In this document: in pieces, positions 1 through 36,173 of the stretch | How positions within the stretch are numbered: position 1 is the first letter of the stretch | How the letters are laid out: each line of letters opens with the position of its first letter | Virus record (IMG/VR): IMGVR_UViG_3300032516_000086 | Coordinates: 1-36,173 of that record | Origin: a virus | Strand: one strand, 5' to 3' | Length of the DNA stretch: 36,173 bases | Notes under the pieces: model-generated | Databases searched by the model: none | What the model saw: the letters and a program-made list of their open reading frames with translations, nothing else | What the model was told of the DNA's origin: nothing | Made by a program: the position numbers and the translations under genes

Positions 1-222
1 TTGGTGTATAAAGGCGTAAATAAGGCTCACCTTGTATTACAGGGAAGCATTGACCCACACTTTTCAGAGAACAAAGAAAAGTATTCGCCAATAGCCCGTT
101 TCGTGCCAACTTTGGAAGGCTGGCAATTAGCATTAGAATTAGTAAAATCGTTGTATAAAAGGAAACATGACAAAACTAGCAACCATCGAAAAAATTCACA
201 GTATTCAAAAACATCCAAATGA
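1..222 (+). CDS. 3' end of an unrecognised gene (5' truncated by window)
   Basis: The frame is open from the first base and runs to a TGA at 220-222, so only the C-terminal 73 or so codons are seen. The residues up to about 52 look like ordinary globular protein (for example ARFVPTLEGWQLALELVKSL). The last 20 are polar and basic and are read through the start of the RNA ligase gene, giving a 56-nt overlap that is long for this genome. I do not recognise the family. The true start lies upstream of the window. The overlap could mean the tail is not conserved. Confidence 0.45.
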   Translation: MVYKGVNKAHLVLQGSIDPHFSENKEKYSPIARFVPTLEGWQLALELVKSLYKRKHDKTSNHRKNSQYSKTSK

Positions 223-1204
223 GGATGTTGAGAAACTTGAAGTAGGAAAAATTAAGGAATGGCCTGTTGTTGTCCCTAAAGGGCAATTTAAGGATGGCGA
301 CCTTGTTGTTTTCATTCAGATTGACTCCATCGTGCCAAAGGAAAATCCTTACTTTGCTTTCATGGAGAGACAGAAGTATCGTGTGTGGAGTGCTAAATTC
401 AAGGGCGCACCCTCACAAGGTCTTGTGTGTCCATTCTCCATTGCTCAACAAATTGAATATAGAGCGAAAGGATTTGAACACGTTGATGTTATCAATGTTG
501 AAGGGGTTGATGTTACCGACGTTCTTGGTATTATCAAATATGAGAAACCTTTGGACGCCACAATTTGTGGTGACGCCAAAGGTGGATTTCCTTCACATTT
601 GATTTCCATTACCGACGAAGACAATCTTCTAAACAATCCGGAAGTTCTAAACGAACTACGTGGTGAGAGAGCCTATATCACATTAAAGGCCGATGGTTCA
701 TCTATGACCGTCTATCACAACGAAGGCCAAGTAGGCGTTTGTAGTCGTAGATGGGAACAGAAAGAAGGAACTGGATTGTGGAAGATTGCCGAATTCTATG
801 ACCTGTCTAACAAACTAAAAGCCCTCAGTAAATCCATTGCACTTCAAGGTGAAGCTTGTGGTGGTAAAATTCAAGGCAATCCACTTGGGTTGAACACTCC
901 CAGTATGTTTGTATTCAACGTCAAAGACATTTCTACAGGAAAATGGTATGGGTGGGAAGAAATCAAAGAAGTATGTAAAATACTTGGTCTTACGCCCGTT
1001 CGTGTCATTTGTGATGATTTTGTCTTTGATGAAACGTGGACAATTCCACACCTTCAAGCTATTGCTAATGGTGCGACTTACCTAACAGACAAGGGTGAAA
1101 TCAGAAAGGGTGAAGGTATCGTTCTACGACCAATGAAGCCTAAATTTTCACCGACTCTTGGCAAGTCTTTATCGGTAAAAATTCTTAATCAAGAATACAA
1201 ATAA
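167..1204 (+). CDS. RNA ligase, DraRnl/Rnl5-like (nucleotidyltransferase superfamily)
   Basis: This is an ATP-dependent RNA ligase that would join 3'-OH to 5'-phosphate RNA ends in the cytoplasm. The nucleotidyltransferase motifs are visible in order: motif I TLKADGS with the adenylated Lys174, SRRW at about 193-196, motif III MFVFNVKD at about 247-254, motif IV EGIVLRP at 316-322 and motif V SVKILN at 336-341. Residues 1-125 form an extra N-terminal domain rich in beta strands, as in the Deinococcus DRB0094 type (about 340 aa), so length and layout fit that family better than T4 Rnl1. The ATG is preceded by AAAAGGAAAC, a fair ribosome site. A TATAAA 7 nt upstream of the ATG is a possible -10 box but lacks a good -35. 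A cREC gene and a PNK-like kinase follow, which supports RNA repair. Confidence 0.9.
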   Translation: MTKLATIEKIHSIQKHPNEDVEKLEVGKIKEWPVVVPKGQFKDGDLVVFIQIDSIVPKENPYFAFMERQKYRVWSAKFKGAPSQGLVCPFSIAQQIEYRAKGFEHVDVINVEGVDVTDVLGIIKYEKPLDATICGDAKGGFPSHLISITDEDNLLNNPEVLNELRGERAYITLKADGSSMTVYHNEGQVGVCSRRWEQKEGTGLWKIAEFYDLSNKLKALSKSIALQGEACGGKIQGNPLGLNTPSMFVFNVKDISTGKWYGWEEIKEVCKILGLTPVRVICDDFVFDETWTIPHLQAIANGATYLTDKGEIRKGEGIVLRPMKPKFSPTLGKSLSVKILNQEYK

Positions 1205-1221
1205 TAACCATATTTATTCCC

Positions 1222-1809
1222 ATGAATATAAGAAATCTTCACAGTAAAATTGGATGTAACTACGCTTGGGAACTTAACACATTCTATAAATTGAGAGACT
1301 TCAAAGATGGCATTACATTCTTTGAATTAATTCTTGAGTGGAATAAATTCATGGGCGACCACAACCCACAATTTACATTCTATTTCATGTTGTTAAATTT
1401 TAGAATTTGGGAATTTACTATCTATAACGTTTGGCATATTGATAATGTAAATTCACCTTACTATCAACAATATCTTAAAGAGGAAGAAGAAGAATGCCTA
1501 TTAGAAAAGTTATCAGAACGTGATGGACCAAACTATGAAGCTGATAATTATGAGGGTATAACACCTATGCCTACATCGAATGTTATTAAAGTAATTTGCC
1601 GTTCACGAAGAAATTTTTATGAGGGCCGACCCATTTATTGGTATGAGTTTGTAGCACCGAAAGAAGTAGATTTCACAGAGTTTATCCCAAAGAAATTTCT
1701 CAATGTTCCTTCTACTGTGTTCTATGAATATGGTGGAAGCCATCAAGAAGCCATTGCCGACTTGACAAAATCAGGATTTACCGATATAGTCGAGGGTAAT
1801 GAGTTATAA
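1222..1809 (+). CDS. hypothetical protein, 195 aa, in RNA-repair operon
   Basis: I do not recognise this protein. It is rich in aromatic residues (many W, F and Y), with an acidic run EEEEE at about residues 90-94. The second half (from about 120) has alternating hydrophobic strands: VIKVICRSRRNFYEG, then IYWYEFVAPKEVDF. No signal peptide or membrane segment is seen. It sits 17 nt after the RNA ligase and overlaps the cREC gene by 11 nt, so it is probably co-transcribed with the RNA-repair genes. The sequence just before the ATG is TATTTATTCCC with no Shine-Dalgarno motif. Confidence 0.75.
   Translation: MNIRNLHSKIGCNYAWELNTFYKLRDFKDGITFFELILEWNKFMGDHNPQFTFYFMLLNFRIWEFTIYNVWHIDNVNSPYYQQYLKEEEEECLLEKLSERDGPNYEADNYEGITPMPTSNVIKVICRSRRNFYEGRPIYWYEFVAPKEVDFTEFIPKKFLNVPSTVFYEYGGSHQEAIADLTKSGFTDIVEGNEL
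1762..1790 (+). promoter_or_regulatory. sigma70-like promoter for cREC gene, inside upstream CDS
   Basis: TTGACA at 1762-1767, a 17-nt spacer, then TATAGT at 1785-1790. The next ATG is at 1799, only 8 nt after the -10 box, so a start site 6-8 nt downstream would give an mRNA with almost no 5' leader. GAGGG lies in those 8 nt and may serve as a ribosome site on the longer read-through transcript. Confidence 0.55.
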
Positions 1810-2164
1810 CCTATTTCTGGATGATGAACGCCAACCCAACGCGTTTCTTAATGACGTAAGAGCTTGGGTGATTGTGCGTAGTTACAATCAGTTCGTGGAG
1901 ACGATTAGAAAGCAAGGATTGCCTAATTTTATATCGTTTGACCACGACTTAGCGGATGAACATTATGTTCAACACACCGACTATCAAAAATTTAAGGAAA
2001 AAACAGGATATGAGTGTGCTAAGTGGTTAATTGAACATTGCATGACAACTAATCAACCTTTGCCGGAATGGCAGGTTCATTCAATGAATCCAGTGGGTAG
2101 AATAAACATTAACATGATTTTGACTGCCCATAAAAATAGAGAAACGGAAGAATTAAATGAATAA
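1799..2164 (+). CDS. cREC-type receiver-like protein (proposed cyclic-phosphate processing)
   Basis: A 121-aa protein with the hallmarks of the receiver-like cREC family: LFLDDERQP at 5-13, FDHDL at 47-51 and VHSMNPVGRI at 93-102. This family was described by comparative genomics as a partner of RNA-repair ligases and proposed to act on 2',3'-cyclic phosphates at cleaved RNA ends. To my knowledge the activity is not proven. Asp8, Asp9, Asp48, Asp50 and His94 are the likely active-site residues. It overlaps the kinase start by 8 nt. The presence of ligase, kinase and phosphoesterase nearby strengthens the call. It is not a classical response regulator, since no output domain or histidine kinase is present. 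Confidence 0.75.
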   Translation: MSYNLFLDDERQPNAFLNDVRAWVIVRSYNQFVETIRKQGLPNFISFDHDLADEHYVQHTDYQKFKEKTGYECAKWLIEHCMTTNQPLPEWQVHSMNPVGRININMILTAHKNRETEELNE

Positions 2165-2624
2165 ACTCGAAACAGGCGAAAAGAAAAAAGCATTGATTAT
2201 CTTGGTTGGACCGCCAGCAAGCGGTAAGTCAACTTGGGGTAAGAAATTTGCTGACGACAATGATGTTGTCTATGTCTCTACCGATGCCATCAGAAAAGAA
2301 ATAGGCTCGGGAGAAGCTGACCAGTCGGTATCAGCCGCAGCCTTTGGTGTTGCTCGACAAAGAGTATCCCAAGCATTGGGTGCAGGTAAGAGTGCCATGA
2401 TTGATGCCACCAGTGTCAATCGTAAAGCTCGTAGAGATTGGATTCAGTTGGGTAGAGGCCACGGTGCATACATTGTTGCTGTCGCTTTTGAGGTATCAAG
2501 AGACGAACTTTTGAGAAGAGACGCACAACGTGAACGTCATGTTGGTGAGGAAGTCATTGACCGATTTATCGGTAAGTATGCTCGACCAACTGCCGACGAA
2601 GTTGATAAGGTCGTTCTAAAATAA
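2157..2624 (+). CDS. polynucleotide-kinase-like P-loop kinase (AAA_33 type)
   Basis: A 155-aa single-domain P-loop kinase. Walker A is GPPASGKS at 18-25. STDAIRKEIG follows at about 41-50, in the place where T4 Pnk has its substrate-binding Asp/Arg. DATSVNRKARRD at about 82-93 matches the IDxTNxxxxxR motif of the Pnk/zeta-toxin-like group, and RRDAQRERHVGEEVIDR forms the lid region. The likely reaction is ATP-dependent phosphorylation of a 5'-OH RNA end, inferred from the neighbouring RNA ligase. Unlike T4 Pnk there is no C-terminal HAD 3'-phosphatase; a separate phosphoesterase is encoded at 4109-4930. It overlaps cREC by 8 nt and no clear Shine-Dalgarno is seen (GAAGAATTAA). Confidence 0.85.
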   Translation: MNKLETGEKKKALIILVGPPASGKSTWGKKFADDNDVVYVSTDAIRKEIGSGEADQSVSAAAFGVARQRVSQALGAGKSAMIDATSVNRKARRDWIQLGRGHGAYIVAVAFEVSRDELLRRDAQRERHVGEEVIDRFIGKYARPTADEVDKVVLK

Positions 2625-2672
2625 TAAGCAGTAATCTAAATTCAACACCAGAAAAATAGTTACACAAAAATT

Positions 2673-3191
2673 ATGAAAACAGTTATGAATGAAGCGGATG
2701 CTCCGTTGACCGCCACCGAAATAACGGAATGGAAAGTCGCCAAGAAAACCAAACCACTAAGAGCAAAGCCTGTAGTGAATCTATTGGTTGATAGAAGTGT
2801 ACTCAACAAGTTTCTTGTTGATACGTTGGAAGCCAAAGAACCTATTCACGAAGGTAACGTAATTTGTATTGGTGAAACCAATGATGCTTGGCAACAAGAA
2901 CCTAAGAAACTCTTGAAGAAATACCAAGTGACTGCCATTGACAAAGACGGATGGATGGTTTGTGAACCTTATCCCGACAATTCGGTGGATTGTTTCCAAG
3001 TTGATTTCCTTATCAACACTCATAGCGGAGAACACTATCTCAAAGCTCTGTGGGGTGAAACTTTTGGAAGTCACAGTTCATGTCAACGATTTGCCGAAGG
3101 AGATTGGATTCTCCGAAATCGTGAAGACCACAACGACGTATGGGTTGTTAGGAAAAAACTATTCGCCAATAGTTATACAATCATCGGATAA
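2673..3191 (+). CDS. hypothetical protein with PGDYG-like C-terminal segment
   Basis: 172 aa. The C-terminal 35 residues (RFAEGDWILRNREDHNDVW, then FANSY) resemble the small PGDYG-type beta module found in many phage and bacterial proteins, with the pattern GDW-x-hydrophobic followed by F-x-x-x-Y. The middle (about 58-120) is a mixed alpha/beta region I do not recognise. The stop overlaps the next start as TAATG, so the two genes are translationally coupled. Function unknown. Confidence 0.7.
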   Translation: MKTVMNEADAPLTATEITEWKVAKKTKPLRAKPVVNLLVDRSVLNKFLVDTLEAKEPIHEGNVICIGETNDAWQQEPKKLLKKYQVTAIDKDGWMVCEPYPDNSVDCFQVDFLINTHSGEHYLKALWGETFGSHSSCQRFAEGDWILRNREDHNDVWVVRKKLFANSYTIIG

Positions 3192-3556
3192 TGGCGAAAA
3201 GTTTCGCAAAACGTTTGAGAATTCCTTTGGATGGAAGGGATAAGCTGGCCTTATTTTCAAAATCAGGAACCCCTCTATCCAAAGGATATACCCGTGTGGT
3301 TATCGGCGGGCGAGGTCCGTATGTCGAATTTAACGACTCTCAAATTTTAATCTCAGCCTTTGAAATTCCAGAGGAAGAGAAATACCGTTTAACCAACGGC
3401 GTATCGTTTTACGTGGAATATAGGTCAAAAGACAATGACTATGTAAAACTTTATTTTCAGAAAAGAAAAGTGGCTTATGCCGATTACAGAATAGGGTTGT
3501 ATTACATTTCACCGTTTGATTTGTATATGCAATACAGTATGCCTGTAATAGTTTAA
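3191..3556 (+). CDS. hypothetical protein, 121 aa, beta-rich
   Basis: Unrecognised. It starts at the TAATG overlap with the preceding gene and has no Shine-Dalgarno of its own. The body is predicted to be beta-rich with alternating charged and hydrophobic stretches, for example TRVVIGGRGPYVEF and VSFYVEYRSKDNDYVKLYF, followed by a repeated Tyr/Phe pattern at the C-terminus. No catalytic motif, membrane helix or signal peptide is seen. Position suggests it belongs to the same transcript as the RNA-repair genes. Confidence 0.7.
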   Translation: MAKSFAKRLRIPLDGRDKLALFSKSGTPLSKGYTRVVIGGRGPYVEFNDSQILISAFEIPEEEKYRLTNGVSFYVEYRSKDNDYVKLYFQKRKVAYADYRIGLYYISPFDLYMQYSMPVIV

Positions 3557-3573
3557 CAAAAGAAAGACAAATC

Positions 3574-4071
3574 ATGACAGACCAAATAATTGACATTGAA
3601 GCCACGGTAATACCTGTGGATGCTGCTGACCAAATCCTTAAAGAACTTGAGGAATTGAATTCCAAAGTTACCGACGCCGACGGTGGTAATTGGGTTCATA
3701 TTCCTAGCCACGGCATTTGTTGGCAGCCTAGTGGGGATAGAATGGGCAAGCCGCTGGCAGTACCCTCCCCCTCAACCCCCCCTCCAGCCATAGAGAGCCT
3801 TGTTCAATGGGGAAATCACGTTGACTTTGAATCCGTTCCAGAAAACGCCGTGGTAATGATTAAACTCAACGTTCAAGACCCAATGCGTGTACAGATAATG
3901 CAACGGGCAATTGCCAAACAGGTTCTTGAACCACGCATTGAAACCTTGAAACAAAAGAGAGTCTGTATTCTCTTTATGCAGGCAGGCGATGACATTTCAG
4001 TGATGACCGAAGAAGAAATGAACAAAGCTGGTTGGGAGAAGAAAGATAAGAGTCGTATCATTACACTATAA
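3574..4071 (+). CDS. hypothetical protein, 165 aa, with proline-rich hinge
   Basis: Unrecognised two-part protein. Residues 1-50 are acidic. A Pro/Ser-rich linker (PLAVPSPSTPPP at about 60-72) leads to a C-terminal alpha/beta domain in which VVMIKLNVQDPMRVQIM and VCILFMQAGDDISVM look like paired strands and helices. AAAGA lies 7-12 nt before the ATG. A promoter for the next gene begins 4 nt after its stop codon, so this may be the last gene of the first transcription unit. Confidence 0.7.
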   Translation: MTDQIIDIEATVIPVDAADQILKELEELNSKVTDADGGNWVHIPSHGICWQPSGDRMGKPLAVPSPSTPPPAIESLVQWGNHVDFESVPENAVVMIKLNVQDPMRVQIMQRAIAKQVLEPRIETLKQKRVCILFMQAGDDISVMTEEEMNKAGWEKKDKSRIITL

Positions 4072-4074
4072 GGC

Positions 4075-4102
4075 TTGACTTTCTATAAAGACCTGATAGA
4101 GT
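4075..4102 (+). promoter_or_regulatory. sigma70-like promoter abutting the phosphoesterase start codon
   Basis: TTGACT at 4075-4080, a 16-nt spacer, then TAGAGT at 4097-4102. The ATG begins at 4109, 6 nt further on. No Shine-Dalgarno fits in this gap, so the transcript is predicted to be leaderless or nearly so. Confidence 0.5.
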
Positions 4103-4108
4103 ATTAAG

Positions 4109-4930
4109 ATGAAATTCCTTATACTTCCAGATGTCCATAATCGTTGGGAGAAAGCAGAGAAAATCATCAAGTCGGTAAAGCCTGACAAGACGATTTTTCT
4201 CGGTGACTACTTTGACGATTTTGGTGACGACCCCGGCATCATTGCTGATGTGGCTGATTGGTTTCGCCATTCGGTGAACCAGAAAGACCGTATCCACCTT
4301 GTCGGCAACCACGATACCCACTATTGGTTCGCTGGTAACAGAGCACTTCGTTGTTCTGGCTATGAACAATTCAAGGCTGTAGCAATCAATGACTTCGTTA
4401 AGAAGGAAGATTGGGAAAAGCTTGAGTGGTTCTATGTTCTTGACAACAGGTGGCTTCTGAGTCATGCAGGCGTTCATCCAAGTTGGTTGGACCCTCAGAA
4501 GTTCAAAGCTAATATCATCAGTGAGTATTCACTTGATACGGTTGTCAAGAAACTCAAGGGTGATGTGGCAGATGCTGAGCGAGCGTTCTATGCAGACAAG
4601 ATGCACTGGTTTGCTATGCCCGGCTTCTCACGTTCACGTAACTCCCCGTATTACGGTGGTTTAACGTGGTGTGATTGGACTCAAGAGTTCCATCCAATCC
4701 GTGGCGTTCATCAGTTGGTAGGCCATACTCCAAGTTACAATGTGACGTGGAATGTGGTAGAACGTGGGGCTGCCCACCGACAAATCCTCTCCCTAGAGGA
4801 AGTGGAGAGTCCAATGCTAACTGACGATAGTTCATACAATCTGTGTCTGGATTCCCAGCCGGGTTCAAAATACTACGCCATTTATGACAATCAACAGTTG
4901 ACGGTACATAATGCCGACAATCTGAAATAG
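4109..4930 (+). CDS. calcineurin-like metallophosphoesterase
   Basis: A 273-aa two-metal phosphoesterase. The conserved ligands are visible: PDVH at about 7-10 (D-x-H), GDYFDD at about 33-38, GNHDTH at about 65-70, LSHAGVHP at about 117-124 and VGHTPS at about 206-211. The set is that of the PP1/PP2A-like and bacterial Pnkp-phosphatase fold. In bacterial Pnkp this fold removes 3'-phosphate or 2',3'-cyclic phosphate from RNA ends, and with a ligase and kinase upstream the same job is the best inference here. A Ser/Thr protein phosphatase or Ap4A hydrolase cannot be excluded. It has its own promoter just upstream and a terminator 29 nt after its stop. Confidence 0.85.
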   Translation: MKFLILPDVHNRWEKAEKIIKSVKPDKTIFLGDYFDDFGDDPGIIADVADWFRHSVNQKDRIHLVGNHDTHYWFAGNRALRCSGYEQFKAVAINDFVKKEDWEKLEWFYVLDNRWLLSHAGVHPSWLDPQKFKANIISEYSLDTVVKKLKGDVADAERAFYADKMHWFAMPGFSRSRNSPYYGGLTWCDWTQEFHPIRGVHQLVGHTPSYNVTWNVVERGAAHRQILSLEEVESPMLTDDSSYNLCLDSQPGSKYYAIYDNQQLTVHNADNLK

Positions 4931-4958
4931 TTCAGAAATAAAACTTGTATAGAATACT

Positions 4959-4990
4959 CGTAGTGAACAACTTTCACTACGGGTTTTCTA
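4959..4990 (+). terminator. intrinsic terminator after the phosphoesterase gene
   Basis: Arms CGTAGTGAA (4959-4967) and TTCACTACG (4973-4981) form a perfect 9-bp stem with a 5-nt loop, followed by GGTTTTCTATTTATT. It closes the RNA-repair transcription unit immediately before the ClpP-like gene. Confidence 0.75.
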
Positions 4991-5000
4991 TTTATTGAGT

Positions 5001-5627
5001 ATGACTAAGAGAAATTGGAAATTTCGCAGTAATGAAGACGACCAATCCGATGACGACGCAACACAACGATTTGTCATTGAACGATCTCCGAATGAAATAG
5101 TGCCACAAGGCAATAAAATCTATTTCTATTCAGATGTTAACAGAGAATCCGTTTTAGGTCTTAACCGACAAATTGATGAATTAACTAAACAAATGAAAAT
5201 TGTTCAGTTAACATACAACCTTCCAAATCCACCAAGACTTGAAATTCACATTTGTAGTGATGGTGGTGATATATTCGCTGGTATGGCGGCAGTTGATAAA
5301 ATAATCAATAATTCAATACCAGTTGATACGTATTGTGAAGGGATAGTCGCATCTGCGGCCACGTTTATATCAGCCGTGGGTCATAAGAGATACATTAACA
5401 AAAGCTCGTGTATGTTAATTCATCAAGTCAGTTCTGGCTTATGGGGAAACTACATGCAGTTCAAAGATGAAATTAAAAACCTTGAGTTGCTTATGGTCTT
5501 AATCAAAGACGTGTATTTGAAAAAGACTAAATTCAGTGACAAGGAATTGGAAGAATTGCTTAGTCATGATTTATGCTTGAACGCAAGCAAATGTCTGGAC
5601 TACGGATTGGTTGATAAAATTCTTTAG
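5001..5627 (+). CDS. ClpP-like serine protease
   Basis: A 208-aa ClpP/crotonase-fold peptidase. The catalytic triad is intact: Ser118 in VASAAT, His141 in MLIHQVSSG and Asp190 in SHDLCLN, followed by the YGLVDKIL ending typical of ClpP. CSDGGDIFAG at about 85-94 is the glycine-rich oxyanion strand. Phages use ClpP-fold enzymes either as prohead maturation proteases or as soluble proteases. No capsid gene is nearby, so the role is open. I chose the ATG at 5001; an in-frame TTG at 4995 would add two residues. The ATG is preceded by TATTTATTGAGT, a motif shared with other genes here, with no Shine-Dalgarno. Confidence 0.88.
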   Translation: MTKRNWKFRSNEDDQSDDDATQRFVIERSPNEIVPQGNKIYFYSDVNRESVLGLNRQIDELTKQMKIVQLTYNLPNPPRLEIHICSDGGDIFAGMAAVDKIINNSIPVDTYCEGIVASAATFISAVGHKRYINKSSCMLIHQVSSGLWGNYMQFKDEIKNLELLMVLIKDVYLKKTKFSDKELEELLSHDLCLNASKCLDYGLVDKIL

Positions 5628-5661
5628 TATTTCATCTTCAAATCGGTTTTTATATTAGCGC

Positions 5662-5689
5662 TTGACATTTCCAACGGAAATGTTATACT
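5662..5689 (+). promoter_or_regulatory. strong sigma70-like promoter for the HNH gene
   Basis: TTGACA (5662-5667), a 16-nt spacer, TATACT (5684-5689). The hexamers are the best match to consensus in the window. The HNH start codon is 66 nt downstream, so unlike most promoters here it makes a leadered mRNA. Confidence 0.75.
5665..5683. promoter_or_regulatory. 19-bp perfect palindrome inside the promoter spacer (putative operator)
   Basis: ACATTTCC-AAC-GGAAATGT: two 8-bp arms around a 3-bp centre. It starts in the last three bases of the -35 box and ends at the base before the -10 box. A protein bound here would block RNA polymerase, so an operator is the simplest reading. It is followed by the promoter -10, not a T-run, so a terminator is unlikely. 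Confidence 0.6.
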
Positions 5690-5755
5690 CCCTTCGTCAG
5701 TAAAAACATAAACAGACATAAACCTATGAGATAGAACAAAAACGCAAATAACAAT

Positions 5756-6436
5756 ATGAGCATCATCAACAAGACAATCGTGTTAAAGTTAAACAGAAAT
5801 TGGCAGGCTGTCGGCCAATCCACTGTAGCAAAGGCTATTGTGGATTTAGCGGCTGGAAAGTCTGCTTCTGCTCTTGACTTTGAATACGAAAGGGATGAAT
5901 TAGGTAATTACATCCTCGACGAATATGGTTCGCCTGTAAGCGACCCGGTTGGAGCAACGCCCACCGACTGGGAAACGTGGATTACGTTGCCCGTTCGCCC
6001 TTGGGAAATGGACGATGCTATTCATTACGGTAGTCAGGGTCAAAAGCTAATGAGAGCACCTACGGTATTGATTGCAAAGAATTTTGCTAAGATGCCCAAG
6101 AAGTCTTTCAGAGGTAAGCCTTCCAAGGATGCCATTTACATTCGTGACGGTGGTATTGACCAATACACCGGTTTGAAGTTGCACAGAAATGATGCAACGA
6201 TTGACCACATTATGCCTAAGTCAAAGGGTGGTCAGGACGTTTGGGAGAACCTTGCTCTAACCAGTAAGGACATTAACTCCCGTAAGGGTAACAAGCTTAA
6301 CCACGAAGCAGGTCTAACGTTGATTCGTAAGCCGGAAGCACCGAAGCCGATTCCGCTTTCTCAACTCATTCGTGAAATCAAGCACTGGGAATGGAAAAAG
6401 TTCCTTCCGCATCTAGTCGGTAGCTCCGAAAATTAG
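5756..6436 (+). CDS. HNH endonuclease, cysteine-free variant
   Basis: A 226-aa protein of the HNH family common in aquatic phages. The N-terminus (IVLKLNRNWQAVG) matches the usual VLVLNxxxxP lead-in strand. The HNH core spans about 129-185: YIRDGGIDQYTGLKL, then IDHIMPKSKGG (catalytic His151), WENLAL and INSRKGNKLNHEAG. The four zinc cysteines of the McrA-like version are replaced (QYTG, SKDI), which is known for non-zinc members. It would nick or cut DNA. Roles in packaging, recombination or homing are all possible. It has its own promoter with an operator-like palindrome and is closed by a strong terminator. The ATG lacks a Shine-Dalgarno. Confidence 0.85.
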   Translation: MSIINKTIVLKLNRNWQAVGQSTVAKAIVDLAAGKSASALDFEYERDELGNYILDEYGSPVSDPVGATPTDWETWITLPVRPWEMDDAIHYGSQGQKLMRAPTVLIAKNFAKMPKKSFRGKPSKDAIYIRDGGIDQYTGLKLHRNDATIDHIMPKSKGGQDVWENLALTSKDINSRKGNKLNHEAGLTLIRKPEAPKPIPLSQLIREIKHWEWKKFLPHLVGSSEN

Positions 6437-6469
6437 GAGAATTACTTCTTCGGTAATTAAAAACAACAA

Positions 6470-6497
6470 CCCCCGTGAAAACGGGGGTTTATTTTTT
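6470..6497 (+). terminator. intrinsic terminator after the HNH gene
   Basis: CCCCCGT (6470-6476), GAAA tetraloop, ACGGGGG (6481-6487), then TTTATTTTTT. A textbook GC-rich stem with a T-run. A weaker hairpin (AATTAC at 6440-6445 with GTAATT at 6453-6458) lies just upstream. Confidence 0.9.
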
Positions 6498-6521
6498 CCA
6501 TATACTAATTATTGTTTAATT

Positions 6522-6704
6522 ATGACAACTTCAAAAAAGAGAGTAATAAATGTAAGGGAAGATGAAGTGACCGTAATTCAAATTGAAGTAGATAAACCAC
6601 TGATTGATTTTTACAAAAAAGAGACAGGCCGTTCCCATGTTACAGAGAAGGGCCTGTCTAATTTTGTTAATCATCTTGTTGATTCTCACCGAATGATGGA
6701 TTAA
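6522..6704 (+). CDS. small ribbon-helix-helix-like protein, 60 aa
   Basis: The central part reads VTVIQIEVDKPLIDFY (strand then helix 1), KETGRSHV (turn), KGLSNFVNHLVDSH (helix 2), the size and hydrophobic rhythm of a ribbon-helix-helix DNA-binding domain. The family match is by pattern only. It sits between a strong terminator and a convergent gene. Its TAA overlaps the stop codon of the vWA gene on the other strand (6701-6704). If real it could be the repressor for one of the palindromes in this window. Confidence 0.6.
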   Translation: MTTSKKRVINVREDEVTVIQIEVDKPLIDFYKKETGRSHVTEKGLSNFVNHLVDSHRMMD

Positions 6705-7402
6705 GGAGTTTTTGACTTCTTTGGTGAAGCAGGATTTACCTGCGTGACTGTTATATCCACTGGTTGTGGTGTAAATGAGAACTTCACTCCACGAGCAGAA
6801 GAACGATACATTTGTGCGCTGCTGCCCAATGAAGCAAATGCTACAGCAGTACCTTTCGGACTCGCATCATAATCAAGAGTAGTTCCCTTGGAGTACCCCA
6901 TCGAAGCCCCTACAGCCCAAGAGTCCTGATTAGCACCAATATAGGCGAAATCCCACTTGTATTGTTCGGTCTGTTGTTTTACCAACTCAGCGACTGTCGT
7001 TGAGTTGTAACGGATGGTGCCTTCGTTGGTCAGATGTTCATTATCCTCACCGTCAGTGATGGTAATAACCAATACCTTCTCAGGTCGTTGGTCTTCTGAC
7101 AATGCTGCCAGACGGGCACCAATGTCAACGATGGTCTTTCCAAGAGAGTCGTAAAGAGCTGTGCCGCCTCTTGGGTCATAAGACTTGTTATCCAACAGAG
7201 GAACGGCGTTCAAGTCCAAGTCCTCAAACATGGGTTCGTATTTGGTGTCGAATTTATATGCGAAGACACGGCAATCGCCGAGCTTTGCATCCTGTTGTGA
7301 CTTGATGAAGGAATTGAATCCACCAATCATGTCCGCACGAATTGATTGCATTGAGCCTGAACGGTCAATGACGAATATAAGATATGTTAGTCCACTTTTC
7401 AT
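6701..7402 (-). CDS. von Willebrand factor A (vWA) domain protein
   Basis: A 233-aa protein that is almost entirely one vWA domain. The metal-ion-dependent adhesion site is intact: DRSGS at 13-17, GGTALYDS at about 78-85 with the Thr ligand, and ITDGEDN at about 116-122. No signal peptide or membrane segment is seen, so it should be cytoplasmic or virion-borne. vWA domains mediate Mg-dependent protein contacts. In phages they occur alone, and the partner is unknown. A TTGACT-16-TATAAT promoter lies 8 nt before its ATG, inside the end of the gmd gene, so it can be transcribed separately. Confidence 0.85.
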   Translation of the reverse strand: MKSGLTYLIFVIDRSGSMQSIRADMIGGFNSFIKSQQDAKLGDCRVFAYKFDTKYEPMFEDLDLNAVPLLDNKSYDPRGGTALYDSLGKTIVDIGARLAALSEDQRPEKVLVITITDGEDNEHLTNEGTIRYNSTTVAELVKQQTEQYKWDFAYIGANQDSWAVGASMGYSKGTTLDYDASPKGTAVAFASLGSSAQMYRSSARGVKFSFTPQPVDITVTQVNPASPKKSKTP

Positions 7403-7410
7403 AGTGCCGA

Positions 7411-7438
7411 ATTATATCACCTTACTGTTGGAAGTCAA
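7411..7438 (-). promoter_or_regulatory. sigma70-like promoter abutting the vWA gene start
   Basis: Minus strand: TTGACT (7438-7433), 16-nt spacer, consensus TATAAT (7416-7411), then TCGGCACT and the ATG at 7402. The gap is 8 nt and contains no Shine-Dalgarno. The -10 box overlaps the stop codon of the upstream gene. Confidence 0.65.
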
Positions 7439-8521
7439 GTCTGATTTCACCATTTTCTCAACAAGTTGTTTGAAGTCGGTCTTCGGTTTCCATCCCAATT
7501 CATTCTTAATTCTACTTGGGTCTGCCAATAAGATTTCGACTTCAGCAGGTCGATAGAACTTTGGGTTGATTGTAACTAATTTACATTCATCAGAAGCTAA
7601 TGGTTTTGGACCTGAACTATACCAGAAGTATTCATCCACGCCCTTCTCACACCACTCTCCACGTATTCCTACCAACCCAAAAGCTTCATCAATGAATTCA
7701 CGAATGGTGTGTTTCTCACCACTACCAACAACGTAATCTTGAAGATTTTTTGTATCGGTTTGATGTAACATCTTCCACACTGCATCCATCATATCTTCAG
7801 CATCGGACCAGTCACGTTGTGCATCAATGTTACCCAGTTCGATTGAAACAATTGGTTTGTCATTTACGATTGCGTCGTAAATTCTTGTAACACCCTTGGT
7901 AATCTTTCTTGTAACAAATTCCTCACCACGTCTTGGCCCCTCATGATTGAACAACCAACCTTGAACAGCATAAAGACCATACGACTCTCTATAAACTTTG
8001 ATTAATTGACGAGCCGCCGACTTAGACGCGCCGTAAGGGCTACGTGGTCTTGCTGGGTGTTTCTCATCTTGTGGTTGATAGGCGACGTTTCCGAATTCCT
8101 CAGAAGATCCCGCGTTGTAAAATCGGCAGCTAGGTTGTAGTCTCTTGATAGCCTCCAAACAATCCAAGATGGCGGTAGAATTACATTCCCAAGTCTGACG
8201 AGCAAAATCCCAAGAAGAAGCTACAAAACTCTGAGCAGCGAAATTGATGAAGTAATCAGGCTTCGCATACTCAATAATTTTGTATATTGAGTGGGAGTCT
8301 GTCAAATCGAAGTTTACAAGTTGAAAACGTGGTTCGTTTTCAAGATGATTGATATTAACGTGGTTGTCGGAACTTAACCTTCTGGCACCACCTATAACAG
8401 ATGCGTTTGTATTGGATAGAAGATAGTCAACCATGTGACTGCCATCTTGTCCTGATACGCCTGTGACGAAAACTACAGTCCCTTCGGGACGCTTGATATC
8501 TTGGATGTTATTAACCTTCAT
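7412..8521 (-). CDS. gmd: GDP-mannose 4,6-dehydratase
   Basis: A 369-aa extended short-chain dehydrogenase converting GDP-D-mannose to GDP-4-keto-6-deoxymannose, the first step to GDP-fucose, GDP-rhamnose or GDP-perosamine. The NAD(P)-binding TGVSGQDGSH lies at about 20-29, GSSEEFGN carries the catalytic Ser/Glu region, and SPYGASKSAA holds the YxxxK pair. GPRRGEEFVTRKI is the GMD-specific loop. Length agrees with bacterial Gmd. I chose the ATG at 8521; an upstream in-frame TTG at 8554 would add 11 Cys-rich residues with no support. No epimerase/reductase partner is in the window, so the final sugar is unknown. It lies next to a glycosyltransferase. Confidence 0.92.
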   Translation of the reverse strand: MKVNNIQDIKRPEGTVVFVTGVSGQDGSHMVDYLLSNTNASVIGGARRLSSDNHVNINHLENEPRFQLVNFDLTDSHSIYKIIEYAKPDYFINFAAQSFVASSWDFARQTWECNSTAILDCLEAIKRLQPSCRFYNAGSSEEFGNVAYQPQDEKHPARPRSPYGASKSAARQLIKVYRESYGLYAVQGWLFNHEGPRRGEEFVTRKITKGVTRIYDAIVNDKPIVSIELGNIDAQRDWSDAEDMMDAVWKMLHQTDTKNLQDYVVGSGEKHTIREFIDEAFGLVGIRGEWCEKGVDEYFWYSSGPKPLASDECKLVTINPKFYRPAEVEILLADPSRIKNELGWKPKTDFKQLVEKMVKSDLTSNSKVI

Positions 8522-8557
8522 ATTCAATACGTATTCACATACGCAAGAAAACAAAAA

Positions 8558-9628
8558 TTATAATGATTCCAACCAAACTTTTGTTGCACGCTTATTATAC
8601 TTCAAGATATTTTCTTTATTCACTTTCTGAATATCATGGTCTTTGCCCTTGTAAGCAAATCGAAGTTTGTCAGCCATATCTTCTACTGAATTTGGGTCAG
8701 CTTTGTATTTTCTGTCCAACCAATCTATTTCATCAGAACCTATGACCGCGATGTTATTCCACGCCAAGTCGGCGGCAACGATGTTGAAGGTTTCGCTTAG
8801 ACTCACTTGCATACCAACATCAGTGTTCATTACCACACGAATAAATTCACGGTGGTCCATCCACGGATGAAGAATAAGTTTATGTGGAGTATCTTTAAAA
8901 GCATAGATTAGGTTTCTCAACACCGCATCGCCTTTTAGTTCACATCTATCACTATTGATATGGAAGTGAATCTTTTTATTTAACTTATTACCGAAAGTTA
9001 TGGCAGCTAGAGCTTGATTAAGATGATTCTTCATCGGTCTAATAGCTCCAAAACAACCAACATTTATATGGTGTCTATCTCCATCACATCCAACATTTAC
9101 CAAATCATCATAATCAGGCGGATAGTATATGTTTGGATAGTATGCTACTTTTATATTATAGGCAGACTTAAATGCTTCAATTATTTCTAAATTATTCGCC
9201 GCGATTGAAAGTTGTGGATAAATCTTTGATAGTTCATCATATTCACGTAACCATTCCATTGCCATTCCTTCGTTAGCAAGAAATGGAATCTTACTGTGAA
9301 TTCTAACAAACCACTTAATTTTTGGATGAAGTGGAATTAGTTCTTCAAATTTTGATGGAACAACCCACAATGCTTCAATGAAAACGTGGGTTGGTTTGAA
9401 CTTATGAATTTCTCTGTCAATATCATTATTGTCAACTACAGATACAACTTTGGCATCAATACCATTCTGTTCCAAAGCGTTCTCAATAAATCGGCATGAG
9501 TTTATCAAACCAAATGAGGGGCCATAGAAATTACTCCTTATTTTACAAATGAATAATACCCTAGGCGTCACCGAAGCTGGTGGGTGGTGCTTCTTCGATG
9601 CGTCTGAGTTGTTTCGTTTTTCTGTCAT
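8558..9628 (-). CDS. GT-B fold glycosyltransferase (GT4-like)
   Basis: 356 aa. The first 25 residues are polar and probably disordered, then RVLFICKIRSNFYGPSFG starts the N-terminal Rossmann domain. The C-terminal half has INVGCFGAIRPMKNHLNQ (the conserved strand-loop for the nucleotide) and SLSETFNIVAADLAW, matching the E-x7-E/D signature of GT4 retaining transferases. Substrates are unknown; the adjacent gmd suggests a GDP-sugar donor. The start codon overlaps the stop of the upstream small gene (ATGA). TATAAATA occurs 12 nt before the ATG (9641-9648). Confidence 0.85.
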   Translation of the reverse strand: MTEKRNNSDASKKHHPPASVTPRVLFICKIRSNFYGPSFGLINSCRFIENALEQNGIDAKVVSVVDNNDIDREIHKFKPTHVFIEALWVVPSKFEELIPLHPKIKWFVRIHSKIPFLANEGMAMEWLREYDELSKIYPQLSIAANNLEIIEAFKSAYNIKVAYYPNIYYPPDYDDLVNVGCDGDRHHINVGCFGAIRPMKNHLNQALAAITFGNKLNKKIHFHINSDRCELKGDAVLRNLIYAFKDTPHKLILHPWMDHREFIRVVMNTDVGMQVSLSETFNIVAADLAWNNIAVIGSDEIDWLDRKYKADPNSVEDMADKLRFAYKGKDHDIQKVNKENILKYNKRATKVWLESL

Positions 9629-9825
9629 AATGTTTTAATGTATTTATATGTATTATCAAAATTATCATAACACCAATAACCGTCAGGTTTCGTTCTTTCT
9701 CCCCGGTCTTCGTGTGCTAGACGTTCCCACTCTTTATACCATTCAGAATCAATCCAATCATTCTGATTCGGTATCTTCTCCGTCAGTTCCTTCTTTAAAT
9801 TTAGAAAACTTCCTGTGGAATTCAT
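9625..9825 (-). CDS. small acidic/aromatic hypothetical protein, 66 aa
   Basis: The C-terminal part DSEWYKEWERLAHEDRG then YWCYDNFDNTYKYIKTL looks like real, Trp/Tyr-rich protein and ends in an ATGA overlap with the glycosyltransferase. The ATG at 9825 is preceded by GAGG at a workable distance; another ATG at 9834 would add three residues but is too close to the GAGG. The 5' part overlaps the end of the next upstream gene in another frame by 68 nt. Function not recognised. Confidence 0.55.
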   Translation of the reverse strand: MNSTGSFLNLKKELTEKIPNQNDWIDSEWYKEWERLAHEDRGERTKPDGYWCYDNFDNTYKYIKTL

Positions 9826-10201
9826 CAAAATCATCCTCTGTTAATGTCAACATATTTACTATTGCATTGATAATATAACAAGAATGATATTTTCCTACTT
9901 TCTTTTCTGATAACTTCTTAGCTATCACCGACGCAAAATAGGTCAATTCCATTATACGCTTCTTCTCTTCACTTTCTTCCAGCCCCTCAATTATCAAGCC
10001 GGGAATCTTTTGGCTTTCTATCGCTTTTTGAGTGTCCTTAAGTACCGTAGTCCTTAACAACTCTTGTAATTTGTCAGCATCCAACTTGGAACTCTTTAAC
10101 TTATCACGAAGTTTTTTAACATCCACTGCGGTTACTTTCTTCGCTATAGAGAACGTCGTTAGAATACCTTCCTTTGCCAATATGTGATTCGCTGTTTGCA
10201 T
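9758..10201 (-). CDS. hypothetical helical protein, 147 aa
   Basis: Mostly helical and highly charged, with Lys/Asp/Leu-rich amphipathic runs (VDVKKLRDKLKSSKLDADKL, then MELTYFASVIAKKLSEKK) and an acidic C-terminal tail (GTDGEDTESE). No catalytic motif, signal or membrane helix. The final 68 nt are shared with the next small gene in a different frame. The upstream sequence TATTTATTAGATAGAAT has no Shine-Dalgarno. Function unknown. Confidence 0.7.
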   Translation of the reverse strand: MQTANHILAKEGILTTFSIAKKVTAVDVKKLRDKLKSSKLDADKLQELLRTTVLKDTQKAIESQKIPGLIIEGLEESEEKKRIMELTYFASVIAKKLSEKKVGKYHSCYIINAIVNMLTLTEDDFDEFHRKFSKFKEGTDGEDTESE

Positions 10202-10228
10202 ATTCTATCTAATAAATATAACAGGTAA

Positions 10229-10951
10229 TTAGAATCTAGCTTCTATCTTTCTCGAAGACCCCTGAATTCGGTCAGGGTCTAAAAAGTTAAATTCTACTTT
10301 GCCTCTTCTTATGTATCCTCTTCCTGTAAGAAACATGCAATTGTAACACAATATCTCAATGTTTTCCAATAAATGATTTTTTTCATTGCCATCTTTGAAT
10401 GATATTAGTAAAGGCATTTTACTGTCGGTGACTCGATGTTCTTCAAATCCACAATTTTCACATTCAGATTTTTTAGTTCCACTCCTTATTATCAAGTCTT
10501 TAAGTCTATAAACTGGATATTCTGGAAACTTACCCTCAAGTATTTGATTAAGTGGATACTTACCTTTATCGGGTGCCCAATAACGTTTTTTATCACCTTT
10601 ACCCCAAGGGTTGGTTTTGAATAGACCGTAAGTTTTGGCCCATTTTTTGTAACAATTGTATCCTACACCAAGATATCTAGCACAAGCCGTAGCATTATTT
10701 TTATGTGACTGTGCTTCTTTAATTTCTGATTCGAGTAATGGTCTAGCGCCTCGACCCTTTCGTAATCTACGTGGGTCATCTTTGAAAATGCCAATAGACC
10801 TTAAATCCTCTTCTGGAAGTTTTAATTCTTCCAGAACAGTTTTATTTTCAATATCAGCGACTTTCTTTTTTATTTCTTGTAGCTCTCTTACTATGACTTC
10901 CAATACTTTATTTTCCGTCGCTACCGGGAGTTGATTCGTCTGTGTTTCCAT
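10229..10951 (-). CDS. HTH plus degenerate zinc HNH-like protein
   Basis: 240 aa. A short coiled coil (about 15-45) is followed by a Lys/Arg-rich linker. A helix-turn-helix-like segment (ATACARYLGVGYNCYKKWAK, about 87-106) leads to a C-terminal zinc module with CENC (164-167) and CYNC (202-205). The latter aligns with the phage HNH core C-x2-C...LxLDHxDG...N...ENL...CxNCH, but the first catalytic His is Phe185 (SFKDG) and the final His is Met206. It is therefore probably a DNA-binding protein derived from an HNH nuclease. The start has a clear AAAGGAGA. It overlaps the upstream gene by 44 nt. Confidence 0.8.
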   Translation of the reverse strand: METQTNQLPVATENKVLEVIVRELQEIKKKVADIENKTVLEELKLPEEDLRSIGIFKDDPRRLRKGRGARPLLESEIKEAQSHKNNATACARYLGVGYNCYKKWAKTYGLFKTNPWGKGDKKRYWAPDKGKYPLNQILEGKFPEYPVYRLKDLIIRSGTKKSECENCGFEEHRVTDSKMPLLISFKDGNEKNHLLENIEILCYNCMFLTGRGYIRRGKVEFNFLDPDRIQGSSRKIEARF

Positions 10952-11294
10952 TTTCTCCTTTCAAACTTTCTTTTTGAAGGTCAATACCGTGCATCTTCAT
11001 AAAATTTATACGAAGCATTTCTGCCTTTTTATGCATGCCCGCATTGATTAGAATACGATAGGTATTGTAACAAAAATGTTTAGCAGGTTTCTTAAAATCT
11101 TTCTTTTCCCAAGTTTCAATAATCACAGTAACTTTGAATCCGGGCAAATCTCTTCTCTTTTCTATAGCCCTAGTCGCCGCTTCTACATAAAAATCATCAA
11201 AGACTTCTGAATCAATTTCAACTTCATCCATCCAGAATTCTCCACATTTTACTATTACTTTTTTAACCGTTGGTGGTTTCATAGACTTCTTCAT
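10908..11294 (-). CDS. hypothetical protein, 128 aa
   Basis: The body (about 8-100) is a small alpha/beta domain: VKKVIVKCGEFWMDEVEID, FYVEAATRAIEKR, FKVTVIIETWEKKD, then a helical Cys/Tyr-containing stretch. The tail is Gly/Asn/Ser/Asp-rich. Start alternatives are 11294 or the Met at 11282. It overlaps the SNF2 helicase end by 32 nt and the next gene by 44 nt, which supports one operon. Family not recognised. Confidence 0.65.
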   Translation of the reverse strand: MKKSMKPPTVKKVIVKCGEFWMDEVEIDSEVFDDFYVEAATRAIEKRRDLPGFKVTVIIETWEKKDFKKPAKHFCYNTYRILINAGMHKKAEMLRINFMKMHGIDLQKESLKGENGNTDESTPGSDGK

Positions 11295-12918
11295 ATTTTA
11301 AATCTCCATCATTTAGAAGGTCAAGGTTCTTAAGCTTTTCCTTTACGTTATCACAAACTTGTTCTTCGACTGTGTTCGCCACGAACAAAATCTTCTGAAC
11401 ACTCTTACTCTTTGCGTTTTCTCTCCACACTCTGCCTGTGGCCTGTCTCATTAAGACTGCCGAATAACTTGGTGATATCAAAGTCAGACGCGGATTAAGA
11501 CCGTGTATATCGTGAAGGGACAACCCAGCACCACCACTAGCAATGTTTACTAAAATTACTTTCTCTTTACCTGACTGAAAATCATCTACGCTTTGTTGTC
11601 GAACTTCGTCTTTGGTCTTACCATCAAATATACATAGGGTGTTTAATCTCTTAGCGATAGCTTGAAGAGTTTCGGTAAAATTGACGAAGACTACCGTGGA
11701 CATACCATTTTCTGTCCCCTCTTCAATCATATCAATAAATAGAGGAACTTTGGTCAATTCTATTTGTTGTCTTGCTCTAAGAATAGCGGTCAACTCACTT
11801 GCTTTGTCAGCCTTTGACAATTTTGCAAGCTTTTGCAATTCCTTTTTCATTTCAGCGTGACACTCATTGATTCGTTTAACATCCGAATCGTCCATGTTGT
11901 AACATTCAGCAATGATTTCAGACGCGGGGAAATTGGGAATCGTGTCGCGGGTTAATCTAACGCCACGGTTGATAAAAATATCCGTGTGGAGTTTCTTTAA
12001 AACACGTTGCCTGAGTTTCATATCTGTGGTAAACTCTAGGCCGAACCTACCCTTCTGCACTCCGTGTTCATAACACCAGTGATAGTAGTTAGTAGCACCT
12101 TTGAATAAGTTCAAACAAGTACCCACCGTGCGTAGTTCAAGTGGATTGGTTGCATTGGTTGCCGAACAAAACAACATCTTATAATTTTGTTTGAGTGCCT
12201 CAATACAAGTCTTTGAATTTTTTGTCTTCCAATTCTTTAACTTTTGAGATTCATCCCAAATAATCAAAGTATTTTTTGGAATTTTCCAGACAAACTTTTT
12301 TCTATGTGTCTTTTTATTTTCAACGTAGGAAGCAAACGGAGAATCAGATTTTCCGGTTCTGATTTGTTCGTAATTGATAATTCCAAGTAAGTCTTTTTTC
12401 ATCTTGAAGTGGTTGGTAACAACACGTCTCCAAGCCTCCATGACAGCCTTTGGACACACCACAAGAATTTTTAATCCCAACTCGCGTGCAGCACCCACCG
12501 CAACATAAGTTTTACCAACACCAACATCAGAACCATCAATAGCACATTTGTTTTTGTTAATAACACCAACCAATTTACTTACGGAATCTACCTGCCACGG
12601 GCGCAATCCCTCTTCATTTTTAACCTTGTAGGGGGGTAGCCAAAAATCTTCGGCCTCTGGTGGAGTAGCGGGGGGTTCTTGATTTCCAAAAGTAGCAAAA
12701 TTCTCTACACAAACCTTGGTTTCATACAAATACCAATCTTCATCAATCTTGGATATTGAGAATCCTTCTTTCCACAAATTATATTTGGCCCCGCTCCAGA
12801 ACGCAAAAAAAGACGACCTATACTCAACGGGTATTCTCCACAACCGGCGCCACATAAGTTCGCCGTCTTTGTTTTCCCATTGATAAGGATCGCTCCACTG
12901 GATGTCCAAGTTTATCAT
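11263..12918 (-). CDS. SNF2/SMARCAL1-like DNA helicase-translocase
   Basis: A 551-aa superfamily 2 ATPase. Motif Q/Ia region GLRPWQVDSV, Walker A GSDVGVGKT (about 129-137), motif II IIWDESQKLKN (DESQ in place of DEAH), motif III CSAT, motif V NIASGGAGLSLH and motif VI RQATGRVWR are all in order. It would translocate on double-stranded DNA and remodel forks or recombination intermediates, a job done by UvsW or Dda in T4. The N-terminal 100 residues are an extra Trp-rich domain (WSDPYQWENKDG, WYLYETKV), likely a DNA- or partner-binding module. No good promoter is seen upstream. Confidence 0.88.
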   Translation of the reverse strand: MINLDIQWSDPYQWENKDGELMWRRLWRIPVEYRSSFFAFWSGAKYNLWKEGFSISKIDEDWYLYETKVCVENFATFGNQEPPATPPEAEDFWLPPYKVKNEEGLRPWQVDSVSKLVGVINKNKCAIDGSDVGVGKTYVAVGAARELGLKILVVCPKAVMEAWRRVVTNHFKMKKDLLGIINYEQIRTGKSDSPFASYVENKKTHRKKFVWKIPKNTLIIWDESQKLKNWKTKNSKTCIEALKQNYKMLFCSATNATNPLELRTVGTCLNLFKGATNYYHWCYEHGVQKGRFGLEFTTDMKLRQRVLKKLHTDIFINRGVRLTRDTIPNFPASEIIAECYNMDDSDVKRINECHAEMKKELQKLAKLSKADKASELTAILRARQQIELTKVPLFIDMIEEGTENGMSTVVFVNFTETLQAIAKRLNTLCIFDGKTKDEVRQQSVDDFQSGKEKVILVNIASGGAGLSLHDIHGLNPRLTLISPSYSAVLMRQATGRVWRENAKSKSVQKILFVANTVEEQVCDNVKEKLKNLDLLNDGDLKYEEVYETTNG

Positions 12919-12942
12919 TCTGTAACAATTTGACCTACACGG

Positions 12943-13236
12943 TTAATGTCCGTATTCTTCACTTTGGAAGGCAGCGACAGCGTGTATATCAGTTCTTACA
13001 TAATTATTATCTTTGATAACACCAAGGTTAAATTGTTCACCCATAACACGAGTTAACATGACTCCGCCTCTGTCGTCATAGCCATAACCCAAATCCAAAA
13101 GATTTTGAATATATGCTTCCTTTGAGATTTTAAATGCTCTGGGAATCATACCTTCCAAATATCTTACGACTTCGGGCACTGTGTTAAAAGTGACATACTT
13201 ACCTACTGTGGTATCTTGAATATAGAATTTGCTCAT
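12943..13236 (-). CDS. hypothetical protein, 97 aa
   Basis: Small globular protein. FYIQDTTVGKYVTF is followed by helix VPEVVRYLEGMIP and the motif GYGYDDRGGVMLTRVM. I chose the internal ATG at 13236; an upstream ATG at 13266 adds only hydrophobic residues of doubtful meaning. A TATAGTGT sequence lies 2-4 nt upstream of 13236, resembling the clamp -10 region but too close to the start to be used as such. Function unknown. Confidence 0.65.
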   Translation of the reverse strand: MSKFYIQDTTVGKYVTFNTVPEVVRYLEGMIPRAFKISKEAYIQNLLDLGYGYDDRGGVMLTRVMGEQFNLGVIKDNNYVRTDIHAVAAFQSEEYGH

Positions 13237-13309
13237 ATACACTATATGTAGTATCAACAATGTCATTATGTCTTATCATTGTGGAAATTACAAGTTATTA
13301 TATGAAGAA

Positions 13310-14314
13310 TTACTTCCACATCAATTCTTTTTTAGCGTCAGCGACTCTTGATTTATCATCTTCATTCATTGATTTTCCAGCCTCATCAAGAATTTCTTGT
13401 ATGACTGAGCCAGCCGTTACGTGAGGTGCGCCTGAACCATTTGCAGCTTTTACAACTGCGGAGTTTCTATCCTTTACAACCTCAATAGCATCAATGATTT
13501 TGTGTAGGGTTGATTTGTAATCCTCAAATACTCTATTATCCACAAGGCCGGCAACCTTGGCAGCTTTTGGAGCCAATGCTTTAATAGCATTAATACCCCA
13601 ACTGAATATCTGGTCGAATATAGAAAATATTGATGCGGCTATAGGATTGGTAGATGCTAGAACACGAAGAATCATAAATAGAATACCACCAATGCCAAGT
13701 ATCCAAGCGGCACTAATGATGAACTTTTTTAGACCATAGAACACTGCTCCCAGACCGAAAAAATTATCCATCTGATTCAACGTCGCTTTATATTGGTCAG
13801 CCTTTAAAGCTACCGCTGTTGCGTTGGCAAAAGCCCCAGCAATCTCTTCTTCTCTTTGGATGTTAAGATTCTTAACCCTATTCTCAAGTTTTAGAATTTG
13901 AGCATCTTTTTCAGCTAAATCTTTTTCACCTTGATTTCTAAGTTCAGCTACTTGTGATAATAGATTATCAACTATAGCCTGAATTTCTTTTACTTCATCA
14001 AAGTTTGGTTTTCCCGCCAACGCCTCAACTCTTGCATTCATTTCTTTTGCAATTGTTACTTCTCTTGGGACGTTTGTTTTAATTTGGTCTAATGAATAAG
14101 TGACGCCGCCTTTAGACCATGCGCCAATTCTTGCCAACTTATCTTCATTGGATTGAGCTTGGGCGTTTTCTATGTGTCTAACCCCAGCATCTATATGAGC
14201 CTGAGTTTCAGAAGCTTTACCAAAGACGCCTTGGTTGTTTTTGAGAATACTAGAACATCCAACTATCAACATGATTGTCAGAGCGGACATGAACCCATAT
14301 AAAAACTTATTCAT
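13310..14314 (-). CDS. lipoprotein with coiled coil and transmembrane helices
   Basis: 334 aa. The N-terminus is a lipoprotein signal: MNKFLYGFMSALTIMLIVGC with lipobox LIVGC and lipidated Cys20. Residues about 95-165 form a long coiled coil (ILKLENRVKNLNIQREEE). A hydrophobic region from about 195 to 250 contains at least one membrane span (IISAAWILGIGGILFMIL) with a possible second (AASIFSIFDQIF). The tail is hydrophilic. A lipid anchor plus internal spans is unusual. The protein is in the host envelope, and superinfection exclusion or lysis control are inferences. AAAGG precedes the ATG, and TATAAATA lies 16 nt upstream. Confidence 0.75.
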   Translation of the reverse strand: MNKFLYGFMSALTIMLIVGCSSILKNNQGVFGKASETQAHIDAGVRHIENAQAQSNEDKLARIGAWSKGGVTYSLDQIKTNVPREVTIAKEMNARVEALAGKPNFDEVKEIQAIVDNLLSQVAELRNQGEKDLAEKDAQILKLENRVKNLNIQREEEIAGAFANATAVALKADQYKATLNQMDNFFGLGAVFYGLKKFIISAAWILGIGGILFMILRVLASTNPIAASIFSIFDQIFSWGINAIKALAPKAAKVAGLVDNRVFEDYKSTLHKIIDAIEVVKDRNSAVVKAANGSGAPHVTAGSVIQEILDEAGKSMNEDDKSRVADAKKELMWK

Positions 14315-14330
14315 AATTTACTACCTTTGT

Positions 14331-14338
14331 TATTTATA
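14331..14338 (-). promoter_or_regulatory. T4-late-promoter-like TATAAATA upstream of the lipoprotein gene
   Basis: On the minus strand TATAAATA is an exact match to the T4-type late -10 element, with no -35 hexamer. It is embedded in the self-complementary TATTTATAAATA. The gene starts 16 nt downstream with a ribosome site in between. AT-rich DNA gives such motifs by chance, so confidence is low. Confidence 0.3.
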
Positions 14339-14350
14339 AATAGACGCCAA

Positions 14351-14821
14351 TTATCCCTTAAGTAATGCCTTTTTCTCAGCACCATCTGACAATAGAGATT
14401 TCTTATTCATTGAGGACATATATGGGTAATTTGGATTAAACTGTGGTTTAGAATACCCCAAGGGCACACGTTCTTCTAATGGACCATCAACAATACCCAT
14501 AGATTGTTTCAACATCGCCATGGCCGCAATAGGAGACATTCTACCACAATTAAACCCAAGGATTCCATGTTTGGTACAAAAGTCTTCCAAAATCTTTACG
14601 TCTCTCTCAGGCCACGTCTGAGTTGGTGTGTTATCTTGTATCTCACCAGAGTTTACATCTTTCTTCTTCACCATCAGTGCATGTGGGTCAAATCCACTTT
14701 TAACAGAACTAACTTTCTTTGATAATAACTGATTGTAGTCAGGCATTACGCTCGTGGTCATTTCTGGATACTCTTCAAATCCCGGAAGGGCTGGTTGATT
14801 ATTTTGATTTATGTCACTCAT
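14351..14821 (-). CDS. hypothetical protein, 156 aa, possibly virion-associated
   Basis: The first 75 residues are disordered (Asn/Gln/Pro/Ser-rich). A compact region around 76-115 (WPERDVKILEDFCTKHGILG, then MSPIAAMAMLKQSMG) is likely helical, and the tail is extended (NPNYPYMSSMNKKSLL). It overlaps the upstream gene by 8 nt. The helical part resembles small phage proteins encoded beside structural genes, but I cannot name it. Confidence 0.65.
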   Translation of the reverse strand: MSDINQNNQPALPGFEEYPEMTTSVMPDYNQLLSKKVSSVKSGFDPHALMVKKKDVNSGEIQDNTPTQTWPERDVKILEDFCTKHGILGFNCGRMSPIAAMAMLKQSMGIVDGPLEERVPLGYSKPQFNPNYPYMSSMNKKSLLSDGAEKKALLKG

Positions 14822-15278
14822 ATATTCTTTTGAATTGTGGTTCTCTCTTAATTCTACCCAATTTAATCAACAAGTCTTCTACTTCCACCCACCCCTTTTC
14901 TTCTGGTTTAAAAGCATCACCACCATCATCACATCCAAATTGTAAATGACGAATGATTGGCATGTCAATGTGCCACTGATTGATACCATTATCTATTGCG
15001 ATGATTTGTTTCTTCTTATCATCGGATTGGAGAGCTATGAGAATTTCATTTAGACGTTTTTGAAAATGTGGAACGACTTCCACATCAATCTTTTTTTGAG
15101 TAGGATAACGGTCATACCATTTCATGTAACTCTCATAGTATTCTTTGAGAGTAGTTAAACAATCAAAAAGGATAGCATCGTCTGGGTCATATCCTCTACC
15201 AAGTTCGTTGTAGAATTTGAGGAAAGAACTTGCTTTTCCTTCAAGTAATACTTCTTTAACGATTTCGCTAAGAAGCAT
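14814..15278 (-). CDS. hypothetical protein, 154 aa
   Basis: Mostly helical. The N-terminus MLLSEIVKEVLLEG resembles the RRIVKEVLKEI segment in the 651-aa protein upstream. FDCLTTLKEYYESYMKWYDRY and the C-terminal KGWVEVEDLLIKLGRIKR are further helices. The ATG at 15278 is chosen because AGGGGG lies 5-10 nt upstream, the strongest ribosome site in the window. Longer in-frame starts would overlap the metalloprotease by 44 nt. Function unknown. Confidence 0.72.
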   Translation of the reverse strand: MLLSEIVKEVLLEGKASSFLKFYNELGRGYDPDDAILFDCLTTLKEYYESYMKWYDRYPTQKKIDVEVVPHFQKRLNEILIALQSDDKKKQIIAIDNGINQWHIDMPIIRHLQFGCDDGGDAFKPEEKGWVEVEDLLIKLGRIKREPQFKRIYE

Positions 15279-15279
15279 A

Positions 15280-16335
15280 TTACCCCCTATAATTTGGACG
15301 TTTTGGTGGATATTGTTTACCAATGGTCAACGTCTTTTCGACCATCTTCTTGCCACTCTTGCGGTCTTTGGATTTCTTTTCATCCTCCCAATCACGGAAT
15401 AGGATATTACCAAGCAAGTAAGCCTGTTTTTCCATCTGACGCAACCAAGGATTGTTTTGAGCATACTTAGGGTCGCTCTCACCTTGACTGGTGTTTAACT
15501 TTTCATTTTCGTGTTGCCAGTGATGAATAATCTCATGAGAAAAAGAACGGAGAATATCTTTCTGGTGACGATTGGTTATGTAGAGAACTACAAGTTTTTC
15601 TTGTGGATTATAGTATGCTGTCTTACCTAGAATTTTGTTAGCATTTTTATCATCGGACACAAGTTTTACTTTTGGCACAGTCTTTAATTGTAACTCCTTT
15701 TGCAAGTGAGAAAATAACTGGGCCAAGTGCGACTTAAATTCATCCATGTTTTCAGGCATCATACTCTCAATAAATAGTGTTTTGCCTGACTTATCTCCAC
15801 TTAAATTGACCGATTCATCCACATCAACGGTTCTATCTTTAAAAGTACCACTCGTATCTATTAATTGCATATCAGACTCTATAGCAGTATCTTTTAAATT
15901 TCTCCATTGAGAGTTTTTTAATATCCTACCAAGTTCGTAGTCAATATAGATTTTATCAAATTTTACTTTTACTCTGACAAATCCCAATTCAAATAAAGCT
16001 CCTTTAGGATCGTCTGCACTTAAATCGCGGAGTAAGTTATGAGCCATTAAATATTCGACTGCCCACATTGCATGACCACTCTTACATTTTAATAATCTAC
16101 CATTGGGGTCCATCCAATAATCGTTGCCACTATGCACAACATCTTCCCAAAGACCTTTGAATTGGTCTTTAGCTTGAATAGGAAAATCATCCTCCTGCAT
16201 AGGAGTTAATGAGTAAGCAGGTTTTACATCTGCTGGGACAGAATCATCCATGTAATCACTAAAACTAAGCCCCTCTCGCAACCCAATCAGGTTGCGATAA
16301 TTACTTAATTTGCGTTGTGATTTTTTTCCACACAC
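15280..16335 (-). CDS. zinc metalloprotease-like protein (HEIIH)
   Basis: A 351-aa protein with SHEIIHHWQHENEKL at about 266-280, a full zincin HExxH motif (His267, Glu268, His271). A candidate third ligand is the Glu in QMEKQAYLLGN about 40 residues on, as in gluzincins. The strand GKTAYYNPQEKLVVLYI just before the helix gives the usual edge strand above the active site. Residues 1-180 are a separate, unrecognised domain. No signal peptide. It may cleave virion or host proteins. The first codon is GTG at 16335; the start is uncertain and an internal ATG near residue 29 is possible. Confidence 0.75.
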   Translation of the reverse strand: MCGKKSQRKLSNYRNLIGLREGLSFSDYMDDSVPADVKPAYSLTPMQEDDFPIQAKDQFKGLWEDVVHSGNDYWMDPNGRLLKCKSGHAMWAVEYLMAHNLLRDLSADDPKGALFELGFVRVKVKFDKIYIDYELGRILKNSQWRNLKDTAIESDMQLIDTSGTFKDRTVDVDESVNLSGDKSGKTLFIESMMPENMDEFKSHLAQLFSHLQKELQLKTVPKVKLVSDDKNANKILGKTAYYNPQEKLVVLYITNRHQKDILRSFSHEIIHHWQHENEKLNTSQGESDPKYAQNNPWLRQMEKQAYLLGNILFRDWEDEKKSKDRKSGKKMVEKTLTIGKQYPPKRPNYRG

Positions 16336-16341
16336 ATCGAA

Positions 16342-18297
16342 TTAGGTTTTTCTTTTGTGGACACCACTGGTGGTCTTCTTAGCTTTTTGAAACTTTAGAA
16401 GAGGATTCTTCTTAGTTTTATTTGGCTTTTGACCTTTAGAAATAGTTTTGGTTACTTTACTTACCTTTTTACTCTCATCCATATCATTAGCCCATCTTTG
16501 TTTGCCTGATTGTGGAAGATTACCATGACCGACGTTTCTATAAGAACTGTGTTGAACAGCTCCGGCACCTGCTTCAAACATATCTTCCGCGTCTTGTCCT
16601 GTTGGGTCTTCGTCTTGTAAACGATTCAATCTATCCATACATCCAGAACATAGAGAACTACGTGCGCCCTTTGGAAGCGTTGCTCTGCATTTTGCACACT
16701 TCCAACTCTCATTTCCGTCTTCGTCTCTATCTGGACAATCTCCTGATTCATGTCCGCAACATGGGAAATCCTCACAACGACCTTCACTTACACCACCAAC
16801 ATCAACATCTTTTTTTGATGTAAAATGGCATGTGTGTCCATCTGTCCATCTAATTGATTGTGGAGCATTTCCACCCTTTGATGTTATTTCATGTCCACAC
16901 TTATGACAGTGCCATGTATGAAAGCCGCCAGTTTGTCCCGGATGTCCAAGTTCAACATCATCACGATTTCTATTTACATCAGGACTCGTATTAAGAGTCT
17001 GTGGAGACTCAGTTTCCTCACTTACTTGTGGGTCATATTGATTTGTTCTGGCAAAGTCATCATCAGATACTTTGTATTGACGTGGTTGAACAGTCTTATA
17101 AGACGGCCCCATTTTCATGTTGACCTGATTCTCATAAACATTTGGTTCTACACCACCCTGCGATGCTCCGTAATTCTTTCTTATATCATTGACCTTTTCA
17201 ATCTTTTCACTGAGAGTCTTTAATTCAGACAATTCTGCTTCACTCAAGTTACGACCAGCATTAGCTAGTTCTACGTAACGTTCGTTCATCATACATTCTT
17301 CTTCGTCATCATACATTTCAGTAATCTCAGGGTCATACTGATTTGTTCTTGCGCGGTCATCGGATTGAATGTCATACATTCTTGGTTGGACGGTCTTGTA
17401 AGACTTACCCATCTTCATGTTGACTGTTTCATCTACTTCATCCTTTTTCTTTGCGAAAGGATTTTTGTTAGATTTCTTTTTATCTTCTTTTTCACCACCA
17501 TTTTTGTCTTTCTTATCATCCTTCTTCTTACCAAACGTTCCTTTGTTTTTACAAAAACCACATCCACAACCGGCTTTATGTCCACCCTCATTGAGTCTTA
17601 CCCATTGGCCGGATTGTCTATCAAATGTGATTTCCTTTAGGACTTCCTTGACAATTCTACGAACTTTACTCTTACTTTCAGTAAGTTTACTTGTTCCTGC
17701 AATAGTTCCCTTCATGTCTGGTCCGCCTTGCTGTTGACCTTCACCCGGAACTACACTACCACCAACAGATTTGGAAGCAATAGAACTACCGACTGCTTTG
17801 CCGCCTGCTGTGATTGGTTCTTTGTCGCCCGGTTGAGTAGCTGGAACTCCCTTGTCTTTTACACCAGCAGCCGTCATACCTGACAATTCTCCGCTGGCTG
17901 GGCCGCCACCCAAACTACCTACTTGAATAATCTTACCCATCATGATTGGTTGTCCACGGTGAGGAACGGCTAGAGCGCCGCCCAATTTTGGCAAGCCACC
18001 GTTTTCCTCATAACCATCTTCGTGTGAATGGTCGTCATTTGGGTCGCCGCAACCACAAGTATCACATTCTTCCATACCGTCTTCTTCAAGACCAGCATTT
18101 TTCAATTTGCTGTAATAATGTCTGTCGCCTTTAAGATGGTCGCCAGCTATTTTTGCAGCTAAAAATTCATTGTCGGTATGTTCTTGTTCATCACCAACAC
18201 CCATTTCAAATTCTTTTGGGTCCACACCTTCTGGGATAAGAGCAAGAATGTCTTTCCTAGTCGCTTTTTTATTTTTGAAGAAATCTCGATAGTTCAT
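16342..18297 (-). CDS. large modular protein: DUF5661-like motif, internal repeat, zinc ribbons
   Basis: 651 aa, low complexity overall. Order: helical DUF5661-like segment (about 27-70: GDEQEHTDNEFLAAKIAGDH, then DRHYYSKL); Cys-rich CDTCGCGD at 78-85; Gly/Pro-rich linker 98-200; helix RRIVKEVLKEI at 213-223; CGCGFC at 244-249; Lys-rich stretch 256-286; repeat unit 292-327; helical stretch 340-372; second repeat unit 392-427; zinc-ribbon-like cysteines CHKCGHE (464), CCGHESGDC (513-521), CAKC/CSGC (534-553); basic tail. I do not recognise the whole protein. A structural, scaffolding or nucleic-acid-binding virion role is a guess. The ATG is preceded by TATTTATATGCT. Confidence 0.75.
   Translation of the reverse strand: MNYRDFFKNKKATRKDILALIPEGVDPKEFEMGVGDEQEHTDNEFLAAKIAGDHLKGDRHYYSKLKNAGLEEDGMEECDTCGCGDPNDDHSHEDGYEENGGLPKLGGALAVPHRGQPIMMGKIIQVGSLGGGPASGELSGMTAAGVKDKGVPATQPGDKEPITAGGKAVGSSIASKSVGGSVVPGEGQQQGGPDMKGTIAGTSKLTESKSKVRRIVKEVLKEITFDRQSGQWVRLNEGGHKAGCGCGFCKNKGTFGKKKDDKKDKNGGEKEDKKKSNKNPFAKKKDEVDETVNMKMGKSYKTVQPRMYDIQSDDRARTNQYDPEITEMYDDEEECMMNERYVELANAGRNLSEAELSELKTLSEKIEKVNDIRKNYGASQGGVEPNVYENQVNMKMGPSYKTVQPRQYKVSDDDFARTNQYDPQVSEETESPQTLNTSPDVNRNRDDVELGHPGQTGGFHTWHCHKCGHEITSKGGNAPQSIRWTDGHTCHFTSKKDVDVGGVSEGRCEDFPCCGHESGDCPDRDEDGNESWKCAKCRATLPKGARSSLCSGCMDRLNRLQDEDPTGQDAEDMFEAGAGAVQHSSYRNVGHGNLPQSGKQRWANDMDESKKVSKVTKTISKGQKPNKTKKNPLLKFQKAKKTTSGVHKRKT
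17017..17124 (-). repeat. second copy of a 36-residue internal repeat
   Basis: Encodes residues 392-427 of the 651-aa protein (VNMKMGPSYKTVQPRQY, then ARTNQYDPQVSE). It is clearly homologous to residues 292-327 and lies exactly 300 bp away. Confidence 0.85.
17317..17424 (-). repeat. first copy of a 36-residue internal repeat
   Basis: Encodes residues 292-327 of the 651-aa protein (VNMKMGKSYKTVQPRMY, then ARTNQYDPEITE). Both copies keep NMKMG-SYKTVQPR-Y and ARTNQYDP, suggesting a binding motif used twice. Confidence 0.85.
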
Positions 18298-18342
18298 AGC
18301 ATATAAATATTCAATTGTAGTTGTAACCGCTTCATTTTCTTA

Positions 18343-18954
18343 TTAATGTCCACCATATGTGTCTTTCATGTATTTTCTATAACTTAAAATTAAAGGAATA
18401 GCCGCCTTTTTAGCTGCATCCAAGCTCTTTTCAACTACAGGATTCCAATTTGTATGAAGCATTACATGATACAATCTATCTCTACCTTGATACGGTCTAT
18501 CAAGATAAATTATTGAAGCATAGTCATATCCTGAATCTCCACCCTCATATCCCATCCAACAATCAGTATATGCCGCTGTAGGTTCTTTAATTTTTTCATG
18601 AACCCATTTAAGTTTTAATGGAAGGTCTATAAGAAACGACCTATATTTTGTATTATAATCTCTTGGGTCGCCATCTAATAAGTCTTCCCAATTAAATCCA
18701 TCAAAAGCATATTGCATGTAATCTGTTTGAAGTCCACCATTTCTTCTATAATCAGGTCCATTATCTCTTGGTTGAAGAAATCTAGCAATATCTTCCAAAT
18801 TACTATAATTTTTTATGGAGCCGGGGTCATCAATACCACGAGCATGAATCTTGTAATTACCGCTCGTATCTAATACTTTAGCAAGTTTACTTTTATCGTA
18901 AGGAACTAAACTCTCTACGATATATTTCGGTAATAATGACTTAAATTTACCCAT
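18343..18954 (-). CDS. hypothetical protein, 203 aa
   Basis: Unrecognised globular protein rich in Tyr, Asp and Gly. LLPKYIVESLVPYDKSKLAK forms an N-terminal helix pair, DYMQYAFDGFNWEDLLDGD an aromatic middle, and IIYLDRPYQGRDRLYHVMLH a beta pair before the C-terminal helix KSLDAAKKAAIPLILSYRKY. No signal, membrane or metal motif. Flanked closely by two disordered or modular proteins, so probably the same late or structural operon. Confidence 0.72.
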   Translation of the reverse strand: MGKFKSLLPKYIVESLVPYDKSKLAKVLDTSGNYKIHARGIDDPGSIKNYSNLEDIARFLQPRDNGPDYRRNGGLQTDYMQYAFDGFNWEDLLDGDPRDYNTKYRSFLIDLPLKLKWVHEKIKEPTAAYTDCWMGYEGGDSGYDYASIIYLDRPYQGRDRLYHVMLHTNWNPVVEKSLDAAKKAAIPLILSYRKYMKDTYGGH

Positions 18955-18967
18955 AGTTAAAATGGGG

Positions 18968-19636
18968 TTAAGAACGATATCGTTTATCTCTTAAGTCTTT
19001 GAAGATTTGATTTATTTCAGGAGTAGCTGCAATAGCAACACTCTTTTGTTTGTTTGCAATCATTTCATCAAGAACTGCTTTTGTTTTAGAAAAGGTAGAA
19101 TTATCTTCATCAACCTTCATTTTTTTATCATCTATGTTTAACATATCTAGCCTACTGTAGTAATGTGGGTCTGATTTTAAATGTTTTAGAACTTGTTGTT
19201 TAGCTATGGTCTTATCTTTCTTTACCATATTACCAAGTTCGTATTGAATAGCAGACATAACTTCATCGGGAGATGGAGTCTGTCTCTTTCCTTTAAATAA
19301 TTGGTCAACCTTGGGGTCAAATTCTTGGTCAGGATTCAAAGGTCTATCCGCCTGTGCGTTGTCTGACGCACCAGCTTTGTTGATAACTTTGTTTCCTATC
19401 ATCCCTTGATTGTTTCCAACCCTATCTGGACGGTCAGGCATGATTGGAATGGCGGAGCCTGATGGAGTGTTTGGGATGAAATGTGTTACCGTCTTATCAG
19501 AAGCAGAAAAACTGGCAGGATTTTGTGAATAATTACCACCGGCAGGAGTTCCATAACCAGTTGAATAGTTTAATGTTCCAGCGCCTCCGCCGGGAGCCCC
19601 TTCAAATGAATTTTCTTTTACAGTTTGTTTCGCCAT
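18968..19636 (-). CDS. disordered protein with degenerate DUF5661-like motif, 222 aa
   Basis: Residues 1-105 are Gly/Asn/Ser/Pro-rich and probably disordered. Residues 123-169 (SPDEVMSAIQYELGNM, then VLKHLKSDPHYYSRLDML) align with residues 27-70 of the 651-aa protein (DHLKGDRHYYSKL there), so the two share a helical module. The C-terminal helices (FSKTKAVLDEMIANKQK, NQIFKDLRDKRYR) are unrecognised. The start codon is preceded by TATTTATAGGGT. Likely in the same functional set as its neighbour. Confidence 0.72.
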   Translation of the reverse strand: MAKQTVKENSFEGAPGGGAGTLNYSTGYGTPAGGNYSQNPASFSASDKTVTHFIPNTPSGSAIPIMPDRPDRVGNNQGMIGNKVINKAGASDNAQADRPLNPDQEFDPKVDQLFKGKRQTPSPDEVMSAIQYELGNMVKKDKTIAKQQVLKHLKSDPHYYSRLDMLNIDDKKMKVDEDNSTFSKTKAVLDEMIANKQKSVAIAATPEINQIFKDLRDKRYRS

Positions 19637-19668
19637 ACCCTATAAATAGTATGGCAAACGTAGAAACC

Positions 19669-20028
19669 TTACCTATTTAGGCGTAGGTCTTCGTATTCAA
19701 TATACTCAACCGGGATACCTAATTCATTTGCTATTTTGATTTCAGCTTGAACACCTGTGGATTGTTCCCAGCCGGGTAGTTTGAATACCCAAAGACCTTT
19801 ACAGGCTTTGATTATGGTTCGGTCATACCCCTCCCAATACTCCCAACCACGGGGCAGGTCGCCCTCAATCGCAATGGGGTGTGTATGGGATATTGGGCTG
19901 AAAATGTAGAATCCTTCACCCATGAAAGCGGCAGCAAGTTTATTTACTGCCTTAAAACGTTCCACCATTACAGCGGGGTCTTTATGACTATATGGACATG
20001 CTAGATAAATCAGCTCTCCCTTATTCAT
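19669..20028 (-). CDS. DUF1937 / nucleoside 2-deoxyribosyltransferase-like protein
   Basis: A 119-aa protein matching the DUF1937 pattern: IYLACPYSHKDPAVMVERF at about 7-25, FSPISHTHPIA at about 43-53, then WEYWEGYDR and LPGWEQSTGVQAEIKIANELG at 84-104. The Glu in VQAEI is in the position of the catalytic Glu of nucleoside 2-deoxyribosyltransferases. The family is linked to nucleotide or NAD-like base-sugar chemistry, but the precise reaction is not known. A second protein of the same superfamily is two genes upstream. Confidence 0.85.
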   Translation of the reverse strand: MNKGELIYLACPYSHKDPAVMVERFKAVNKLAAAFMGEGFYIFSPISHTHPIAIEGDLPRGWEYWEGYDRTIIKACKGLWVFKLPGWEQSTGVQAEIKIANELGIPVEYIEYEDLRLNR

Positions 20029-20029
20029 A

Positions 20030-20170
20030 TTAGTATTTCCAAATGTTTAGATTGCCTGAATCAGGTCGGTCTGTCAATAATCCTTCACCAAACTTTTTAC
20101 ATGGCTTCTTTGATTTGGGTATAAGACCTATACAACAAATTATGATTGCTCCTAAAAATATAAATTCCAT
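20030..20170 (-). CDS. 46-aa membrane microprotein
   Basis: Not obvious at usual length cut-offs. It reads MEFIFLGAIIICCIGLIP, a single hydrophobic N-terminal helix, then a basic and polar tail (KSKKPCKKFGEGLL...NIWKY). Its ATG overlaps the TAA of the upstream deoxyribosyltransferase-like gene (TAATG) and its stop is 1 nt before the next ATG, which strongly supports translation. AGAACTAAG upstream gives a weak ribosome site. Likely inserted in the inner membrane. Function unknown. Confidence 0.7.
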   Translation of the reverse strand: MEFIFLGAIIICCIGLIPKSKKPCKKFGEGLLTDRPDSGNLNIWKY

Positions 20171-20742
20171 TATCTTAGTTCTGGTTTTAACAACTTCCAC
20201 CGTTCACTGTTGGTCTTGACGTATCCACCATCAATGTTTTCTACCATGTTAATAACATCTTCGACGTTATCGTAGATGTATTTGTGAGGCACGACACCCA
20301 TTAACCAAAGTGGTGTAGCTTTCTTTCCACCTTCCACGGATAGGAACAGTGGTTTCTTTTCACGAATAATTGTTGTGATTTCTTCCGCAGACCCCCAAGA
20401 AGCTACGGATGGGACTATGTGAGCAATATAGAAATCACAAATGTCACATAGTCTCAAATCATAACTGCGAACATCCCACATACGAGATTGAACCAAGTCG
20501 TATTGACCTGTCTCCATCCAACGTTTCATTTCATTCCTTGAATTTTCATCTTCTGGAATGTCATGAACGAATGGTTTGTAATATGGGTCAAAAAACTTTA
20601 TACCACACTTACCTAATCTTTTCTTGACGATTTCTCTCCAAGGGCGGCCATCTGTATATTGCATGTGGCCAATTAGATAACACCTAGTGTCTTTTAGTAA
20701 ATGGGGTTTTGGTTTTTTAATTGTTCGGCTTTTTGTCGCCAT
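20170..20742 (-). CDS. nucleoside 2-deoxyribosyltransferase-like protein
   Basis: A 190-aa protein of the Rossmann-like 2-deoxyribosyltransferase fold: CYLIGHMQYTDGRPWREIV at about 21-39, KFFDPYYKP, then RSYDLRLCDICDFYIAHI and ASWGSAEEITTII at about 114-126, where the SAEE Glu matches the catalytic position. KKPLFLSVEGGKK is the strand after it. It is larger than, and only distantly related to, the DUF1937-type protein downstream. The likely chemistry is cleavage or exchange of an N-glycosidic bond of a nucleoside or nucleotide. Coupled to the 46-aa gene by TAATG. Confidence 0.8.
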   Translation of the reverse strand: MATKSRTIKKPKPHLLKDTRCYLIGHMQYTDGRPWREIVKKRLGKCGIKFFDPYYKPFVHDIPEDENSRNEMKRWMETGQYDLVQSRMWDVRSYDLRLCDICDFYIAHIVPSVASWGSAEEITTIIREKKPLFLSVEGGKKATPLWLMGVVPHKYIYDNVEDVINMVENIDGGYVKTNSERWKLLKPELR

Positions 20743-20748
20743 AAAGAA

Positions 20749-20997
20749 TTATCCTTGATGTGATTGTGCAATAACCTCTTGGGCAATATTGTATTTATCA
20801 CAAAATTGCAAAATGTCTTTCATTTCCAAGACTGGATTATATGTGCAAAATATCTGAATGGTAGGCTTCATGTGTGTCGGGTGAAGTTCGATAAACTCTG
20901 CACGATGAAACCATTGTTTATTCTTGTGGTAATCGTAAAACTCTCCGAGAATCCTGCGATGTTCTGTATTTTTAGGCATTGCCTTTGGTAATTCCAT
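20749..20997 (-). CDS. hypothetical protein, 82 aa
   Basis: Small protein with RRILGEFYDYHKNKQW, then PTIQIFCTYNPVLEMKDILQFCDKY, a strand-helix layout reminiscent of a tiny alpha/beta fold. An AAGGAA ribosome site is 9-14 nt before the ATG. It lies directly downstream of the clamp loader gene, where T4 has gp62, but it is far shorter (187 aa in T4) and shows no resemblance I can see. Function unknown. Confidence 0.7.
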   Translation of the reverse strand: MELPKAMPKNTEHRRILGEFYDYHKNKQWFHRAEFIELHPTHMKPTIQIFCTYNPVLEMKDILQFCDKYNIAQEVIAQSHQG

Positions 20998-21008
20998 AAC
21001 TGTATTCC

Positions 21009-21992
21009 TTATTTTAGATGTTTAAGTATCTTGTAGATACATGCCAGAAACGTTATGTCTCTGACCTTGGGTATAACTAACTGCATTTGCCAGTTAAGTT
21101 CACCTAATTCAAATATAATTAACGCTTCTTTTCCTTTTGCGTATTCATCCACCGTAGAAAATAGATGATATACCACGGTTTCTAAAGATGAAACATCAAA
21201 TTCTGTGGTGATTTGCCGAATTTCATCAAATACTCCAGCTTTGTTCGGAGTTTTCAATAAATCCACCAATCTACTTAACAAATCTATCTCAATAGCATTT
21301 TGTTTAGAAATCTTTATCTTGAGTGAAACATTACCTTCAACATCCACCGTTTCAATGGCAGACTGTTGGGCGTAATTAATCACCTTTCTGATATCAGGAT
21401 AGTAAGTGTTGATAATGAACACAATATCCTCTTGAGTAAATGATACGTTTTCGGTCTGTAGAATCTCTACCAATCGAATTGCCACGTCTTTCTTTGATAC
21501 GGGCTTGATTTCAAACGATTGCATCCTCGATGCGATTGCTGGAATCACCTTCTCAACATAATTACACGTAAGAATGAATCTTGTATGAGCCGAATATGTC
21601 TCCATCATATTTCTTAAGGCACCTTGTGCCTCAGGAGACAATCTATCTGCCTCATCAAGAATGATTATCTTTAGTGGTTTGAAGCCCGCTGAGCAGGCAT
21701 AGTTCTTCATCTTTATTCTAACATCATCAACACGACTTTCATCCGATGCGTTAATATACATTACATCACAGTTGACATTCTTCGTCAATAGTTTTGCCAA
21801 TGAAGTTTTTCCTGTCCCAGCGGGTCCGAATAGGAGAATGTGTGGGATATCGCCCTTCTTAATGAATTGCGCAAAAGTCTCTTTCACAGTCTCATTCCCA
21901 ATATACAACTCCATTGTGGCGGGCCTATACCTCTCGACCCACAAGGAGTGGTCTTTCTTGGGAACTCTATTCTCTTCAATCACAAAGTCCAT
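21009..21992 (-). CDS. sliding-clamp loader ATPase subunit (gp44/RFC-small-like)
   Basis: A 327-aa AAA+ protein. WVERYRPATMELYIGN is the RFC-box start, GPAGTGKT at 56-63 is Walker A, ILDEADRLSPEAQGALRN is Walker B plus sensor region with the DEAD box, FILTCNYVEKVIPAI is sensor 1, and SRMQSFEIKP carries the SRC-like arginine finger. A C-terminal collar domain follows. It loads the clamp encoded just upstream on DNA. No separate gp62-like subunit was recognised. TATAAT lies 8 nt before the ATG but lacks a clear -35. Confidence 0.93.
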   Translation of the reverse strand: MDFVIEENRVPKKDHSLWVERYRPATMELYIGNETVKETFAQFIKKGDIPHILLFGPAGTGKTSLAKLLTKNVNCDVMYINASDESRVDDVRIKMKNYACSAGFKPLKIIILDEADRLSPEAQGALRNMMETYSAHTRFILTCNYVEKVIPAIASRMQSFEIKPVSKKDVAIRLVEILQTENVSFTQEDIVFIINTYYPDIRKVINYAQQSAIETVDVEGNVSLKIKISKQNAIEIDLLSRLVDLLKTPNKAGVFDEIRQITTEFDVSSLETVVYHLFSTVDEYAKGKEALIIFELGELNWQMQLVIPKVRDITFLACIYKILKHLK

Positions 21993-22001
21993 ATGTTTTT
22001 A

Positions 22002-22175
22002 TTATACGAACTTGACTCTGCGGATAATGACACTGCTCTTATACGCCTTGCGAACCTGACGCTTGACCTGTCTAGCACCGGTCAAACTCAACGTCTGACG
22101 GTTACTATAAGGAGTCCAAGTTCCATGACTCTTGTAAAAGAGGCCATATACCTTATGTGTATTTGTATTACTCAT
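22002..22175 (-). CDS. 57-aa basic microprotein between clamp and clamp loader
   Basis: Encodes MSNTNTHKVYGLFYKSHGTW and a strongly basic second half (ARQVKRQVRKAYKSS, IIRRVKFV). AAGG lies 9 nt before the ATG. It fills the gap between the clamp gene and the clamp loader, with only 9 nt to the latter. Basic charge and position suggest a nucleic-acid- or replisome-binding peptide, but that is inference. Short length makes it easy to overlook. Confidence 0.7.
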   Translation of the reverse strand: MSNTNTHKVYGLFYKSHGTWTPYSNRQTLSLTGARQVKRQVRKAYKSSVIIRRVKFV

Positions 22176-22213
22176 GTGTTTGCCTTTTTGTTTGTTGTTA
22201 TGCTGCGGAGAAA

Positions 22214-22963
22214 TTAATCTTCAACGTCAATCTTTACCAAGTAATATTGACTCTTGAATCCATTGTCATCAAAGTTGATGCTTGCTAATCCTGCTTCTGA
22301 TACGCTCAAGACCGGATTCAACACTTCACTGTTAGCGGAGAGGATTTCCTTAAGATGTTTGGCGTTGAAACTGATAGGATTCTTTACAGCATCCTTACCG
22401 GTTGTAGCCGAAAGTTCTATTGCGATACGGTCTGAAAGATTTTGTTTGTATCCCAACACCAACTCAAGCTTGTGTTTCTTCTTACTCATGATAAGTGTAA
22501 ACAATGCTTGGTCGTCTGCGACGGCGGAAAATGATTTGGTGAAGGTTTCTACAAACTCAGGATTGAGTGTAACTTCCACTTCAAATGTCGGGATGGTCTT
22601 CATCTTAGGCACAGGGTCAATAACATCCTTACCCGCGACGTTGAAGTTCATGGTAATCTTGCCATCCTCAGCAATGATTTGACGAACTCTAGTTGCGTCA
22701 TTCTCATCAACATCCAATGATAGAGAAATGTTGTCAGATAGAGGATTTAACATCTTCTTAAACTTGGTGGTATCTTGAACACCAATTTCAGCACCACTAA
22801 ACCAACCGGCACCCTTTTCAAATTGAACAGCAGCAAACAACTTTCTATCAGAAGTCATTGCGGCAACCGATAGATTGCTATTGTCATTTTGCCACATTAC
22901 GCCTTCGATGGCGCCTCCTAAATTATACTTCTTGATGAATGTTTCGATGTGTTTCTTTTCCAT
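22214..22963 (-). CDS. DNA polymerase sliding clamp (gp45-like)
   Basis: A 249-aa protein resembling T4 gp45 (228 aa): two PCNA-like halves with strands such as FEVEVTLNPEFVETFTKSFS, the linker DDQALFTLIMSKKKHKLEL and the closing strand FKSQYYLVKIDVED. It forms the processivity ring for the family B polymerase at 26027-28630 and, in T4-like phages, also activates late transcription. Order clamp then loader in the same direction supports the call. A promoter with a palindrome over its -10 box lies upstream. The ATG lacks a Shine-Dalgarno (AATATAAAATT). Confidence 0.85.
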   Translation of the reverse strand: MEKKHIETFIKKYNLGGAIEGVMWQNDNSNLSVAAMTSDRKLFAAVQFEKGAGWFSGAEIGVQDTTKFKKMLNPLSDNISLSLDVDENDATRVRQIIAEDGKITMNFNVAGKDVIDPVPKMKTIPTFEVEVTLNPEFVETFTKSFSAVADDQALFTLIMSKKKHKLELVLGYKQNLSDRIAIELSATTGKDAVKNPISFNAKHLKEILSANSEVLNPVLSVSEAGLASINFDDNGFKSQYYLVKIDVED

Positions 22964-22990
22964 AATTTTATATTTTTGTTAATTGTTCGG

Positions 22991-23021
22991 ACACTATATC
23001 ATAGTGTTGTTTGTTTGTCTA
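22991..23021 (-). promoter_or_regulatory. promoter with palindrome over the -10 box, upstream of the clamp gene
   Basis: Minus strand: TAGACA (23021-23016), 17-nt spacer, TATAGT (22998-22993), preceded by TGA as an extended -10. The perfect palindrome ACACTAT-GAT-ATAGTGT spans 22991-23007. The gene starts 29 nt after the -10 box. The region CACTATGATATAGTGTCCG recurs with three changes at the promoter of the nuclease gene near 30190. Confidence 0.65.
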
Positions 23022-23025
23022 TTTT

Positions 23026-23406
23026 TTATACTCCAAAAGTGTTACCAATAATTTCCAAGTCCGCCGTTCTCATGTATGAGAGTGGTTCTTCTGTCTGGTC
23101 GCCCCAATCACAAACGAAGTTACCAACATAAAATTGAGCAACTCCTTGAAATTTGCCATGACCGGGTATGTTATATTCAAGTTTGTCGCCTTCATAAATC
23201 TCTTTACCATTCTTGTCTTTTACATCGGTGTATTGTTCAAGTCTGGCCTCACCGTCAAATGGAACTTCCCATAAAGGTTTTTCCTTTGTGCCATAATTTT
23301 CTAACACCTGTCCATTCAGTGTAATGAGATACCGTTCATCTTCATAGATGAAACTCTTCTCACCATTCTGGGCGGTGTAACAAATTCTGAATTTTATTTC
23401 TCTCAT
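23026..23406 (-). CDS. YopX family protein
   Basis: A 126-aa member of the YopX family, common in phages of many hosts. It has the N-terminal REIKFRICY, the signature LEQYTDVKDKNGKEIYEGD at about 56-74 and a beta-rich rest ending DLEIIGNTFGV. YopX proteins form small beta-barrel oligomers; their role is unknown. Its ATG overlaps the stop of the macro-domain gene (ATGA), placing it at the end of the operon 25352-23026. Confidence 0.88.
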   Translation of the reverse strand: MREIKFRICYTAQNGEKSFIYEDERYLITLNGQVLENYGTKEKPLWEVPFDGEARLEQYTDVKDKNGKEIYEGDKLEYNIPGHGKFQGVAQFYVGNFVCDWGDQTEEPLSYMRTADLEIIGNTFGV

Positions 23407-24071
23407 AGGAAGGTGTCTAATGTGAATTCGGGTTTCTTGGGTGCTTCATCAGGCAAGCACAAATTAATGTCCACACCAAACTTTTCAGAAAATCGTGATA
23501 GTTCTGTTGTAATGAGAGTTTTAATTTCTTCACGTTCTGGTGGAGCAGTAAAGCCTACTACCTTACCATAAGGGCCACGACGACCATTCTTTCCACCGGG
23601 TAGTGGCATGTTTACAGACTTGATATCGTTCTCCAAGATGACAAGTTTTAAGGATTTGATGGAAGACTCAATCCATTCAAGGGTTGACCAATGGCGCCAA
23701 TCATCCTTTACTGCCAATCCAAGAATCCAAACGTGATGTTCTTCATCGAAGTAACTATAACAGTCGCCGGGACGAAGGGCGTGTTTGGCACACTGTTCTT
23801 TATAGTGTTCAAACATCTTGGGATAACGTTTCTTAAACTCTAAAGCAATTCCTGCGCCCATTACGCCTACACAATTCACCGTGTTGACATAAGCATCCGC
23901 GGGAGTATCAAAGATGGATTTATAAGAAGTAATCAATCCTAGACTTACAGGCGGAGTCATAGTATAGACTACCGACGTTGAAACATCACTACAAGAACAC
24001 ATTTGGGTGTAGTTCTTACAAACCGGACAAATTGGGTCACCTGTTGGCATAGTATTATCCAAAAAATTCAT
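23403..24071 (-). CDS. macro-domain protein (DarG/TARG1-like ADP-ribose hydrolase)
   Basis: A macro domain with AYVNTVNCVGVMGAGIALEF, then KKRYPKMFEHYKEQC, matching the DarG/TARG1 group that removes ADP-ribose from DNA or proteins; the Lys pair after GAGIALEF is where the catalytic Lys sits in that group. The later loop NMPLPGGKNGRRGPYGKV differs from the usual GCGL-G/D motif, so activity is not certain. An N-terminal CPVC...CSCS cluster may bind zinc. Length 222 aa from the ATG at 24071; a Met at 24050 is an alternative. It overlaps the Mom-like gene by 17 nt. Likely counters ADP-ribosylating defence. Confidence 0.82.
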   Translation of the reverse strand: MNFLDNTMPTGDPICPVCKNYTQMCSCSDVSTSVVYTMTPPVSLGLITSYKSIFDTPADAYVNTVNCVGVMGAGIALEFKKRYPKMFEHYKEQCAKHALRPGDCYSYFDEEHHVWILGLAVKDDWRHWSTLEWIESSIKSLKLVILENDIKSVNMPLPGGKNGRRGPYGKVVGFTAPPEREEIKTLITTELSRFSEKFGVDINLCLPDEAPKKPEFTLDTFL

Positions 24072-24867
24072 TTTCTGTTCTCTTATAGGAATCAACATTC
24101 TTTCGGTTGACGGTGACTTTACCCAAGTCAATTTTAGGCATTTCTTTAACCAGTTCATATCCATCATCTGTTTGTTTCTTCCACTCCAAATCACATTCTT
24201 TTGGATAGTCTATTATCCACTTAACGGTAGATTTGTCAAGCATTTTCCTAGATTTCTTAGATAATGGCATGATATATCTAAATTGTTTTCCTCTTACTCT
24301 ACTGATACCTTTCAGTTTTAGAAAATCTCTTGTCAACCAGAAAATCTTTTCTTTACCCACAAACTTAGCATTCTCCATGCAAAGCTTGTGTGAAGTTCTT
24401 GGGTGAATTTTCTCACCATCAGGACCGATGTAAATGTCCGTCCAAATAAAACCACCATAAAGGAAATTTGCTGATTGATAAACATATCCAACTTTACCGA
24501 CAATACCATCTGCCCAAGTGTACAAGAACAGTCGTTCAGGTAGATTCTTTTTTATCCAAGCAATTACTGCGGCCAACATTTGTGATTCAGAATTTCTTGG
24601 CATTTCAGGCAACATGCACATCTTACCAATTTCATAATAATCTTTTGTAGTCAGTGCTGGAAACAGTTTACGAATAGTCGCGAGTGGTTGTGTTCCCCAT
24701 CCTAATGTCAACACTCCAACTAATCGTTTATCAATAGAAGCTTCATTGATGTAAATACCAAGATAATGTTTTGTCAGTCGTGGCATCACCTTTGAATAAT
24801 GATGTTCATGAACCAACGCAGCAGCTCTGTATTTATCAATCTCCTTTACTATGAAATCAAACTTCAT
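24055..24867 (-). CDS. Mom-like DNA adenine modification protein (GNAT-fold)
   Basis: A 270-aa protein with the pattern of phage Mu Mom relatives: HEHHYSKVMP at 20-29, VGVLTLGWG at 50-58, YYEIGKMCMLPEMPRNSES at 77-95, YTWADGIVGKVGYVYQ at 116-131 and SANFLYGG at 132-139. Mu Mom converts adenine in DNA to N6-(methylcarbamoyl)adenine, protecting phage DNA from restriction. Residues 150-270 are a basic C-terminal part (CMENAKFVGKEKIFWLTRDF, KSRKMLDKS) suited to DNA binding. Modification of this phage's DNA is an inference. It overlaps the nuclease gene upstream (ATGA) and the macro-domain gene downstream. Confidence 0.75.
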   Translation of the reverse strand: MKFDFIVKEIDKYRAAALVHEHHYSKVMPRLTKHYLGIYINEASIDKRLVGVLTLGWGTQPLATIRKLFPALTTKDYYEIGKMCMLPEMPRNSESQMLAAVIAWIKKNLPERLFLYTWADGIVGKVGYVYQSANFLYGGFIWTDIYIGPDGEKIHPRTSHKLCMENAKFVGKEKIFWLTRDFLKLKGISRVRGKQFRYIMPLSKKSRKMLDKSTVKWIIDYPKECDLEWKKQTDDGYELVKEMPKIDLGKVTVNRKNVDSYKRTENEFFG

Positions 24868-25352
24868 GTTTTATCTTCTCTAAGAAGCAATTGTTTTACA
24901 CTTTCTCTTGGAATTTTGAATCCAACCGCTTCGTAGTATCCGCCTCTGTTATCTCTGTTTGGTATAGAGATTGGTTTTATTCTATACTCTTCTACGAACT
25001 TGTCAAGAAATTCACAAAGAGAAAGTGGTTTAAACCAAAAGAAAACTCTGTTCTTCAAAAAATAATAAACGAAGTAATCAACCTCATGTTCCTTTGAACG
25101 CCACGGCCCTCCCAGATTACTATTTTTACCTGAAATCGTTAGTTGTTCCATGAAAAAGTTTGGTGTCTTTTCCATGTCGTAACTATCTGTTTTCAGTTCG
25201 ACCGTCAATCCATTGTTCAAAGTAAAATCAATACGAAAATCGGTATTACTTTTCTTGGGGTCTAAGTCTTTGTAAACTTTAACAAAATCAGATTCTCCAA
25301 CATCGCCTATTCTTTTTTGGTCATTAAAATTGAATACTTTTCCATCTGCCAT
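24864..25352 (-). CDS. PD-(D/E)XK nuclease-like protein, 162 aa
   Basis: IGDVGESDFVKVYKD at about 15-29 is the leading helix with Glu20. NTDFRIDFTLNNG and TVELKTDSYD at about 50-59 give the Asp...E-x-K active site of a compact PD-(D/E)XK endonuclease. It is followed by WRSKEHEVDYFVYYFLKN, a typical core helix-strand. Substrate unknown. First gene of the operon with Mom-like, macro-domain and YopX genes. TAGGATAT before the ATG gives a modest ribosome site. It could be a restriction-like enzyme paired with the modification gene or a repair nuclease. Confidence 0.78.
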   Translation of the reverse strand: MADGKVFNFNDQKRIGDVGESDFVKVYKDLDPKKSNTDFRIDFTLNNGLTVELKTDSYDMEKTPNFFMEQLTISGKNSNLGGPWRSKEHEVDYFVYYFLKNRVFFWFKPLSLCEFLDKFVEEYRIKPISIPNRDNRGGYYEAVGFKIPRESVKQLLLREDKT

Positions 25353-25357
25353 ATATC

Positions 25358-25603
25358 CTATCCAGCGTCATAAATAACGTCACCTACATTATTCCTTCTT
25401 GCTGGTGCTGCTGGAATAGGCATATCGGAATTCCACTCAAATTTTGGGCGAAAATCACCATCACCATCGGCGTAGATGGCAACCTCTCTTGAAGACCCTT
25501 GTTCACCAAGAACCTGCATTTGACGGAGACTCCCCAAAAAATGGGGAATCCACCGTTCATTCATAGTGCAGGTAATTGTAAAAGTTTTGGTCGGAAACTT
25601 CAT
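25358..25603 (-). CDS. hypothetical protein, 81 aa
   Basis: MKFPTKTFTITCTMNERWIP starts a beta-rich small protein. The middle FLGSLRQMQVLGEQGSSREVAIYADGDGDFRPKF is recognisable as a type of small phage protein with a strand rich in Asp/Gly, but without known function. The ATG at 25603 overlaps the upstream stop (ATGA). Confidence 0.7.
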   Translation of the reverse strand: MKFPTKTFTITCTMNERWIPHFLGSLRQMQVLGEQGSSREVAIYADGDGDFRPKFEWNSDMPIPAAPARRNNVGDVIYDAG

Positions 25604-25791
25604 TCTGATTTCCAAACTTGTCTAAACAGTTTTACCTGTTTCTTTCTTCGCTTGGCATATTCCTGTAAAAATAAGTTGACTACATCAGCACCACCTATTT
25701 CTTCGATTGTGAACAAGTCACCATCAATAGGACCACGCCAGTTGTTTCCGTCTTTATAAAAGACGCCCAATAATTCAGTTTTGATTTTCAT
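25600..25791 (-). CDS. hypothetical protein, 63 aa
   Basis: TELLGVFYKDGNNWRGPIDG begins a small protein ending in a very basic helix (EYAKRRKKQVKLFRQVWK). No Shine-Dalgarno (GGATAAATAAATT before the ATG). Co-directional, coupled by ATGA to the next gene. The basic tail may bind nucleic acid; otherwise not recognised. Confidence 0.65.
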   Translation of the reverse strand: MKIKTELLGVFYKDGNNWRGPIDGDLFTIEEIGGADVVNLFLQEYAKRRKKQVKLFRQVWKSE

Positions 25792-25819
25792 AATTTATTT
25801 ATCCGATTGTTTTTGTTGA

Positions 25820-26008
25820 TTATTTCAGAGTCTTGCCAACCGTTGGGTGTCTCTGAACTTCAGCGGTTATGATGTTTCTTACTTGCGCATCAATACGTGA
25901 AAAGAATTCTTTACTTACCCTTGTAAACTTGCCTGCACGATTCGTTTTAGAATAATCCAAAGCAAGTCGTCTTACAGAACTTCTATTTATAAAAGGAGTT
26001 GTATTCAT
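25820..26008 (-). CDS. 62-aa basic protein, possible truncated histone-fold-like
   Basis: The sequence INRSSVRRLALDY (short helix), AGKFTRVS (loop), KEFFSRIDAQVRNIITAEVQ (long helix), HPTVGKTLK (loop and end) follows the helix1-loop-long helix2-loop plan of archaeal-type histones, including RVS before the long helix and GKT after it, but helix 3 is missing. I base this on pattern only. The protein is basic and would suit DNA binding. It is transcribed from a TTGACT-16-TATAAT promoter whose -10 box ends 7 nt before the ATG, so it is expected on a leaderless mRNA. Confidence 0.7.
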   Translation of the reverse strand: MNTTPFINRSSVRRLALDYSKTNRAGKFTRVSKEFFSRIDAQVRNIITAEVQRHPTVGKTLK

Positions 26009-26015
26009 AACGATG

Positions 26016-26043
26016 ATTATACCACGTTATTGTTCAAAGTCAA
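26016..26043 (-). promoter_or_regulatory. sigma70-like promoter abutting the 62-aa gene
   Basis: Minus strand: TTGACT (26043-26038), 16-nt spacer, consensus TATAAT (26021-26016), 7 nt (CATCGTT), then ATG at 26008. The -35 box lies inside the end of the DNA polymerase gene. Confidence 0.68.
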
Positions 26044-28630
26044 AGAAATTAGACGCGGTTGCGATTGATGGGTTTGGAAATGTCCACTTGAACACGTCGT
26101 AGAAGTCAACTAGCTTACTCTTTAACTCCTGTTCAAACATCTTCCTTCGGTCAACTAATTGATTTATAATTTCCAACAGTTCATCAGCATCATTGCCATC
26201 ACCTTTCATGGCCAAAGCATCAAGTCCATATGGATTGTCTTGTAGATAAACCCATTTTATTTTTTGTCCATGATGAATCGGTTCACATGTCTTTTCCAAT
26301 CCTAGTTTGTTCAACAAATCATTATACGCTAGAGCCGCCTTGGCTTGTGCAGGCGTTCCTTTTTCAAAATGGAACGGTTTCCTACTATCAGGATTATAAT
26401 TCTTCGTGCCGTCTTGGCTTACGAATTTTACGGATGTATTCTTAGCGAGGTCTATCACAGGAATTACCTTTACATCCTCTCTAAACTTTAGAATCATTTC
26501 ATCCAATTCTTTCTTTGGCGTAGAAGTCAAGAGTTTCCTCAAAAATCCATCCATGAACTTTCGGAATGAAGCTGGGAACGAAGTTCTAACCACGTCAATA
26601 CCCTTCACTTCCAATTTTGGTTCTTTCAATAAATGACCTTCTTCGTGGATAATCCATTGAGCATAACGTTTCTTAGCCAACCAGAAAGATGCCTTACTGA
26701 TAACTTCCTGTTTAGCATCAAACGTATGTGTATCCAAATTGAAATAATGTTTGGCCATGACATTGTAGAACTTATTTACATAGGTCTGAACTTCTGTTGT
26801 AACTTCCATGATTGCCTTGGTCATTTCATCATCATTCTGTTCGTTAATAGTTGGAAACCGCTTTCGGATAATTGGCACAGCATTTACAAAACACGAATCT
26901 GTATCACTGTAAATTACCCAGTCTCCATCTTCTTCTTGTTCCAATGCACTCTTATAGTAAATGTTGATGGCCTTTGCCGTGGTCTGAATAATGTCAACGC
27001 CAGAAGTTGTTACTGCTTCGGCATTATCCACGTCATAGAAACGAAATATAGGCAATCCCAATACACCATAAAATGAATTGAGTAAGATTTTCCAAACTTG
27101 TTGGCGTTGGTTATAGAAGTTATACATTTCTACATTTCCCGCCTTCTTGTATTCGGCTGCTTTCTTTCTCATATCCTTACGTTGTTGAAACCACAACGAT
27201 AGTAGAGTTGGGATAACTCCTTTCTTGTCCTGACGATATAAGACACCATTTGAAGATACGGAGTAATTACATTTTGTAATCAATTCTTTAAACTCTTCTG
27301 GCGTGTAATCTGTTTGACCTACTTTGTAATTGGTTATCTTACCTTGAATGTGGTCGGCAGGTGAATACTTCTCCAATTTACCAACCTTGGTTTCAGGTGA
27401 TATATTCAATGAAATGATGATGTTTGGATACATGGAAGTCAAGTCAAGGTCAAAGACCCAATTATACCTACCGGGCACAGGTTCTTTGACATAAGCACCA
27501 GAGAATCCTTCTTCACCATCTTCCATCTGGGCTTCATATTCTGCTCTTCCTTGTGATGGTTTATTTGGAGAAATAAGACCACCATTACGTTTTAGATACA
27601 TCAAGGTGGCACCATCAAGATAACGTGACGACATGTGAAAACTCTCATAAGATACATGTCCGACGTGACAGATGTTTCTAGCCAAATCAATAAACTTTAG
27701 TTTTCTATCCAACGCCACGATAATCTTAACGTCCGTGATGTTGTATTCCAAAAACTTATTGATATCAGCTTTATACAAATCATTCAAATTGCCATGATAT
27801 TGAATCTTACCAAATCCGACATTCTTCAAACCAATCGGACCCAATGCGTAAGTTGGCTCCATCTTTCCTGAGAATTTCTTGAACAGAAGCATGTAATCAA
27901 TAATGGAAAGTCCACCAACGGTTAGTTTCTTGCTAAATCCGTTGATATAACAAGCACCTATTGGTGATAGACATTTGGCAGCCTTGGCAGTTAGACAGTG
28001 TTTTAGTCTTGTGTATAGATAAGGCATGTCGAAGTAATCAACGTTCCATCCGGTGACAATCGTAAATCCACACTCTTGCCATTTATCCATGAAACTCATC
28101 AGAAGATTGTCTTCCTCATCAAATGAACGAGTAATGACCTTTACCTTTTCTTTTTCTTCTTCTGTTGTAATCTTCCAATCTTTGGGCAACCACGGGTCAA
28201 CTTCTTTTTCACTATCTTCAAGTTTGTTTTCCTTGTCGAGAATGAATACATAACAAGTCTTTGTCAAAGCATCAAACAATGAAATGCCTGTTATCTCCTT
28301 GTCAGCAGTTTCAATATTTGGAAATCCACCTTCGGTTGATACCTCAATGTCTATAACACCCAACCTATGACCCTTGGAAGGTTCATCGGAGTCAGGATAA
28401 TAATCCATAAGAACCCTCATTTCAGCCGGAACATCCGACTCAAACAAAGCAGGGTCATTATCATTGAAATTATAAACCTTTGTCAATTCATCACCATAAA
28501 GAGACTTGTCAGTTCCGCCAACTTGTTTCTTATACGCATATCTTGGATATGGGAATGACGTATAACCTTTTTCGTCATCCCATAAGTGAACTAACCAATC
28601 TTTTTTATTTATGTAGATGTTCTGATACAT
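26027..28630 (-). CDS. family B DNA polymerase (T4 gp43-like)
   Basis: The replicative polymerase, 867 aa (T4 gp43 is 898). Exonuclease motifs: Exo I GVIDIEVST (about 91-99), Exo II TGWNVDYFDMPYLYTR (about 194-209), Exo III-like YNITDVKIIVALD (about 298-310). Polymerase motifs: A DLDLTSMYPNIIISLN (about 395-410), B KILLNSFYGVLG (about 515-526), C YSDTDS (about 584-589). All key acidic residues are present, so it should polymerise and proofread. A basic thumb and a C-terminal YDVFKWTFPNPSIATASNFF resembling the clamp-binding tail complete it. AAGGAAAAACAC precedes the ATG. The start overlaps the upstream small gene by 22 nt. Confidence 0.97.
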   Translation of the reverse strand: MYQNIYINKKDWLVHLWDDEKGYTSFPYPRYAYKKQVGGTDKSLYGDELTKVYNFNDNDPALFESDVPAEMRVLMDYYPDSDEPSKGHRLGVIDIEVSTEGGFPNIETADKEITGISLFDALTKTCYVFILDKENKLEDSEKEVDPWLPKDWKITTEEEKEKVKVITRSFDEEDNLLMSFMDKWQECGFTIVTGWNVDYFDMPYLYTRLKHCLTAKAAKCLSPIGACYINGFSKKLTVGGLSIIDYMLLFKKFSGKMEPTYALGPIGLKNVGFGKIQYHGNLNDLYKADINKFLEYNITDVKIIVALDRKLKFIDLARNICHVGHVSYESFHMSSRYLDGATLMYLKRNGGLISPNKPSQGRAEYEAQMEDGEEGFSGAYVKEPVPGRYNWVFDLDLTSMYPNIIISLNISPETKVGKLEKYSPADHIQGKITNYKVGQTDYTPEEFKELITKCNYSVSSNGVLYRQDKKGVIPTLLSLWFQQRKDMRKKAAEYKKAGNVEMYNFYNQRQQVWKILLNSFYGVLGLPIFRFYDVDNAEAVTTSGVDIIQTTAKAINIYYKSALEQEEDGDWVIYSDTDSCFVNAVPIIRKRFPTINEQNDDEMTKAIMEVTTEVQTYVNKFYNVMAKHYFNLDTHTFDAKQEVISKASFWLAKKRYAQWIIHEEGHLLKEPKLEVKGIDVVRTSFPASFRKFMDGFLRKLLTSTPKKELDEMILKFREDVKVIPVIDLAKNTSVKFVSQDGTKNYNPDSRKPFHFEKGTPAQAKAALAYNDLLNKLGLEKTCEPIHHGQKIKWVYLQDNPYGLDALAMKGDGNDADELLEIINQLVDRRKMFEQELKSKLVDFYDVFKWTFPNPSIATASNFFDFEQ

Positions 28631-28881
28631 TGTGTTTTTCCTTCTATAAATTCTTTGGCAGTCATAGCCTTGTGTCCATAATACACAATTTCAAGGTAGT
28701 GGTCATCATAGTAACCCCAAACGTCTTCAAACTCAACAGTAATGTTGATGTAACCAGCTTTTTCGTATTTAGCCTTGGCTTCTTGCAGACGAGTAATCGC
28801 ACCCTCAATAGAACCATTAAAGTCATACGCTGAGTCATTACCCAGTTTTTCCTTTTTAGTTATTAACGATTTCTTTTTCAT
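28609..28881 (-). CDS. hypothetical protein, about 90 aa
   Basis: ITRLQEAKAKYEKAGYINIT is an amphipathic helix leading into VEFEDVWGYYDDHYLEIVYYG, a beta-hairpin rich in Tyr and acidic residues. The start is either of two consecutive Met codons (28884 or 28881). It overlaps the polymerase start by 22 nt and the upstream gene slightly. Such short helix-hairpin proteins are frequent in T4-like phages, but the function is unknown. Confidence 0.65.
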   Translation of the reverse strand: MKKKSLITKKEKLGNDSAYDFNGSIEGAITRLQEAKAKYEKAGYINITVEFEDVWGYYDDHYLEIVYYGHKAMTAKEFIEGKTQCIRTST

Positions 28882-29152
28882 CATTCAAAAATTTTACAAC
28901 ATCCGTTTTTAGTTCTATCAATTCCGAAAAGGATATGTTTTTTGTGGTCAAAGTTCCTGATGTTGTATAACCACGTTTATACTCTCCGGTTGCATCAATA
29001 ATGCCTTCTTCAAGAAGAATGTTACCATCCTTGTATATCTTGTAAACAATTTGATTTTTCTCTCCTTGAGGGGTCGGAAATTGCCAGACAAACTCAAGAA
29101 ATTTAGAATTGAAAGTTTGACTGTTCAAACATAGGCTTTGAGGCACTTGCAT
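28856..29152 (-). CDS. hypothetical protein, 98 aa
   Basis: LEFVWQFPTPQGEKNQIVYK opens a beta-rich domain (YKIYKDGNILLEEGIIDATG), then a C-terminal helix SELIELKTDVVKFLNDEKE. The first 17 residues overlap the end of the upstream gene (50 nt), so a later start is possible, but no other Met is available before the folded part. Function not recognised. Confidence 0.6.
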   Translation of the reverse strand: MQVPQSLCLNSQTFNSKFLEFVWQFPTPQGEKNQIVYKIYKDGNILLEEGIIDATGEYKRGYTTSGTLTTKNISFSELIELKTDVVKFLNDEKEIVNN

Positions 29153-29402
29153 AATTTTCAGCTTCTTGTTGTGGTGTCATTTTTAGTTTTGCCATTAACC
29201 CATCATACACCACTTTTCCTTCTGGGGTTAATTTTGTCTCTTGTTGAGACAATTTTCCAAGGAGCGCATCGTGTTTAAACCACAAAAGCTCTTTGGGGCC
29301 AATTTCTATCTTGGGAGCTTTGAGAGGGTCTATGACGTTCACCACATAAAGAAGTAGTGAAAGTTCATCATCCGTAAGTGATTGAAGTTGGCCGTTTCTC
29401 AT
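29103..29402 (-). CDS. hypothetical protein, 99 aa
   Basis: Helical small protein: LTDDELSLLLYVVNVIDP, then LLWFKHDALLGKLSQQ and TPEGKVVYDGLMAKLK. The first segment resembles the dimerising helix of small phage regulators, without a visible DNA-binding motif. It has its own promoter (TTGACT-16-TAGTAT) ending 7 nt before the ATG. No Shine-Dalgarno. Function unknown. Confidence 0.68.
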   Translation of the reverse strand: MRNGQLQSLTDDELSLLLYVVNVIDPLKAPKIEIGPKELLWFKHDALLGKLSQQETKLTPEGKVVYDGLMAKLKMTPQQEAENYASASKPMFEQSNFQF

Positions 29403-29409
29403 TCGACCA

Positions 29410-29437
29410 ATACTATCAGGGATTGGATATAAGTCAA
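29410..29437 (-). promoter_or_regulatory. sigma70-like promoter abutting the 99-aa gene
   Basis: Minus strand: TTGACT (29437-29432), 16-nt spacer, TAGTAT (29415-29410), then TGGTCGA and the ATG at 29402. The -35 box and spacing match the other start-abutting promoters; the -10 box is weaker. Confidence 0.5.
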
Positions 29438-30132
29438 TCTATAAGAATGCCTATCAATTTGCCATCTATTCGAGAGAATAGAATTGTGCCTTTAAGATTC
29501 GTAATCTCCTTGGAACTGGCAGTCAATTTTTTCATTGCGTCGGTATTTACTTTTCCGGGACTTACCGAAATTTTATTTTCCAAAATCCCAACATCTGACG
29601 GTTCGGCAATAACCGCTTGACCAATCGTTAAGAGATTTTCTTTCTTTCCAATGTAGTATTTCATTGAACCTTCCAGAACGGCAACAATTACCTTCTTTTC
29701 AGTCACTTCAAAATAAAAGATTCCTTTCGATAGTTCAACGTCAGTCATGGGCGTAGATACTGTGCATGATGAATTTGAGTCGCCTCCTGAATATGCTACC
29801 AAGGTTGTTCCGTTTAACACCGACGCTGCGAAGTTGTGAACTCCAAACTTGGCCTTTTCTGGTGTAGATTTCTTGTTAAGCACTTCTTGATAAAACCCAT
29901 TAACCATGAAATTTCCGTTGGTATAAACTTTTGCAATGAGTTCATTTGAGAAATACAAAACCTCCGATGAATTTGTTGGTGTAAATTGACAAACCCTTTT
30001 ATCAACCTCAAAAGTCTTTCCGTTTTGAACATAGACACCGTTCGTATATGTTTGACCCAAGGCAGTTACAGGTAAAAGGACGCATGCAAGCATGTTAAAG
30101 AGTAATGTTTTCATTGTATTTTTCATAATCAT
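29434..30132 (-). CDS. Sec-exported FecR-like domain protein
   Basis: 232 aa with a cleavable signal peptide: MKNTMKTLLFNMLACVLLPV, then ALGQ as the likely cleavage site. The mature protein is beta-rich. STPMTDVELSKGIFYFEV, KKVIVAVLEGSMKYYIGKK and LLTIGQAVIAEP (about 138-185) follow the FecR-domain rhythm, in which G-x-F/x-F is followed by VxVLEG and L-x-x-GQ. In cells FecR domains sit in the periplasm and can be carbohydrate- or signal-binding. It is a bacterial-type gene unusual in a replication region and may be a moron. TATAAT lies 7 nt before the second Met codon (30126), which may be the real start. Confidence 0.72.
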   Translation of the reverse strand: MIMKNTMKTLLFNMLACVLLPVTALGQTYTNGVYVQNGKTFEVDKRVCQFTPTNSSEVLYFSNELIAKVYTNGNFMVNGFYQEVLNKKSTPEKAKFGVHNFAASVLNGTTLVAYSGGDSNSSCTVSTPMTDVELSKGIFYFEVTEKKVIVAVLEGSMKYYIGKKENLLTIGQAVIAEPSDVGILENKISVSPGKVNTDAMKKLTASSKEITNLKGTILFSRIDGKLIGILID

Positions 30133-30169
30133 AATTATAACAGCAATTTAAATTCGTCGCTATAAATAT

Positions 30170-30198
30170 TTGACAATAACCTTACACCATGATACAGT
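30170..30198 (+). promoter_or_regulatory. sigma70-like promoter with extended -10, abutting the nuclease gene
   Basis: TTGACA (30170-30175), 17-nt spacer, TGA-TACAGT (-10 box at 30193-30198), then 8 nt and the ATG at 30207. It lies in the divergent region between the minus-strand operon and the plus-strand genes. CACCATGATACAGTGTTCG closely matches the clamp promoter sequence. An upstream ATG at 30189 would lie within the promoter, so 30207 is the better start. Confidence 0.65.
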
Positions 30199-30206
30199 GT
30201 TCGGCA

Positions 30207-31115
30207 ATGGAAAAAAAATCTACACCAACCAACGGAAAAAGGCGGGTTAGTTTCTCTCAGTTTTCAAACTGGTTTAATTGCCGACACAGATGGTATCTCG
30301 ACCACGTAAAAAGTTTGCGTGTCTTTGAAGATAGCGTAAGTACCTGTTTTGGTACTGCCATGCACGAAACAGTTCAACTGTATATCGAAACCCTGTATAA
30401 GAAATCTGCAAAAGATGCTGATGCTCATAACCTTAATGAAGTGTTCAAGACTGCCTTTGACAAGGAGTTGAGTGATAAGAAGGTAGTTCTGGAACCAGAT
30501 GCCTATAAGGAATACTGCATAGATGGTGACAACATCATTACCGCCTTTACTAACATGACCAATCGAATAAAACACTTTCCGTCAGGCAAGTTTGAATTTA
30601 TTTCGGTTGAAGATGAAATCATTATGCCTATCAAACATAATGTTGATTTCGTCGGTTACATTGACATTGTGTTAAAAGAACGTTCGACAGGTAGATACAG
30701 AATCATTGACATTAAGACTTCTACCAGTGGATGGAATCACTATCAGAGAGATGATGAAGCTAAGGTTTCTCAAATTCTCCTTTACAAAGCATTCTTTAGT
30801 AGAAAATATGACGTTGACATTGATATGATTGACGTTGAGTTTTTCATTCTTCGTAGGAAGTTATGGGAAAACTACGCCTTTCCACAAAGTAGAATTCAGA
30901 CATTCATTCCAAAGAACAATCAACCAAGTATTGCTCGAGCACTTAATAAGTTCGCCGAATTTGTTACAGAGTGTTTTACTCCAGAAGGAAAATACGTAGA
31001 AAATACCACGGTCTATCTTAAAAATCCCGGTAAGGCTAAGAAGAATTGTCGTTATTGTCCCCATAAAGGCGTGAATTGTGACGCTAAATCCGACATTCCA
31101 AAAGATGAATTATGA
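30207..31115 (+). CDS. RecB/Cas4-like PD-(D/E)XK nuclease with possible Fe-S cluster
   Basis: 302 aa. RVSFSQFSNWFNCRHRWYL (13-31) is the opening segment seen in Cas4/AddB-type nucleases with Cys25. FGTAMHE (48-54) is the conserved HE-like helix. VDFVGYIDIVLK then YRIIDIKTS give the D...D-x-K active site. C281, C284 and C291 (CRYCPHKGVNC) complete a four-cysteine set whose spacing matches the Cas4/AddB iron-sulfur cluster. It would resect DNA ends, likely in recombination or host DNA breakdown. Start chosen at 30207 because the promoter overlaps the earlier ATG. Its stop overlaps the next gene (ATGA). Confidence 0.85.
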   Translation: MEKKSTPTNGKRRVSFSQFSNWFNCRHRWYLDHVKSLRVFEDSVSTCFGTAMHETVQLYIETLYKKSAKDADAHNLNEVFKTAFDKELSDKKVVLEPDAYKEYCIDGDNIITAFTNMTNRIKHFPSGKFEFISVEDEIIMPIKHNVDFVGYIDIVLKERSTGRYRIIDIKTSTSGWNHYQRDDEAKVSQILLYKAFFSRKYDVDIDMIDVEFFILRRKLWENYAFPQSRIQTFIPKNNQPSIARALNKFAEFVTECFTPEGKYVENTTVYLKNPGKAKKNCRYCPHKGVNCDAKSDIPKDEL

Positions 31116-31288
31116 AAAAGAAAACCGGGTTGCAAATTAACTGTGACGTGTGTAAGAAGTTGATAGAAAAACAGGGCGCATTGCTTTTCTCTCCACCTGA
31201 GTATGGCGCGTGTTGTAAGTATCATATCTGTTGTAAATGTTACGGCGTTCTCTACGAACAGTTGCGGCTTACTACTGTTCTCAGGTAA
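31112..31288 (+). CDS. 58-aa zinc-binding microprotein
   Basis: Encodes MKKKTGLQINCDVCKKLIEK, then CCKYHICCKCYGVLYEQL: CDVC followed after 20 residues by CCKYHICCKC, enough Cys/His ligands for one or two zinc sites. It begins with an ATGA overlap at the end of the nuclease gene, which supports translation and a linked role. Such zinc knuckles often bind nucleic acid or a partner. Function unknown. Confidence 0.75.
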   Translation: MKKKTGLQINCDVCKKLIEKQGALLFSPPEYGACCKYHICCKCYGVLYEQLRLTTVLR

Positions 31289-31328
31289 TTGCAATAAAAT
31301 AAACCATTTTCTGATTTGACGCCTACTT

Positions 31329-31360
31329 ATATGTCGAAACGTAGTAACGTTTATACATAT
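31329..31360. promoter_or_regulatory. imperfect 32-bp palindrome at the start of the RHH gene (putative operator)
   Basis: Arms ATATGTCGAAACGT (31329-31342) and ACGTTTATACATAT (31347-31360) match at 12 of 14 positions around a 4-bp centre AGTA. The inner part AAACGT-AGTA-ACGTTT is perfect. The right arm runs into the start codon of the RHH-like gene, so a bound repressor, or the RNA hairpin, would cover the initiation region. Confidence 0.6.
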
Positions 31361-31574
31361 GAAAAGTAAAACAGCAACCACCGTGAAGATTGAGAAGAGT
31401 CTATACGATTCCTTTAAGATATTGGGGATTCAAAACAATCTGACACTACAAACATTTGTTGAGAAGTGCGTCCATCTTTATGTTGGCAATACTTCTACAA
31501 GTTCTTCATTTAGAAATCTTGTGAATAACTTTATCGTTCCAACTCTAAGCACTACAGGTTCGTTCGGGTCTTAA
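31359..31574 (+). CDS. ribbon-helix-helix DNA-binding protein, 71 aa
   Basis: ATTVKIEKSLYDSFKILG (strand then helix 1), IQNNLTLQTFVEKCVHLYV (turn then helix 2) give the ribbon-helix-helix pattern, with the strand residues Thr, Val and Lys facing DNA. The Ser/Thr-rich C-terminal tail is disordered. RHH proteins bind palindromic operators as dimers of dimers and usually repress their own promoter. The palindrome at 31329-31360 directly at its start fits that. No Shine-Dalgarno. Confidence 0.75.
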   Translation: MKSKTATTVKIEKSLYDSFKILGIQNNLTLQTFVEKCVHLYVGNTSTSSSFRNLVNNFIVPTLSTTGSFGS

Positions 31575-31582
31575 TAAAAACT

Positions 31583-33088
31583 ATGGATACAAATAAAAAA
31601 CCAAAGGGATTGATGTTGTCTGATGATTGTCGAATGCACTCAGGCGTAGCAACAATGACGCGTGAGGTAATTTTCGGCACAGCCAAAGCGTATGATTGGG
31701 TTCAAATTGCAGGAGCCATACAACATCCAGATAAAGGCAAGGTAATCAACATGGATGCGGCTACCGCACAAATCACTGGCGTCAAAGATGCCAAGGTGAC
31801 GTTGTATCCTGTAGATGGTTATGGTAATGAAGAACTAATCTTCAACATCATAGACCGAGAGAAGCCAGATTTCATCGTTCACTTCACAGACCCAAGATTC
31901 TGGGGATGGTTGTATGCCATCGAACGCCAAATTCGTGCCAAGATGCCATTAACTTATTTGAACATTTGGGATGACATTCCGTTTCCAATGTATAACCGAC
32001 CATATTATGAGTCGTGTGATTTGTTAATGTCTATCAGCAAACAGACATACAACATTAACAAGTGGGTTTTGGGTGGTGGTGACAAGGTTGCTACAATTGA
32101 CTCCAAAGACACTGATAACAAGACGGTTTTGCATTATGTTCCTCACGGAATTAACGATAAGGTTTTCAAACCTATTCCTACCGATGATGCCATTTTGAAG
32201 AAACGTCGTAAGGAAATCTTTGGTGATAAAAGTTATGAGTTTGTATTGTTCTACAACTCAAGAAACGTTCAAAGAAAGAGAACCAGCAACATTATTTTGG
32301 CCTACAAAGCATTTTGTGATAACCTTACAAAAGAACAGGCTGCAAAGTGCGTGATGGTAATGCATACTGAAATTCGTCAAGACGCCGGCACAGATTTGGT
32401 GGCAGTCAAGGAAGCCTTGTGTCCAGAATATGACATTGTATTCTCTACAGCGAAATATACTCCAGAGGATATGAACGTTCTTTACAACATTGCGGATGTA
32501 ACTATCAACCTATCATCTAATGAAGGATTTGGTCTTTCTACAGCAGAATCCGTAATGTCAGGCACACCAATCATCGTAGCAGTAACCGGTGGTCTTCAAG
32601 ACCAAATCGGTCAAGTGAAAGATGATGGTTCAGAAATTGTATTCGATTTAAACTTTGGTTCAAACAACGTAGGTAAATACAAGAAACATGGTGTATGGGC
32701 ATATCCCGTATATCCTACTTCTCAATGTATCCAAGGTTCAATTCCAACACCATACATCTTTGATGATATGACACGTTGGGAAGATGCAGCCGATGGCATG
32801 ATGTATTGGTATTTGATGGGCGGAGATAAACGTGAACTGTGTGGCCTAAAGGGTCGTCAGTGGGCGTTGAATGAAGGCGGTATCAATTCAGAAAACATGT
32901 GTAATCAGTTCATCAAGGCTATGGATTTCACATTGGCAAATTTCAAACCAGTCAAGACCTTTGGTATCTTTACAGAAAAAGATTATGTTGGCAATTTGAT
33001 GCCGGGTGGTATGGGATTTGAAATTCCAAAAATTGACCAAGACAAACTCAAGCAAAAAATGTCAGACGATGGTGTGTTAGCATTATAA
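31583..33088 (+). CDS. GT4-like glycosyltransferase, 501 aa
   Basis: A two-domain GT-B glycosyltransferase. The N-terminal domain starts KPKGLMLSDDCRMHSGVATMT, the nucleotide part has VLFYNSRNVQRKR, and SSNEGFGLSTAESVMSGTP gives the full E-x7-E signature. The C-terminal 130 residues include an unusual Tyr/Trp-rich insert (GVWAYPVYPTSQC) and a tail beyond the domain. Donor and acceptor are unknown. Together with a second GT4-like protein, a UDP-glucose-dehydrogenase-like enzyme and a GT2 it forms a glycan gene cluster. Follows the RHH gene by 8 nt. Confidence 0.88.
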   Translation: MDTNKKPKGLMLSDDCRMHSGVATMTREVIFGTAKAYDWVQIAGAIQHPDKGKVINMDAATAQITGVKDAKVTLYPVDGYGNEELIFNIIDREKPDFIVHFTDPRFWGWLYAIERQIRAKMPLTYLNIWDDIPFPMYNRPYYESCDLLMSISKQTYNINKWVLGGGDKVATIDSKDTDNKTVLHYVPHGINDKVFKPIPTDDAILKKRRKEIFGDKSYEFVLFYNSRNVQRKRTSNIILAYKAFCDNLTKEQAAKCVMVMHTEIRQDAGTDLVAVKEALCPEYDIVFSTAKYTPEDMNVLYNIADVTINLSSNEGFGLSTAESVMSGTPIIVAVTGGLQDQIGQVKDDGSEIVFDLNFGSNNVGKYKKHGVWAYPVYPTSQCIQGSIPTPYIFDDMTRWEDAADGMMYWYLMGGDKRELCGLKGRQWALNEGGINSENMCNQFIKAMDFTLANFKPVKTFGIFTEKDYVGNLMPGGMGFEIPKIDQDKLKQKMSDDGVLAL

Positions 33089-33092
33089 TAAC

Positions 33093-33120
33093 TTGAATAA
33101 ACAATTAGTTACAGTATAAT
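33093..33120 (+). promoter_or_regulatory. sigma70-like promoter abutting the dUTPase start
   Basis: TTGAAT (33093-33098), 16-nt spacer, consensus TATAAT (33115-33120), then 7 nt (AGGTTAT) and the ATG at 33128. A start site here leaves essentially no leader. Confidence 0.6.
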
Positions 33121-33127
33121 AGGTTAT

Positions 33128-33799
33128 ATGAGAATTCACGTTAAAGAATCTGAACGTCTGGTTATCCCTAAAGCTGCCACGCCCCAAGCCTCTGGCTATG
33201 ATGTGATAGCTTTGGAAGAACCAAATATAGTCGGTGAAAAAGACGGTGACAGTTGGAAATCAATTGACTACATCGAATATAGAACCGGCTTGTTTACCGC
33301 TCCACAACAAGACACTTATGGTCACAATTACCATACACTTATTTTTCCCCGTTCAAGTGTGAGAAAATATAATTTGGTATTGGCGAACAGTATAGGTCTT
33401 ATTGACAACGATTACAGAGGCGAAATTATTCTCTGTTTCAAATACATTTGGCAACCACAAGATATGTGGTGGACGGTTCAAGCCGAAAGTGATGTAACCG
33501 GAAGAAAAACCATCAGAGGTTATGTTGACACCAACAAAATATACAAAAAGGGTGATAAGATTGGCCAACTTGTTTCAGAAGTTACCAATACTATTGATTG
33601 GGTGGTAGTCGCAGATTTGTCTTCTACTGTTCGCGGAACGGGTGGATTTGGTAGCACGACTGAAAAAAGACCAGTCGTAGAATCACCAAAGGAAGCGGCG
33701 GGATTGGTTGACAAGTGGAAGACTGGTGGAAATTATGATATTCCGACACCCACAAAATACGAATCAATTGTAAAGGAAAGAGAAAAATTGATAGTATGA
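33128..33799 (+). CDS. dut: dUTP diphosphatase
   Basis: Trimeric-type dUTPase, hydrolysing dUTP to dUMP and diphosphate to keep uracil out of DNA. All five motifs are present: ASGYDV (21-26), FPRSSVRKY, GLIDNDYRGEI, GDKIGQLV, and RGTGGFGST, the P-loop-like C-terminal arm. The protein is 223 aa against about 150 usually: there is an insert between motifs 1 and 2 (EKDGDSWKSIDYIEYR), another between motifs 3 and 4, and a 45-residue tail after motif 5. The stop overlaps the next ATG (ATGA). Confidence 0.92.
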   Translation: MRIHVKESERLVIPKAATPQASGYDVIALEEPNIVGEKDGDSWKSIDYIEYRTGLFTAPQQDTYGHNYHTLIFPRSSVRKYNLVLANSIGLIDNDYRGEIILCFKYIWQPQDMWWTVQAESDVTGRKTIRGYVDTNKIYKKGDKIGQLVSEVTNTIDWVVVADLSSTVRGTGGFGSTTEKRPVVESPKEAAGLVDKWKTGGNYDIPTPTKYESIVKEREKLIV

Positions 33800-34584
33800 A
33801 GAAAATAGGAATTGTAGGATTTGGTTATGTTGGTAAGGTTATAAATGAGTTTTTTCGTGACAAACACGAAGTATATCACTACGACCCAACTTCTACATCT
33901 TCATGTTCAAAAGAAAAAATCAATGAGTGTGATATAGCATACGTCTGTGTGCCTACACAACCAAATGAAGATGGGAGTTGTAACACTTCTCTTGTAGAAG
34001 AATCAGTTGATTGGTTACAAACACCAATCATTGTAATAAAATCAACGGTTGAACCGGGAACAACAAAAAGACTAACAGAAAAAACAGGAAAGAATATTGT
34101 ATTCTCTCCAGAATTTGCGGGTGAGTCATCTTACTGGAATCCATACAAGTGTTTGGATTCATTAAAGGAAATTCCATTCTTCATTTTTGGTGGAGATAGA
34201 AACATCTGTAGTAAGTTGATTGAATTGTATCAACCTATTGCTGGGCCGTCCAAAACATATAGGATTACGGACAGCACATCAGCGGAGTTGGTAAAGTATG
34301 TTGAGAATTCATTTTTCTCCACTAAAATAGCATTTTGTAATGAAATATTTGACTTGAGTAATAAAATTGGATGTAATTGGAATGAGGTTCGTGAACTATG
34401 GATTTTAGACCCACGAATAAATTCGATGCATACACTTGTATTTCCTGAGAATCGTGGCTTTGGTGGAAAATGTTTTCCAAAAGATACCGAAGCATTGTTA
34501 TCATTTTCAAATAAAGTAGATTCAAAATTGACTATATTGGAAGCAGTAATAAAATCAAATAAAAAAGTAAAAAAACTAATATGA
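33796..34584 (+). CDS. short UDP-glucose/GDP-mannose dehydrogenase-like protein
   Basis: A 262-aa protein with the first two domains of UDP-glucose 6-dehydrogenase. GIVGFGYVG (4-12) binds NAD, VCVPTQPNEDGS and IIVIKSTVEPGTT (78-90) are family hallmarks, AELVKYVENSFF (163-174) holds the Lys/Asn, and GFGGKCFPKDTEAL (221-234) has the catalytic Cys226. It stops right after this domain, lacking the roughly 110-residue C-terminal UDP-binding domain of the family (390-450 aa). It may use a different substrate or partner, or be a natural compact form. Overlaps both neighbours by ATGA. Confidence 0.85.
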   Translation: MKKIGIVGFGYVGKVINEFFRDKHEVYHYDPTSTSSCSKEKINECDIAYVCVPTQPNEDGSCNTSLVEESVDWLQTPIIVIKSTVEPGTTKRLTEKTGKNIVFSPEFAGESSYWNPYKCLDSLKEIPFFIFGGDRNICSKLIELYQPIAGPSKTYRITDSTSAELVKYVENSFFSTKIAFCNEIFDLSNKIGCNWNEVRELWILDPRINSMHTLVFPENRGFGGKCFPKDTEALLSFSNKVDSKLTILEAVIKSNKKVKKLI

Positions 34585-35939
34585 GTAAACCACTGTGTAT
34601 ATTTCAGAGTCCTATGTGGACTCGTAGCGGATATGGAGACTTAGGCGTATCGTTGGCGAAGAGCCTTCTTAGATATGACAAGTTTGACTTAATGGTAGTT
34701 CCTACCCGTTGGGGGGCATGTAGCCGAAAGTATCTTGCCTCTGATATGGCAGACCCATTGGAACAAGAACTGTTTAAGAGAGTTATCCGACAACCACTAA
34801 ATAGGCAACCGGATGTATTCATTCAATGTTCTATTCCTAATGAATTTCAAGCGCCAGCTAAATACAACATTGGTATTACTGCTGGTATTGAGACTACTAT
34901 TGCTCGTCCGGATTGGGTGGAGGGATTGAATCGTATGAATTGCAACCTTGTTACTTCAAATCATGCTAAAAAGGTGTTTGAAGAAGCAGTTTATCAAAAA
35001 CAACCAGAACCAAACCAACCACCACAGCCGGATTTAAAATCCATCAAACCGATGGAAGTGTTGTTCTGGGGTGCTGATACATCCATCTATGGAAATGACA
35101 AATCATTTGAACCCAAAGTTGAAGAAGAACTAAGTAACATTCCAGAGGATTTTAACTTCCTGTTTGTTGGACAGTGGACCAACGCAGGTTTGTTCAGTGA
35201 CCGAAAGGACATTGGCAATTTGATTAAGACTTTCTTGACTACATTCTCTAATATGGGCGTGAAACCAAAGCCTGCTTTGATTATCAAAACAAGTGGCGCA
35301 GCAATCTGCAACATGGATAAACACGATATTATTAACAGATTGAAAACTGTAAGGTCTATTGTAGAACATGAAAAGAAGACCAAAGACCTTCCTAATGTTT
35401 ACATTTTGTATGGAGAATTGTCTGAGCCAGAAATGAATGCTCTTTACAACCATCCAAAGGTCAAGGCACACGTTTCTTTTACTCACGGCGAAGGATTTGG
35501 CCATCCTCTATTGTTATCAACTCTGAGTGGTAAACCTCTATTAGCATCCAATTGGAGTGGTCACGTAGATTTTCTTGACCCAAAGCTTTGTAAATTGCTT
35601 GACGGTGAAGTTAGAATTATTCCACCGGATTGTGTCAATGAGTGGTTGATTAAGGAATCGGCATGGTTTAATGTAAATTACACCAGAGCAGAAGAATCTA
35701 TGAGGAATTGTTTCTATCATTATAAGCCGTTCATAGAAAAGGCAGAACAACTTCGTAAGAGAAATGCCTTGGAATTTTCAACCCAAGCTATGGATGCTAA
35801 ATTCCATGCTATGTTGGATAAATACGTTCCTAAGTTTGCCACAGAAACCAAATTGGTTCTACCAAAACTTAGAAAGGTTGCGCCAGTAATTCCGACGCAA
35901 ACAGACGAAACAAAAACAGAAACCGTTTCAGCAGCATGA
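34581..35939 (+). CDS. GT4-like glycosyltransferase, 452 aa
   Basis: GT-B fold. CIFQSPMWTRSGYGDLGVSL opens the acceptor domain and EELSNIPEDFNFLFVGQWTN the donor domain. FTHGEGFGHPLLLSTLSGKP corresponds to the E-x7-E motif, with the first Glu kept and the second replaced by Ser or Leu. A Pro-rich linker (PEPNQPPQP) is inserted near residue 145 and the last 25 residues are Thr/Pro/Glu-rich and disordered. Donor sugar unknown. Starts and ends in ATGA overlaps, so co-translated with the dehydrogenase and the GT2. Confidence 0.85.
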   Translation: MSKPLCIFQSPMWTRSGYGDLGVSLAKSLLRYDKFDLMVVPTRWGACSRKYLASDMADPLEQELFKRVIRQPLNRQPDVFIQCSIPNEFQAPAKYNIGITAGIETTIARPDWVEGLNRMNCNLVTSNHAKKVFEEAVYQKQPEPNQPPQPDLKSIKPMEVLFWGADTSIYGNDKSFEPKVEEELSNIPEDFNFLFVGQWTNAGLFSDRKDIGNLIKTFLTTFSNMGVKPKPALIIKTSGAAICNMDKHDIINRLKTVRSIVEHEKKTKDLPNVYILYGELSEPEMNALYNHPKVKAHVSFTHGEGFGHPLLLSTLSGKPLLASNWSGHVDFLDPKLCKLLDGEVRIIPPDCVNEWLIKESAWFNVNYTRAEESMRNCFYHYKPFIEKAEQLRKRNALEFSTQAMDAKFHAMLDKYVPKFATETKLVLPKLRKVAPVIPTQTDETKTETVSAA

Positions 35940-36173
35940 AATTGTCTTATCTAATTACTGTTCACAATGAAACCGATACGTTAACAAGACTCTTAGAAAG
36001 ATTGATTAACAATCGGTTTGATGGTGATGAAATTGTTATACTTGATGACTTCTCAGATAATCCTAAAACACAGGAAATTCTGAGACAAGCATTGCCAAAA
36101 GTTACTGTCATTGGACATGGGTTGAATAATGACTATGGAGCACACAAAAACTATGGCAATGAACATTGCACAG
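35936..36173 (+). CDS. GT2-family glycosyltransferase, 5' part (truncated by window)
   Basis: The first 79 codons read MKLSYLITVHNETDTLTRLL, GDEIVILDDFSDNPKTQEIL and GLNNDYGAHKNYGNEHC, the standard N-terminal GT-A Rossmann half of family 2 transferases, with the IVILDDFS strand holding the nucleotide-binding Asp pair. The rest, including the DxD metal site, lies beyond the window. It starts at an ATGA overlap with the preceding glycosyltransferase. Confidence 0.85.
   Translation, partial: MKLSYLITVHNETDTLTRLLERLINNRFDGDEIVILDDFSDNPKTQEILRQALPKVTVIGHGLNNDYGAHKNYGNEHCT

Follow-up and report, generated by a model that had tools for sequence, protein, structure and literature searches.

Genes of the locus

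We analyzed a 36,173-nucleotide stretch of DNA (hereafter, the window) from a large tailed phage, in which positions 167-4930 hold eight genes, all on the plus strand, encoding four enzymes and four proteins without assigned function (Table 1). The intergenic distances range from -11 to +48 bp, and the last gene is followed by a terminator-like hairpin, which is also conserved in three related phages (L011, L025, and L029). Because of these short gaps and the closing hairpin, the interval marked out by the original prediction is likely one transcription unit; the window begins 166 bp 5' of the ligase gene, and the 5' end of the unit lies beyond view. Across 69 aa, the gene remnant at the window edge is 64% identical to its counterpart frame in L025. 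Codon usage favors the annotated frame in all eight operon genes, and those with relatives carry mostly synonymous substitutions (dN 0.16-0.35; dS 1.1-4.9 or saturated, all rough values only). Rfam and tRNA scans of the whole window and a DNA-level search against annotated phages gave no match, and PADLOC returned only weak matches in the window. The original prediction had read a ligase, a cREC protein, a PNK-like kinase, and a calcineurin-like phosphoesterase in this interval, as separate proteins interleaved with others of 195, 172, 121, and 165 aa; profile and motif searches found all four enzymes, and the gene positions agree with this arrangement.

Table 1 Features of the operon and its borders in the window.
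Feature	Position	Strand	Remarks
3' end of upstream gene	1-222	+	truncated at window edge; overlaps ligase start
RNA ligase, Rnl5 type, 345 aa	167-1204	+	N-terminal OB-fold and nucleotidyltransferase domain
195-aa acidic protein	1222-1809	+	C-terminal ~95 aa conserved
cREC (cyclic-phosphate processing receiver domain, predicted activity), 121 aa	1799-2164	+	PF20274 cREC_REC 3e-24
Stand-alone polynucleotide 5'-kinase, Pnkp type, 155 aa	2157-2624	+	AAA_33 5e-28
172-aa protein, accessory	2673-3191	+	coding frame supported
121-aa basic protein, pI 9.4	3191-3556	+	
165-aa acidic protein	3574-4071	+	
Calcineurin-like phosphatase, 273 aa, PPP-like branch	4109-4930	+	Metallophos (PF00149) 1e-11
Terminator-like hairpin	4956-4984	+	12-bp stem and T-rich tail; ends operon

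Enzymes and the proteins between them

The ligase matches Pfam RNA_ligase (8e-21; PF09414 at residues 170-327) and the PHA02142 OB-fold (8e-16; PF21189 at residues 4-89), and its nearest solved structure is the Naegleria RNA ligase (8e-38, residues 3-328). The ligase motifs are intact, namely I KADG (K174), SRR (R194), QGE (E229), EGIV (E316), and V SVK (K338), the last of which aligns ambiguously in distant members. Against NCBIfam RNA_lig_DRB0094 the protein scores 131.9 bits (2e-38), below the 151-bit equivalog cut-off, and by its sequence it is a member of the DRB0094 family in the wide sense and not an equivalog. The kinase matches bacter_Pnkp (TIGR04075, 6e-25) in the kinase part only, with residues 11-139 on positions 8-135 of the 851-position profile, and the Clostridium thermocellum Pnkp kinase with 3.5e-16. 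It is the kinase domain alone, and not the whole bacterial Pnkp chain in which kinase, phosphatase, and ligase are fused. Its P-loop (GPPASGKST), D43 and R46 (D-x-x-R), and lid residues R121 and R125 are invariant in 10 sequences. Assignments as a tRNA-Sec kinase or a Zeta toxin were rejected, as those matches are far weaker than the one to Pnkp.

The cREC protein has the receiver-like domain and conserved aspartates of its family and no accompanying histidine kinase; D8, D9, D48, H49, and H94 are invariant in the alignment. The family has been described as experimentally uncharacterized, and a PDB profile search with this member gave chance-level matches only. The phosphatase carries the motifs DVHN, GDYFDDF, GNHD, SHAG, GHTP, and LCLD, and its structural model (pLDDT 94) has the calcineurin-like fold. 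The model aligns with the Pnkp phosphatase 4j6o over 192 residues (Z 14.8, rmsd 3.5), and the best PHROG match is the Pnkp-like phrog_8238. In this family and in phrog_246 the kinase aligns to positions up to ~150 and the phosphatase family to those beyond ~170, indicating fused domains. The Pnkp signature GDxVDRG, with its phosphate-binding arginine, is replaced by GDYFDDF, and the signature is not kept across a 22-member alignment. ApaH (Z 15.5), lambda phosphatase, and the Pnkp phosphatase are structurally tied as relatives of the model, so the structure does not fix the substrate. The phosphatase is absent from the L002 (85-kb) and L037 (90-kb) fragments, and tblastn found no match to it in annotated phages. 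The word "complete", which the original prediction had applied to the module, thus goes further than the data, with this enzyme tied to three families and missing from L002.

The four remaining proteins had been proposed to bind tRNA or to adapt the enzymes, and most of them do not belong to the core. The 165-aa protein is conserved in 8 compared phages, best in its C-terminal ~90 aa, and is the sole unassigned operon protein conserved enough for a likely core partner; its model is poor (pLDDT 57), a PDB profile search gave chance-level matches only, and tblastn gave no match in annotated phages. The adaptor proposal stays conjectural, and only this protein is widely kept. Among nine compared phages, the 172-aa protein has no relative and the 121-aa basic protein has one, in L025 (73%). 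The 195-aa protein is eroding: most relatives have a shorter or split version, the N-terminal half being lost or split off in several, and the protein has no Pfam, PHROG, or PDB match worth naming (chance level in the PDB profile search).

Conservation and linkage of the gene set

The original prediction had staked itself on the neighborhood being conserved in related phages, and it stands on this point since the neighborhood recurs in other phages. Related T4-like and jumbo phages retain the gene set, more distant phages retain part of it, and the gene order is conserved across distinct contigs. A wider CLP-HNH-VWA block is common to the window and most of the syntenic phages, and the cluster could therefore have arisen by chance and been kept through common descent, without shared function. 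We consider this very improbable, because the more divergent L027 retains the set in shuffled order (ligase, kinase, and cREC together, phosphatase apart), phages without the CLP-HNH-VWA block also combine the enzymes with cREC, and the intervening genes come and go. In a scan of 35 contigs with cREC from outside the clade, the kinase is nearer to cREC than chance predicts, within 2.5 kb in 9 of 21 (Fisher p 9e-9), as is this phosphatase family in 6 of 12 (p 4e-4), and without the contigs sharing HNH/DHFR synteny the values are 5e-5 and 0.007, respectively, all of these tests being weakened by common descent and by contigs partly chosen after local hits had been seen. The same scan overturned the result of a narrow-pattern scan, in which the phosphatase had appeared rare outside the clade. 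Many cellular relatives of the phosphatase were found in a genome scan, with no ligase, kinase, or cREC nearby, an observation that counts against a role in RNA repair.

An alternative version of the set, Rnl1-phosphoesterase-kinase-cREC, occurs in L220, L221, and L224, where the phosphoesterase belongs to another family, and in L070 a gap of 12 bp separates the gene for a T4-like kinase-HAD protein from an Rnl5 ligase gene downstream. With kinase and cREC kept, the ligase family (Rnl5 or Rnl1) and the phosphoesterase family are recurrently swapped, which suggests that phages build RNA repair from interchangeable parts.

Proposed function and relation to known systems

From the gene content and its conservation, we infer the catalytic activities, the order of the steps, the RNA client, and the counter-defense purpose of the operon. 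In the reading that we favor as likely, it is a split heal-and-seal system that repairs RNA cut by defense nucleases. A metal-independent ribonuclease would leave 2',3'-cyclic phosphate and 5'-OH ends; cREC, the calcineurin-like phosphatase, or both would open the cyclic phosphate and then remove the 3' phosphate. At the 5' end, the stand-alone Pnkp-type kinase would add a phosphate, after which the Rnl5 ligase would join the 3'-OH to the 5'-phosphate with ATP. The most probable clients, broken by defense nucleases of the host, would be tRNAs (of phage or host) or other structured RNAs used in translation.

The genes found next to cREC in isolates may point to a different division of labor. 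A Sir2 gene adjoins it in 121Q and a NadR-like gene in AhSzq-1, and because these genes handle NAD, the substrate of cREC may be a nucleotide; cADPr or 2',3'-cyclic nucleotides are proposed as substrates in Iyer et al. 2021 (PMC7824862). The kinase and ligase could then form an RNA-joining unit, loosely linked to a second one in which cREC and the phosphatase act on small nucleotides and blunt host immune signals. The structural tie with ApaH and lambda phosphatase fits such a unit, as does L288, where cREC and the phosphatase lie beside a DNA ligase with no kinase match in the 35-kb contig. Candidate small nucleotides are ADP-ribose phosphates, Ap4A, and cyclic nucleotides. We nevertheless regard two separate units as unlikely, because cREC and the phosphatase share an operon with the kinase and ligase and this association recurs, even where the ligase and phosphoesterase are swapped, and because kinase-phosphatase fusions exist. 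Linked sirtuin or KptA genes were found in none of ten contigs searched, and SIR2 is absent from the window and from 8 of 9 relatives, the G008 copy lying 140 kb from the operon.

For the single repair pathway, the client is suggested by the relatives. In each of the six clade loci with a readable upstream region, the ligase gene is preceded at 0.9-2 kb by a cluster of phage tRNA genes, which points to tRNA as the client; the tRNA genes of L025 end 0.9 kb before the ligase, and in L005 the ligase lies inside a tRNA array. The corresponding region of the present phage is cut off by the window edge, and the 172-kb contig of L027 contains the enzyme set with no tRNA match. The argument rests mainly on the clade, since across 22 unrelated phages tRNA genes and Rnl5 are weakly linked (KS p 0.003 and Fisher p 0.06 among the matches listed). 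Rnl5 ligases, as studied in DraRnl and NgrRnl, seal 3'-OH RNA nicks in duplexes and are less suited to anticodon-loop breaks. This preference, together with HNH endonuclease genes in the neighborhood, would fit a set that mends nicked duplexes of phage DNA metabolism (RNA-primed or RNA/DNA nicks) and not defense-cut RNA. However, the genes upstream of the ligase in relatives are tRNA genes and not replication genes, and the literature ties cREC to RNA-repair contexts, which makes a role in duplex nicks improbable. The analogy to T4 and PrrC drawn in the original prediction is weakened by the ligase, whose family is known for duplex nicks rather than for breaks in anticodon loops; a tRNA link is present all the same, in the upstream cluster of relatives. 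We conclude that the operon probably serves tRNA against host ribonucleases. A bolder and rather doubtful extension is that the phage tRNAs and the split repair set form a translation repair-and-supply unit, in a complex scaffolded by the 165-aa protein, with cREC as the first proven receiver-fold opener of RNA cyclic phosphates. Cyclic-phosphate processing by cREC has been predicted and never shown; here cREC adjoins exactly the enzymes that need its predicted product, and the operon offers a small four-protein set for an in vitro test.

Several known systems share parts of this scheme. In T4, cut tRNA is likewise mended by a phage-encoded kinase, phosphatase, and ligase (PMC3400036), whereas its Pnkp is a fusion of the kinase with a HAD (DxDxT) phosphatase, its ligase is Rnl1 and not Rnl5, and it has no cREC. 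Bacterial Pnkp (C. thermocellum) and Pnkp-Hen1 have the same kinase family, calcineurin-like phosphatase fold, and heal-and-seal chemistry; the phage enzymes differ in being separate proteins with an Rnl5 in place of the Pnkp ligase, another phosphatase signature, and no Hen1. The Pnkp1-Rnl-Hen1 complex (PMC4411300) is also operon-encoded RNA repair with the ligase apart from the healing enzymes, but its kinase and HAD phosphatase are fused in Pnkp1 and a Hen1 methyltransferase is present. DraRnl of Deinococcus radiodurans and NgrRnl belong to the same OB module-nucleotidyltransferase ligase family, but are cellular and not phage proteins. Closest are the phage neighborhoods. V5 (Escherichia) and Mydo (Proteus) phages combine a T4-like tRNA ligase, cREC, and a nucleotide kinase in a single neighborhood, sometimes with a calcineurin-like phosphoesterase (Iyer et al. 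2022, PMC9503650). Their neighborhoods are centered on a sirtuin and have the T4-like ligase type, whereas here the ligase is Rnl5 and neither the operon nor the window contains a sirtuin, which places the locus outside the V5 type with its linked sirtuin. RNA repair predicted for jumbo phages likewise combines cRec, an ATP-dependent ligase, a kinase, and a phosphatase (Iyer et al. 2021, PMC7824862); the phosphatase is calcineurin-like in a few phages and mostly HAD, the common ligases are Rnl1 and Rnl2, and in the part of the paper considered here an Rnl5 set, the conserved terminator, and the tRNA cluster are not described. As neighborhoods of ligase, cREC, kinase, and calcineurin-like enzyme are already published (Iyer 2021, 2022), the operon is a variant of the RNA-repair scheme predicted for other phages; what is new here is that it is Rnl5-based, tRNA-linked, and free of a linked sirtuin.

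Operon layout and enzyme assignments

The source of the window, an IMG/VR virus fragment of 36,173 bases, is a distant T4-like phage, judged by its family-B DNA polymerase, which has 42% sequence identity to the polymerase of Microcystis phage Mel-JY01 and ~30% to those of other T4-like phages. The eight genes and four enzyme types of the original prediction were confirmed. All are on the same strand in the order ligase, 195 aa, cREC (cyclic-phosphate processing receiver domain), kinase, 172 aa, 121 aa, 165 aa, and phosphatase, with spacing of -11 to +48 bp, and all eight frames are backed by codon usage. Where the genes have relatives, dN is well under dS, with dS often saturated. The hairpin that follows the phosphatase recurs at the same position in three related contigs (L011, L025, L029), so the 3' boundary of the interval fits that of a single probable transcription unit.

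The ligase consists of an OB-fold module and a nucleotidyltransferase domain, as in the Rnl5 group (domain profiles), aligns over residues 3-328 with the Naegleria RNA ligase and retains the catalytic motifs; its profile-search score is under the DRB0094 equivalog cut-off. The kinase (155 aa) most resembles the kinase domain of bacterial Pnkp, and its P-loop, D43, R46, R121, and R125 are retained in 10 aligned sequences. The cREC domain match is clear in the profile search, and its aspartates are invariant in the alignment. The phosphatase is calcineurin-like, and its confident structure model (pLDDT 94) falls closest to enzymes of the PPP-like branch. Its best structural matches are the protein-tyrosine phosphatase 1v73 (Z 16.0), ApaH (15.5), lambda phosphatase (15.2), and the C. 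thermocellum Pnkp phosphatase (14.8), and these scores do not separate them in rank. A motif check found the GDxVDRG signature absent.

Features in the window and in compared phages
Feature	Contig	Position	Strand	Remark
End of another gene	window	1-222		Conserved in L025; operon 5' side truncated by window edge
Operon	window	167-4930	+	Eight genes
Terminator-like hairpin	window	4956-4984		12-bp stem, T-rich tail; directly 3' of phosphatase
CTATTTATTG and near-matches	window	4988-4997, 11733, 15768 and others		Motif count
ClpP-like protease gene	window	4995-5627		
Macro-domain protein	window	23403-24194	-	PF01661, 8e-9
Mom-family DNA-modification protein	window	24055-24867	-	PF25680, 3e-51
Histidine phosphatase gene	L029	5905-6558		PF00300; directly upstream of ligase
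Histidine phosphatase gene	L011	4540-5205		PF00300; directly upstream of ligase
Second kinase	L209	891-1829		Apparent fusion to HAD-type phosphatase
cREC with flanking genes	L217	4900-8484		
Rnl5 ligase gene	L263	5106-7538		Apparently in two reading frames
Second split repair set	L220, L221, L224	about 2680-6430		Contigs 126-373 kb
RNA ligase A region	Rhizobium phage RHph_I1_18	162106-170546		Isolate

With at most one mismatch, CTATTTATTG has 11 copies in the window (4.5 expected; maximum of 10 among 100 shuffles); it could serve the phage as a promoter or as a signal for processing. The Macro-domain and Mom-family genes overlap and may act as a pair in DNA modification, with a possible connection of the Macro domain to ADP-ribose chemistry.

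Conservation and gene neighbourhoods

When viral contigs were scanned with each operon protein, relatives turned up in about ten distinct ones, the longest of 365 kb. Their mapped order is ligase, (195), cREC, kinase, (172/121), 165, phosphatase, followed 3' by the ClpP-like protease and then HNH, VWA, and epimerase genes; gaps in some hold homing-type endonuclease genes and a methyltransferase. The neighbourhood thus proved to be conserved in related phages, as the original prediction required. In the more divergent L027 the ligase, kinase, and cREC stay grouped in changed order with the phosphatase 5.6 kb off. No phosphatase match was found in the 85 kb of L002. Of the four small proteins, the 165-aa one is retained in 8 phages; the 172-aa protein has no copy in the compared phages besides the window, the 121-aa protein has one further copy (L025), and the 195-aa protein is eroded, being whole in L002 only and truncated or split in other relatives.

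In L217, cREC lies between homologues of the 195-aa and 165-aa proteins, and no kinase, ligase, or phosphatase was found within 12 kb, so the association of these two proteins may be with cREC and not with the ligase. The second kinase of L209, a 365-kb relative, adjoins a gene resembling nicotinamide phosphoribosyltransferase (both read from the sequence).

The cREC scan yielded 80 loci, and linkage was counted outside the clade, once per contig. With p values taken as guides, not strict probabilities (contigs were partly picked after local matches, and common descent remains), a kinase lies ≤2.5 kb from cREC in 9 of 21 kinase-bearing contigs (Fisher p 9e-9) and the window's phosphatase family in 6 of the 12 contigs having one (Fisher p 4e-4). 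On the same reading, removing the seven contigs with the window's HNH or DHFR synteny gave p = 5e-5 (kinase) and 0.007 (phosphatase), and p = 0.003 for the kinase with the Rnl1 group also cut to one member; some retained contigs have a ClpP-like gene in common. Two loci (L223, L225) read ligase-cREC-kinase-phosphatase. The second split set has a phosphoesterase, a kinase, and cREC in all three contigs; its ligase proved to be of the T4 Rnl1 type in L220 and L224, and its phosphoesterase belongs to a different family (phrog_547, typed in L220). PHROG profiles 8238 and 246 align with our kinase in their first part and with the phosphatase family in the part that follows, implying that other phages encode these two enzymes as a fusion.

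A ClpP-like protease gene recurs near cREC in otherwise different phages (the window, L220, L221, L236, L264, and phage 121Q), and its presence there may not be merely incidental. The apparently split Rnl5 gene of L263 surrounds a 322-aa ORF, as if by intron or insertion. Orphan phosphatase relatives occur in Thaumarchaeota, Methanoperedens, Chlamydiae, and Verrucomicrobia (L129-L208), near which repair genes were not found.

Proximity to tRNA genes

Four to six same-strand tRNA genes (Gly, Gly, Ile, Met, Leu, Leu) end 0.9-2.0 kb upstream of the ligase in L002, L004 (and its copies), L010, L011, L025 (L038), and L029, and the L005 ligase sits within a large tRNA array. A tRNA scan of the L027 contig gave no match, nor did one of the window, which starts 166 bases upstream of the ligase, so any cluster would fall outside. 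Across 22 unrelated Rnl5 contigs, Rnl5-tRNA proximity is only weakly above chance among the matches listed. Rhizobium phage RHph_I1_18 holds RNA ligase A, a stand-alone kinase, tRNA-His guanylyltransferase, a CCA-adding enzyme, and tRNAs together.

Probable RNA repair and known systems

ATP-dependent ligases require a 3'-OH and a 5'-phosphate, and the Rnl5 family favours duplex nicks. Metal-independent ribonucleases yield 2',3'-cyclic phosphate and 5'-OH ends (PMC4411300). The operon would supply a predicted cyclic-phosphate enzyme (cREC), a phosphatase, a kinase, and a ligase, which together could turn such ends into ligatable ones; RNA repair is therefore the parsimonious reading and the probable role, although we infer each catalytic step. 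The original prediction of a complete counter-defence RNA-mending module is thus supported in part: RNA repair is likely, whereas completeness, a counter-defence purpose, and roles for the four small proteins are possible. The preference for duplex nicks favours breaks in structured regions over a plain copy of the T4 answer to PrrC (PMC3400036).

Iyer and colleagues (PMC7824862) named cRec, observed that it shares operons with RNA ligases, and proposed that it opens cyclic ends. Predicted cREC/ligase/kinase/phosphoesterase repair sets are thus already known, and no paper on an Rnl5-based version was found in the open-access literature. Searches of the window and its relatives linked neither sirtuin nor KptA to the operon. 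In the neighbourhoods that the same authors described around a sirtuin in 2022 (PMC9503650), a T4-like ligase accompanies cREC, a nucleotide kinase, and sometimes a calcineurin-like phosphoesterase; they call cREC experimentally uncharacterized. The set described here is built on Rnl5 instead and has no sirtuin linked to it.
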